Shown here: positions 1 through 64,000 of the stretch, one piece after another
Numbering within the stretch: position 1 is the first letter of the stretch
Layout: every line of letters begins with the position of its first letter
Assembly (NCBI RefSeq): GCF_030463565.1
Contig: NC_134646.1
Span: 40,121,240 to 40,185,239 of the forward strand
Length of the DNA: 64,000 bases
Source: Pelecanus crispus
Lineage: Eukaryota > Chordata > Aves > Pelecaniformes > Pelecanidae
Direction: 5' to 3'
Made by a program: the position numbers and the translations under genes
Notes under the pieces: generated by a model
Told to the model about the DNA's origin: nothing
The model's input: the letters and a program-made list of their open reading frames with translations, nothing else
Databases searched by the model: none

Positions 1-139
1 TGGTGTATTTTTAGGTAGTGCACATGCAAGTCTAAAAATATAAAGGATGCTCAAGCCTCATGCCAGTTTCATTTCCTCAAAGTTATTTTCACTTTAAAAA
101 CAAACAAGCAAACCACATTTCTTTCTGTTTCCTCTTCAG

Positions 140-308
140 TCAATACCTAAACTCACCTTCCCCGGTGGATTACTAATTGGTTGCAGTCCTGGACTCATGA
201 ATGTTCCTAAGATCAAAGGGACACATACCGCAATGAAAAGCGGCATGTTGGCTTCAGAAGCCATCTTCAGCCAATTAATCAATGAAAATCTCCAATCAAA
301 GACAATAG
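140..308 (+). CDS. ETFDH: ETFDH coding exon (fourth from last)
   Basis: A pyrimidine-rich acceptor ends in CAG at 137-139 and the donor GTAAG starts at 309. It begins in phase 0 with [10 protein letters not shown], runs through [18 protein letters not shown] and ends SKTI plus one base. This belongs to the FAD-binding region. Confidence 0.95.
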
Positions 309-3300
309 GTAAGATAACTGTACTTTGACTTGTAGTTACCTTGTGTTCGATTGGAACCACCAAAAGCTTAGCAGTAACTAAATGTGTCTAAAGGAATTAG
401 TTAGGAATGCAAATAAATCATTAAATGAGTGTGGTGGTTTAAAAAGATATCTGTTGTTTATTTACTGTTTATACTGTTAAATGATTTAAGCAAGAAAGAA
501 ATTAATAAAGTTTTGCTTAGTTATTCTTAAGTATTGATCCTACTGCTAGAACAAAAATATGCCTCTAATGAGCATCTGAAAAGTAAGCTTACGCTTCCTG
601 TGTAAGTAAACAAGAACAGTATATATTTCATTCCTACAAGTATGTTAAAAATTAGCACTTCATGATTCAAAGTGTTACTGAAAGACTACAGAATCAGAGA
701 AGGGAAAAAAAAAGCATTAAAAGGAACAGATTAAATGTAAGCAAAACAGGATGAGATTTTCACTTTAATTGCTAGGATACTTTTTTTGCTTTGGTTTTCT
801 TTTTCTGTCTTTAATTTTATAGCTTTCTCAGTTTGAGACTACGTGTATTTCCTATTATATGTAATGCAAGCACACTGAAGTAATCTACCTGATTCTGACT
901 GCACTGTAGTGATTTATTTAAGCCTTGGTTGTTCCCTAAAATCTGATAACAAAGCTGTACAGAGAGAGAACCCAATTCGGGTTTCAGCCACTCTGGAGGT
1001 GGATGCTATAGCCAGGTGCCACATGATTTTAGAAATCTCTTCTTTGTAGTGGTGGATTCAGTCCTAGTGAGCTCTCGTTCAGCTGAAACATGCAATACAC
1101 GTTGCCACAGGGGGTATGCTGAACAATTAAAACTTTGACTAGTGTAATAGGTTAAAATGCTTAGAACCTATCTGAAAAAATAAACACTCTTACTGGGTAG
1201 TGTGCCACTCCTGTTTGATTATGGACAGGTTTTATAAGCTGTTTCCAGTTTTGTCAAGACAGTAGAATATTACAGCCCACTTTCTTCCCTGTTCATAGGT
1301 AAGCAGCTTTTTTCAGAGCCTTATGTGAGACAGAAAATACGGACTGGAGCACGTTTTCATGTATAGACAAGGCTTAAAAGTTATTATTTAGAACATCTTT
1401 TCCTATACAGTAGTAATGGAGAATGGTGAAGGGGAAGCTCTCAGAAAACTTTCATTTGAAGAAACATTTTTTTTCCTAAGATAATTACTTGGCTTTAACT
1501 ACACTGCAGTATATGTGTCATGTCAAGTGTGCAAGGGCTAGTGTTTGTAAAGAATACAATCAAAGACTTTAAATCAAAAGTTTGTAGCCTAATATATCTC
1601 ATTAACTTGCTGATTACAAAGGGAGAAAAATTGTTCTCTAGCACTGGCAATCATCCATTGGGCCATAGTCATAGTTACTGAAATTGGAACAGTTGTGGTT
1701 GCATAACTTGTAAAGGAAAAACTTCTGAACTTGACAACGTTAATTACAAACCTGGCTCTTGGATACCAGGTAGACTCTCCTGGTCAATTCTTAGATTCTT
1801 TGAGCGAGTAGCTGTTTTCCCCTAGAGATGCCAATATAGCCACCTGGCTGGTTATCTTTATATTTTGCTGAGGGCTTGAGGCAATTTCCTGCTGCTTGTG
1901 GGTCATTTAATAGAGGCCACAAAGGAGCAGTAGGTATCTGCTGATAACTGCCAACAAAACAGATCTCTTCAAGAGGCTGAAATAGGTTGTCTAGTATATT
2001 CCTGGCTTACTGTTCTGCAGTTCTCATTTTGCTGCATTTGTTGTTAACAACTGCCTTTATTTAGCACTTATTTTTTATTTCAAGGATAGTCTTTATGTAC
2101 TGTAGGTACCTAACAAGTAATGTACTGCCTTAGGGCTTGATGTGCAAGAATATGAAGAGAACCTGAAGAAGTCCTGGGTCTGGAAAGAGCTGTATGCAGT
2201 TAGAAACATCCGACCATCCTGCCACAGCATACTTGGTGTGTATGGAGGAATGATATACACAGGTATATTTTATTGGCTACTGAGAGGAATGGAACCATGG
2301 ACATTAAAACATCCAGGTAATTTCATTACCTCCTGAAAGAAGATACTGAATGTATATGTCAGTCTTTTCTGATCTGAGTTGAAGCTAGAGTATATCTGGT
2401 CAAGTGGTGAGGCATTAAAAGTGTAGAAAAGAAATCAATGATATGGCAATGAAGCAGACTTTGTCATATTACTTAGCATGTAATGTAAAGGAAGACATTA
2501 AACCACTGTTCTGCTTAGCACAGTTTTTTGTCTCATGAAAAAGGCTTTTATGAAATACTTCATTCTGATGACAAGGGAAGTTAAAATAGCTTAATTAAAT
2601 TGTTCTTGAATAACTGCAAATTACAGTAATTCTATACTGAAACTTATTTATTAAAAATATATTTAGGACCAGATTTTGCTCAGCTCAAGCCAGCCAAAGA
2701 TTGCACGCCTATTGAATACCCAAAGCCTGATGGAAAAATCAGTTTTGATCTCCTGTCATCTGTGGCTTTAAGTGGTACAAACCATGAACATGACCAGCCT
2801 GCTCATTTAACTCTCAAAGATGACAGCATCCCTGTGAGCAGGAATTTAGCTGTGTTCGATGGACCGGAACAAAGATTTTGTCCAGCAGGTAGGTAGGAAG
2901 AACGTGTGCCTGAGCTGTTTTTGCAAGATGAAAGGCTAAGTACTTCAGGAAAGTCTACGTGGCCTACTACCTCAAGCGTTCTATCCCAGTGCTCCTCCTA
3001 GAAGAGGGTTCAAGTGCCAGTCTTAAAATATGTTATGCTAACAGTACTTTCATGACAAAATAATTAGCACACATGCAAGAAGGCAGTTGAATTACACTAG
3101 CAATATACGTCCCTCATTACGCTTGCTGGTAAGTAACAGAGCAGACATGCAGGGAGAAACTGTTCAGTGAAGTGATAGGTCTCTCTTGCTCTTCGCAGGG
3201 GTTTATGAATATATTCCTCTGGAAACAGGAGAAGGATCAAGACTGCAGATAAATGCTCAGAACTGTGTCCACTGCAAAACATGTGATATTAAAGACCCAA

Positions 3301-3362
3301 GTCAGAACATTAACTGGGTGGTGCCTGAAGGTGGAGGAGGACCAGCTTATAATGGGATGTAA
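140..3362 (+). CDS. ETFDH: ETFDH, 3' part: electron transfer flavoprotein-ubiquinone oxidoreductase (partial gene, last four coding exons)
   Basis: ETF-QO is an FAD and 4Fe-4S enzyme on the matrix face of the mitochondrial inner membrane. It takes electrons from reduced ETF (fed by acyl-CoA and amino-acid dehydrogenases) and passes them to ubiquinone. Coding exons are 140-308, 2134-2316, 2667-2888 and 3199-3362. They join in one frame to 245 residues and a TAA stop, matching about residues 373-617 of the 617-residue human protein. Visible landmarks are [26 protein letters not shown], the single Cys in RFCPAG and the cluster QNCVHCKTC. With that single Cys, the cluster gives the four 4Fe-4S ligands (human C561, C586, C589, C592). 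The C-terminus [10 protein letters not shown] equals the human one as I remember it. Nothing looks broken. The upstream exons with the FAD Rossmann fold lie outside the window. Introns sit in phase 1 throughout. The gene is tail-to-tail with PPID. Confidence 0.97.
309..2133 (+). other. ETFDH intron without recognisable features
   Basis: This 1.8 kb AT-rich intron separates two ETFDH exons. I see no coding similarity, RNA gene or clear repeat in it. Bases 1-139 are likewise intron, ending in the acceptor of the first exon. Confidence 0.8.
2134..2316 (+). CDS. ETFDH: ETFDH coding exon (third from last)
   Basis: Acceptor TTAG ends at 2133 and donor GTAAT starts at 2317. It encodes [17 protein letters not shown], then [13 protein letters not shown] and [10 protein letters not shown]. 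Length 183 keeps phase 1 at both ends. The hydrophobic [12 protein letters not shown] stretch belongs to the ubiquinone/membrane-binding region of the family. Confidence 0.97.
2667..2888 (+). CDS. ETFDH: ETFDH coding exon (second from last)
   Basis: Acceptor TTTAG ends at 2666 and donor GTAGGT starts at 2889. It encodes [34 protein letters not shown] and [10 protein letters not shown]. The cysteine in RFCPA is the first of the four 4Fe-4S ligands. Confidence 0.97.
3199..3362 (+). CDS. ETFDH: ETFDH last coding exon
   Basis: Acceptor GCAG ends at 3198 and the TAA stop is at 3360-3362. It encodes [19 protein letters not shown], then [19 protein letters not shown] and the C-terminus. The CxxCxxC cluster supplies three ligands of the 4Fe-4S centre. 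Confidence 0.98.
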
Positions 3363-3433
3363 ACTGACAGGAAATCTACACAGTGATTTCTGATCACCAA
3401 CAAATAAGTTGGAGTATTTTATGCTGCGCTGTA

Positions 3434-3439
3434 ATTAAA
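3434..3439 (+). terminator. Proximal ETFDH poly(A) signal (ATTAAA)
   Basis: ATTAAA lies 72 bases after the ETFDH stop and would give a very short 3' UTR. It is a common variant hexamer. Use is inferred from position only. Confidence 0.5.
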
Positions 3440-3995
3440 GTACAGCACTGACTTGAATGTTGAAGAGTTTGAGGCTAATGTGCCATTCTGAATTTTAGGT
3501 ATGACTGTTGCATTAAATGGAAAGTTGGTGCCTTCTGGTTAAACCCTAGCCTTATTTAAATAGAACTTCTTTACAGGAGTTGTGTGGTAGGCAGAAGAAA
3601 GTTCTTCTCAGGACTGACAAAGGAGCTTTGGATCTTAGATTTATTGCTGAAGTTCAGTGATAACAGGAGCCATACCCAGAATCCTGGGTATGGTGGAAGA
3701 ATTTAGTACCTACCCTTAAAAAAAACAGTATTTTCTCTCTCTATCTGGAGTGATTTACTATATGTAATCATACCCTGCAGTAGGGAAAATACATCAGTCT
3801 AGAAAATTGTCACTGCTTTTAAGTGTTAAACATTTTATGTCAAATTTACAGTCAGATTGTTTTTTTCCTGATGATAATAGGGAGCCCATCTGCAATACAA
3901 CCTGTAAAGCAGTTTAAAAAACTAAGTGTAATACTTGCACCTTCATTGTATGTCTACCAGCATTTTTATTCCTTACAAGAAATCAGGCCTGCTCT

Positions 3996-4001
3996 AATAA
4001 A
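3996..4001 (+). terminator. Possible distal ETFDH poly(A) signal (AATAAA)
   Basis: A canonical AATAAA on the plus strand lies 634 bases after the ETFDH stop, in the gap between the convergent genes. It could serve a longer ETFDH transcript ending close to the PPID 3' end. There is no transcript evidence. Confidence 0.35.
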
Positions 4002-4180
4002 AACCCGTAATAGAAACTTCCTAAATTGTCTTAGTGTTAAACCAAGCTTCTTAGGAAGCACTATTAAGCTGCAAAAATGCAGCCGCTACCGATTTACGCA
4101 TTAGAAACACACCTGAGTCACAAAACACAAGTTATTACAGCTTAAAAAAAGAAAAATACTTCATCTTTGAACCATTTGTC

Positions 4181-4186
4181 TTTATT
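4181..4186 (-). terminator. PPID poly(A) signal (AATAAA on minus strand)
   Basis: TTTATT on the plus strand reads AATAAA on the minus strand, about 117 bases after the PPID stop. It is the first canonical signal downstream. Confidence 0.6.
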
Positions 4187-4302
4187 ATTAGACTTTTTGA
4201 ATTGTAAACACTGAAAACTGCAGTACAGGGCAAATGAAAGAAGCAGCTCCATTTATCCTTTTGCATGTGTTAGTGCATAGATCTAGAAGTTTAGAAAAAA
4301 AA

Positions 4303-4391
4303 TCAAGCAAACATTTTAGCATAAGCTGCCTTTTCCTTCTCCTTTTGGGCTTTTATCTTCTGTTTGATTCTGAGTGTTTCTGTCTGGATAG
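4303..4391 (-). CDS. PPID: PPID exon 10 (last coding exon)
   Basis: It encodes the lysine-rich C-terminal helix ([21 protein letters not shown]) and the TGA stop at 4303-4305. The acceptor, read on the minus strand, is CTGCAG ending at 4392. The charged tail after the TPRs is typical of cyclophilin 40. Confidence 0.96.
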
Positions 4392-7300
4392 CTGCAGAAA
4401 AAGAAAATCCATGATACAGTTACAGAAATTTCTTTACATTACGTCTCATATGTCAAACCATGTCACACTGCTGCAGATTACCCATATTATTTTGTATAAT
4501 ACTACTGCATTTACTTTTCTATTAGGTCAGATACTGACAGCAAAAAATCTTGTCCCTTACTTTGTTTCACCTGGTAAGGTAACCAGGTAGAGGAGGGTGT
4601 AGAAAGCATAGTATTGGTGCCAACAGAGAATTTATGAGCTAAAAATCTTATCCAATTAAGACCAGGAAACTACAAAAGTTAATAAGGCCCCTGCCAGAGG
4701 GAGGTGGTTCAAGAGGCATGCTGTTGACCTGCATAAGCAGATTACCCAGCACACCAGAAACATCACTGCTGTATAAGAACAGGTTTTCTATCTCAGTGGG
4801 CTCTCTGCTCAGTAAATCAACACTTCAGCTGGTAGAAGCCAGCATTTTGGGCATCACATTGGTATGATTTCCTACTAAATACTACCCTGGTTACTTTGTT
4901 ACATTCAAAGAATCTATAAAGTAACAGGTTTATTTTACCTTTGTCTTCAGGGGCTATTTCATGAGCCTTTTTAAGATCAGCCTTAAATAAAAGAGAAATA
5001 CAAATTAATGTTCTGATGAAATGTTCAGGTTTAAAAAAAAATTAAATATTGTGATCATTACCAATGCTTGATCAAGATCTTTTATTCCCTGCCATCCTTG
5101 AGCCCGTCTGTAGAGAGCTTTAGTATTTGCTGGATCTATTTTGAGAGCCTGTAAATTTAATGAAATTGTCACATTAACATTTCATACACTTCACAGCCTC
5201 CCATCTCCACAAATGGCACAGTTCACACCAGCAGACAATCTCCGTAGTTGGTTTGAGGGTAAGCTGTCAAAACATTAACTGTGTAAAAAGGAACGGTATG
5301 TTGTAGCACACTGAATAGCTAGCTAATCAGTTTTAATACCACTGCACCAGAAGTGGTCTTTTGGGAAGGACGAGCATACGCGAGGATAAAATGGAGCCTG
5401 TATATGTATCTCTATAGCTATCTCTGTCAAGGCAAAGGCGTTGCTGCCATTCAAGTTACCCTAACTTTGAGTCTCACAGTACAACTCTATATTGCAGCTC
5501 CTTCCTTCACACCAAAATTACATCAAATGGCATCATAAAGAATACATGCAGATTTCCTGTAGAGCTTTTTCCATGCAGGCTACAAAGATACGTACAAGCA
5601 ATCCATCTCATGCTTCAGGAACCTTGCCAAGCTCCAGTCATTATGCCTTTTTTTGAGCTGAATGGTTTCACTAATGTGTATATGCCAGCTCTAATATGAT
5701 GCTATCAAAATAGGAAATACAGTGGCTGGGCAGAGGTTGTTCCACTATTTGATTACTTAATTTTTTTTTTTTTTCCTCTCAAGTTAATTTGGCTAGCCAG
5801 GTGTTTTGTTTTCTTGCCTGTGAAGATCGCGTTCTTTTTTCTTACTGCAGATAGTTCTAGAGTCTTTTTTTTATTATTACTTTAAAGAATAGTTTCTTAG
5901 TGATTAGAGGAACTATTTTGCATGAATGTGTGGCTTTATTAATTTCATTTTATTAACTTTAATTCATTAATTAAGAATTACAGACATTAGAAGATGCATC
6001 CAGATTTTTTTTTTTTTAAATCACTTCAGTATTAGCTGTTCATGTAATGGAAGTATTACTCTGGGTGCTCTTCCTGATCTGTCTGCTATGAAGCCTAGAG
6101 CCTCTTCCGTGTCAAGATTTAGAAAATTAGGTGTCTGTGCTGTGTACGCATAGGTAGCATTCCTTGGTTTTAGCTTGACCATTGTGCTTACAGCTATTTT
6201 CAAGCAAGGTTTGTTTGAACAGGCTCAGCTGTTCATAATTCCTTATTTACACCAAATAACGCATGTGTTACAGACTGTTAATTTAAAATGCTCTTGGCCT
6301 TAGGAAATCATAAAAGTGAAAGTGTATAGTTTCTCATTAACAATTACCTTAAACTCTACTTCATTAATTAATCATTAATCTTAGGAAACTGGTGTTCTGA
6401 TCAAAACACTCATACACTGTTTAACACCTGTGATGAGGCGTAAGCTAAATACATTACAGAAGTCTATTACAGCTATGGAGTTGCCTTTATCTAACAATTC
6501 TGTAATCTTAAAAAAAAGAAGGTTTTTTTTCCCCCTCAATAGCAAGTATTATGACTGATAATTTCTATCTGTAACACTTAAATGCTGTTTGAATTTTTAC
6601 CATTTTCTAGATGACAGATATCACATTACACAGTTTTCTTCTTTCCCCATCTCCCATTTGTCCACTCTGAAGATAGGTTTATGAATTTTCCATGTGGTAA
6701 TGCCATCAGGCTAGAAAGCAAGCCAGCTCTCTAAAGACCGTCCACACACAGATTAGCTGAGCCTCCTGCTTTCAGCATGAAGCCCTAGGAGATGCCACCC
6801 AGGATCCTCTGCTAACAGATAAGAGCATTCTTTACTCTGCTTCCTTCAAAATTTCAGAGTTTTACTGAATCATTTAAAGTTTCCTCAAATGTACTAAATT
6901 CTGTGTGTCTATGTCACTGTTTTTTTTTTTCTTCTTTAATTCTATTGTTTTTCAGTATTTCCAGATTTATTCTTTCCTTCCTATTCACTGGTTTCATTTC
7001 ACCACTAAGCCTACCTGAAAGGGCTTTAGTTAGAAAAGTCACTTCAATGAATAAAATACAAGACCATCAAATCTAAAAGCAAGTACAATGTTTTACTCAT
7101 ACTAGTCTTCCAGGGAGAAGTATTCCTCCTTCACTGAAGACAGTTTAACTCTTTGTAATATAAAAATTAGCTCTGCTCTTAGGAAACAAAGCTGACAGTG
7201 ACAGTGTGCATTTTTCCTGGCAGTAAGCAACAGCCCTCTTTTGTTTCTAATGAGTCATCTCAATTTCAAAAATTTTTAAAAAAGCCACATACTGAAAGTT

Positions 7301-10300
7301 ATTACTAACTTCACAATCAGCCTTCTACTTTGTTTACTTTCAAATCATAAGCTTGTCAGAAGACTCTTAAAGCTTTGTAGTTTCAGTCTCCATTTTCTAT
7401 GTAGGCCAACTGTTAAAGTACTGAACATTAAATTTACCTCTGAACAACTTTCAATGGCTCCCTGCCAATCCGACAGTTTCAGTTTACAAGCACCAATGTT
7501 TAAAACACAGGTCAAAGCACCAGTCTTTAACTTTGGTTTGTCTGCTTCCTCTGCCACTGCTTCAGAAGCTTCTACATACCTGCAGAAAAACAGATTTGCA
7601 AAGAACATGTATTAGTGTTGCAACTTCCATTTTGTTCTGCCCCTAGCTATCTTTCCAGAGATATGTGTGAACTGGCCTCTCCAAATTGGTATTTTTAAAG
7701 CAGCTTCAATTCCACTCTTACAAATATTTATTAAACTAAATATATAAGACCTACCCTGACAAAAAAAGAGGAACTCGCTGGCAAATGTTTTATTGTAACT
7801 CCTATCTCTCCACTGTACTAACAACGTTCTTTTTCTTAGACTATTCTAGATGGCATGAAACCATTAGGATTTATCTCAATGACCATTTATTCTCAAAAAA
7901 GATACTGCTCATCAGTGCCAAAAAGTCAACACCACCACTGCACCTTCCACATTCATGGGAACCTTTATCTCTTCTTCAGTTCCCTCAGTAATATTTTAAT
8001 TAATTTAGGCATTTATGGTTAAAAGCTGAAGCTAGCTTTACTTTGTAAAGGAGAGTGTTTTTTGAGTATTCGTAACTCCACCTTCCTTCCACTGTCTTCC
8101 TTCATGACTTTTTTCCTGAACTTCAAAACTGACACTGGTTCAGGACTAAGCCATATCATTTACTGCATCTCTATTTCACAGACAAACTGATAGGCAAACT
8201 GTATCTCATTCTTCTTAATTTTCAATGTGCTAATGCTGTCATTTTTCTATTTCGAGTGGAAAAGGTCCATTGTGGATATCAAAGTCCTAACTCTTCTACT
8301 TGCCTGCTTGATAGAACTTCTTTTATTTAAAAAGGAAAAATTGTGTGTTTGCATACATTCACATTTTAAGCATGCCACGATTAATGCAGTCTTTGCAGAT
8401 CAGTGCCTATGTAAGTTCAATTTTGTATGCCCTATCGTTTGAGTGTTGCATGGTTTGTATACAACTTAGGACAACCAAAATAAGCAATACTGAAAAAGTA
8501 CATTAGACATAGTCCCAGTGCGCCTTCCACTTGCCGGGCATCATGCAAGAGATGAGAACCAGAGAGACAGAAAAAGGTACAAAGTTAAGGAGTTAGAACA
8601 CAAAACTGTGTTATGTTCAAAGGAAACAGAATACACTTAAAATATTTATAAATCACACCAAAACATGAAAGACCGCAACCGTCTGGGAAGCAAAATCAGA
8701 GCTTCCAAGTCAAAGAAATCAGTAGGATGAATACCAAGGCAGACAACAGGAAGTAATAATTTTTTTTGACAAAAAAGTGTCAATTCTTACATATAAAATA
8801 AATTTTAAAAGAATGGTTAAGCAGCAATAAGACAAGAAAAAGAACAGAAGGTTGTAATGGTTACTGTCAGTAAAAAAAAAAAAAAAAAACCCCAAACAAA
8901 ACCAAAAAACCCGCACAACATTGCCAGATGGTTTCCTAGGTGAGTTGTACATAAGACATGGAAGAGGATAAGAGCCTATCAGTTCTGGCAAAGTGCCAGC
9001 TAAAGCACACTGTCCTATATAAAGTATTAGATTTTAAGATACAACAACAGGGCATGTCTACAAAAGTATGACATATAAAGAAGAGCTGGAATGATCAGAT
9101 TTGTTTAGTCTAGAAAAGTTACTATCCTTTCCATCCACAAGGACAAATAAGCACCAAATAGAAGCGCTCGCCTCAAACTGGAAGAGCCTTCATTGGGTGT
9201 GCTTAAGAGTGAGCAAGACAACTAATTGTAAGGGATGGCATCATTATACCTGCTATTTACCTAGTAATGGGGGGAGGAAATGGACAGATACAACACAAAG
9301 TTCCTTAAAGATCCATTCCAGCCTTTTTTCTGTATGATTTCTAAAAGGTTTACATGGAAATCCTATTTACTTTGGGGTTTCTGTTGGTCTATGATGGGCT
9401 TTTTGAGGGCAGCGGGAGACGTTGCATCTTGGGTTAATATCTGTAATTAAAGGATTCATTTTTATGCTTCAGAAAGACATCATTTGTTTGAAACCCAGTC
9501 AGTTAAAAACCTCAGCTGAAGCATTAAATATGCCTGAATTCTTTTTCTTTCATTATTGTTACTGCTAGTTAAACAGTGATCATTAAGAAGGTAGGGATGA
9601 AGGTCAGTACAACTTAAAAAAGTTTTTAGGAGAAGCTCATATATGTAAAGCAAAAAGCAAGAAAAGGAGAAAGGAGCAGTATGGAAACAAAAGCAGAAAG
9701 ACCATGATTTTGAAGGCAAGTCTGAATTATACATGGAGTCAGGATGATGGCATGGAGCCTCAGAAAAAATAATAATGAATTAATAATGGTCACATTTGGG
9801 GGTACTCTCTCTTGAACTTACCCATTTCCTAAATGTACTCTTTTTTAGAAATCAGAGAAAAAGTATCTCCCTCCTTTCCTGTCCGTTAACTACCCTATGT
9901 ATACTATTGTGCTTTTCTTCCCTGTTACACACCAGCACAGCAAGAGTATTAAAAAAGGAGCGTTTAGTACGTTCCAGACAATACTTCCTGCCTGCAGCTC
10001 TTACCTAGCAACGAGTAGAAGACCTACTTGAATAAGGACCTAAAAATCAACCAGATGTTTTCCAGATTCAGAAAGCTCTTTTTAAAAAAAAAAAAAGAAA
10101 AAGAGCACAGCAATGGCACTTTTAAAATGCACGTCATTGCTTGTTGGCAGGATTAATCTGGGTTACAGGAACTACCTGATTGAATGATGATAGCCTTACC
10201 GTAAACTTTTACTATACTTTTTAGCTGCCACTGCCCAATTTTGCGATTTGAAGAAAGTATTTCCTATATTCTTTATGTCTTCTGCTATGGCCACAATCTT

Positions 10301-13300
10301 GTCAACCTAATAAAACAGATGGAAAATATAAAGTATGAATGTACGTATGAAAGAAGTCTTGAATTACTTAATGTTTAACAGTAGGACCCCATGTCCATCC
10401 TCTTTCAAAGATTATTATAAAAATCTCAGAATAAAAATATTCCAATCTTAGACAAATACTAGCTTCAAACCACTCCTATAATATTCCCTACTTCATGTAA
10501 CACAATAGTCTGAAAGATGAAATTCCTAATGGGTTTTCTACAGTATAAAGGGTGAGGAAATAGAATCATACCAGAGACAACATAGCAGTTCAACTCCTTA
10601 AATGCTGCTACCCACACCGAGCTATATATAAAGGTGTTGACCATTATTCATAGAAAAGAAGACATGTTAACAATCAAAGTATTCAACCAAGACTGCTTTA
10701 TTCCTGAGAAAATTTTGTCTTCTACTTCTCAAAATGGTATTAGTCACCTGAACTCTGCATGCTCTCAAACTAAAAGTCGTATCAACACAATTCTCCTTCT
10801 CTCAAAACACTTAAAACATCTGTGGAAGAAGAAGAACAACCACCTGTCTTTATCAAATCTATCATTTCTATTTCCAGAATGGCATACGTTTCAAGTGGTG
10901 TTACTTTTCCAGTGGCGATAAACAGTTTACAATTACTGCTGTCTATACCACAGTTTATCTTCAGCTCTGTCAAATGTATACATTGCCATTTGTAATACTA
11001 TCAGTTTACACTTGTACCCTACTAGAATTAATGACCTTGAAAAAAACTGATCACAGCATGAGACCAGTGTCACCATGGTTTCTGTAGTTAAGTTTATGTG
11101 GACAAATTTAAAGTTAAAGGAGGCAGGCACCTGCCAACTTCAGTTCTGAACCACAGCAAATGCTATCCAAAAACATTTTCACAAGCTGAAGTGCTTCTCA
11201 ATAGCCAGATACAAGGCGTTTCTGGTTTCTAGCTGTAATGTATTTTTACTATTCTAATTCTGTATATGGAATGTACATGTGCAGCCCTCTTTTCTTCCCC
11301 TCTCAACAACAGGTCTTCCTTCAGTTTGAACAACTTGAAAAGCAAACAACTGCTGGGAATTGAGAATGACTAGCTCTGACGTAGTAAAAGTCTCTTAAAA
11401 AGGTTGATCTTCTATTATTTCTAGTAAGTGACACAAAATCTTTTTAAGGGTGGATATTTAAAAAGTTGCACAGAAAAGGTGTGTAGGTACAACATTAAGT
11501 TAGTCATCTGCAGGATGGAGTTCTAGTAATAGCAATTTGTCACTACCGCACAAACAAAAGTAAAAAGAAAGAACAGAAAAAAATTAAGTGCAATAATTGT
11601 AAGTAATTGTGGTTTTAGCTACTGGGGAAAAATCAGCTGCAATTAGCACTGAAAAAAAGAAATAGCAATCCCCTCCCACAGCATTCTCTTTCCTAAAATT
11701 GTATGTCACCATTTAATCAGGACCTTGCTCAATTCTTAAGAAAAAAGGCTTAGTGAACATCATCACAGACACCATGTAACTCAGATTACCTACGTCTTGC
11801 ATTCTGTAAAATACCTTAAAAGAAAAATACTTACATCTTTCAAGTCTATATCTGAATCTTCAGGAAAATCTGGATGAGCATCTCCGGATCCATCCTGAGG
11901 GACAATTCCCCAATCATCTCCCTCCTTTAGCTCTCCACATTCTGCAATGACGCACAACTGAAAAAACAGAGTAAATAGCGGTATTGCTTATTAAGGCAAT
12001 TTCCCCCAAAAAAGCCACAACTTCTGAGTGCTCTCTGAAATACAGTAAAAATGCTTTTTCATCTGTTGTTGGGGTGCATTGATTTCAGAAACTCATCACA
12101 TCATTAGCCTATCCTCATCAAAAGGCTTTTATCACAGAAAGTGTTGCCTTCAGAGGAGCAGCATTCCAAGAACACCATACCCATGCTCCACAGAGAGGCT
12201 GGAAGAGGAACTGCCAGCAAGCTGAGCTCCAGCAAAACGCAAGATATGGAAGTTCTACTACATTAGAGAAGATGCTTCTTTCTCAAACTGCCAAGTCTTT
12301 TAAAGTTACAGAGGTATTCATTTTTCAAACAACCACAAACTGACATGACCTACACACCAGTTGCTTTTCCAGAAATACAATGACTTCTGACATAAAATTC
12401 ACAAGAATTACCTATCACTTAGGTACGGTTGTGAATTCCACCTTTTAATTTCATCACCCATCCTACACTTGTAGCTGTGCCTTTCCACCTTCACCCTGAT
12501 AAAGGCTTCTACCGTCACAGCTGTGTTGAACAATAAATTGTTTGTGCAGGGAAAATTTACAGCAAAAGAACAAGAGCTTCTTAACAAGGACAGTAAAATG
12601 GAAATTAACAGTGTCAGTAACAATGACTGGTTAACATTCAATACTTCTAAGCATTACACCAAGCATTTAGAAGAAATCAATACACATCATATAATGGAAG
12701 AATAAACATCATCCCTAAGTGCTTTGGATTTTGCTTACCTTAGCAGGATTTTCTCCTTTGACTTCAACGTTTTCTAATATTTTAACTACACCCATTCCTT
12801 TGATCACTTGGCCAAACACCACATGTTTCCCATCCAGGTGAGAAGTAGGCACCGTTGTAATAAAGAACTGAGAGCCATTAGTACCAGGTCCTGCATTTGC
12901 CATGCTCAGCAGCCCAGGTTTATCATGCTGCATTGGGGGAAAAAAATCACAATCAACATATGAGAGATCGGTTATAAAACCATACCTAAGATTCTGTAAG
13001 GCTATTAATATATATAGCAAGGACAGCCATAATGACAACTTTGTAAACCAGTTACATACAGTTGGCAACTAATTCTATCTACCATGACTGCAGAGGGCAA
13101 ATTGCCCAGCTCTGCATCTTTACTTGCCACCTAGCAGTCTAGCAAGCGGAGCCACATGTGTGACTTGATGCTGTAACACCTGTCTGCTTCTTGTACACTC
13201 AATCCCCTGCACAGCTGCTGAGTTTAGACAGATCACCTGAGAGAAGTGCCTCACTGGATTATATAAGACCACTGGCCCCAAGAAACAAAGCAAAACACCG

Positions 13301-16300
13301 CTTAAACCAACTTTAATATTACACTGTCAAGACGGGTATGTATTGTTAATTTTGTAAGGCCTACTCACACAAAGCGTGTTGTGGAACTGTGGGTTTTAAA
13401 GGACTGTGGTCTTTAATTTAAAGGTTGGTGGGGTTTTTTTAACTCCTTCACTTTCCTAGAAAGATGGTTTTATTCTTTTGGGATTTTTAACCATCCAATT
13501 ATTTTGGCTTATGCTACCAGGCCACAAACTAACAAAAATTTATTAAACAGCCCAACATGAGAAGATGCTGTTTATCTTGTTTTCCGTAAGTACTTTTTCC
13601 TTCTTTGAAATAAGAACCATCTTGCTCCATCACACAGATTATTTCATTTCCACTTGTACTGCAAAAATGTACTTTTCATATGTGTTGTGAATCTCTTTTG
13701 TTACACTGACATGACTCAGCCTTTAAGATATTATTCTCCCCCAGCTGATCTGGTTATTAAGTGCAAGGAACTCTGTTTAACATAAGTCAGTATGTTACAC
13801 CAAGGCACTGGTACATGACTGAGGCATGCAAACTGTGGTATTCCTAAGAAACCTGATACTGTGGGGAGGAGGGGAGGGCAAAAATAAAAAAGTATGACAG
13901 CACAGAGAAGACTGCTGTGAAGTAGAACTCAGAGCTCGACGGGAGGTTCATCAGTTTGAGACAACAATCTGAGACAGCTGTTATTTAAGCATCTCGTTTG
14001 TCCCTATAGTCTCTACCACTTCGAAGAACCTGTTGTTTTGAAAAGTGTTTTCCCCACACAGTGTTTGGATTTCCATGGTGGCAGGGAGAACTCCTTGCCT
14101 GAGGTGTTCATCCAGTCATACGGTGCAATGAGACTGAATCTTTCAACCAGGATTTGGCTCAGGAACTCTGGGCAAAGGTTGTACAGCCGAGAGCTAGAAC
14201 TGCACCTAGCCAACAGAAAGCTACTGGAATAATCTTGACTTCGTCTCTTCTAATCTTGAAACTCATCCTGGGAATCGGAGATGACAAATGACACAGAGGA
14301 ACCCTGTGTTCCACAGCAAGAGAAGGCATCTGCTAGCAAGCCTGCAGGAATGCAGCCTCCAAAACAAACGTGACATTTTGCACCATAGTTCCTGGCAAAC
14401 AAGTTAATCAGAAGGGTTCCCCCATAGGAGATTTTTACAAATACCATTTGAAGCTGGTCTCTGATTCACTGCCCAAGAGGCAGAATAAGACCTGTAATTT
14501 TTTTTTTTTTTTTCAGTTACAACTAATGCTAGACAGCAAGGGTTTGTAAATAAAGAGCCAAGTAACAATAAGCTCTGCTGTTGCCATATACCTGCACGTT
14601 TACCTTTTGTCTGTAAAGATTTGGAAGACAAGTTGGAAAGTTACGGACAGTAGTCTGGTGGCTCTGATCTTCACACTTACATGCAACTCCATTTCGTTTG
14701 GGACCAAGTCTCAACATTAGTCCCATGATGAGAGTCCCCATTCATGATCAGAGTCCCTATTTATAAACAAAACTGTTGTCACTCATGCATTTTCTTGCCA
14801 TGAGTGTTCTGAAAAACACTGCAAATACAGTGTCTTTCCCGTGATGGTTTCTGCTGGTCATTTTGAAAGCTTATAAAGCAAGTAAAAAAGTCCAGTTAAA
14901 ATCAGATTCTCTGACAGATTCAAGGCTTGCAAAACTATGCCATGGTAACAACACTGCTTGAGGTCTGCGTAAGTTGAGTGTTTCACAACAGCACAGCCAT
15001 TAATTAGCTGGAGAAGGGACACCAAAAAAAAGCCCAGTGGGATTGATGTGACATGGTAAGCTGACTACTGACAAAGTCTTGCAGTTTATTGCAATTTACA
15101 GGAAACCATACAAACACCGCAAGAACAAACAGGTAGCTCCAGTGTCCTCAAGTGTCAACAAAAACAACTCATTGTTGTCCAAGACAGTGGTTTGAGGACA
15201 CTTTGCAGGACTGCTAGATTAAGTGCAAGATCCAGTGAATTTCTACCTAACAGAGGCATTTTAACTCCCACTAAAATCCTAACATACTTGGCCAACAGAT
15301 GATTGGAATTGAGCTCCCAGACTCTGTACAAGATCCAAGTGAGTTCTTCGACTCATCCCTGGCACACTGACAACTTCTGTTATAGCTCAGCAGTCAAGAG
15401 AAGTACAGAAATGGGGATCATCTGCATTCCATTCATAATTACCTCCAGATCTCACTTGACAGTACAACCAAAAAAGTAACGATGACACAGTCTCCTTCTT
15501 CAGGGAGCCAGAGATCCTGTGACAAGGACCATGCACAAGAGTAACTTAAAGCAGCAGTGCTATGGGCACCACCATAGCAAGTGTCAGGCTTCAGAGAACA
15601 ATTCTCTCAACTGTAATTAACTCTATGATGAATACTGGAGCTACATTTCCAGCTATTGCTCCAAACTTGGCCATGGACTTTGATGCCTGATGAGTGGAGG
15701 ATTGCCATATTTTCTTTTCCTAAAATACTGTTTCGAGGCAAGCACAATTGCAGTCAGGGCTTTGTTTTAACCACAGGACAACAATATATGTAAGTTTTTT
15801 AGTCCGTGTTGTTGAGGAGTCATTCACATGCTATCACAATAACGCAATATGAAAATGGTAACTGCCAGTGCTGAGAATTGTTACACCTACAACAGCGGGT
15901 GTTCTGGCTGTTGTAAGGGGTACTTGCAGAACATGTTATTTTTGTTGTTTCCAGGTAGTACTCCCACCCAGGTTCAAGATGCAATTATGAACAGTTCAAG
16001 CACAGGGGATTTTTTCCACCCACACAGCCCTTTATGTACAGCTGAGAACACAGATGAGCACTCAGAACAATTACTATGGTTGCCACTTTTCTCCAGAATA
16101 GCTAAGTCTGCTAGCCAAAACATGTAAGTCACAGTATACAGGTAATACTTAAATTTGGACGTCTTCAAATACTGTATAAATTGCAGGCTTAAGGTACACA
16201 GACCTGCTGTACAGTATGGTGAAAAGCAGTCTTCTTCCCTTTCTGGAATACCCATTTTTAAAGAAAGGTAGAACTAAAATGCTTAAAAAAAGATTTAAAA

Positions 16301-19300
16301 ATACAAAAGGCAAACATTTCTTCTTCAAAAGCATAAAAAAGAATTCAATCTTATGTCAAAAGACAACCTGGAGGCATCGACTGCATCTGGTTTTGATGAC
16401 AAAGAGAAGCCCAAAGAATGGTAATGGACATTTTGAAGGTCGTGCCTTTGCAAAACAAACAACAAAAGACACAGGACACATCCTGAGAAAACTGTTGTTC
16501 AAAAAATGTACTTGGCAAGTTGTGTATTTAAAGCACATGCATCTGCAGTATTCCTGGTGTCACTAGATGTTGATTTCAAGGACAAAGACAGTTTTATAAT
16601 TTCCTACTCTCACAACACAGCTCCCTCCTCTCTTCCCACAGCTGACAAAACTGCTTGTGGGACTGCACTAATGGTTGCTAGTAATGAAATAGTGAGCTCT
16701 GATACAGGAGTGGAAATAAGTAATGGGAGGGGTAGGAATTTCTGCCATCAAAGCCAGCATCTCTTAAAATGACATCCTCCAATTGAGATCTTTCCATATT
16801 CAAAAACTTGCTGTGTTCACAGCACATTTTTCCAACATTTTGGGGGAAAAAAAAGCCATCCATAAACAGCCTTTTACTTCTCATATCACTGAAAATAACT
16901 GTAGTGGGGAAAATGCTTTCTTTCAAATTTTCCTTTGGATTAATTCTGCAATCTACCATGGATTCCCCACTTCTTAAATATGAAAGGTGTTTCTCACATC
17001 TAATCTTATTCTGAATGTTATTAGAATATGAAAAAGCAGCATAAAATCCATTTAATGCTAACATACTGTATATGCTTCAGAGTGACAAAATTTGCTACTC
17101 TTTTAAAATAATACCCCTGCTTCAGTGAGAACTGAAAGATTGTTTCAAACTAATTTCTGATGGTGGAATTGAAAGTTTAAATGATGGTTGTCTTTGTCTT
17201 AATGAGATTGACCTCATTTTGTATGTATTCATACATGTATTTGCTCTGTATTCAACAAAGACTTTAAGGACAAAGTAGTTTGGGGCTTTTCTGCTGCATT
17301 CTTTACACTGTTTAAAAATACATTAATCTTGACTAAAGAGTGCTAATTCTGAACTTGAAGAAAAATAAAAATCACTGAAAGTTCAAAAACTGAATACAAT
17401 TAGTATTTTTCAAGAGTACCTTATAATGAAAGTTTTCATCTTCAAATTTTTCACCATATATACTTTCTCCACCTGTGCCATTTTGGTTTGAGAAATCTCC
17501 ACCCTGGACCATGAATTGTTTAATAACTGTAAAAGAAAATAATTATAAAATACAGCAGCAAGGCAGGAAAGGCATGAAAAAAAAAATTCAGAGGTGAAGA
17601 GCAATCCCTGTCACCAGCACCTGCACCTAAATAAAACCGAAAACCACCTTTTATTTATCAAGTCTCCCCTAAGTACTCCTTTTCAGTTAAGTGGACATCA
17701 CTCGATATTTAACCCTTTACCTGAAACCCATTTCAACCTATTCACAACTCATAGTAAACTAGTTTTACTACTACTAACTTAGTAGTAAATTTATAATTTA
17801 CTATTGTCAATGCATGGTAAAAACATCTGGTCATCAGGAGGATCAAAAACTTACTTTCAGTCAAGTTATTTCTTAAACAAGTGCTCCAAAATATTATTTA
17901 ACATTATTTCAAACACCGATAATAGAGGAATTCTGTTACCACCAGGGAAACAGGGGATTTCATAGAACTTACTTCTGTGGAAAGGACATCCTTTATAATG
18001 GAGAGGTTTTCCAGTGGTAGGCCCTATTCCTTTCTCTCCTGTACATAACGCACGGAAATTTTCAGCAGTTTTCGGTACAACGTCAGCAAATAATTCAAAG
18101 ACAATGCGTCCAACTGAAACGACAAAGAGAGAATGAGACACACTTTTAAGTCCCGTCCTTGGCATGGTGATGTGTTGAGCATTACAGAGCAAAGGAAATT
18201 AATGTTTCAGACTTGATTATTTCTATTTAGATTACTACTAAATTTACATTTTGGGGTTGTTCCATGGCAATCGCTGGCAGAGTTATATTAGGTTTTTAGC
18301 AAGGTTATTACCAGCAATGAATTCCACTATCAAGAATAACTTAGGGGGAATAAAGATAAGATTCTGCCAAAAACTACCAAAAATGCCAAATACCTTTTCT
18401 GCCAAAAAAAATGCCCATGGGAAATCACACACACATATATTGAAGCCAAATTATGTATTTTAACATGCATTACTTATTTTATGTCTCTTCTAACATACAT
18501 ATGTAGCTTGTTCAATCAAAAATAGATACAATAAAAAAAAAGACTGTTTTGTGGAGACTTTTATTTGATCAAAAGGCTTATGCCAAACATGCACACTAAC
18601 CTTACTCCTCATTCTCTTAAACCCCAATTTTACTAAGACACAGTGTTACTTAACATGCATGTGAATAATGGCTATTTACAGTTACACACGCTACAAGCAA
18701 TCGTTAAAACCGAAAATGTGCATGTTTTAACTACAGGAAGTGAAACCTGAGTACCTAACAGATCCTGTAATAGTCGATATATGGATTTTGTGTCAAATGC
18801 TCATCTTGTCATGCACTGGCTTGTCAGCGAGCTATTTCTCACTCCTAGCAGCTGCCATCAGTTGATGCTGCTGTTTTCTCAGCAGCCTCACAGTCAATTA
18901 GTTAACATAACTACGCTCTACCGGAAGCTAAATGTAAATATATTAATTCCAATTAATACAGGAATGAAAACAAATTAGACAACTGAAAGTCAATAAAAGG
19001 CGAACGATCTTACAGGCTTTCTTCTTTCATTCTTTGGGAGTAGCAGAACGAATAAATCGGAGGCAATATCCCGAGAAAAGGGCAGCGCCTATCTTCACCC
19101 ACGCAAATTTTGAAAACCTACGCTTTCGAATGTTACCCCAGCTTCCACGTTGCTGCTTTCTTATTTCCATTTTGCCCGTTTGCCCAGATTCTTGAATGAC
19201 CTCTGGCAGCACCGGCGGCGCCCAGAAAATGGCCGGGACGGCGGGGTTTGCCTCAGCTTTCGCCGCCGCAGCCCCACAGGCCGGCAGCCCGGGCAGGCTG

Positions 19301-20085
19301 CGGCGCGTCCCCAGGGCATGGCGGGGGGCCGGGCCTGAGGGCGGGGGTCACCGCCCGACCGGCGGCTCCCGGCGGTGGGGGCCGAGCTCGGCGCAGCGGC
19401 AGCCATAGGAAGGCCGGGCCCCCGACGGCGCGGCGCACTGCGGCGCTCGGGAGGGCACGGCTGCACTGGAAGGCGTCGCAGCGCTCGCTGATGGCGCTGC
19501 CTGTGCCCGCTCCCCTGCAACACCCGCGGGTATTTCCCTCAGCGGGGAGGCCACGGGGAACGGGGCGCCTGTGCAGCCATGTTGCCCCCCTCTCCGCTTC
19601 CTCGGGCCTGTCCGTTCTGCCGCGGAAACCTCGGAGGGAGCGGGCAGGGCCCGGCGGGGTGGCCCCTCCGCCCCGCAGCGGGCCCGTTGGCGGCGGGGCC
19701 GTGCTTCTCCTCCTCCCCGGGGCCGGGTGGGTGCGCTCGCAGCCCGCGGGGACAGCGCCCGGCCCGGCGCGGCGCCCCCGCAGCCCCACGGTCCCTCCCC
19801 GCCCGGAACGTTCCGCCCCGCCGCGGTATGAGCCGCGCCGCGCCCGCCCGCTCCCCGCCGCCCGGCCCGGGCCCCCCGCGTTCCGCGCAGAGGGGGCGGT
19901 CCGGCCCCCCCCGCTCCCGGCCCCGACCCCGGCCCCGGCCCCGGCGGTCTCGGCCGGGTCCCCGCCGCGAGGGCCCCGTCCCGCCCCCTCCCCTCCCCAC
20001 CTCGCTCGCCCCCGATGTCCACATCGAAGAAGGCGCGGGGGTTGCAGGCCTTGCTGGGCCGGGCGAGAGGGGACGGGTGCGACAT
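4303..20085 (-). CDS. PPID: PPID, peptidyl-prolyl isomerase D (cyclophilin 40), complete
   Basis: Cyclophilin 40 is a cytosolic Hsp90 co-chaperone with an N-terminal proline isomerase domain and a C-terminal TPR domain that binds the Hsp90 MEEVD tail; it is found in steroid-receptor complexes. Ten minus-strand exons (20001-20085, 17973-18113, 17420-17526, 12739-12927, 11835-11957, 10200-10306, 7438-7579, 5062-5148, 4939-4981, 4303-4391) join in frame to 1113 bases: 370 codons plus stop, the human length. The start at 20085 gives MSHPSP and [10 protein letters not shown] as in mammals. Isomerase residues R75, F80, M81 and Q83 are present. H141 replaces the tryptophan of cyclophilin A, the known cause of weak cyclosporin binding in this family. 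TPR clamp residues K227, N231, N278, K308 and R312 are all kept. The protein ends AYAKMFA. It is divergent from FNIP2, with a CpG-island promoter. Nothing is broken. Confidence 0.98.
4939..4981 (-). CDS. PPID: PPID exon 9
   Basis: A 43-base micro-exon encoding [14 protein letters not shown] plus one base (TPR3, residues 328-341). It has donor GTAAAA and acceptor TTTAAG on the minus strand. Intron 8 beside it is only 80 bases. Confidence 0.94.
5062..5148 (-). CDS. PPID: PPID exon 8
   Basis: It encodes residues 299-327, [19 protein letters not shown] and following, with the Hsp90-clamp residues K308 and R312. It is 29 whole codons. Its length and phase fit the neighbouring exons. Confidence 0.96.
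7438..7579 (-). CDS. PPID: PPID exon 7
   Basis: It encodes residues 252-298, from [14 protein letters not shown] through [20 protein letters not shown]278 of the TPR clamp is present. The split Arg codon with exon 6 fits (two bases plus one). Confidence 0.96.
8872..8889. repeat. Poly(A) tract with A/C-rich tail
   Basis: An uninterrupted run of 18 A is followed by a C/A-rich patch to about 8911, within PPID intron 6. It could be a simple repeat or a retroposed tail. No element body was recognised next to it. Confidence 0.8.
9050..9345 (+). mobile_element. Diverged CR1-like LINE 3' fragment
   Basis: The order of motifs resembles a CR1 3' region: a GGTTGTTCAGCCTGGAGAAG-like stretch near 9085-9118, a TTTGAGCAACCTG-like stretch near 9204-9220, and a terminal CTTTAAAGGTCCCTTCCAACC-like stretch followed by an ATTCTATGATTCT-like end near 9303-9342. 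It lies in PPID intron 6 in sense to the plus strand. Identity is low and was judged by eye from memory of the family. Confidence 0.5.
10200..10306 (-). CDS. PPID: PPID exon 6
   Basis: It encodes residues 216-250 plus two bases: [20 protein letters not shown] and [15 protein letters not shown]. It begins TPR1 and holds the clamp residues K227 and N231. Confidence 0.95.
11835..11957 (-). CDS. PPID: PPID exon 5
   Basis: It encodes residues 175-215, [17 protein letters not shown] then the acidic linker [20 protein letters not shown] between the isomerase and TPR domains. It is 41 whole codons. Confidence 0.95.
12739..12927 (-). CDS. PPID: PPID exon 4
   Basis: It encodes residues 112-174, including [20 protein letters not shown] and [15 protein letters not shown]. 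This is the core of the cyclophilin fold. The His of TSHLDG is residue 141. It is exactly 63 codons, as in mammals. Confidence 0.97.
12928..17419 (-). other. PPID intron 3, no recognisable gene
   Basis: The longest PPID intron (4.5 kb). Short open frames occur on both strands around 14013-14741 and 15849-17064, but none resembles a known family and they overlap each other. No clear repeat family could be named. Confidence 0.6.
17420..17526 (-). CDS. PPID: PPID exon 3
   Basis: It encodes residues 76-111: [38 protein letters not shown]80, M81 and Q83 of the isomerase site are here. Acceptor TTACAG and donor GTACTC are on the minus strand. Confidence 0.96.
17973..18113 (-). CDS. PPID: PPID exon 2
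   Basis: It encodes residues 29-75: [43 protein letters not shown]75 is the catalytic arginine of the fold. The donor is a perfect GTAAGT. Confidence 0.96.
19805..19814. promoter_or_regulatory. Heat-shock-element-like palindrome in PPID intron 1
   Basis: GGAACGTTCC fits nGAAnnTTCn, two inverted HSF units, and lies 187-196 bases inside intron 1 within the CpG island. A third adjoining unit is not seen on either side, so it is a minimal site. PPID is an Hsp90 co-chaperone, which makes heat-shock control plausible. Confidence 0.4.
20001..20085 (-). CDS. PPID: PPID exon 1 (start codon exon)
   Basis: The ATG is at 20085 on the minus strand. It encodes [16 protein letters not shown] and [12 protein letters not shown] plus one base of a Val codon. 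Donor GTGGGG follows at 20000. The start context has G at -3. It lies within a CpG island. Confidence 0.96.
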
Positions 20086-20166
20086 ATCGCAGCTGCCCGC
20101 TGCCGCGCTGGCCCCGCCTGCTCGGCCGCCGCGGGGTCGGGGCCGCTCCCCGCTCCTCCCACCGGC

Positions 20167-20176
20167 GGGGGCGGGC
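20167..20176. promoter_or_regulatory. GC box (Sp1-type) upstream of PPID
   Basis: GGGGGCGGGC, 82-91 bases upstream of the PPID start codon, fits the Sp1/KLF consensus. Similar G-rich motifs are common across this island, so its individual importance is uncertain. Confidence 0.4.
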
Positions 20177-20470
20177 GGCGGCCGCCGAGGGGGAGAAACC
20201 CGGCCCCGAGCGGACGGCGGCGGGGCCGTCGCTGTCAGGCGAGGCCGAGGGAGCGTGGGCGCCTCGGCCGGCGGGGGCGGCTGTGTCGCGGGCGGCTCCC
20301 GGTGGCCCCGGCGCGGCCTCGCAGCGCTCGCCCCGGCGCCGGGCGGGAGGGCCGCCCGCGGTGGCGGGGCCGGCGGAGCGCGGGGTGCCGCACGGCGGAG
20401 CCAGGGGCCCGCAGGTGGCTGCGGGAGAGGCCTGCCTCCGCGGCCTGCCTCCGAGCGGCCTTAAATGACT

Positions 20471-23400
20471 CGGGGGGTAATCGGCAAACGCAAAAACCTG
20501 GCTGCCTTGAGGGTATATGTGTATACAGAAGGCCCGGAAAGCCGGGTGAGGAGAGGGATTTTTGATTTTGCCTGGGTTTATAGTTTTATGAGAGAAATGC
20601 AGGCTTTGTGAAAAGCGGTGACCCATGGAAAAATGGGCAAATTGTCAAAAGCGACGAGCACCACGTAAATGTTTAGAAACGGTGAGTAACTCCAGTCGTC
20701 TTAAGGTCTGAAAGCAGAATGTGTTTCTTCCCAAAAAATGACTGTAATGGTAAATGCCCCGAGGCAAACAGTCTCTTTCAGCCACACCAAGGGATGTGAA
20801 AACCATTGTTGGGGCTCCTCAAGATGCAGGATTCCCGAGCGGATGAACGGTCAGCGTGGTCACATCCCGTGCTCACTGGCATCATGAAGGCAAGGTGTGT
20901 GTTGAGGCAAAAGCAGAAGGGGCAGAAAGAGTGCTGGGCTCTGACTCTTGCGAACTTAACATTCCTGCTGGGAACGCTACTGATCAAAATGAACCTCTCT
21001 CTTCCCCGGACTTCTCTAATCCATCCCGGAAAACGGTACACGCATTCCTTGATTCATTGTATCCTCTAAAGGCTTTCTCCCTCTAATTCATGTCATCTTT
21101 TCATGTCTGGACTTGAGCTTCTTCAAGCTGGTTTTCATCGCTCTCTCAGTATGTTCTCAGTATTGGACGTGTCAGAGGGCAGTTGTAATTCCCAGATTGA
21201 AAGAAAAGATAAAGTAGCATTAATATTAATAACACTGCAGTCCATATACTGCATCATGATCGTTCCTGCAGCTTCTGTACAGATGTTGGATAGAAAAGGT
21301 GATCAGCACCGAGTGCTGTTGCATATTGCATCTGGGAACCCTTAACAGAAGGAAAAGCCATCTGCTGCCATCTGGGAACACTCAGTGAGGAATCGGTGGA
21401 ACCACGCTAAGACACTTCTCTCTCTGAGCCAGGTCATGCAACTGTGTCGGATTTTGCATGTTCCACAATGTCAGAGAGGCCACCAGAGCTCTGTGTCATC
21501 TGTAAGTCACCAGGCATCTGGCCATGGTCACTGGCTGAGATATTTTTATCATTACGTTTAGCATAGGTGAGGTGCAGTGGTGTAGGAGAAGCGATCTCTG
21601 TGAGGTAGTTGTTAGCCAAGCCAATCTGGAAGAGATTTCTTTAGCAGACATCAGAGTAAAGTGCATTTTGTCGGTGTGTGTCCCCCGCAAGAGCTGTTGG
21701 CAGCTTCCTCTCAGGAAGAAGTAGTGATTCATTCTTCCAGGAGCAGACTTACGCAGTCCCTGCAGGTTTTTTTTCCTGGCCAAGTTGGAATAGTCTAGAT
21801 TCTAGATTAATAATTCATATTACAGTAGTTGCTCGGAAGTCCCTATGTGCAAGGTACTTTAGAGGTACAAAGGAAGAGGCAATCCCTGTGCTAATTTGGA
21901 GATGTGAGTGAACAAGAGAGAAATTAAGCAACCTGCTCAGCACCGGTAGGAGATTCTGGAAAATACGTGAGCTGAATGAGTATCTTCCAAGCCCTGCAGT
22001 AGCATAACTACTATACATATTAATTTACAGTCATTGAGAGATTGTAAAAAACAAGTATAGTGTGACTTCTGTCAAGAATTTACTGAGTGATTTTATGTTC
22101 AAATTAATATGTTGTTATACACTGAATTGATAGATAAGCTCTTTCAAAGTCAGACTTACTTTATAAGTCCTCTAAAATCTCCGTTTTCAAGCAGTAAAAC
22201 AGCCTTTGTGATCCTCTAATGCTTTGTGATCTTATAATTGAAAAATATTTCTTACCACCAAAATATCACTTATGTTTAGATACTTCCAATAGTTTACGTA
22301 GTAAATACTTGTAAAGCAGTACACTGAAAATATGTGCTATAACTGAATAGTCTGTTAAATGTTTTAATTCAGATATTTATTTTTTCTGCACACACAGCTT
22401 TGGCTACCCAGTAAAATCAGTTTGAGTATTATCATTAGATAAACATGTGTTGGGGGTGCTAAAAACTTGAAGCCGTTGGCTTTGAGTACAGGTCTCCCCT
22501 CCACCAAGTACGTCATACTTGCTAGAGTATGACACTCCAGCCTAATTGAACTCAAAGATCAGTCAGAGAAAGGGATGTGGATCTTATATGTCCAGCCAGT
22601 TATAAAATCTTTGTTTTCACCTCTTCTTCCTTCCCTGGCTAAAGAAGCTATCATTGATAAATGCATAGAAATGCGTATATCATTCTAAAACTTGTACTCG
22701 GATGGAAGACACATGAGCAAATTTATTTCATAATCATTCCAGCCTGTCAAATAGCATTCGTGAAAGAATAAACTGTAAAGTAAAGGTTATTTATAATTGT
22801 TGCTGACTGTGTAAGATGGGCAAATACGTACACATTCAGACTAGGATATTTTGCTTTCTGTTTCATTTTCTTGCTCTTTTTTTTTCACCTCTAAATCTGT
22901 ATTTGACACTGTGAAGAAAATAGAAGCTTAAACGTGTTCATTTCACCAGCAGGTGAGTGCTTTGGCTCAGTGCAGAACTGCCTTATCTAAGGATACTAAA
23001 AGCCATTTTGGTTTGCATAGAAGTAATCGTACGTTCGGGGTTTTCACTGGGCTGAATTGTAGCTTCAGAGTATGGTCCAGTGGAGTACTGATGGCACCCA
23101 CCTAACAAGAGACTGAAGCTCACACCTCACCAGCTTTTCAGAACAGCTATCAAGAAGCTTCCAACATGCAATTTTTGTTACAGTCTTGGTAAGGATGCTT
23201 TCACTGCTTGCTGTGAAATACAGCAGCCACTCAGCTTTTCCTGTGCCATGTGACACACAGGGTGCATCATGTGCTATTCCCATGTGACCTGGCACGTCAA
23301 GCATGTCACCTTCATGAGAGAGACATGAGACAGGAGAGAGAGAAATAAATCTGTTTTCTTATCATCAGGCTTATTGTTCCCCATCTGCACCAAGTCTTTT

Positions 23401-26400
23401 TCTGCATAAAGCTGAATAAAGAGGTCCCAGATTAAACTCGTACTGAGCAGTTATTGACTCTGAGTTGATTCCTCTAAGCTGAATTAAAATGCAATGTTAA
23501 ACAATGAAACAACCATATGTTCTTGTCTCAGGCTGTTTTAAAAAGAAAATTGTCTACACAGAGCTGACATAATATGACAGAAATTGAAAGAAAAGTCATG
23601 CATTACTCATCACTAACTTTCAGATATGGTGATCCCTCAAGAAATGGTTTAGCTAAGAACCAAGCAAAAATAAGCAGACTTTTTAGCTATATATTTCAGC
23701 TCTGCTTAGAACATGTTGGTCATATAACCAGAGGCCAATAACCAGAGTAGCATTTAGGACCTCAGGACATGAGGAGGTGTGGCAGAGAGTGCCTATGACT
23801 TCTGGTAACAGTACAAGCCATGGCTTGCAAGAAGGAGCGGCCCAAAGTATTAGCTAACTGCTGGCCGCTGTTGCCACAGTGCTGATGTGGGATGTCAGCT
23901 TTGTTGCTAAATTCCTGCCCTCATTTTTGATACAAATGTATGTCCTGTATATTACTGCAATTTCATGTAAATGTATAATGCTGTTTATCACAGTTACCAC
24001 CAAAAGGTGTTAAAATATCAATTATGATGACTGTATTCTTTATTATGTAGAAAGTAATTTTGGTCTGCATCTAATGTGGGTAGGATGGAGTCCAAGGTGA
24101 ACTACATCAGCATGGATTTAAAGACAGTAGTGCAACCAGCAAATAGTAAGTCCCGCAACGGATTTGACCATTGAAAATCCAGGACATGAGGATTTCCAGC
24201 TAGGCTTTGGATGGAGTCCTGGGCAGGAGCCTTAGAAATACAATCCACCAGTGCTAACAACCTTGTTGTAGAGAGGAACCAAACCAGGTTCTAAGCAAGT
24301 GTTTGAACATTCACAGGTATGTACAACTTGTGGCTCTTCTGGAGGAAAAAGTAGTGTACCTTTGCTTTAGGAAATCTGACAAGATACATAAGTAACAGTA
24401 GTGATTTCAGAGGATTGTAAATACCTACTACCTTCACACAATCCAATTCTCACCATATTACTCGATATTTAAATTGTGGCAATTAAAAGAAGACATCCCT
24501 TATCTGGCCTTTCTCTCTGTTTTAACACCAAAGACTGTTGAAAATTAAATGTTTCATTTCCTACATCAATACTTCCCAGTAATTTTGAAACAATTTAATT
24601 ACTATTTCCCTTAAACTGTCTTTTGTTTTCAACTGACTGTATCTTCTGTGTAAAAAGACAGTGAAACCGCTTATCTGTATTAAGGCAGCACCTTTGTGGC
24701 ACTGCTCGGGGGCTGGGAAAAGTTGCTGCAGCAACAGCGCCAGTGGTGTAACGCTCCATTCAATGAAGGATGAGTAAGGTGGTTTGCAGGGGGCTGCAAT
24801 CCCAAGCTCTCCATTGCCATCAGTTTCTGTCCCTGCTTGCAGAGTGGAATACATTTTGTAATGGGTTTTAAAATTCTTTGTGAAGAGTAATTGAGACTTA
24901 CTGTGCTAAATAGTAATAGTAACAATATGGAGAGGGAGTAATTCTAGACATTTCTTGATATCACATTTTACTTGGCATGTTTGAAGTGGCAATAAAAATC
25001 AGGTTTTATTTATTTTACAGAATCCAAAATGTCGCTGATGCATTGCAAAGTGTAGCAAGACTTATCTGTGTTCATGTAACTCACATACACAGCATGCGTC
25101 ACCACACTATGCAGCAAGTCATTAACGAGCATCCTGGATTAACAAACTTTTTGTTAAATCTTCAGAGCTTACCTGTTCTGGCCTCTGGCTTCTTTTTGTA
25201 GTTCCTCCAAAGCCTAGTTCTGACAACAGAGGTTTAGGAGCATTTTGGACTTGTGTGTTCAGTACTGAGTGGGGTGGAAGGGAAGCAGCTGTAACGGAAC
25301 TCAAAAGTTTCATCCAAGTTTAAGTGATGGGGAGGCAAAGTGTGATTTAGGAGACTTGGCTTTTAACCCAGCCTGTCCTGGCTATAAAACCTAGTTCCTA
25401 CATTCTCAGGAGAGGATCTTCAGAGAGATTTATGCTCCATGAAACACAGAAATACTTATCCAAGCATTCAGCTGTTCCAGGATTTGAATGATCCTTTTTA
25501 TGTATTGACAAATTTTTAACAGTCCCATCTGTTTCTACAGTAAGAATCTGGCTCCATTTCTGACTGAATTTTTGTCAATTACATAGTCCTTCTCTGCACG
25601 TAAAGAGTCTGCCCCTTAGAATATTATGAGTAAGGTTTTGATTTTCATATGCCACCTTTTTATTTCCTGTATTTCCTAGAAGAGTGAGGGCTGTAGACAC
25701 ACTATCTTGCTGTAAATGGCCTTTGCTTGACAGGTGGTATGGCTTTTTTCTTTACATATACTCGTATTTCGCACTCATGGGTTAGTGAAAAACCACCACG
25801 TTTGCTTTGCCAGGTGTTCTTTACAGCCAAACTCTGTTTGGGGTGGGACAGTGCGTACTGACTGTGAAAGTTATTTTGTAGTCCTTTGCTGATTCTGCTG
25901 TGTTTTCCCCATTATTTTTTTTCAGAAATAACCTTCAGAACACTAGTGTCTTAATGTTTTGTTATCAATTTCAGACCATAGTGACTGTCACAGACATTAA
26001 CAGAAAATATTGAGAACTAATTTTGCACTGAGCATCAGCCAACATGTAGGGTGCGTTTACATTGCCATTTTTGCTCAGATCAGAAGTGCATTTTTAAAGC
26101 CGGTATCCCAGTTGTACTCACTTTGTCTTGCTTCACATTTTGGGGTGGCATCTGGGCATACAAAGTGGATCATTTTCAGATTAAATTAAACCAGATGTTT
26201 TTCAGAAACGCATTCAGTTTGCTCCAACCACTCACGCTCATTCTGCTGACAGGACCAGATTACAACTAGTCCAAAATAAAACCCTGTAAAATGTTCATGA
26301 TTTGGACATCGGGCCCTGTAAGACCACTGTTTTTTACAGTGGTAAATATAAAATTTGCCCCCACTGGTCAGTACTACTTGCTAATGCAGACGTAGCCATA

Positions 26401-27519
26401 GAGTGGCAGCCATGGCGTTTGCAACTTCCAAGTTTCTCAAGACTGTTCTGTGAGAAATACAGCCCAGTGCTTATTTCTGGAGCTGGATGCCTAGTTTCTC
26501 ATTTGCATTGATTACATATGTCAACCATAATGTCTTTCATCTTGTCCAGCCACACCCTGCTATTCGCTTTCCTTTCAGTGTGCTATCGTCACTGTAGCCT
26601 CACTTTTCTGTCCTTCAGCTTTGGTTGAGTGGATTGACCTTAATGACCGGGGGCATTTGGTGATGATGGTGGAAGTGAAGAATCAAAAGCAAAAGAACAC
26701 CCAAGAAGAAAGATTTAGGTTGGATATTCAGTCACACAGATGAAGTAGTTGAGAGCCTTCAAAATGGCGATCCCTTCTGAGAATGGACCTCCAGACAAGG
26801 TTAGCTGAGTGTTACAAATTTCAATCTGGTGTTACAGGGGGAGGAGCTGATCAGACTATCAGGCCAGAAGAGAGGCAATTCTTGGTTTTTATTTTAAAGA
26901 GAAATTAGCTTCTCCAGCCACTGAAAGGCTGGCTCCAAAGCTCCAGTATGGCCCCCACCTCTTCTGCCACTACTAGGTGTTGAGTATGCAGTCAACTATT
27001 GTAGTGATCCATTACAACTATTGCAGCGATCGCTATTCTCCATGTCTCGTCTCCAAGTTTCCTGAAAAGAGCAGGAAGCTATCGTGATTCTGCTTTTTTT
27101 TTTTGCTTGTTTTTTTTTCTGCACCACACTACGCAGCTACCTAGCTGGTTAAAAAGGAGCATCTGAAATTGTGTTCTCTTGGTGGGTGCATGGTGGCATC
27201 ATCCTGCTGGTGGGCAAAACCACACAAACAGCCCTTGCCCCCACGTTAAACAAAAAACCATAAAGCTCCAAACGACCCCCACATGCTGTAGCATTGCCTA
27301 AGTATTTTGTGAATGGAATAGATCAATTAAAGAGAAATATGAGTGAAAACAGGCGCCGCCCCAGCAGAGCCACCTTCCTGCAAAAATGTTTGTGCTTGCC
27401 TGGTCAAAGGGCTGAAGTCAAAGTTCAGCCGCCTGAAGGGAATGGCGCGGCACTTCTACAGTTTTATGGCGGGGGTCTCTCTGTTACAGGGAAAAAAATC
27501 AGATTAGAACTTTCCCGGC
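20471..27519. other. PPID-FNIP2 intergenic region
   Basis: This 7 kb interval separates the two divergent CpG-island promoters. Open frames are short and unrelated to any family I know. The only structured item seen is a DNA-transposon-like relic at 26048-26317, plus a short tandem-like duplication around 26993-27034 (CAACTATTG followed by similar bases, repeated once). Confidence 0.6.
26048..26317 (+). mobile_element. Old non-autonomous DNA-transposon-like relic, copy A
   Basis: The left end begins AGGGTGCGTTTACATTGCC. The right end reads, in reverse complement, AGGGCCCGATGTCCAAATC, so the ends form imperfect inverted repeats. The interior shares TGCTCCAACCACT and a CAGATTACAACTAGTC-like stretch followed by AAAATAAAACCC with a second copy near 31195-31385. 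No clear target-site duplication was seen. The family could not be named. Confidence 0.4.
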
Positions 27520-27834
27520 CTGGTGACTGGAATTTGCGCGTGGAGCCAACGACGTCAGCTTCCTGACCACCCAACGGACGCCTGCCAGGCCGTGGGCGTC
27601 ACCGTCGGCCCGAAGGGGACGCGGGGGCTCGGGGTGTTGGCGCTGGCTTCAGCGCACCGACACGTCGCTGTAAATCACGAATACGCGACCCGCACCTGCG
27701 CACGTACAGGGGCCGCCTGTGCGCGTAGGCACGGGTGTACGTGTGCACCCGTGTATCTGTGGAGAGAGAAATGTATTGTAAAATAGACGTTAGAAACACA
27801 TATATACGTGCATGTGCGTGCCTATTGCTATGTA

Positions 27835-27840
27835 CACGTG
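27835..27840. promoter_or_regulatory. E-box CACGTG (upstream)
   Basis: The context is TACACGTGCC, with a TGACGTA half-CRE four bases further on (27844-27850). It is a canonical bHLH-ZIP site in the FNIP2 promoter region, about 590 bases before the start codon. Binding is inferred. Confidence 0.4.
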
Positions 27841-28043
27841 CCATGACGTATGCGCACCCGCACCCGCGGGTGCCCGGCCGCCGGCAGAGGCCGCGCCGGC
27901 AGAGGCCGCGCAGGCCGCCCGACCCCCCGCCCGGCGCACGCCCCCCCCCCCGCTGCCCCGCCCCCCGCCAACGTCCCCAACCGCCCCCGCCCAGCGCGGG
28001 CCAGGGCGCGTGCCCCCTTCCAGCCTGCCTCCGGCGCCTCAAC

Positions 28044-28049
28044 CACGTG
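28044..28049. promoter_or_regulatory. E-box CACGTG in FNIP2 promoter
   Basis: The context is CCACGTGC within the CpG island, about 380 bases before the FNIP2 start codon. It could bind USF, MYC or MiT/TFE factors. Confidence 0.45.
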
Positions 28050-28078
28050 CTGGGGGCGGGGCCGGCAGCGCCGCGCAG

Positions 28079-28083
28079 CCAAT
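28079..28083 (+). promoter_or_regulatory. CCAAT box of FNIP2
   Basis: CAGCCAATGG, about 350 bases before the start codon, is a good NF-Y-type context. It suggests that transcription starts some tens of bases downstream. Confidence 0.5.
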
Positions 28084-28234
28084 GGGGAGCGCCGGAGGGG
28101 CGCGGCGCGTTCGCGTCCCCCGTCTCCGTCCCCGTCCGCGGCTGCTGGCGGCGCGTTGTGCCCCGCCGTGCCGTGCCCCGTCCCGTCCGGCGGGCGGCGG
28201 GCAGCGCCGCCGGCAGGGCGGGCGCGGCCCCTCG

Positions 28235-28244
28235 GTCAGGTGAC
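28235..28244. promoter_or_regulatory. CLEAR-like motif GTCAGGTGAC
   Basis: It differs by one base from the CLEAR element GTCACGTGAC bound by TFEB/TFE3. It lies 186 bases before the FNIP2 start codon. FNIP2 is a reported MiT/TFE target in mammals, so the site is a reasonable candidate. Confidence 0.4.
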
Positions 28245-28311
28245 GGGCGGCCGCCGGCAGCGGCGCGGCTGAGCGGGCCGGCGCTCCCCTCCCTCCTCTC
28301 GCCTCCACGCA

Positions 28312-28380
28312 ATGCTGGGCGGCTCCGCGGCGGCGGGGATGCTGCCGCGGCCGCCGCCGCCGCCGCTCGCCGCCCGCTGA
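28312..28380 (+). CDS. Candidate upstream ORF in the FNIP2 5' UTR (22 residues)
   Basis: ATG at 28312 opens 22 codons ending in TGA at 28378-28380, 49 bases before the main start. It encodes an Ala/Gly then Pro-rich peptide ([12 protein letters not shown] end). Its start context is moderate (G at -3, C at +4). It matters only if transcription starts upstream of it, which is likely from the CCAAT position but not proven. Confidence 0.35.
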
Positions 28381-28429
28381 GCCGCTGCGAGAGGCGCGGC
28401 GGGGCCGCCGCCAGGGGCAGGGCGGCAGC

Positions 28430-28524
28430 ATGGCCCCCACCCTGCTCCAGAAGCTCTTCAACAAAAGGGGCGGCAGCGCGGCGGCCCCCCACGGCCGGGC
28501 TCCGGGGGAGGGGCCCGCCTTCAG
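28430..28524 (+). CDS. FNIP2: FNIP2 exon 1
   Basis: It encodes [20 protein letters not shown] and [11 protein letters not shown] plus two bases. The MAPTL(L/F)QKLF start is shared by FNIP1 and FNIP2. Donor GTGAGC is at 28525. The exon is GC-rich within the CpG island. Confidence 0.96.
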
Positions 28525-31500
28525 GTGAGCGGCGGGGGCAGGGCGGGTGCGTGCTCGCCGGGGCCGGCTCCAGGAGGGCCCCGGGGCCGCCGCGGCTGCG
28601 AGGGGCGGCCAGGCAGCCGGGGGAGGTGGCGGGGAGCGAGAGCATCGCTGCCGCCGGCCGCCTGCTGCGGGGCCGCGGCGCAGGTGTGCCGCGGCCCCCG
28701 CCGGGCCCCCTCCGCCAAGTTCCCGCGGGGAGGGGGCACCCCCGGCCGGGCGGGGCGGGGCGGGGGGCACCGCCGCGCGGGGGTGGCTCTTCCCCGCCTT
28801 TCCCTCTCGTTGGGTCTCAGCCATTTTATATCCGAGTTGGAAGTGGTAGGCTCGGGAGCCGCGGGGCGATCCCCGCCCGGCCCCCCGGCAGTACCGGGGC
28901 AGAGGCGCCAGGCCTTCTCTTCCCTTGCGTTTGCATGGGATTGCTGTGATAACTCGTGCTCAGCTCTCATCAGCACAGGAAAATTAAAAAGATGGCTTAA
29001 TTGTTGTGACCTAAATACACGTGCGTAGTCTGGTGACCCACTGAGCGTTAGGCACCTTTCACTGCTGCCTTTGCTTGTGATGCTGCAAATCCTTAAAGGC
29101 GAGATTGAGTAGCTATTGCTACTTAAGGGCTTGACTGTGTAATGTCTGTCTGATATTGAATTACTCCCGTTTTCTAAACCCTCGGGAACAGCATTTTGCT
29201 CAGGCTGGCGGTCTGGAGCTTTGTTACTTTTAGCATCTGTTCTGCTCACAGGACCAAACCGGTCCTGGTGAGCGCAGTGACTGTCACATGCGTGTCCGGT
29301 AAGCTCTGTGTCTTTTTTTCTGTTTGGCATGGGTTGATTAGTCTTGTGATCAGATAATGTACAGGATTGAATTGAAATCTGGGCTTTCACTGCTGAAACT
29401 GCTAAGAATGGCAAGGGAGAGGGGTGGGAAAAATCAATTCACAAAGTCCCATACTGCCAAGTAGGAAAGATCACAGTCATGGAGCCATTATGATTTCTAA
29501 GATGGTTTTTGTGGGCCATGGCCCTATGCATGGCCAAAGTTGCAAGATCATGGTGAAAAATGGAGTAACATTGAAATGGCATTAAGATATTTGGGTTATA
29601 AGGTGATTCCTTTGAAAATGGTAGGACATGGTACTGGTGGTGTATTTGTATTAGAGAAGGGTTCGTGAATTTCAGGAGGCTGTAAAGTCTATGTGCTATA
29701 CTTGGCTGGTTCCTTTTTGTAGCGCTTACTCTCTGCGTGAATTAAATATCTCCTTTAATTTGAAAGAACACAAGCATATTTTCCGTATTTAAAATAAGTG
29801 GCAATTCCTGGGTAACTCTATTATTTTTGCCTTGTACTTAAAATCTTACCAAGTACTCTGTATCGGAGACCAATGCTGTTAGTTCTAGTTTTAAGGTTAT
29901 TGGATTCGTCAGGGATCTCCATGAAGGCAGATGCCTTGCACAGTGTGTCCTCCATTAAAATCAGGAAGATAGCTCCATCTGTGGAGTATTTTGTGGCATT
30001 AGGGCTTGCATTTGTTTTCTTCTTCCTGTTCTTTAGGTAAAATATTCCACACACAGTTTTCTGTTTGAATAACTTTTAAATAATGTAACACTTTAAACAA
30101 AAAGTGTTATAATTAAAATATTATTGTAGGTACTCATCACTCTTTTTATCCCCTACTTTCCCCCATTCCTTTGCTGTCTGATTAGTTTTTGGCAAACTTA
30201 AGGTTAGTAACTTTATTTGAAGCATTTTGCATGTGGAGGGTTTGGTTTTTTGCCTGTTAATACTGCATTAAGCTTCTTCCTTATGACTTTCAAATGTGCT
30301 GCAATGCTTTTTCTTTCTTTCCAGTGATCTTCTGATGACCTGCAGGAGCATACTTACTGGGTCTCAGAAGCTCTACTACAACTTTATTAATAGACTTTCT
30401 GTTGAGCAGTAATCTCTGTTTGGAGATATGTGATTAGACCCAAGTAAAAGGCAAGACTTAATCTTTGGTAGCCTCTGTATTAAGCGTATGCTGCTGGTTG
30501 CTGTTAGAGGCAAAGTGGCAGGATCATTTTCTGTTCTAATGGCAAGCCTGTATTTTTAGGGATTTTAGTTATTTTTATTCCCTCTTTGTGTTTTTGTTGG
30601 TGAGGTCTCTCCACGCTCAGTATGTCTTGCTGTGTATAGCTCTCTTAAGCGGCCCTGTGAGACCAATAACAATCTGTATCCCCGGACCTTGAATTGTTAT
30701 GAGTGTCTTGAAAGGCTGAGTGTTTTCACACACCCTCCTCACCCAGAGCAATAGCAGAATCGCCAAAAATCTCTTTAGCAGATAATACCTCCTCAGATTA
30801 ACTTGATTTGCCAACTTTTTTTTGAATACATCACTAGGAAGCTTTGTGTTTTTCCAGTCTTCCCAGGAACACCAGGAGAAGTTCTGTTGCAGAAGACCAA
30901 GCTTGAGACTTGCCTGTAACGAGTACTGCGTGTGCTTGTTCTGTTGCTGCCCTCCCCGTTAATGGGAGCTAAAACTTGACCAAATGTCCGTACTGCTTCT
31001 TCCCTTTGGCTCTGAGGAGAACAGCAAGCTGCAAGGTCCATGCTGTTTACCAGGATGAACTGGCACAGCCTCAAAGAGAAAAAGAGACACAGTGCCTATA
31101 GCCGAATGTGGAGCCACAGGAAATGGTTTCTTGGGTGCACCAGCATTAACACCTTAATTTGGATCAGGAGCACTTCTTTAGAAAACCTCTCAATTGTCTC
31201 CACTTACTGCACTTTGGCTCACGCAGCCAAGTGGCTTTGGTGGGTAAACTGGATTCCTGTTGGACTGAATGAAATTAGAAAGTGTGCTCCAACCACTAAT
31301 GGGCATCCAGTCCCTGGGACCAGACTACAGCTGGTCAAAAGTAAAACCCCAGAACACGTATAGTGCGGGTGTCAAGTCCTTAGTACCAATTAATTCACTC
31401 TGTGGATCTAATCCTGTTGGGCTGCACTACATGTTCATGTAAAAACAACCCTTACTTGCTGGGTGAGGAGAAAGTAAACATGAGGTGTAGATGTTAACAA

Positions 31501-34500
31501 TACAGAGCTATTAGGATAGTAAGACTTTCTACTGGCCTGTATCTCCCTTCAAAATAATGGAAGTATGAAGTGGTAGAACGGTAGTAGTTAGAACTGTAGA
31601 ATATCTTAATTCTTTTTTAAAAAGAGAAATTATAAACCAGCTGGAGAACAGATGGGTATTCGTGACATGATATTGTATTTGTTCTAAGCAGTTTTGTACA
31701 CATATCTTCAGCTTCTGGTTTCTATTACTACTGCTTTTTGCTTCCTTTATCTAAAAATATCTATGTGTGCTTGTGTGTATATGTGTATAATGCATACATA
31801 AAAATACACATATATATACACACACACATTTCAACAGAGACATTTGAGTTACTGTAGTTCAATATAAATACATTTTAGCATCTAACACTCTGAGGAAATC
31901 CTAATTACTTTGTGTGTGAGAAATGCGTATTTATGTGGCTAAATTCCCCTAATATTTCTTATTTCGTTGTCAAATGTTACTTCCCTTACAAGACTGATCT
32001 AGAGTAGTTTGTACAGACTTTTGGGGTGCTACCAGGGTCATGTGCTCAGCAGAATGGTAGCTATTACTGCAAAAACAAAGCATTTTACTCCCCATGAATT
32101 TCGAATTTTGGGGATTAAGTAGAGTATTTTATAAGCACGTGGTATCTCAAGACTAGAATGTCTCGAGTGCTAAGCATATATTTGAATAAGGTATTGGGGG
32201 ATGGCTTTAAGGAAATGGATGTGGGCTGCAGATAGTTTGATTGTACTTAAATTTTTAGCAATTCCTCTGTAATTGTATTTACCTGATTCTAGAACGAGAT
32301 TTCACACCAGCGCTTTTCTGTACTCTTCAACATGGAAGACTGACATTATCCTTAAACTGAGGGCTAAGGTTTCACACTAGTTTCAGTCTTGGTTAGTTGT
32401 GTGGTTTTTTTGGTTGGTTGGTGGTTTTTGGTTTTGTTGTTTGTTTTTTTTTAAATGAAGTGCCTATATCCAGCAATGTAAGAATGAGAAGAAATGCCTT
32501 GGAGTTTTTGAAAGACTGTGCTTTCACTGCTGAATGTGTGATTTCTGCATTGTAACCTCTGATGAAATTTCTTTGATATCGGTATGCTTAGTGAAGGAAT
32601 GTTGTAAAACAGGGAATAATTTCATTTTATGTGGATTCTATAAAAAAAGAGATTGTGTTATTTCAGCTGTGTCTGAAACTTGGAAACGAGCTGTTTCTTC
32701 AGCTTTAAGTATCAGCTGCTCCTTCTGGTGTCTATAATGGAGCGGATGTCATGTTGTAACTGCAGGATATCTATCTGGTAACAGTTTGTTAGCTTTGGTA
32801 TATGAGATCATTTGTTTGGCAGCTGATACTAGTAATTCCTTTGGTCATAGCGCTGAAATGCTTGGTGAGATCCTACTTGCTAAGCATTATTTCACAGCAT
32901 TTATTACCAGCCTGGCAATGTTCCACCTTCTGAAAAAGGAAACAAAGCGGTAGTGAGCTTTGAGTCTGCTTGCATGTCAGTTTGTTATATCTTTGTTAAA
33001 ATGAAACACTCCTCAGTAAATTCTTGAAGCCTAATTGGGTTTCTCTTGAGCTTCTTGCAGCTTTGTAGATGTCCATACAGCAATAACACTACTGAGCACC
33101 TATGTACCTCTTTACATGGAAATATCATTAAACATCTGGTTGTAAACCCTTCAAAAAGCATTTCAAAGGAAATCACTATTTTGTATGCTGTAGGAAGGGT
33201 GATGCAGCCCAGGGCCAGATCTGAGCATGGGGGCAGGGAAGGTTAAACAGCAAGTCAAAGCCACGTACCTCTTCCCTGACAGCTGAAGGTGAGCCTTAAG
33301 GTGCAGTATTATACTTCTGCTCTGGCATTAGCCTTTTCTCAGTAATGAGAGCTAAAGAGTAGGTTCTGCAGAAAGAGATTTATTACAGCCTCACTCAAGA
33401 AAACAGCTTGGAGAGGAAGTGATTGAAAGCATGGTCTTTTGACATGGAAACTACGCATCCAGCTTGGGGCTGTTTTGAAGGAAAACAAACCAACCCCAAG
33501 TCCTCCTGCTTTTGAGCTTTGCAGGAACCAAGGCCATTCTCCCTCTTAAGCCGTTTTGATTTCCCCTCCCCTACACACTTCTGTCACTGAACAACCTCTT
33601 GGTTTCCTCTAGTTTTGCTCTGAGACTAATTCTCATTCTCTATTAAAGTTGCAAGAAGACACCCCCTTCTTACTTCTTTTTCACCACAGATGGCTAAAAA
33701 ACTGTGTGGAAATGCATAAGCTACTGATGTTCTGAGAGGGATGGATGTACCTTAGTTATTTAATTTAATTCCATGAAAAGATGTGTTCTTATCTGACTGA
33801 TCAAATGGTTTTGCCAGTGGGTTATCTTATTTCCGATTTACAAGTGACGTATCCATGTGGCATAACCAGCTGGTAGTGCATTTCCTACAAACCTGACTTA
33901 AATTGATACACAGTTGGATAGTAGGTGCTTGATTCCTTATTCTTAAGGTACTTGTGCTGTTTACATGTCCAAAACTGTGTAGGTGAGTACTCCGCCACTT
34001 ACTATGCTCAGTAGAAAGTGATTTGGGGAATACTAGTGATAGAAAGCCTTGGAGCTACCTTCCCATGTCAGTAGCGCAACTTAAAGCAGAATACACTGCA
34101 ATCTAAACCTAATGCTGTAGGGGAATACTTGTCTGTTGACCTAAATGGATTGATGAGAGTGAGAAAATAGAGCTGCTTGGGGCTGAAAAATGTGGACATT
34201 CATTCATAAAAGCTGAATTCATAGAGAAACTTTTTAAAAGCTGATGCAGAGCTTTATTGCCGATAGAGGCTGGCTTCAGGTAAACTTAATGTAAACTTTG
34301 TAACTTTTCCTATGTAAGCTTTGTTCAATAGCATTATTAAAACTTGAGAGGAAAGGAAGATGGAAGGTTTGGCAAAATGTTGTAATCATTAGTCACCATG
34401 TCATCCCACTTTGACATTGTGGGATGTAGGTGTTCCAGTGCATGGTAGCAGCCTTCTGCTATAGCTTTGGTCTGAACAGTGTGTAACAGCAGACCAAAAG

Positions 34501-37500
34501 CCCAGAAACAGTAGATGTGACAAAATAGCTGGGGTCAGAGGGGCCAGAAAATGGAGTAATTGTTTTCATAAAAACAATTTATTTCTTGTTCCAGCATTTC
34601 AGTAATATTGAAGCTGCTGAGGACTTTTCCAAAGAGAATTCTTTGGATTAATACTGCTACAAACCTTGGTGAAATACCTGTTCCTTTAGGTATTCCTTCT
34701 GACACTAACAATCATGTGCTTTCATCTATAATCTACTTTGCACCTTAGTGATGTTCAGGGATAGCTTCTGAAGAGAAGACTCAGTTTTAAAGCCATGTGT
34801 TGTGTTTTATATTTGTCAACAGTTGTTTCTACTAAGTACACCCTTGATTAAGAGCACACTGTCATCTTGCATGCCGCTTAGGCAAAGTGTTGTAAGAAGA
34901 ATGTTCTTATGCTATCCTAATTATCAGTATTTGTTATGTGAAGGTTTCCATGGGTACACTTGTTAGGCAAAAGATGAGGAATGCAACTCTGTAGGATGGT
35001 GATTAACAGGCTTGCTAGAAAGAATAAGTGAGAAAAGGAGGACTTTGAATTGGGCACTTCTTGTGTAAAGGCAGCAAATGTGCCTGCACCTTTGCATGCA
35101 CTTCCAGTGATAGTGTCAGATTACTACTGATTTGACTAACAGGCATGGACCTGGTTGTTCACCTTTGCCTGTCATGAATCATCTCCTGTGTGTGCTCTGC
35201 CGCCGCTTCTTAATCTGCAGTTCTCCATTCTGCTTTGCCCTTATCTTAACAGTGCTCTCGCTGCCTTTCTTGCCTCACTCCGTTTGCCCTATTTGTATGC
35301 GTTTGTCACTCAAATACTGCAGCAATGTCATGTTTTTAGGTACAAGACTGAGGTCACAAGACAAACTTTGGCACAGACTGCAAGGCAAAGCATTCTTCTG
35401 AGGTACTGAGAGGACTGGCTTAGGAGTTTCAGTTATAGTGCCTGTGCCTTCCCCACTTCAGTTAGGGCAAGTATGGGTGCTTTTACATGACCAACAGCCA
35501 AAATACCTCTGTTCTGTCAGTCAGCACGCTTCCTGGATATTGGTGAGATTCTTAGAACTGTACTGATAAATGGGCATGAGGGTTTTACATCATACTTGCT
35601 GCTGTGACTCATGATTTTCCTTCCATAGACTGTCTGAAGTGAAACTTGAGCTGCATGTGATGTAGTTACTGAATCAGTATAGAGCTTTCTCTGCAGCATA
35701 TTCTGACCTCAATGCAATACACTTCGAATTTTCTCCTCCAAGGTGCTCAGTGGATTTTCACATGTGCTAATGAAATCAGCTGTATTAAGTAAACAGTTTG
35801 ACAATATATAATTACTATTCTAATAGAGGTGCTAACAGGCTGAATTTGGTATTAGCACTTTCAAATTAGAAAACTGAACACTTTACTGTAGTATGGTACT
35901 TTACATTTTATAATGAAGTCAGGAAATTTCTTACATAATAACTCCTAGCTTTTATTGTCCTTAAGTTTACTGACTTCTATGAAAGAAAACAGTGTCTGGA
36001 ATTAACTCAGTGCTCTGGATTTCTGTGCAGTCTTTGCACAGAATTCTGAATCTGGATATTATCCAACACCCAAAATTGCTCAACTTTTGGGCCTGGGTGT
36101 GTGAATGCATGGCTTCAGGGGTACAAATCTCAGTAGAGTACATTAGATGATGTTTTTGAAGGAAATATCAGAGAGAATGATGTACAAACTGTTGAATATA
36201 TAGTTCTAAGCAGGTTATTCTTAAATTATTATTCTTTCACTGAATGTGGATCACTTTACAGAATTTAATATAATGTTGTAATGTTAAAGCCCTCCCTGGT
36301 CTGGAAAAGGCAGTTAGGAAAGTTTTTTAAAATCTGCAACTCAAAGAAATTAGCTTATGTTAAGACAAATCTTTGTGTCTGTCTTCTGTGTTTCTACGTG
36401 CAGACACATGAACTCATCTAACTATTGCTGAACAGTTGAGTGCTTGTGTCTGTCATCTTTCCTTGCCTTTTCTTTCACGTTCCCACAAAATGAGCCTCTG
36501 AAATCTTCACGTTTAACGCGCTGCTCTCTAACTTGCATTTCAAAATGAGTTGTGCTTTTTAAGGCAAAACCTGCTCTAGGAAAGGTCATGGGCCTTTTGT
36601 TTCTGAAGTCCTGGCTTGTTTAACATGACTGGATTAAACAAGCTGGGCAGAGACCTGTTAAGCTGCCAGAAAGGAAGGTTTGTGACCTGTGATGCAGGCA
36701 CAAGGAAGAAGTGAGTTAGGTGCAGAAACCACTTTGCCCAGCCATACAGCAGCAGGGTTAGTCCATGTGTGTTAAGTTTCTAGTCCTGGCAAATGGCTGC
36801 AGTGGTGCAAGATGCTATTGCCTTCTCCCATGCTGTGCTGAAATTGATTTGCTGGACGTTTGTCACTTCCAGGGTAGTGTTGATAGAATACAGAGTGTTG
36901 GAGCCTTCCTCAGTCATGTCTGTGTAAAGGTCAGTGATATGTCTCTTGCAGTAGTTTGTGTTAAGCTGTCAGACTTCATGCAGAAATGGTTATGGAGGAC
37001 TCGTATCTTCTAGTCCGCAGCTGCGTTGAGAGGGCTGGAATAAAGAGCTGGGAATTGGTACCCACTTCAGTTTGCTTGGCAGACAACTGTAGTGACATAC
37101 ATCTGAGCTCTTACTTGGTCTTGGCTTTTAGCCTGGAGAAAGGTTGCTCTTACAGGGTACCTGGTAGAAACATCTTTAGGAGTGCCAAACTCTGCCTTAC
37201 CAACTGTTAAAAGAGCTTCTAAATAATATCAAGTTAGAGTTGGAAAGACTAATCCTCTCTGATTATAAAGATATTTATGACATCTGGCTGTGGATATACA
37301 GCATGCTTACTAACTGCTAACACCATTTCACATATGATTCCAAGTTCTAGAGTGATTAATACCTGATGGCTTCAGTATTTAGGAGACTTGAGTATATAAG
37401 TCAGGCATCCACTGTGGACTAGATCAGAGTACAGTTTAGTTTAGAAACCATTCAGGTACTAAATGTCTTATGTTCAGAAGTTCCTATCTTACAGATAGGA

Positions 37501-40500
37501 ATATGTTTGGGAACACTTTTGAATGGAAGTAGGAAAATAATGCATATTTGAAAACTAACTTTTTCTGTTTGTCACTTTACGGTGGCACTTGGTGACTGTA
37601 AAAGGCCTATGGATAGCTGGACTGGATAATGAGTCCAGGGGTAGGTATGCAATGGAGAGGAAAATGAGAACAGAACACTGTATTTTGTAGTGGACATGGA
37701 TTTTTTGAAACAATCAGTCAAGTCAATGAACCTGTGTATGCGTTGACACTACATCTGCCTGCTTTCCTTGTCTTTAAGCAAAAAACACCTAGGTGGAATA
37801 TCAAAGATGACTTGAACCTCTGAATTAAACTTTGTTTCCTGCTTAAATAAATAATTGTATATTTGTATTGAAATGTGATGATGTTGGGTGAACTAGAAAT
37901 CTGATTGAAACAGTGGCTTTTCATTTGCATTACTGAAGCACTAGAAGTTGGCTGGAGCATAGGCCTTATTAGAGTTGTGTCCTTGGGCCCTGTTTTGACT
38001 AGAAAAGAAAGTGAGAGTTTTGTTTGTTTTTAAATGAAGTTGTCCTGGATCTGTAATTGTTAAGAAGGCTCCTAGTGAGTCTGCTGTGATAGACTTCATC
38101 TCAGAATAAAGTCAGGTCCATTATAAAGGACTTTCTTATACAAAGTTTTACTGGGGAACACTGAAGGAGCTTGACCAATTCTTGCCTTCTCACGAGGAGA
38201 AAGGTTTCTAATTTGTCTAAATAAGTAATTACTGCACAAGCTTGCTATTGACATTTTAGAAATTGTGGTTTGTTTTTATCACTGACTTCTCAATGTGTGA
38301 AGCATTTTCCTATTGCATGACAAGTTTGCACTTTGCTGTTTTTTTCTGATTTTTTTTTTTTTTGTCCAGACATTTCATGATTGACAGACTGCTATTTGCC
38401 AGCCAAATGTTAGCATGTTACTGGGTGTGGTCAGCTGTAATTATGTATCAACCTGGCTGTATAAACTTTTAAGTCTAATATAATACCAGTATTTTTGAGA
38501 AAATGTTTAGGATCCTACGTAAGCAGTTAGAGCAGTTGGCCTGCTTTAAGCAAGAGGCTATTTCATAACTTAATGACTATTTATACATTCAAAGTCCTAC
38601 ACAATTGGTGGTAAACAGAACGTAACTCCCTTGCATAGTGTCTTGCAGTAAATTTAGGTTTGCCCACGCTGCAGGACTGTGGTTTGTTTGGTTTTGTGTG
38701 TAGTAGTTTTCATTGAGAAGGTATGGTATGAGTGATTTAACTGTCCTGATCTTCTGTATGGGATCCTAAGACATGGTTTCTCCTTCCCTTTCCAGTGAAA
38801 CTTGAAAGTAAATGTAAGTACGCCTTCAAGATTCACTGCTAGTTACTGGAAAGCTACCTTCAATGCTGTCTACAAGAGAGGGTTAAAGAAAGTGTTTTGG
38901 ATGGAATAGACAAATTATCATAACAACAAGAGGAGCAAAACATATTTTTGGCTATAACTAGTGAAAAATGCCGGAGCTGACATTATATCCGTCTGTGTTA
39001 TCACTTCATTCAATCTAAGTCAGGATTTCCTGGCATTCATCTAGACAGAGGCAGTGGACTTTGCTGTTCATGCTATAGTAACTTTTGGGTGATCAAGCAT
39101 GGCTTCTTGTGTGTGTGTTCTTTCACATATCCTTGCCAGTTGGGAAAATCGGTAAATTTTCATAAATATTCAACATACTTAGTTTTTCTTCATTCCCTTC
39201 CTGATTATTGCAGACTAACTTTTCAGATAAATCTCTATTTTAAAAGAATCCAAAACTGTCTTGCTCTTACAACAGTTTAACGTAACCATTTACAGAGTGC
39301 TCACCAATATTATGTTAGCTGATCAAAAAAACTGGGCTGCTTCAGCTCTCAGCACTGCTAGAGAGCCACATCTGATATCTTTGATTTCATATATTATGAA
39401 GTTGGGAGGATGCACCTAGAACCAGGTAACTTTTAATTTTTTTTAGTGAAATCATACTGCTGAATATGCACTCTTGGGTTAGTTGAAACTGACCCCTTCT
39501 GAATCAGTTTGCCTTGGAAGAAGGTCATGGGGTAGCACTTGCCTCAAGCCCTGCTTGAGAGCATTGCCTTGTGCGGTGGGAGTGTATGTTCAGAACAGGG
39601 ATGAGGAGGGTATTTGCAATGCTTTCCGCACGCCTGGAGAGAATACCCTAAACTTGGCTGTAAAGTTTGTAAGAGAATGCCATGTCCTCTGAAGTTTACA
39701 AAGCCTTCTTGCGAATGTAGCCTTTTCATAGCAGAAGTGGAGGAAATTTGTAATGAAATTGTTTCTTTTAATAAGTGGGTGTTTTTAGTTACTTTGAGTG
39801 AAGGTGTTTGTTTTCGTAAAAGGACTATTTTTCAGCTAACTAGAAAAAATGGGGGGGGGGGAGGGCGGGGGGAGAGGTGTTGAACAGCAGTGGTGTTCAC
39901 ATCTCTATCAGTTGGCATTAAGATGTATTTACTTATGTCTAATAAATAATATCGTTTCTTGGTCATATTGTTTTGTTTTCATATTCTAAAACTGCTCCTT
40001 TGAAGAGAGGCTTAAAAGCTGCATACAGAATTTTTCTTATGAAATAAAAGAAAATTTAAAAAGCAGGGCTTTATGGAAGAGGGAGAAGGAACAGGAAAGA
40101 GTAGGCAACCAAACCCATGCCTCAGGATACCACCCCTAAGGTGTGGTGGTAACATCTGCACTGGCTGCTTATTTACATAGGAGATACTAAGGTCTGAGAT
40201 CCGTCAGTACTTTCATACAGTGTTGAAATGCAACAAGAGCTGGTACAGTGTTATAAATGCCAGATTCTGCCTTGCGTTATTGCTCAAAATTCTCCTTCAG
40301 ATGTGCAATGTGTAGTTCTTCCTTCTGTTCAAGAGAAGGGTGGGGAAAGGCAGAGGCAGTAAAGCTGGTAGGATAAGAGATTTCTATTCATCTCATTTTC
40401 TGGCAGAGGCAGTTCTCAGACGTGCCTTGGCAGTGTCTGTATTCAGTAGCTGTGTTCCTGGACGCTGGCCCAGTCACATGGTGCTGCTGGAACAAGTGAC

Positions 40501-43500
40501 ATGGGAATGATGCATTAGCTGAGACCCAGCACTGCGTGCTGGAGGAGGTGGGGTGGCCCTGCCGGCCAGGCGGCCTGCGCCCAGTGCTCAGCAGAGACGC
40601 TGGACTGAGCACTGCTTGCTCCTGTCCAGCTGCTGCCGTTTGGCTCAATCTGTTTGGCTCCAGTGAAAGCTGGAAGTTGGTTACTGGAGGTGCCTTTAAA
40701 AAGATAAAGAGGGGGGGAAAAAAAAACCCAAACCCTAAATTAAAAATTAACAAACTTTAAGTTCTCTGAAATGATAAAGATTATTACTATGAAACAACTT
40801 CTGCAAAATATTTGACTTAATTTAGATAACTGAGCTCTCCTAGCTGTTAGAAGCTATGGTTAGAGGTTAGGGGGGAAAGTGGGATGGAAGGAGGAAAGTT
40901 TATTAAGACTAAATAAGGCTTTCTGTACTGAGGAAAGGGCTAGGTGATGGATCTAGGGTGCTAACCTTATTGCACACTCTACCTTTCTTTGTTTAAAGTC
41001 CTAGTTTAACAAAAATACACACTTTTCTTAATGGTAAAACACAATTAAATATATGCACTTTTTCATGCAATTACAAGTCTTGAGCTCTTCTCTTTGCTAA
41101 TGAGGAATTCCATTTCTGGGGCTAGCAACTGAGAGCACTGTCTGTGCTGTTTGTGGTACTACTTCAAACGCATTGTTCTTACTGGGTTTTTTGTTTGGTT
41201 AGGGTTGTTTTGGGTTTTTTTTACATTATCACTGAGATGCTGTATGAAACCTAGCTGCCAAACTTCTGACTTGTAGATAAGCCAATGAACAGTGAATCCA
41301 AACGTACGGAAGTTGGCCGAGTTGTGAAACAGTGGTTTAATAGGCTGTTCTTGATGTTTGTGGAAAGCTGATGTGTGCAATTTATGGTGACTTTAACTTG
41401 TATAGATCTGTTTGTTAGCTTCTATCAGGTGTGTGTGTGGGTTTTGTGGTCATTTTCTGTGTGTGCATGTGACGGTATTGCTTTCTAGCAACAAAGATGA
41501 TGAAAAATGCTTCCAATCTTGCAAAAATCGAGTACATTCTCGTCCCCTAAGCATGGAGTCTGTGGAGTTCTAGCTTTTCAGTGAACAAATATGTCCAGTG
41601 TTGTTTTGCTTTTCATACAGTAACGTACAGAATTATCTTTAAAAAAAGTAACCTTTCTGTACAGTGATCTGATATAGAGAACTTTACTTTTTTGCTCTGC
41701 CAGAACTCTTTCTACAGGAAAACCTGAACAGAGAGAGAGGAGTGCTGCAAATAACACGTTCCTTCACTTGTTGCATGACTAATCTGCAACGTATCCCGCC
41801 TAACTTGTGTGAAACTAGTAACTATGTATCATGCTTGAACAAGGTGGTTCATCTGAGGTTACTAGTGCTTTACCATATTAGGACTACTTTAAATCATTGT
41901 GGAAAAAGAATGTGGTGTGGCGTCAGTACAACTCTTCCATGTCTAAGGTTTTAAAAAGAGGAGGAGCAATGCAGGGTAAATACGTCAAATTGGGAGGGAG
42001 GGAACCCACATCTTCTACATAAGCTATTCAACAGACTGAAAGAGGGAAATTCATAATTAAGCAATCCAAAATAGATTCCACTTCACCTTTAAACATGTGT
42101 TTTGGCACTCATCCTGAATGTCTGGGTCGTAGGCATTTTTTGTGTATCAATTTTGCTAAGTGTATGTTTTGCAAAAACAAATGCTTACTGAAACAGTGTG
42201 TATGATTCAAACTTTCTGTTTTCCTATACTTCTCTAGCCTGCTTCTAAAAGCTCTTTGGAAAAATAAAACCTTACTAGGGGCTCTGCAAATATTCTGTTA
42301 GATTTGAAAACAGTGCTTAAGTTTCAGTGGACAGCTATAACTTCTACAGAAAATTATTCTTAATTAGATAACTCCATCATATATTTGTCCTCTTTCCCCC
42401 ACCCCAAATTTTAATGCTAAAATATTACCTTGAGTTGAAATCATTTAGACAGTTGTCTTGCAGTGGAGATGAAGGACAGGAAATGACCTACAAACAGAGC
42501 AGGTGACATGCTGTCATATAGCCTAGAAAAAGAGTGATTAAACTCTGCTTCCCAGAGGACTATATCTAGAGGGCAGGACACTGTCTTCCATTTTCTGTAT
42601 TATCTACTCCTTGGACACAGGGTGTTTTCCATGTGTGGGTTTGCATTTCTTTCAGAAACTGTTCTGTGGATTTTTTGGTGGTAATTCCCTAGGTATTTTG
42701 GGATTTGTAGTATTCTACAGATGACCTCATCTACAGATGAGGTAGTGTGGTGAAGCACGTCTATTTAGTGAGCTTACAGGAGTTCCTAGTTCTAGTCTCA
42801 AATGTGAATCCAATACTGTGGTCATTTAACTGAATGTTTCAGAATTTTGTTTTAGGTTTTACTTGGGGAAAAAGATAGGACAGAAGTGAATGCTATCAGT
42901 GGCTGATCTTGGTCTAAGTGTAGGAACCTGACCATCAGTTGCTTGTTTCATTCGCACTTCAAAGGTGAACTAGGAACACAATGTTTAAAGTAGTCCTCCT
43001 CAATGAGGTGAGGGCTAGGAGCTGGCCTCTCCTAGATCGTTTGAATAACCTGTGAACAGGCCAAAGCTTTTCACTTGTTTTCTTCACTTTGGAGGAGGAG
43101 TAGGTGTGATCTAGTACTTGTCACTACTCTGGGAATTGAAACTGAGCCCTTTTTTTTTTTTTTATTGCTATAGGCTTCCCTCTGCGACTGAGCAAGTTGT
43201 TGAACCTAACCTTGCTCTAGTTTTCCTGCTTGACTTTTGTCCAGTGTTTAGAGGTTGGGGTTTACTGAGATTACAAAATCCTTTTAAGAAAGGTGCTGTG
43301 CTATTTAGCATGTAGCACGTAGCACTGGGTTTTGAAATCTTACTGTGTTTTCTAATTCTACTGCTGTATTTCTGGGTGACCATTAGCAAAGTTATTTTCC
43401 ATTTTTCATCTGGAAGAGAACTAGCACTATGGCTGTTATCTTATGTCTAAAACTTTACTGATGGGGAGAAAGCTATGTAAGACATGAATTATGAGCAGAC

Positions 43501-46500
43501 ATGTATGGATAACTTTTTTTAAAGCAGGGATGGGGAAGAGGACTTTGTTTTGCAGTGGAATAACCTGAGCCTGAACAAAATGTCAGGTTCCTTCATTCTG
43601 TTTAAAAACTTGAATTTTTTTGGTCAGAAGTATTTTATTAGATATTTTTGTCATCATTACTGCCATTAAATTATTTTAATAGGCACATGACTATAAATTC
43701 TCATCAACTTGATGTCTGTGACTAACTTTTTTTGGTTGTTGTTTTCCCTTCTACTCTTTTAAAAAGCTTTTCAAAATAGTAGTTTCAGATTCTTGGCCAA
43801 GTGTGAATACTATTTGTCCTTAAAAGTAAAAGCATTGCAGTGCAGAATATCTAGTGTGTTTCTTGGTGTTGGTCTTTTTTTTTTTTTTCTTTTTAAGTGA
43901 TAACCATATGGCAATGATGACAGATTCTTATTTGCTCCTAAGCTATATGAGGTTGCTAGGGGTTGTCAGATGACAATTGCTCACATGAGAGCCATTAACA
44001 GGGTGTTGTAGCCAGTGTTAGAACAACCTTGCAACTAAGGGCGAGTCACTGCAAAAGCAACTATGCTTTTTTTTTTTTTAAGAGGCCATATGGTTCAGTC
44101 TTGTGACTACATAATTGCCAGCTACCTAATCACATACCAGGAAACAAACATAGTTAAAGTCAATATTAGCTGTTGTATCTGCTACAGCTTTGTGCCAGGC
44201 TTGGTAGAAAAAACTCTAACAGCAGCAAGAGCAAGTCTACGATGGCTTCTGAAACTTGAAAGTCATGCCTACTCCTCTGTCTGGAATAATTGCAGCGGTA
44301 CATTAGCTACAGCTGTCTTTCTGCATTAATGGCTTATAGAATATATGAAGAACTCTTTGCCTTTTTTTCCCCTAACAGGAAATTCAGCAGACTGTGTTCC
44401 TGTATAGGGAAGAAAGCTGGTGGTAAACTACCATTGTTAATGGTTGATCTATAGTAAAGAAATCCGCTTGAGGCTGTGTCTCTTCAGTGGGTGTTTAGTT
44501 TCTTTGAGGGAGCTTTACAAGAGGATTTGTAGCAAAAGAAAATGTGTGGGGGTACACCAAAAGCTACAAATGGCACAGGGGGACAAATAGAAAGAGCAAG
44601 AAACAACAACGATGTACCGCTTGGAAATAATCTCTCTTGTACCAAATTGGATGAAAGGATTAGCAAATCTTTGAGAGACCAAAGTGTCAGCTGTGTGAGC
44701 AAAGTGACTAGACTGCTGCAAAACAGGTATGCATGTAACTTTTTTGACATATATATGATTTTTGACAGAGAATGGACATTTTTAGTTGATATTAGATTTA
44801 TAACCATGTACCCAAAAGGCTATTTTGTAAATAACTGGAAAAGTTCTATTAGAAGCTTATTCTTGCTGATGATGGTGACTGATACTCCAGAAAGTCTTCC
44901 TTGTTGTTTGAAGCTGAATCTACATTCTGGACTCCGATGTGTAAGATTTATGTATATGCAAACTGAGGAGCAAAGGATAATTGCCTTTCTTTTCAGTTAA
45001 GGTTAAATAATCTTACCTTCTCTTTCCAGTTTTCTAATAAGTTTCCCCTCTCTTGTTTTTTTGCCACCTGTGTTAGTGGGTCAAGTAGTAATAGTTTGCA
45101 GAGCAGACAGGAGAGAATGCTGTGACATGGGGGAAGAATGGAGAAGGGAACCCTCTGCTTTACTTGTAAATGACCTCTAGATCAAACATTACATCAAAGT
45201 AATCTGTAGCATAAATAGTGTTTCTTTGACTTCTTTGTGGTGTCTTTGTCAAGTGCATGCCAGCATGTCTCCAACGTCTGAGTCTCTACTGCTATGTAAC
45301 AGTGCTGTAAATACAGTTCAGAGCAGCCTTTTCCAAATTCTAACACCCAAGGATGTTAGAATAAATATTCTACATTCAGGATTGCTGATCTAAGAAGCAG
45401 AAAAATATAGATAGATATATTAGGTATATATATGTTTCAGCCTTTTTATTTCTCTAGCCTATAGATGTTGCACTGAAGTAGTGAGTGGTTAGTCACTTTC
45501 AAAAATGTTTTAAGGTCAGCTGAGTTAGTTTTTTGAATATAAGTAAATAGGTCACTCCTCAGTTATTGCATGCATGCTGATTATTATAAAGGTGAACCAA
45601 AAGCTTTCTTTGTAAAGATCAGGATTTGGAGATCTATGTTAACTGAAAATACTGATTCAGGGCAGAACGCGGCAAAATTTTTGCAGCTTTTTTCCAGAAA
45701 CAAATGAGTCTGCTTTCCCCTAAGTGAGAGAGATCTCCTTGCCTCCATGTCCCCTATCTGTAATGGAAGAAATATTGAACAAGCCAAAGGAAAGTAGCTT
45801 ATATGCCAATGTAAGAGAAAATAAAGCAAACTTAAGCTTAATATGGAATCTGGGGAGAAAACTTGCCAGAATATCTGTAAGCTGTTCCAAACTTGTGGCT
45901 TGCTTTCAGGAAAAAAAATTACCTGTAGTGTTTTAGTATCTGTAGTAGACCTGGTTTTCCTGCTGTATGAACATAGACAGCTTGGTTTTGTTTATTTGTT
46001 TGACCTGAAGGTGATGTTTTTTAGTTCTAGCATCTTCCAGATACAGGAAAGATCTGCTCTGAATGTGAGGCTAAAGTAAGTTGAGCTCTTCAAACAGACT
46101 GCTGATGCTGAAGGGAGTAATCACATTGCCTCTTCTTCCTTTGCTTTCTGGCATCGTGCTCTTGTCCTTTTTCCCCTTGTGCTGGCATTGGCCCTTCCAG
46201 TCCTTCTGGAACTGGCTCCCCTTAGGGAGTCAGTTCAGCTCACTAAGCAGGCAGAAAACTGACTCGGGAACAAGAAAACCCAATTAACATTCTAAATAGC
46301 CTCAATACTTATTTGAAGTGTATAGGGAATGTTTTCTTTGTGTCCTTTCCTAAATGTATATAGCTCCATGGATGAAGTGAGTTAGTGTAACTCGTGCTGC
46401 CACCAAGAGGTGGAGGTTCCATTGCCTTCTACTTCTTCCTTTTTCCAGCGATGTTTCTGATCCACTTTCATTTGCTGGGACAGACTACTGCTGCTGCTGC

Positions 46501-49500
46501 AGAGAATTCGGTTAGTTTACAGAAAGGTCCAGCAATTACCAGAACAGACATGAGTAATAGGAAGGGTCATGTAGTTACAAAAAGGGGAGAAAGGATATAT
46601 GGGGCTCTTATTTTTGTGGTCAAATGAGAAAACATTATGTTTGGTTAAAATAGCCACGTTTAACCTGAAATATGAACATCTGCACAAGCTCATATTAATT
46701 CAGCCAGTTTTTAAGAATATGCAGGACCTGGGATAATGCATTGTTTTTAAGCCAAAGGGAAACATTTCAGTTAGCTGTCAGTCTCTTCACTCCCTTACCT
46801 TTCTAGGGTGTAATGTTATCAGAAGCCTGCCTGTTTTGTCATTTTGCAGTACATTGACACTCGGGTGGCTTAAAAAAAACCCTACTATAATTTTATTCAT
46901 TTTATTTGTAACATTTGTTTTATAAGTCATTTAGCAATATGTATTCCTTCAGCATGGATCTTTTGTCATTCTATTAAGTAGTTCTTGAACAGGAATTGAA
47001 CCTGTAAGGTCTTTCTTGTATAAGCAGAATGAGAAGATTTTTATATAAACAGGGCTAAGGCAAATGATGTTTCATTTAGTGTTTAACAAAACTTATTTTT
47101 GAAGGCTTTTTCTAAGCTGACTGAAAGAAGCAACAGTTTTTATCCAAAAGTAGTGATTGTAGCACATTCATAAGAAATATGAAGCTTAACCTGGGGACTA
47201 CCTAGTTTTGTTATCAGAAGCAATACTTTCAGTAGTAGGTACATACGCAGAACTACTTGTATTATATAATTCTTGCATAGCTTCCTTCAGTATTTATATA
47301 TGGTTGGGTAAGCTGTTTTAGACAGAAACAGAGAAAAAGGAATCAATCAACAGTGTGCCAGTTTAGACTTTACCAAATGAGGATAAGGAAAACAACTGAG
47401 TGTTGAGACATAAAGTAGGAGAGTATTGGGAGTGGTGGTGAAGGGCTAGAAGGGCACTTTGGATATAAAAAAAGAAAAATCAATATTTGTTATAATTGGA
47501 CATGGAGTAGACTGTTAAATCTGATAATGTGGTGCAGCTGGAAAATAAGGGGCTTTTTGTAAGCATGTTGAAGGTTTGCTTTCTACTCCAGAAGTGGAAG
47601 AATTAATAATTTTGTTACAGAATTGTCAATGAAAAATAGAAAATTCAGTCTAATAATGTACAAATTCTGGTGCAAGCTTTTCACATAACACTTTCAGAAT
47701 CTTCTATTTCCCCATTCTCTACCTATCTCCCACAGATGAATCTTGAGGATTTTTTTGTTGCCTTAAAGTTAACATTAGTTCATATTGTGGCCTTGGAGGG
47801 GGAGGGCAAAGAGTCTGTTATCTCCCTCACTATTTATTTTTGGAGGATAGAAATTTATATCCCTTGGTCAAAGTTGGTGGTTGTAATAGATTAGTGAATT
47901 AACAAATAATTGGGTGAGGTGAACCTGTATGCATATAGGTTGCCTGTGAGCATGGGAGCCTTTTTTCCTTAGGAGAAAACAGGCTAAAATTTCTGTTGCC
48001 TATTTCAGATATTTTGGTCTTACTTTTTAGAAACAACTGATGGAAGAGTGAAGGGGGTTTTTCTTCTTCTTAGTCAAACCCTTACGCTATTATTTTCTAA
48101 CATCTAAGGGAAATGTTAAGCTATACAATGCAAAAGTGTGGTGGATTTTTTTTTTTCCATGAACTGATATTTTGTGTAAGAGAATCTTACCTCTTTTTCA
48201 AAAACTATATGTGAAGAAACAAAAAGCACATGCCTTTCAGCATTGCTAAATAAGAAGCTGATATAAAGATAAGTAAGTAATAGTTTGGGGTTTTGGCTTA
48301 TATGCATGTAAAAACAGAGTTGACCAATAAGTCTGTGTACTGTCTGTATTCTTCAACACTCTGGCTTTAGGAAATGATTGAATACTCCTGCTGTCCCTGT
48401 TTTGGGGGCTGTATGTTATATAAGCTGGCTTAAACAATAAAGGGTGGAAGTACTGTAAGCAGTCTGCTCATCAGCTTTTGTGACTGGGAAAAACATCCTG
48501 ATCATCTGACTAGTCTTGGGCCTGGTGCTACATTCCATGTTGAACTAATGAGACTATGGGTTTATATGTCTCTATAACTTGCCTGTAGATATGCTTGATC
48601 TTATTGAATGATGTTTTAGTAGGATGGATCTCTTCTGTAATGGGTAGGACTGCTGCAGGAACTTCTTCTGTGTTCTGGGTAATTCAAAGCCTGAAAGCAA
48701 AGACTTCTTAACATAAGTTTTATATTTGGTTAGTACTGTAAGAAGCATTATCTGAAGTTACTTCCCTAGATTTGGTCTATTAGTCATATAAAGCTCTATG
48801 ATAGATTTTATGTAACTTCTTAGCTTGTTGCTGTCTGGTACTAGAATCTGTTTGAAGTTCTGAAAGATGGCAGCAATCTTTCATTCTAGCGTGCTATGTG
48901 GAAAAGGCACCTCAGCAGCCTGTTAAATTGGCTTGTACTTAAGCATTTGTTATAAAACCCAGTTCACATCTTACACAGAACTTGGCACTGCACAAACAAC
49001 ATGAAGTTTGCTTTAGTGCAGAATGTGGGAGTTCACCTGTTCATAAGGAAACCTAAATTCATGCAAGCAAGTATTGAGTGAGCATGCTTTTAGCATCAGT
49101 GGGCAGATGCAGGGCTGGATTGGCTCAATCTGTGCCTGAAATGAATCTGTCTCAGTTTAGGCTTGCAGTCCTGTGGTCTGAAATACAGATCCTGCTATGC
49201 CAGTCCTGGAGATAAATAAGGCTTTGCTCTTGCCTACAATTTAAATCAGGGCCATAGAGATGTACCTTTTTGTTTGTTTGTTTTTGTTAAAAGGAGGGAA
49301 GACCTGTGGCCTTTTTGAGAAAGCAGCATAGTTATTTCAGGTATTGTCTATTGCAGAAAGTGTGCAAGTAAATAGGTAGCTGTATAACTGAAGAGGTATC
49401 AGAGTATCTGGTACTGAAGAGCATCAGATTCATGTGGCAGACTAGAATGAAGTCTGATGGCTCTGACTTCTCTTGCATTCTGTATAACTGGATTTTGTGA

Positions 49501-52500
49501 TAGCATTGCACAGGCAGTGGGCTGAGAAACTAGTAACAGACTTTTAAAACAGATGGTGTAGTTGCAGCTCTGTATATCTGAGGTGTGTAGGATCTTTGTT
49601 GGGCAACTATCAACAATGGTATCAGGTCTGATCTCATGCAGGTTAACCTAGTGCTGTGACTCCCTTTGAAGGCAAGACTTTTTAAAAGAAATCTGCCTGG
49701 CACTTCTGGCATTTTGGAGGCAGCATGTTACAAACACATCAACAAGTTTCCTCACTGTTGATGGCAAAACAGCCTTTAGCATCATTCCATGATCTGGCTT
49801 TGATGTGTACCGGACCCTTGTATATTGTGTACATAGAGTATACCTGTATCAGAGTACCTTACAGTGGAGATAGGTATCTGGCTTATTCTGTCCCAAGGTA
49901 TTTAAAAACAGAAAAAAACTTTCCAGATTGAGGTCTCTCAGCTTGAAAAAGGTGCCTGTTGAGGCTTACTTTTCTTTCTAGCTACATAGAAAGGGGAGTT
50001 TGATTTCTGAAATGCAAGATGAAGCACAAAGAAGAAATTAAGCTGGCTTTACTCATAACAATTTTAAATTTGCAAGTCTCTGAGTGTGCTCCTAAAGCAG
50101 TTGCCCATGGTTACTTTACTGACTTTATCAGGAGTTGATGGTATTTACCTTGCTATTGATTTATGGTTGTTAACAGGGCATGGAATAAAAGAAATAGTTT
50201 CAGAAATTATTGTCTTTCAGCTGTATAGAGTTTTTGTGCTCTTCTTTCAATTGTCTGCCTTCCTTCTCTGTAAGGCATAGTTTGGGAAAATTCCTAAATG
50301 AAACATCCTTTTGGGTGGGAGATCAGTGTGGCCTTGACTAAAGTCTGTTATGCAATTTGTTAAACCAACAACTATTAATAACAGTTGTACTCTTACCCCC
50401 AAGATGTGGTCCATCCAGGTCAGGGATGAGGCAATAAGGCTGAGCACCAGTGCTGTGTGGCACTGCTCTATGCAGTAGTAGGTTTTTTTTCTCCATTACT
50501 TTGAGCTTGTCTGCTACATAACATGAAAAGCATTTTCCATAGCTGAACCTGAGGCTAAGCAAACCTCCAAGCTCTCATGTGCAGACCAGCTCCCTTCGGA
50601 ATTAAGAAATAAAGTCTCATGCCATTGCAGCCGTGATCAGCTGTGCTCCTCAGCCTCCTGCAGTAGCGCAAGGAGGCAAGTTGTGTGTCATGGTATATCT
50701 CTGAGGAATGGGCAGATTCTGGCTTGAGAGAGTTGTTTTGCTTCAGGCTGAATCTCAGTGGTATCTTGGTTTCATCTACTAAATGAGTTTCATCGTAGTC
50801 AGAGGTCAAGCCTCGGTAATCCATGACTGCTCTGTAAACCCTGAAGCATCTCAAAAAAGAAAGGGGAAAAATAATGGAACGACATAAACTTTGTCTTTCA
50901 GTTACAAGAATTAAACTTTGGAAAAATCACAACATACTGACAGGAATAGGCCAAAAGGAATTGGGTTTTTGTCGGTTAGAGGAGAGAAGGATGAGGGAGG
51001 GTGTAAGCCTTGAGCTTGTGAAAGGCTATAGTAAAAGGGATGGTAATCTGTTGTTCTTTGCCACTGAGAGAATTGCACAAAATAGTACACCTACCTTGCA
51101 ATAAGGATGATCCAGAGTGTACGGAGAAGAGAGTGAATTTAAGAGTAGTTAAGCCCTGGAGCAGATTGCTGAGACAAAGGTTTGTATTCCCTCCATGGAA
51201 AATTTTGAAGAAAGGATGGATGAAAATTGGTCTGGCGGTGCCTGCCTCTGTATCAGTGACACTGGGCTTAGATGCTCCTTTGAGTTCCTTTTTGGTAAGA
51301 GTTCTGTGATAACAGCCTGATTCTTGTAAATGCTGAGTAAAAGATGTATTTGCTGAATACCTGTTTCTTCACTTAAATAAGCCTGCAAAGTAAGCACACT
51401 ATTTTAACATCTTGTGTTTATCATCTCCAGCTGGTCCTCTTCAGAGTTTGACTTGAATGAAATCCGCCTGATAGTTTACCAAGACTGTGAGAGGAGAGGC
51501 AGACAGGTCTTATTTGATTCCAAAGCAGTCCGCAAAATTGAAGAAGCTGTGGTTCAGGTATGAAATGCTAATTTTGCTTTTGTCCTACTGCTCTTTTGTT
51601 TCCCTTACCAAAACCAGGAATTTTAATATGACAGCGTCAACTTCTTAATCTTACTTGTAATCTCTCACTTGATTGTGATTCTGTGATAGCTGCAACAAGA
51701 ATGTGTTAGATTCCAAAAAGCCTATGAACACATATCTGGTATTTGGAATTTATAATATAAATATGGTATTGAAACTTAATAACTTAGAGCTGATTCAAGC
51801 AAAGCAATCTATACCCCTTTAAACTGAGTATTTCCTTAGCCTTTCTAATGTCAACTGGTATTGTTTTTTGTTGTTAGCCCTGGTTGTGCAGTCCCATTGT
51901 TCCAGTGATGTCTAGCATGTCTCTAAATGTGCTTGTCTTCCTTTGGTGTTTGGAATAGTAAAAGGTGTTGGCTTTATGTGAATTAAAACAACTCCACTTT
52001 GGCTAACCATGCTGTAATGTGTAAGACTGACACGTGGCAATATAAGACCAGTAAGTTTTGGTGACGCACATAGAAGCAAGAGTAGGTGCTGTCAAGATGC
52101 AAATTCTTTGTGCTGCTTTCCAGGCACACAAATTGTGGAGCAATGCTTCCAGCAAACTTAGGTGATTTTAAGACAAGTAAACCAATAGTGTTTTCTGGTT
52201 TGTGGTCATGTTGGGTTTTTTCCTACTAGCTCTGTGTTTCTCTTCTACATTGAATTATTTCAATGTTTTGTTTGTTTTGAAGCCTTTGTTACAACCAGCA
52301 GCTTCAGCCTGTTGGACTAGCATGGCTTGTTGTAGAATCACTAGCTATATACGAATAGTTGTGACTTGTAGAAATTATTTACAATGATGCTTAAAAACCA
52401 GCAATCTATATTTCAGTCACACTGCAAGTATGTGTGCCATTGTGCCAAATCAGTAAGACTGATGAGCATCTACTTAAGAGGGTAAATGGGTCAGACTGGT

Positions 52501-54120
52501 CTGTTAATCTTGCTCCCACCCCCCACCCCGCCCTCACCCCCAAATTGTTACTTTGTATCTTAAAGTTGGCTTAAAACACACAGCATGTGAAGAAGAAATA
52601 CATTTCTGGCTTCATTTAAATGCTCAAATTACTCCACTTGCTTGAATACTTTAGAAGTTAACTACAAAATGTCCTATTGGAAACTCTGTGCAACACTGAC
52701 ATAAAACAGATTATAACCTCCCTCATAACACATGGTACAGGCTATAATCTGTTTTCTAGCCAGACACTAATCTAGGTACCCTTTTAAAATAGCCAAAGCA
52801 CTTTGAATGGTGTGCAAACGCATAGATAATAAGTGATCTTGAATGTTTGGGTTTTTGTTTGGTATGTTATCAAACAGTGAGCCTAAAACTTGATTTATTT
52901 AAAGTTAAAGCAAAATTACTCTCAGGCTCAGTCCTGTTTAAACTGAAGTCAAGAAAGTGTGTGTGTGTGTATACTGTGCATTTATCCATTTTCCTGAAAT
53001 AGAGTAAAGCTTATTCACATGGTCTTTAAAGTATGCAGTAAAGTTACTTGGGAGAACTAGCAGGTCTGTATTCCATTTCACCATATGTTTGTTTAATATA
53101 CTGCATTTCTTTTCAGTGTTCTTCATCTAATCTCCAATTCTTTCTGCAGATGGCATATATCAGACCACTTTTATTAGGCACTTTTTGTCAATAGCTCATT
53201 AAACATGTGACTACTGACACTGGTGCATTTCTAAACCCTTAATGACAGTCACATTGGGATTAGATAAGCAATGGCACATAAATACTATGCCAGGAAAAAC
53301 TGCACAAAAGGAGTGCAAATATAGGGTAAAATATAGAAGTCCAGGATTTTACTTTTTTTAACATGCTAGTAGGCTTATTTTTAAATCAGTAAAGGAGCTC
53401 TACTATCACTGTAGTTTAAACTCAACTTTTAAAAAAAATGACAGATCATCTACACCACTTTTGTTGGCTTGCTCTTCTTTTTCTTCTGCATCTTTCCTTT
53501 TGCCCATTTCATCATATGTCATCATGACTTGAGTATTCTAAAACTTGCTACAGTTACTGCACTGTAGTATTAGAAGTGTTCATCTTAAAAATCAGTCTTG
53601 TGGAATATTCTACTTTTATTTCAATTTAATTTCCTGTTACTGTTCTTTTCTTGTCTTGCTGAACCCAAAATATGTGATGTAAATTTGGCTATGGCTGCTT
53701 TTTACTAGCATCTAGGTTATTACTGTTTCTTTTTGCCTACTTGCTTGTTTTTTCTGTAAACTATCTACATGTACCTTGTTGGCATTTTAAAATAAATTGG
53801 TTGATCTCTGCCAATGCACGTTCTCAATGAGGTAAACCATGCTGGTACAAAATGAGACTTATAAAAATACACTTCATTCCAATGTGCACCAAATGAATGA
53901 ATGTTTACATTAATACACATTAAATATATGTTCATTAAGGGATTTTGAATTTATTAAACATATAAAAAGAGTGCGAGATAAGCTTTTAAGACTTTCTAAG
54001 TGGTTTTCATTGTTGCAAGGTTACACTTTTGCTCCCTTCATACAAATCATTTCAAATGCATGTGAGAAGTGTGTTTGAAATAATGTCAACCTTTTAACTG
54101 ACATCTAATGGACATTCAAC

Positions 54121-54151
<31 letters not shown>

Positions 54152-57100
54152 AAGCAGCCATTAAAGAAACCAAGTCAAGAAAATTGTATTAAGCAAATCC
54201 CAGTTAATTAAATGCAGCTTGTCTTTTGAAGCATGTATGAATAGCATTAATGTACATCAGTATCTTTCCAAGACTTCCTTTACACCTTTCTGATCAGATC
54301 TAAGATGTTAAAATATAGTGACTTGGGAGTAAACTTTGAATTAAACAGTCATCTGGATTTAAACATTTATTTGCTTGCCTTTTTTTACACAACTCCTTTA
54401 CAAGTTTAACAAATAGATTTTTATAACCTGGTAGTTCTACCAAATGATGAATTATTCAACTCTTGGTTTCGCTGGCTGTTCTGTTTAAGAAATCTGTTAA
54501 TCAGTTGGGGAGCAAAAGTTTTATATGCAATTTGAGTGATTAATTGTGCAAATGATTACAGAAATTGGTTTATAAGCAACCCATAAGCTGAGATTTTGTT
54601 TATGTCAAGTTTGGCAAATGTTGCACAGAGCGATTCATGACAATTGGGGATGATCTTCCAGTGGAACTTTTGACTAATTACTCTGACTATGTGCAATACT
54701 ATGAAAACTTGTCTCACAAGATAAATGTGAGAGTAATTCTGCACTTTCTCTGATGCTGGCCTTTTTAAAAAATCTTAAACTCATTTTTTGAACCAAATAA
54801 CAGTATCTTTTATTTCTGTTGATTACCTGTAGTTTAAGAAAAATCTTGCTGTGATATGTTTACAGATGGGAGGTCTTATGTTTGCTTTAGTTGTTTTCAT
54901 CATATTGCTCTGTTTTGACACAGAAAATGGCAGAGGATGCTTCTGTAAAAACTTCTGCCAAGAACTGCCAAGCAAGCAATGGGAACAACAATATTTCTTC
55001 CCATAGTCCCTCAATAAGCTGTATGCAAAATATCAAAGAACAGATACCAAAGTATCAGGTAATGTTCGTTACTTTTCTTGCTTGTATTTATCCATTTTAC
55101 TGAAGAAGTTTGTATATAAAAGCCTTAACTTATATGCATTGAAAGACTAGTTATACTTCCAGTATATTACAAGTTAATCTGAACCTTGAGATATCTACCC
55201 TATCTTTAAAGTCTTGTAGAGTAAGAAAATGTGGGTACGTCTTAAGCTTTTGGTCTGTCTTGGTCTTGTCTTTGAAAGAGTTACCAAAAATATTTAATAG
55301 CATTATTATTTGTGAAGGCCATAAAAAGCACTATGCTGTTCTCTGTTCTTGGTTTGAAAGATGTCTACCTATGCTTCAGGTCAGTTCTGAAGAAGCTGTT
55401 GAACATGGTATATTAAGAATCCCTTTAGTCTCTCTTACTATAACATGAAATTTTTAAAAGAACTATTTTTTTAGGTACTCTGGCTGTTTCTCAGTAAAAG
55501 CATAAACATTTCATCTAGAAAAATTTAATTTGAAGCATGTATAGGTTAAGGTATTAAAAAATGATGCTTAACTTCGAAGGTAAAGTGATTTCCTTCAAAA
55601 TTGACAAACTTCTCTCCATATTTGCTATTGATGATCAGCCTTTGAAACAAAATAAGAAATTGGTCTCGTTATACTTAGAAACAGAGTCTTCACAAAGTAT
55701 TTTCCAGTCAAAAGTGTTTCTGAGAAGCTTTCGATAAGGGCAGGGAAGGAGAATTTACTCATCTGAATAAGGAAGACAGGTTTTGTGGTATGGATCCCCA
55801 AGCATTAGACTAAGTCCTGTGAACACCTACAGATCTCATCAAACACTGTTATATGGCAATGTTGCTGGACACAGCTATTTCTTTGCAAATGCAGTAGGTC
55901 TTTTCTTCTTTCTTGCCTTTGGAGGTCCCCCGGGAACAAGGGTAACAATGTCCATCTAATGAGCAGAACAGAGTATGTCTTCCAGCTGTACTTGCTTGTA
56001 ATTGCATTCAGTGTGTTAGAAACACACAGGATCTTAGTCTGCATGGACAAGCAGAACTTACTTGTATTCTCCATTCAAAATGTAGTACTATGGCACTATA
56101 TAAAATTGAAATAGTATGCCAAGTTATTACTGACTTTGCTCTTCCCGTCTTGTCTGTGTAGTACACCAGACCAGCCTCTGATGTCAACATGTTGGGAGAA
56201 ATGATGTTTGGCTCAGTGGCAATGAGTTACAAAGGCTCCACCTTGAAAATTCACTATATACGGTGAGTGTCCTTTTCTGTGATGCACTCTCTTGTCAGGC
56301 ATTTGGAATTGATGACTCACTGAAATGACTGTTTATCCTTTCAGCTCTCCCCCACAGCTGATGATAAGTAAAGTCTTCTCAGCCAGGGTAGGAAGCTTCA
56401 GTGGAAGCAACAATAAGTAAGAACATTATTTTGATTTTCTTCTTTTTTTTTTTTCTTCCCCATCCAATGCAGTTGTCTTTCCTTCTTTCTCCTTTTGTAG
56501 TCCTTCTGTCACTGCTTGTAAATTTGACTTAGCCAAAGTGGAAAAGTCTAGGAGAAAATCAGAAGTGGTGGCTGTGGCGAAGGATTCTCTTGATAGATCC
56601 CAGCCAGGTCACCCAAGTTTAAAAAAAATAAAATCTCTGAGTTTCTGCTTCTTAATTTGTCCGGGGCATGCAATAAACTTCAGAGGTTAGGTGCTTTGGA
56701 TAATCAAAGCCTCTATATCTTCCTGTTGCCAGAAGGGTGAAGAAGGGGTATATGATGAGAAGGCTTTGTGTCCCTGTACCCCACTTCTGTTTCCTTCAAC
56801 AATGACAGAAGGTATACTGTTTCTCATCTGTTCCCTTTTTCCTTGTCCCGAAAATGGGCAAATGTGAATAAACTGAATCCCAAATGTGACGTACAGAAAC
56901 TTACAATAATTCAAAGAGGGAGCCTATATAGAAAATAAATGCCTATTTCCTTACAGTTGCAGAAAACCTACTGGTCCTTGAGTTTGACTGTAAAGTTAAT
57001 CTTCAGCCTTCTCTTTTCCATAAAACGAGCCTAATTCTCAACTAATGTTAATACCTATTGATCACATTCTTAAGGAACACTGGCTTTTTCCCCCTTTTTA

Positions 57101-60100
57101 GCTTACAAGATAGCTTTGAATACATCAACCAAGATCCTAGCTTGGGAAAGTTGAGCTCGAATCCGAATGGTTTGGGAACCTGTCGCAGTGGAAGTAACTT
57201 AGGTAAATATTTCCAGGTTCTGTGTCTTTGTGACAACATGAGGCCATCTGTTTGTTCAGTTTGGTGGTTTTTTCCTGTGTATCACCTTCTTTTTTTTTTT
57301 CTTTTTTACTTTTTGCATTGCATTTTCTCTACATTGCTTTTGTTTCGTAGGTGTGTTACAGCTGTGTAGCAGCAAACTGCTGCAGGGTGTGTCTGAAGGA
57401 GGTCGCCTCCGGCTCATCCGCAGTGCTTCTTTCTTTGCAGGTTTGTGTGGAATGCCAACCACAGTGTGACCCATCTGTATGCACACACAAATCCAGCTCC
57501 TTCTGAATCCTTGCAGGACATACATAACTACTCTCTAGAAACAGAAAGGGCTAAAATGGTGACAACAGATGTATCTGGCTTATACTTAAAAATCTTTCTT
57601 CCAAAAAAATAGCTAAATTAATTGCTTTTTGTTCATATTTCTTTTCCAGTTCCTGCGTTTAATTTTAAAGGTATTTTTATGCAGTGTTTTTAATAATAAA
57701 CGAGCCCTTATGTTTCTTAGAGAACTTATGTTTCCTGGCTTATAGCTGATTTCTTGCTAGTGTGCAGGTGTCTTGCTGGTGTACAGCTTTTTCTTCTCTT
57801 ACCTCTTGCTACTTTTTTTTTTATAATTTGATGGCAGACATGCAGAATTAATTCTTGAGCTAAGTCTGGGAGGCTTTAAGGTTTTTTCTTTAACAGTATC
57901 AACTTTAATTTTCAAAACTTTAAACTACACAAAGTCTCTTTTTACAGGCATACTGATGACCCATGCAGGTGGGTAGATCTTAGGCCAAATTAGTTCTGTT
58001 AATTGCAAAAATGTGAACTGGAATACCAATGCATTTTCTTCACAGCCTTTGCAAATCTTGCATGCTCTACAATTTGAGTGACTCTGCACTACTAACACTT
58101 TAATGTAATACAACATAGGTTGACTATTTCTTACTGTGATGCTTTGTGGATAGTAAATTTCTGCTTGGGGAGTGAATCAGAAGCTTAATGGACCTATTTG
58201 ACCATTTCATTATGATGTTGACCTATGTAAAATGACAATCTTGCACATACAAAAAAAGTGTCAAGTGTGACAGATGGGGGTACCACCAGCTCTCATTTTC
58301 AAAGCATATCTGATTTCTGATAATGTAGACTGTATTCACATTCTTAAGCTTCTTAGAGATGTTTTTAGATTGGGGCAAATAACCAACTTCCTCTAGTAAC
58401 AGGATACTTAGCATGGAATACTGTTTGCTGCCACCTTTGCTCACACCATACTGCTTATTTGGAGTAACAGTACAGGACGTAACTTTGCTGTTTTATGACC
58501 TTTAAACTTTAACTTTTTTTTAAATGCTGACAAATAGAAAATATTACATAACTCATTATACTATTGATCTAATCTGTTTGTTTTAGCACACAGCACGCCT
58601 GTTGATATGCCTAGCAGAGGACAAAATGAGGACAGAGACAGTGGCATTGCTCGGTCAGGTATCTGCTGTCTGTCTTGTTTGCCTGCTTTTGTAATTATGT
58701 TACAATTCTTTGGTGCAGTTATTCACCTGAAATATAAGCACCTTATGACCCATAAATCCAAATTTTTTTGGATCTGCTAAGTGGTTTTCCATCTGCTTTT
58801 GCCCCAAGCCTCAATGCAAGAATATTTGTAATGATATTCTTTGTTTACAGCCATTATTTTCTGGTTTCTTAACCAGTTTATAATTTGGAGAAAGAACTGG
58901 CTGGAGCCTTTACTAAAGCAAGGGAAGAGAAGATGTTTTTGCATTGAATAGGAAAAGGAGGCCAGGAGACCTGTCTGTTGTAATGGGAGGGCAGTACCTC
59001 TTAGGACAGAATGCTTTTAATGAGAGTAAGATGACTTTTAGTATGTTCTAGCAGGGAAGATCTCTGACTTTATAAGAAAGTCCTCAGGCAGCATGATTTA
59101 CTTAAAATAATTGTGTCTCCTGTTGCAAGTGAGTTTTGTGAAAAAGATTAGTAAGCAAGAGCAATATGTGTGGGAATTTGTTCCCAGTTAGAGTATGAAG
59201 AAAAATATTTAACCAGTGCTCCTTGTAATTCAGTATATGTGGGGTTTCTTGCTTTCTTGATAGCATCTCTGAGCAGTCTTCTGGTGACTCCTTTTCCATC
59301 TCCAAGCTCTTCATCATCATCTTCTAGCAGCTACCAACGTCGCTGGCTCCGAAGTCAGACAACCAGTTTAGAGAATGGAATTATTCCAAGGTGGTGAGTG
59401 CAACACCTTTCTTCTTACAACAGCTGTTTGGCAGTAATTTAAGCTAAATAGACCCTAAGCCTCTTTTCTTTAAAAGGACAAATCCTGTTATTGAATGCTC
59501 TCAATTCAGTCTGACTTCTGTGTATGTTATATAAGACTGCCAATATGAAGAAAGATCAATTTTTCACTGACTATGAACTGCAAGGCCTGATTTGAAATAT
59601 ACTTATTTTTATTGAACGTATAGGCTGTGTCTGAAGCCACATTCTGAAAAGCAAATTAAAGTGTTTCTGAAGGAGCAGAGCATCCTGTTGAAATGAAATG
59701 GACTGGACTGTAATAGCACTGCTGCCATAATTACATTATACTGTGATGAAGTCTGACTAGTGAGCAGTTACTGAAATTTTGGAGTAATAGTCTATGATGA
59801 CTCTCTTGGCTGGTATAGGATGTTCTAGATGTGACTTCTGCCAAAACAGGAAGAAAAAAAAAGAAAGCTATGATCAAAAAGCTTGGCTTCTGGTTTGGAA
59901 TTTTATTAGCTTTTGTAGCTTAGCGGCATAACAAAGCATGGAATGCGGCAGACCTTTCATAGCTAATAAGCAAATTCTTCCCTTGTCAGTTGCAAAATAG
60001 CAAATGATTCTTCATTATCTGCTCATAAGTACTCATCCACCTGCACCCAGAGACAGCATGGAACTAGTAGAGAGCCACAAGAAATTCCTATTGTTTGGCC

Positions 60101-63100
60101 TCTCTCCCTCTTCACTCTTTCAGTTAAGAGAAGCTTAAAAGCTGCCAGTTAAAATATGTCGTCAGTAATAAACAAAAACAAAACCTTTTTGAAGAAACTT
60201 CTTTTCCTTGTGTCAACACTTGCACCTTTTTCCTAGATAGTCTTACTGAATCATTTTTAACATGAAGAATCATGCAGTGATGCTAATGTAGCAGTCATGC
60301 TTTCTGCATCATGCTTGCAGTTTAGAATAAGGTAGTAAGCATTTTGCTTTCTGTAAATCGAAGTACTTCTTAGTCTAGTTTCCTAAAGAAATAAGGCTGA
60401 GAGCAATGCATGCAAAAAATTAAAACATTTAGGGTAAATAAGATAATTTCAGCCCAGCTTAAGAAGTAGCCAAAGTTTCACAAATAGAAATTTCCTCAAA
60501 GTGTTATGAAAGTAACAAATTGTTTAGAGGAAAGTAGCCTTTTTGGGCTGCTTGTTCACTGTAGGGAGTAGGTTGTGTTTCTTCCACATTGGAGAATCTA
60601 TGCTGGGGAAAGATATTGGAAGCAGGACATTGTTATTTCCACTATCTAGAACTACTCTTGAAATGAGATTCTTTCTAAGCCAAAAAGCCTCTTCAGATAC
60701 TTGTTTTCTGATTACTCGCTAGAGAAACAGTAGAATTCTGGTTGGATGCTTCAGTGACAGCAGAGTTTGCACTTCAGTTTGTGCAGCCAAGATTCTACAG
60801 TCTCTGTGACTGGTGTTTGAGGCCAATAGCTCAAAGAAAATGAGATGTCTAGCTGGAACTCCATGTAGTCAATTGGCAGGCAAGCCAGATTAGCAGCTTT
60901 GTTGAAAAGGGTTCTCTCACAGACCTAAATTCTTCAGTTTCTGTTCCTGGGAAGCAGTACAAAAGCTTGTGATGTTTTTTAGATGCTGACTGACCGTCCT
61001 TTCCCAACTTCCTTGGGAATTTCTGTCTCTGCATGCAAGTTCCTGAAGTTCAAATGAGGTTATGTTATTTGTCTTGAACTCTGGTTTCCCACAAGCTGTT
61101 TTTTTGGGTGTTTTTTGTTTTGGGTTTTTTTTTTTTTTGCTAGGGTTTTATGGTGTGTGTGTTTTCCTGTATTCCTGGACTCATACCTCTATGATGATAA
61201 ACTTTTGTATATTTAACGTTTTCAAACCAGTTAAACTGTAAACCACTTATTTTTAGAATGAACTTAGAATGAATGCTTAGCATTCAGGCTTTCCTCTTGT
61301 TAATTGCTTCATAGTGGTCTATAAATGTCATAGGCTCCATTTCAAGATAATTCTGATATGAAAAGCCTTCAAGCTTTTAATTACTACTCACTGATATTGC
61401 AGTCTTAACTCACAAAGAAACTCCAAAACCGAGCTATTTCCATATGAGCTGCTGCTCTGAATGTCTCCATTTGTATTCTAATGGCTTTCTTGTCTGTTCT
61501 TATCCTTCTCCCCTTACAATTTTTCAGTGGATTAAAAGCCATTATTTAATTAAAGTTCCTTCCAAAAGACATTTTGACCATACTATTTTACTTATTGATG
61601 TATATACTTTTTAAAGATGTTTTTTCAGTGAAATTGATCAAGAAACTTTAAGCAAGAAAAAATAATAGTTCTGTAAATCCAGCAACATCAATATCTAGCA
61701 CTGCAATGCAAGTATTTGTGGAGAAACAGGGTGAGGGGATTGCCGCCCTTTTGTATAATGACAGAAAAACTTATGTTGGGCTGGGACTTGTGGATATCAT
61801 CCAAATCAGTTGCCTGTGCAAAGGACTAGCTTGGAATTTAGATCAGGTTGCTGTGGAACTTGTCTGAGTCTTGAAAATCTCCAAGGATGGGGATTCCACA
61901 GCCTCTCTGGACAGTGCCCTCCAGTGTATTGAGCATTTCCCCCCATTTGGCATCCTCTGCAAACTCAGTGAAGGTGTGTTTTGATCCACAAGCAAGGCTT
62001 ATAATAAAGATATTGAGCAGTATTGATCACAGTATCAACCCATGTGTAATATTGAAAAGTGGCATAACTGTTGAAAGAAATGTGGCAGAATTATCAAGTG
62101 AATCAACAGAACTTGGGGGAATAATAATGGTTGTAAAATAGCCACTGTGTATTTTTTTTTAGCAGAAAACAAAGCATTTTAAACTGAAGTATATCCAACT
62201 TTGAGCTAGGCACACATGTAGGCGTTAGTAATTACTGTGAAAACACAAACTTAAGTGGTGACATTTTGTCTTCAGTTAAAATAGAAAGTTTTATTGTGCA
62301 TGGTTTAGTGCCTTAAAATGCCCATCCTAAGATGCTGGAACAGTATAGGTAGCACGTTTCCAAACTTCCCTTGTGAGCAGCAGTACAGATTCAAGAGCAT
62401 CATGGACATCCTGCTGAGCACCTAGGTAGGAGCTTGAGTGCTGGATGCAGTTCAGAGCTCTGAAATGACCTTTAACCTTTTTTGCTAATGATTTTGTGTG
62501 TTATGTCTCCATTCCCTTTTCTTAATCTCCCTTAAAGAAATCCAGAAGGAGGTATTCTGTAGTAGCTCTGTTTCAGAGGAAAGTGTTCACATTACTTTAG
62601 GAGCTGGCCTCTTGTGGGTTGCCTTTCTCCTATCTGAGCAAAGATAGGTCTTATCCATCAAAACGTTGGGTATTCTTTGTTCAGAGACAGGTGACAGCAA
62701 AGTCTTACGTAGTCAGTCAAAGGACACCTAAGAATGAATAACCTTCTCTGTATAGAGAGATATGGATAGAAGACAAATTACCTCTCAGTACATAGATAAC
62801 TGTCCTAACAAATCTGTCTTACAGGTCCACTGAAGAAATGTTTAGTATGGCTGATGAAAGCTGCAGCTCCAATCCTGCAATGGTTCGGAGGAAAAAAATT
62901 GCAATCAGCATAATCTTTTCTCTGCCTGAAAAAGAAGAAGCACAGAGAAACTTCCAGGATTTCTTTTTCTCTCACTTTCCTCTTTTTGAATCTCACATGA
63001 ACAAGCTGAAATATGCAATAGAAAAGGTACAGAATACTAGTTTGGCTTAATGTGGAAAAATAAGTGTCAAGCAGAATGAAGTATTCTAGAATCTGATAGA

Positions 63101-63697
63101 TGAAGAGTGGGAGAAGGTGCGTGGTTTCAAGCTTCCCTCCCTCCTTACACATGTAGTCTTGAGCCTGAGCCCAATGTAGGAATTCAGCATTTGCTGAAAA
63201 AGGGGTGCAGTTTCTTTTCTAGTCAGAATGAGAATGGAGAGCTTTATGCTATGGGTGGCTTTTCTTTTTCTTTCCTTCTCACCATATTTCACTATGAGGT
63301 TTTCTTGACTCCCTGGTGATTGTGGAAATGATGGTGTTCTATCCTTTCATGCAGTCACTAAAAAGAGACACACAAAATATTTGTTGCTGTCTTCCCCTTA
63401 CTCTCTCAAATGTTCTTTTCTTACCCTATGTCTAATCTTAGGGATTGGCCTCTCATGAGGTAGAGGGAGGTTGGCAGCTATTGCTGTCCTGAGTGGCTGT
63501 GTAGCACTGGGGCTAGATCTTAATTATATTGACGTGTTAATGAAGTTTAAAAGATGGAGAATGCAAATCCTTTAAGAAGCTGTTTTGTGTCTCTAACTCT
63601 TAATCAAGGCCATGATCTCCTGTAGAAAAATAGCAGAATCCAGCCAAAGAGTGCAGGTTTATATCAGCCGTGTCATGGATGCCCTGGAAGAATTCAG
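28430..63697 (+). CDS. FNIP2: FNIP2, folliculin-interacting protein 2 (5' part; gene continues beyond the window)
   Basis: FNIP2 binds folliculin through Longin and DENN domains. The complex acts at the lysosome as a GAP for RagC/D, controls mTORC1 signalling to TFEB/TFE3 and binds AMPK; FNIPs are also reported Hsp90 co-chaperones. Exons are 28430-28524, 51431-51557, 54924-55058, 56162-56262, 56345-56416, 57102-57202, 58587-58658, 59264-59393, 62825-63026 and 63609-63697. They join in frame to 374 codons plus two bases, of about 1,114 in human. Key stretches are [75 protein letters not shown] and [11 protein letters not shown]. The start has a strong context (A at -3, G at +4). The disordered loop between Longin strands is Ser/Asn-rich. 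An optional exon lies at 57351-57440. The Longin end and DENN domain lie off the right edge. Confidence 0.97.
31195..31385 (+). mobile_element. Old DNA-transposon-like relic, copy B
   Basis: It shares with 26048-26317, in the same orientation, TGCTCCAACCACT, a GACCAGACTACAGCTGGTC-like stretch, AAAAGTAAAACCCC and a terminal GTGCGGGTGTCAAGTCCTTAG resembling the inverted-repeat end. Only the right-hand part aligns; the left end was not found. Confidence 0.4.
31772..31826. repeat. Imperfect inverted repeat of TG/CA dinucleotides
   Basis: The left arm TGTGTGTATATGTGTAT (31772-31788) is complementary to 31804-31826, apart from four extra bases. About 15 bases lie between the arms. It is a purine-pyrimidine alternating microsatellite that can fold back. 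Confidence 0.7.
39851..39872. repeat. G-rich tract
   Basis: Eleven G, then AGGGC and six G. It is a short low-complexity run in FNIP2 intron 1 with four-stranded DNA potential. Confidence 0.8.
50935..51240 (+). mobile_element. Diverged CR1/L3-like LINE fragment before FNIP2 exon 2
   Basis: Successive stretches resemble the CR1 3' region in sense orientation: a GAAAGGCTATAGTAAAAGGG-like part near 51019-51038, GTTGTTCTTTGCCACTGAGA near 51050-51068, AGTAGTTAAGCCCTGGAGCA near 51145-51164, and a CTCCATGGAAAATTTTGAAG-like part near 51191-51211. It is old and ends about 190 bases before the FNIP2 exon 2 acceptor. Confidence 0.6.
51431..51557 (+). CDS. FNIP2: FNIP2 exon 2
   Basis: It encodes residues 33-74, [20 protein letters not shown] then [18 protein letters not shown]. 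This is the first strand/helix part of the Longin domain and is close to identical to human FNIP2. The acceptor is CTCCAG and the donor GTATGA. Confidence 0.97.
52957..52970. repeat. (GT)7 microsatellite
   Basis: Seven GT units in FNIP2 intron 2. Confidence 0.9.
54123..54151 (+). repeat. Homopolymer of 29 G
   Basis: An uninterrupted run of 29 G in FNIP2 intron 2, 772 bases before exon 3. It has very high four-stranded and R-loop potential in the sense transcript. The exact length may be a sequencing artefact because such runs are read poorly. Confidence 0.9.
54924..55058 (+). CDS. FNIP2: FNIP2 exon 3
   Basis: It encodes residues 75-119, [20 protein letters not shown] then [13 protein letters not shown] and KEQIPKYQ. 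This is the disordered loop. It lacks the long serine run that I recall in human FNIP2 and has asparagines instead. It is 45 whole codons. Confidence 0.93.
56162..56262 (+). CDS. FNIP2: FNIP2 exon 4
   Basis: It encodes residues 120-152 plus two bases: [33 protein letters not shown]. This block is nearly invariant between FNIP1 and FNIP2. Donor GTGAGT; intron 4 is only 82 bases. Confidence 0.97.
56345..56416 (+). CDS. FNIP2: FNIP2 exon 5
   Basis: It encodes [20 protein letters not shown] then SNN plus two bases (residues 154-176). The acceptor is CTTTCAG and the donor GTAAGA. Confidence 0.96.
56501..56690 (+). other. Candidate intronic terminal exon of FNIP2
   Basis: A long pyrimidine tract ending TTTTGTAG (56499-56500) is followed by sequence that stays open for 62 codons in the exact phase left by exon 5, then TAG at 56688-56690. 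AATAAA occurs at 56627-56632 and again at 56672-56677, and a GT-rich stretch follows. Splicing from exon 5 would add a Lys/Arg/Ser-rich tail after residue 177. I recognise no family. A chance open frame of this length is about 5 percent likely, so this is only a candidate. Confidence 0.25.
57102..57202 (+). CDS. FNIP2: FNIP2 exon 6
   Basis: It encodes [17 protein letters not shown] and [16 protein letters not shown] plus one base (residues 178-210). It ends in phase 1, which lets it join either exon 7 or the optional exon at 57351. Confidence 0.97.
57351..57440 (+). CDS. FNIP2: FNIP2 optional cassette exon (FNIP1-like, 30 residues)
   Basis: A 90-base segment with a long pyrimidine tract and GTAG acceptor and a weak GCAG/GTTTGT donor. 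It is phase 1 to phase 1, so inclusion keeps the frame. It encodes [13 protein letters not shown] then [17 protein letters not shown], followed in exon 7 by [13 protein letters not shown]1 has [11 protein letters not shown] directly before VHSNPMDMP, in an exon known to be optional. The human FNIP2 protein that I remember lacks these 30 residues. The match in sequence, position and phase makes a real exon very likely. How often it is used is unknown. Confidence 0.8.
58587..58658 (+). CDS. FNIP2: FNIP2 exon 7
   Basis: It encodes [20 protein letters not shown] then IARS (residues 211-234). This acidic/arginine linker is nearly identical to human FNIP2. It is phase 1 on both sides. Confidence 0.97.
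59264..59393 (+). CDS. FNIP2: FNIP2 exon 8
   Basis: It encodes [14 protein letters not shown], a run of nine serines and [19 protein letters not shown] (residues 235-277). The serines use TCT, TCA and AGC codons, so this is not a simple repeat. The joined codon 278 is Trp, as in FNIP1, where I recall Arg in human FNIP2. Confidence 0.97.
61800..62110 (-). mobile_element. Diverged CR1-like LINE fragment, antisense, with internal deletion
   Basis: Read on the plus strand it resembles reverse-complement CR1: TTAGATCAGGTTGC near 61838, CCAAGGATGGGGATTCCACA then GCCTCTCTGGACAG near 61881-61914, CATCCTCTGCAAACTCAGTG near 61951, and ATAAAGATATTGAGCAGTAT near 62004. The second half seems to join more upstream CR1 sequence, which suggests an internal loss. 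It lies in FNIP2 intron 8. Confidence 0.6.
62825..63026 (+). CDS. FNIP2: FNIP2 exon 9
   Basis: It encodes [60 protein letters not shown] (residues 279-345). This forms core Longin strands. It is 67 whole codons after one split base. Confidence 0.97.
63609..63697 (+). CDS. FNIP2: FNIP2 exon 10 (last one inside the window)
   Basis: It encodes [20 protein letters not shown] then RVMDALEEF plus two bases (residues 346-374). The acceptor is AATCAAG, rather poor in pyrimidines, and the donor is GTGAGT. The reading frame continues beyond 64000. Confidence 0.94.
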
Positions 63698-64000
63698 GTG
63701 AGTTAGTGGGATTCTGAATTACAAGGAGAGCGCTTCTCATGCCCCTCTAAATATATTTGTTACTTCTAGTTATAAGCAGCTGGATGCTGGGTCTTGGAAT
63801 TTAGCCAGTCTTTAGTGTTAGTGTGAATGAATTTTCTGTGGGTAAATGTTTTTAGAAAACTTTAGCAAAACCAGCTCAGCCATTTTCAGAATGAGAGAAA
63901 AAGTAGTTCTGTTGCACTCACCTGTACCTGGGACTGTCAGTTAAAATCTTTAATATCTCATCAAGAGTTGGCTTCTGCTGATGCCTGCGCAGACACGTGG

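Follow-up and report, generated by a model that had tools for sequence, protein, structure and literature searches.

A 90-base exon of FNIP2 in Pelecanus crispus is a paralogue of FNIP1 exon 7 and may tune the number of candidate AMPK sites

The window analysed here is the whole 64,000-nucleotide stretch of Pelecanus crispus DNA at C4:40121240-40185239 in a 1.31-Gb genome. FNIP2 lies on its + strand, starting at 28430 and extending past the window end. Upstream of it are a + strand gene from about 100 and a - strand gene at about 12000-20000, which we take to be ETFDH and the gene for the cyclophilin PPID, respectively. Rebuilding FNIP2 gave canonical splice ends for exons 1-6 and 8 and for the cassette; exon 9 was rebuilt as well, but its donor is unsettled. 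The features surrounding the cassette are as follows.

57102..57202, + strand: FNIP2 exon 6, with a phase-1 end (...CRSGSNL + G), matching human FNIP2 residues 186-218
57203..57350, + strand: intron upstream of the cassette, 148 bases, with the pyrimidine-rich acceptor TTTTGTTTCGTAG
57351..57440, + strand: FNIP2 cassette exon, 90 bases encoding 30 residues (211-240), with a paralogous FNIP1 exon in the same genome
57428..57445, + strand: 18 bases TCTTTCTTTGCAGGTTTG, shared unchanged with FNIP1 and running across the exon end into the donor, which has T at +3 and +4
57441..58586, + strand: intron downstream of the cassette, 1146 bases, starting with GTTTGTGTGG and UG-rich
58587..58658, + strand: next FNIP2 exon (exon 8 if the cassette is exon 7), with a 23-residue product

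The cassette is bounded by CGTAG/ and /GTTTGT, is entered and left in phase 1, and keeps the frame of the gene open. An earlier note on this DNA had claimed a frame-neutral 90-base exon at 57351-57440, and its length, AG/GT ends, phase and product were all reproduced from the sequence, as were the residue numbers 225, 235 and 237 given there for the serines of the included FNIP2 form. The same note placed the exon between FNIP2 exons 6 and 7; the position is right, but with the cassette counted as exon 7, as in FNIP1, the exon at 58587 becomes exon 8. Of the two remaining reading frames of the cassette, one has two stops and the other is open, so openness alone is weak proof of the cassette, and it is homology that carries the proof. 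Joining exon 6 straight to 58587 gives ...GSNL/AHSTPV, which is the human FNIP2 junction, and joining via the cassette gives ...GSNL/GVLQ...SFFA/AHSTPV.

In the same genome, FNIP1 maps to C8:2629110 and contains a counterpart exon of 84 bases at C8:2626513-2626596, in the same phase and with a 28-residue product. A tblastn search of the 40 kb around this gene with the 30-aa cassette product gave one match with an E value of 6e-7, the next match being at 1.1. The two cassettes have their intron position and phase in common, with the QDS(L/F)E(F/Y)IN exon before and the HS(N/T)P(M/V)DMP exon after them. Identical residues were found at 18 of 27 aligned positions and identical codons at 9 of 27, in an alignment that left out two partnerless FNIP2 codons and the split first codon. 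Like FNIP1 exon 7, the FNIP2 cassette lies between exons 6 and 8 and has the same 11-residue tail, the same serine spacing and a GTTTG donor, but it is longer (90 as against 84 bases) and its first half has diverged.

A search of the PDB with the included FNIP2 region returned four distinct sequences, three of human FNIP2 and one of human FNIP1. In all three human FNIP2 sequences (PDB 6ulg, 6nzd and 8dhb; 1114-residue chain), the flanks match and there is nothing between residues 218 and 219. Human FNIP1 (PDB 8je2) matches straight through, its cassette segment corresponding to residues 208-235 (28 residues), and differs from the FNIP1 cassette product of the Pelecanus crispus genome at 1 of 28 residues. 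Human FNIP1 likewise spaces its serines by 10 and 2 (residues 220, 230 and 232 by count on the alignment). The human FNIP2 reference protein aligns with flanking exons 6 and 8 to 10 and has the same junction as the skipped form, but is without the 30-residue insert. The proposal that the exon mirrors that of FNIP1 is borne out by its place, its phase, its serine spacing and the tblastn match, and the proposal that the usual mammalian FNIP2 description lacks it is supported for human by the FNIP2 sequences in the PDB (3/3).

Homology, phase and the substitution pattern rule out a pseudo-exon or chance match at 57351-57440. A copy of the cassette elsewhere in the genome was also considered and rejected, as a DNA search hit, besides the window, just one 36-base segment, a 94% match to bases 91-126 of the query, the T-rich stretch of the upstream intron. 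Viral and prokaryote collections, searched for cassette relatives on stray vertebrate contigs, gave 18 and 109 pattern matches, respectively, and 0 were confirmed. No Pfam family was found at E values up to 1 for a 130-aa region. There is thus good support for the cassette as a real exon and a conserved counterpart, by paralogy, of exon 7 in FNIP1; the simplest account is descent from the single gene that existed before FNIP1 and FNIP2 duplicated. This duplication probably occurred in early vertebrates.

Comparison of the last 11 cassette codons of FNIP1 and FNIP2 revealed 5 base differences, of which 5 are synonymous and 0 replacing (pS 0.55, pN 0.00). When 5 changes were placed at random in the tail, all were synonymous in 0.0009 of 200,000 trials. 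The corresponding values are pS 0.83 and pN 0.10 for the next exon (23 codons), and pS 0.81 and pN 0.32 for the first 16 aligned cassette codons. Because all 5 of the tail differences are synonymous, the 11-residue tail is held as protein, under a constraint at least as strong as that on the adjacent exon. The remainder of the cassette has drifted in FNIP2. All 5 changes fall within the first 7 of the 11 codons. In the last four codons the third bases are identical too, so constraint at the RNA level may add to the conservation.

The AMPK motif rule places hydrophobic residues at -5 and +4 and a basic residue at -3 or -4 relative to the phosphorylated residue. FNIP2 codons for the counterparts of FNIP1 serines, with the residues around each, are the following.

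57392..57394, + strand: S225 codon (FNIP1 S220 counterpart), LLQGV[S]EGGR, without a basic residue at -3 or -4
57422..57424, + strand: S235 codon (FNIP1 S230 counterpart), LRLIR[S]ASFF, full AMPK-type motif
57428..57430, + strand: S237 codon (FNIP1 S232 counterpart), LIRSA[S]FFAA, partial motif with Leu at -5, Arg at -3 and Ala at +4
59266..59268, + strand: FNIP1 S261 counterpart codon (S266 in the included form, S236 in the skipped form), IARSA[S]LSSL, full motif, outside the cassette

The AMPK sites reported in FNIP1 are S220, S230, S232, S261 and S593 (PMC10445941, PMC12026037). FNIP1 S220 lies in PRRAF[S]EQGP, and the arginines at its -4 and -3 positions are replaced by Leu and Gln before FNIP2 S225. 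S225 thus has nothing basic at either position, so the best-documented AMPK site, S220, is not mirrored in FNIP2. FNIP1 S220 itself has the basic part of the motif only, with Pro at both -5 and +4, and fails a screen for a basic residue plus one hydrophobe; the motif rule is thus not a strict predictor. Nor is the screen selective, with 10 candidate Ser/Thr residues over 306 residues of the included form and 7 over 276 of the skipped form. At the exon 6 end, S208 passes the screen solely in the included form. At the next pair of sites, FNIP1 S232 has Val at +4 where FNIP2 S237 has Ala.

The suggestion that the exon mirrors an AMPK phospho-switch therefore holds in part: S235 has the full motif and S237 a partial one, while S225 is without the basic residues. 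The further suggestion, that splicing decides whether FNIP2 answers to AMPK, is not supported, because the full-motif counterpart of S261 is constitutive and sits outside the cassette, so that splicing alone cannot make this decision. From the motifs present, splicing would alter the number of sites on FNIP2 and not the presence of any, and an AMPK on/off switch in FNIP2 is not supported. As a side observation, there are two RSAS motifs (57419-57430 and 59264-59268), which lie 29 residues apart with the cassette in (S237, S266), and only one is left with the cassette out. A spacing of 29 residues might suit a 14-3-3 dimer.

We consider it probable, at about 0.62, that the exon is a functional FNIP2 cassette, paralogous to FNIP1 exon 7 and derived from the gene before duplication, whose inclusion adds S235 and S237 and tunes the response to AMPK or a similar kinase. 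Inclusion would add a 30-residue insert ending in the conserved 11-residue tail, and would bring in a strong AMPK-type candidate, S235, and a weaker one, S237, paired with the RSAS site S266 located 29 residues on, outside the cassette. Skipped FNIP2 would keep just the last of these three, the S266 counterpart. In this way, splicing would tune the response of FNIP2-folliculin to AMPK, or to another kinase reading such a motif, instead of switching it on or off. Judged by its motif content, the likeliest function of the FNIP2 cassette would be to supply a splice-tuned set of S230/S232-type sites. The exon, its frame, homology, constraint and motif content are seen in the sequence; from these we infer that both FNIP2 forms are made in Pelecanus crispus, that the serines are phosphorylated and that folliculin GAP activity may be affected.

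The exon could also be optional and functional with a tail that serves a role other than AMPK signalling, such as recognition by a different basophilic kinase (of the PKA, CaMK, SIK or PKD type), docking of 14-3-3 together with the RSAS pair, or a phosphorylation-independent contact made by a 10-residue segment. Many kinases read L-x-R-x-x-S, and the surroundings of the S220 counterpart have diverged (pN 0.32) in contrast to the unchanged 11-residue tail; both points favour such a role. Against it, the residues at -5, -4 and +4 of S235 conform to the AMPK motif, and AMPK is reported to phosphorylate FNIP1 at S230 and S232, which lie in this peptide (PMC10445941). Such a role is compatible with our preferred explanation, and we regard it as possible, though on balance doubtful.

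The splice signals bear on whether the exon is optional. The FNIP2 cassette donor is GCAG/GTTTGT, with T at +3 and +4, and that of the FNIP1 counterpart is GCAG/GTTTGC; at +3, the other settled FNIP2 donors (n=7), those of exons 1-6 and 8, carry A or G. The retention of an off-consensus donor in both paralogues fits regulated use. Within 57428-57445, the last 13 bases of the cassette, TCTTTCTTTGCAG, resemble a 3' splice site (a pyrimidine run followed by CAG) placed on top of the donor, and are identical in FNIP1. As a decoy acceptor or a PTB/U2AF site, TCTTTCTTTGCAG could help to keep the exon optional. Use of the TTTGCAG at the cassette end as a true acceptor was rejected, since the downstream frame soon stops (GLCGMPTTV, then a stop).

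GTGTG and TGTGT words are crowded in FNIP2 57351-57500, on the exon and the donor side, and in FNIP1 C8:2626513-2626656, on the donor side. There are 8 such words in the FNIP2 exon plus 60 bases versus 2.6 in shuffles (18/1000 reach 8), and 6 in the FNIP1 region versus 1.2 in shuffles (11/1000 reach 6). These counts were also reached by 37/3543 nearby overlapping windows for FNIP2 and 50/3986 for FNIP1, and both the region and the words were picked after looking, so the enrichment is a lead only. The UG-rich words are possibly a TDP-43 or CELF element. The FNIP1 exon affected by TDP-43 is presumably exon 7. TDP-43 has been reported to change FNIP1 splicing (PMC8581290, PMC11431868).

Were the exon constitutive in this lineage, FNIP2 would always carry the 30 residues and just the mammalian reference form would be without them, which would make this a lineage difference and not a splice switch. 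The good order of exon, frame and acceptor and the constraint on the tail agree with constitutive use. However, the T at +3 and +4 of the donor is common to FNIP1, whose exon 7 can be skipped in human cells (PMC9376625), and the 90-base, phase-1/1 design permits harmless skipping and yields the exact human FNIP2 junction. We therefore consider constitutive inclusion unlikely. The same paper reports that the tested genes mostly yielded one transcript each in normal PBMC (PMC9376625), so healthy cells may skip the FNIP1 exon to a small extent only.

The exon could instead be a relic that dropped out of use too recently to show it, which we consider highly improbable. Its absence from the human FNIP2 PDB sequences (3/3) and the departure of the donor from consensus speak for a relic. 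Against it, when neutral decay was simulated with the present FNIP2 exon as the starting point, frame, splice ends and tail all survived in 5% of runs at 0.1 substitutions per site, 0.4% at 0.2, 0.03% at 0.3 and 0/20,000 at 0.5, figures with which a very recent loss would still be compatible.

Among the open-licence papers listed, no description of the FNIP2 cassette exon was found within the portions of text available, and quite possibly a predicted transcript containing it is already in a sequence database. We take the event code AP to stand for alternate promoter. This is the code given to the FNIP2 event in PMC6736558, and PMC12104353 mentions FNIP2 solely in a reference.

Two published comparisons of FNIP1 with FNIP2 can be set beside the present alignment. 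In one, S220 was described as not conserved in FNIP2, and a mechanism peculiar to FNIP1 was inferred (PMC10849678). In the other, S230, S232 and S261 were equated with FNIP2 Thr214, Ser216 and Ser244, of which Thr214 and Ser216 apparently lie outside conventional AMPK motifs (PMC10445941). The pairing of S261 with Ser244 agrees with our alignment. The other two pairs differ from it, in that the homologous counterparts of S230 and S232 sit in the cassette omitted by the human reference form. Thr214 and Ser216 of human FNIP2 are in CRTGSNL at the end of exon 6, among the last residues before the junction (counted from the PDB alignment). As they belong to the exon before the missing cassette, their pairing with S230 and S232 looks like an alignment across a gap.

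The FNIP2 residue numbers in PMC10445941 are those of the 1114-residue form without the cassette, and PMC10849678 probably used the same form. For Pelecanus crispus FNIP2, the non-conservation of S220 remains true in substance, the serine being present and the preceding basic residues absent. The idea of switching confined to FNIP1 may partly reflect the version of the protein compared. The roles of the five FNIP1 AMPK sites are described as unresolved (PMC10445941), and S220 mutants left TFEB and S6K unchanged in one study (PMC10849678).

Folliculin together with FNIP1 or FNIP2 controls RagC/D and TFEB, and FNIP1 is treated as the AMPK-responsive partner (PMC10849678, PMC10445941). The cassette is a natural FNIP2 variant with S230/S232-type candidate sites and no conventional S220-type site, and bears on a question posed in PMC10445941: the importance of each of the five sites, and the ability of FNIP2 to stand in for FNIP1. 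A phospho-insert gated by splicing may be older than the FNIP1/FNIP2 duplication, and FNIP2 may still use it, either outside mammals or in a rare mammalian form; we suggest this tentatively, at less than even odds. If so, confinement of the AMPK cluster to FNIP1 would be a feature of the isoform taken as the mammalian reference, and common splicing factors, with TDP-43 as a candidate from FNIP1, would set the number of sites on both folliculin partners.
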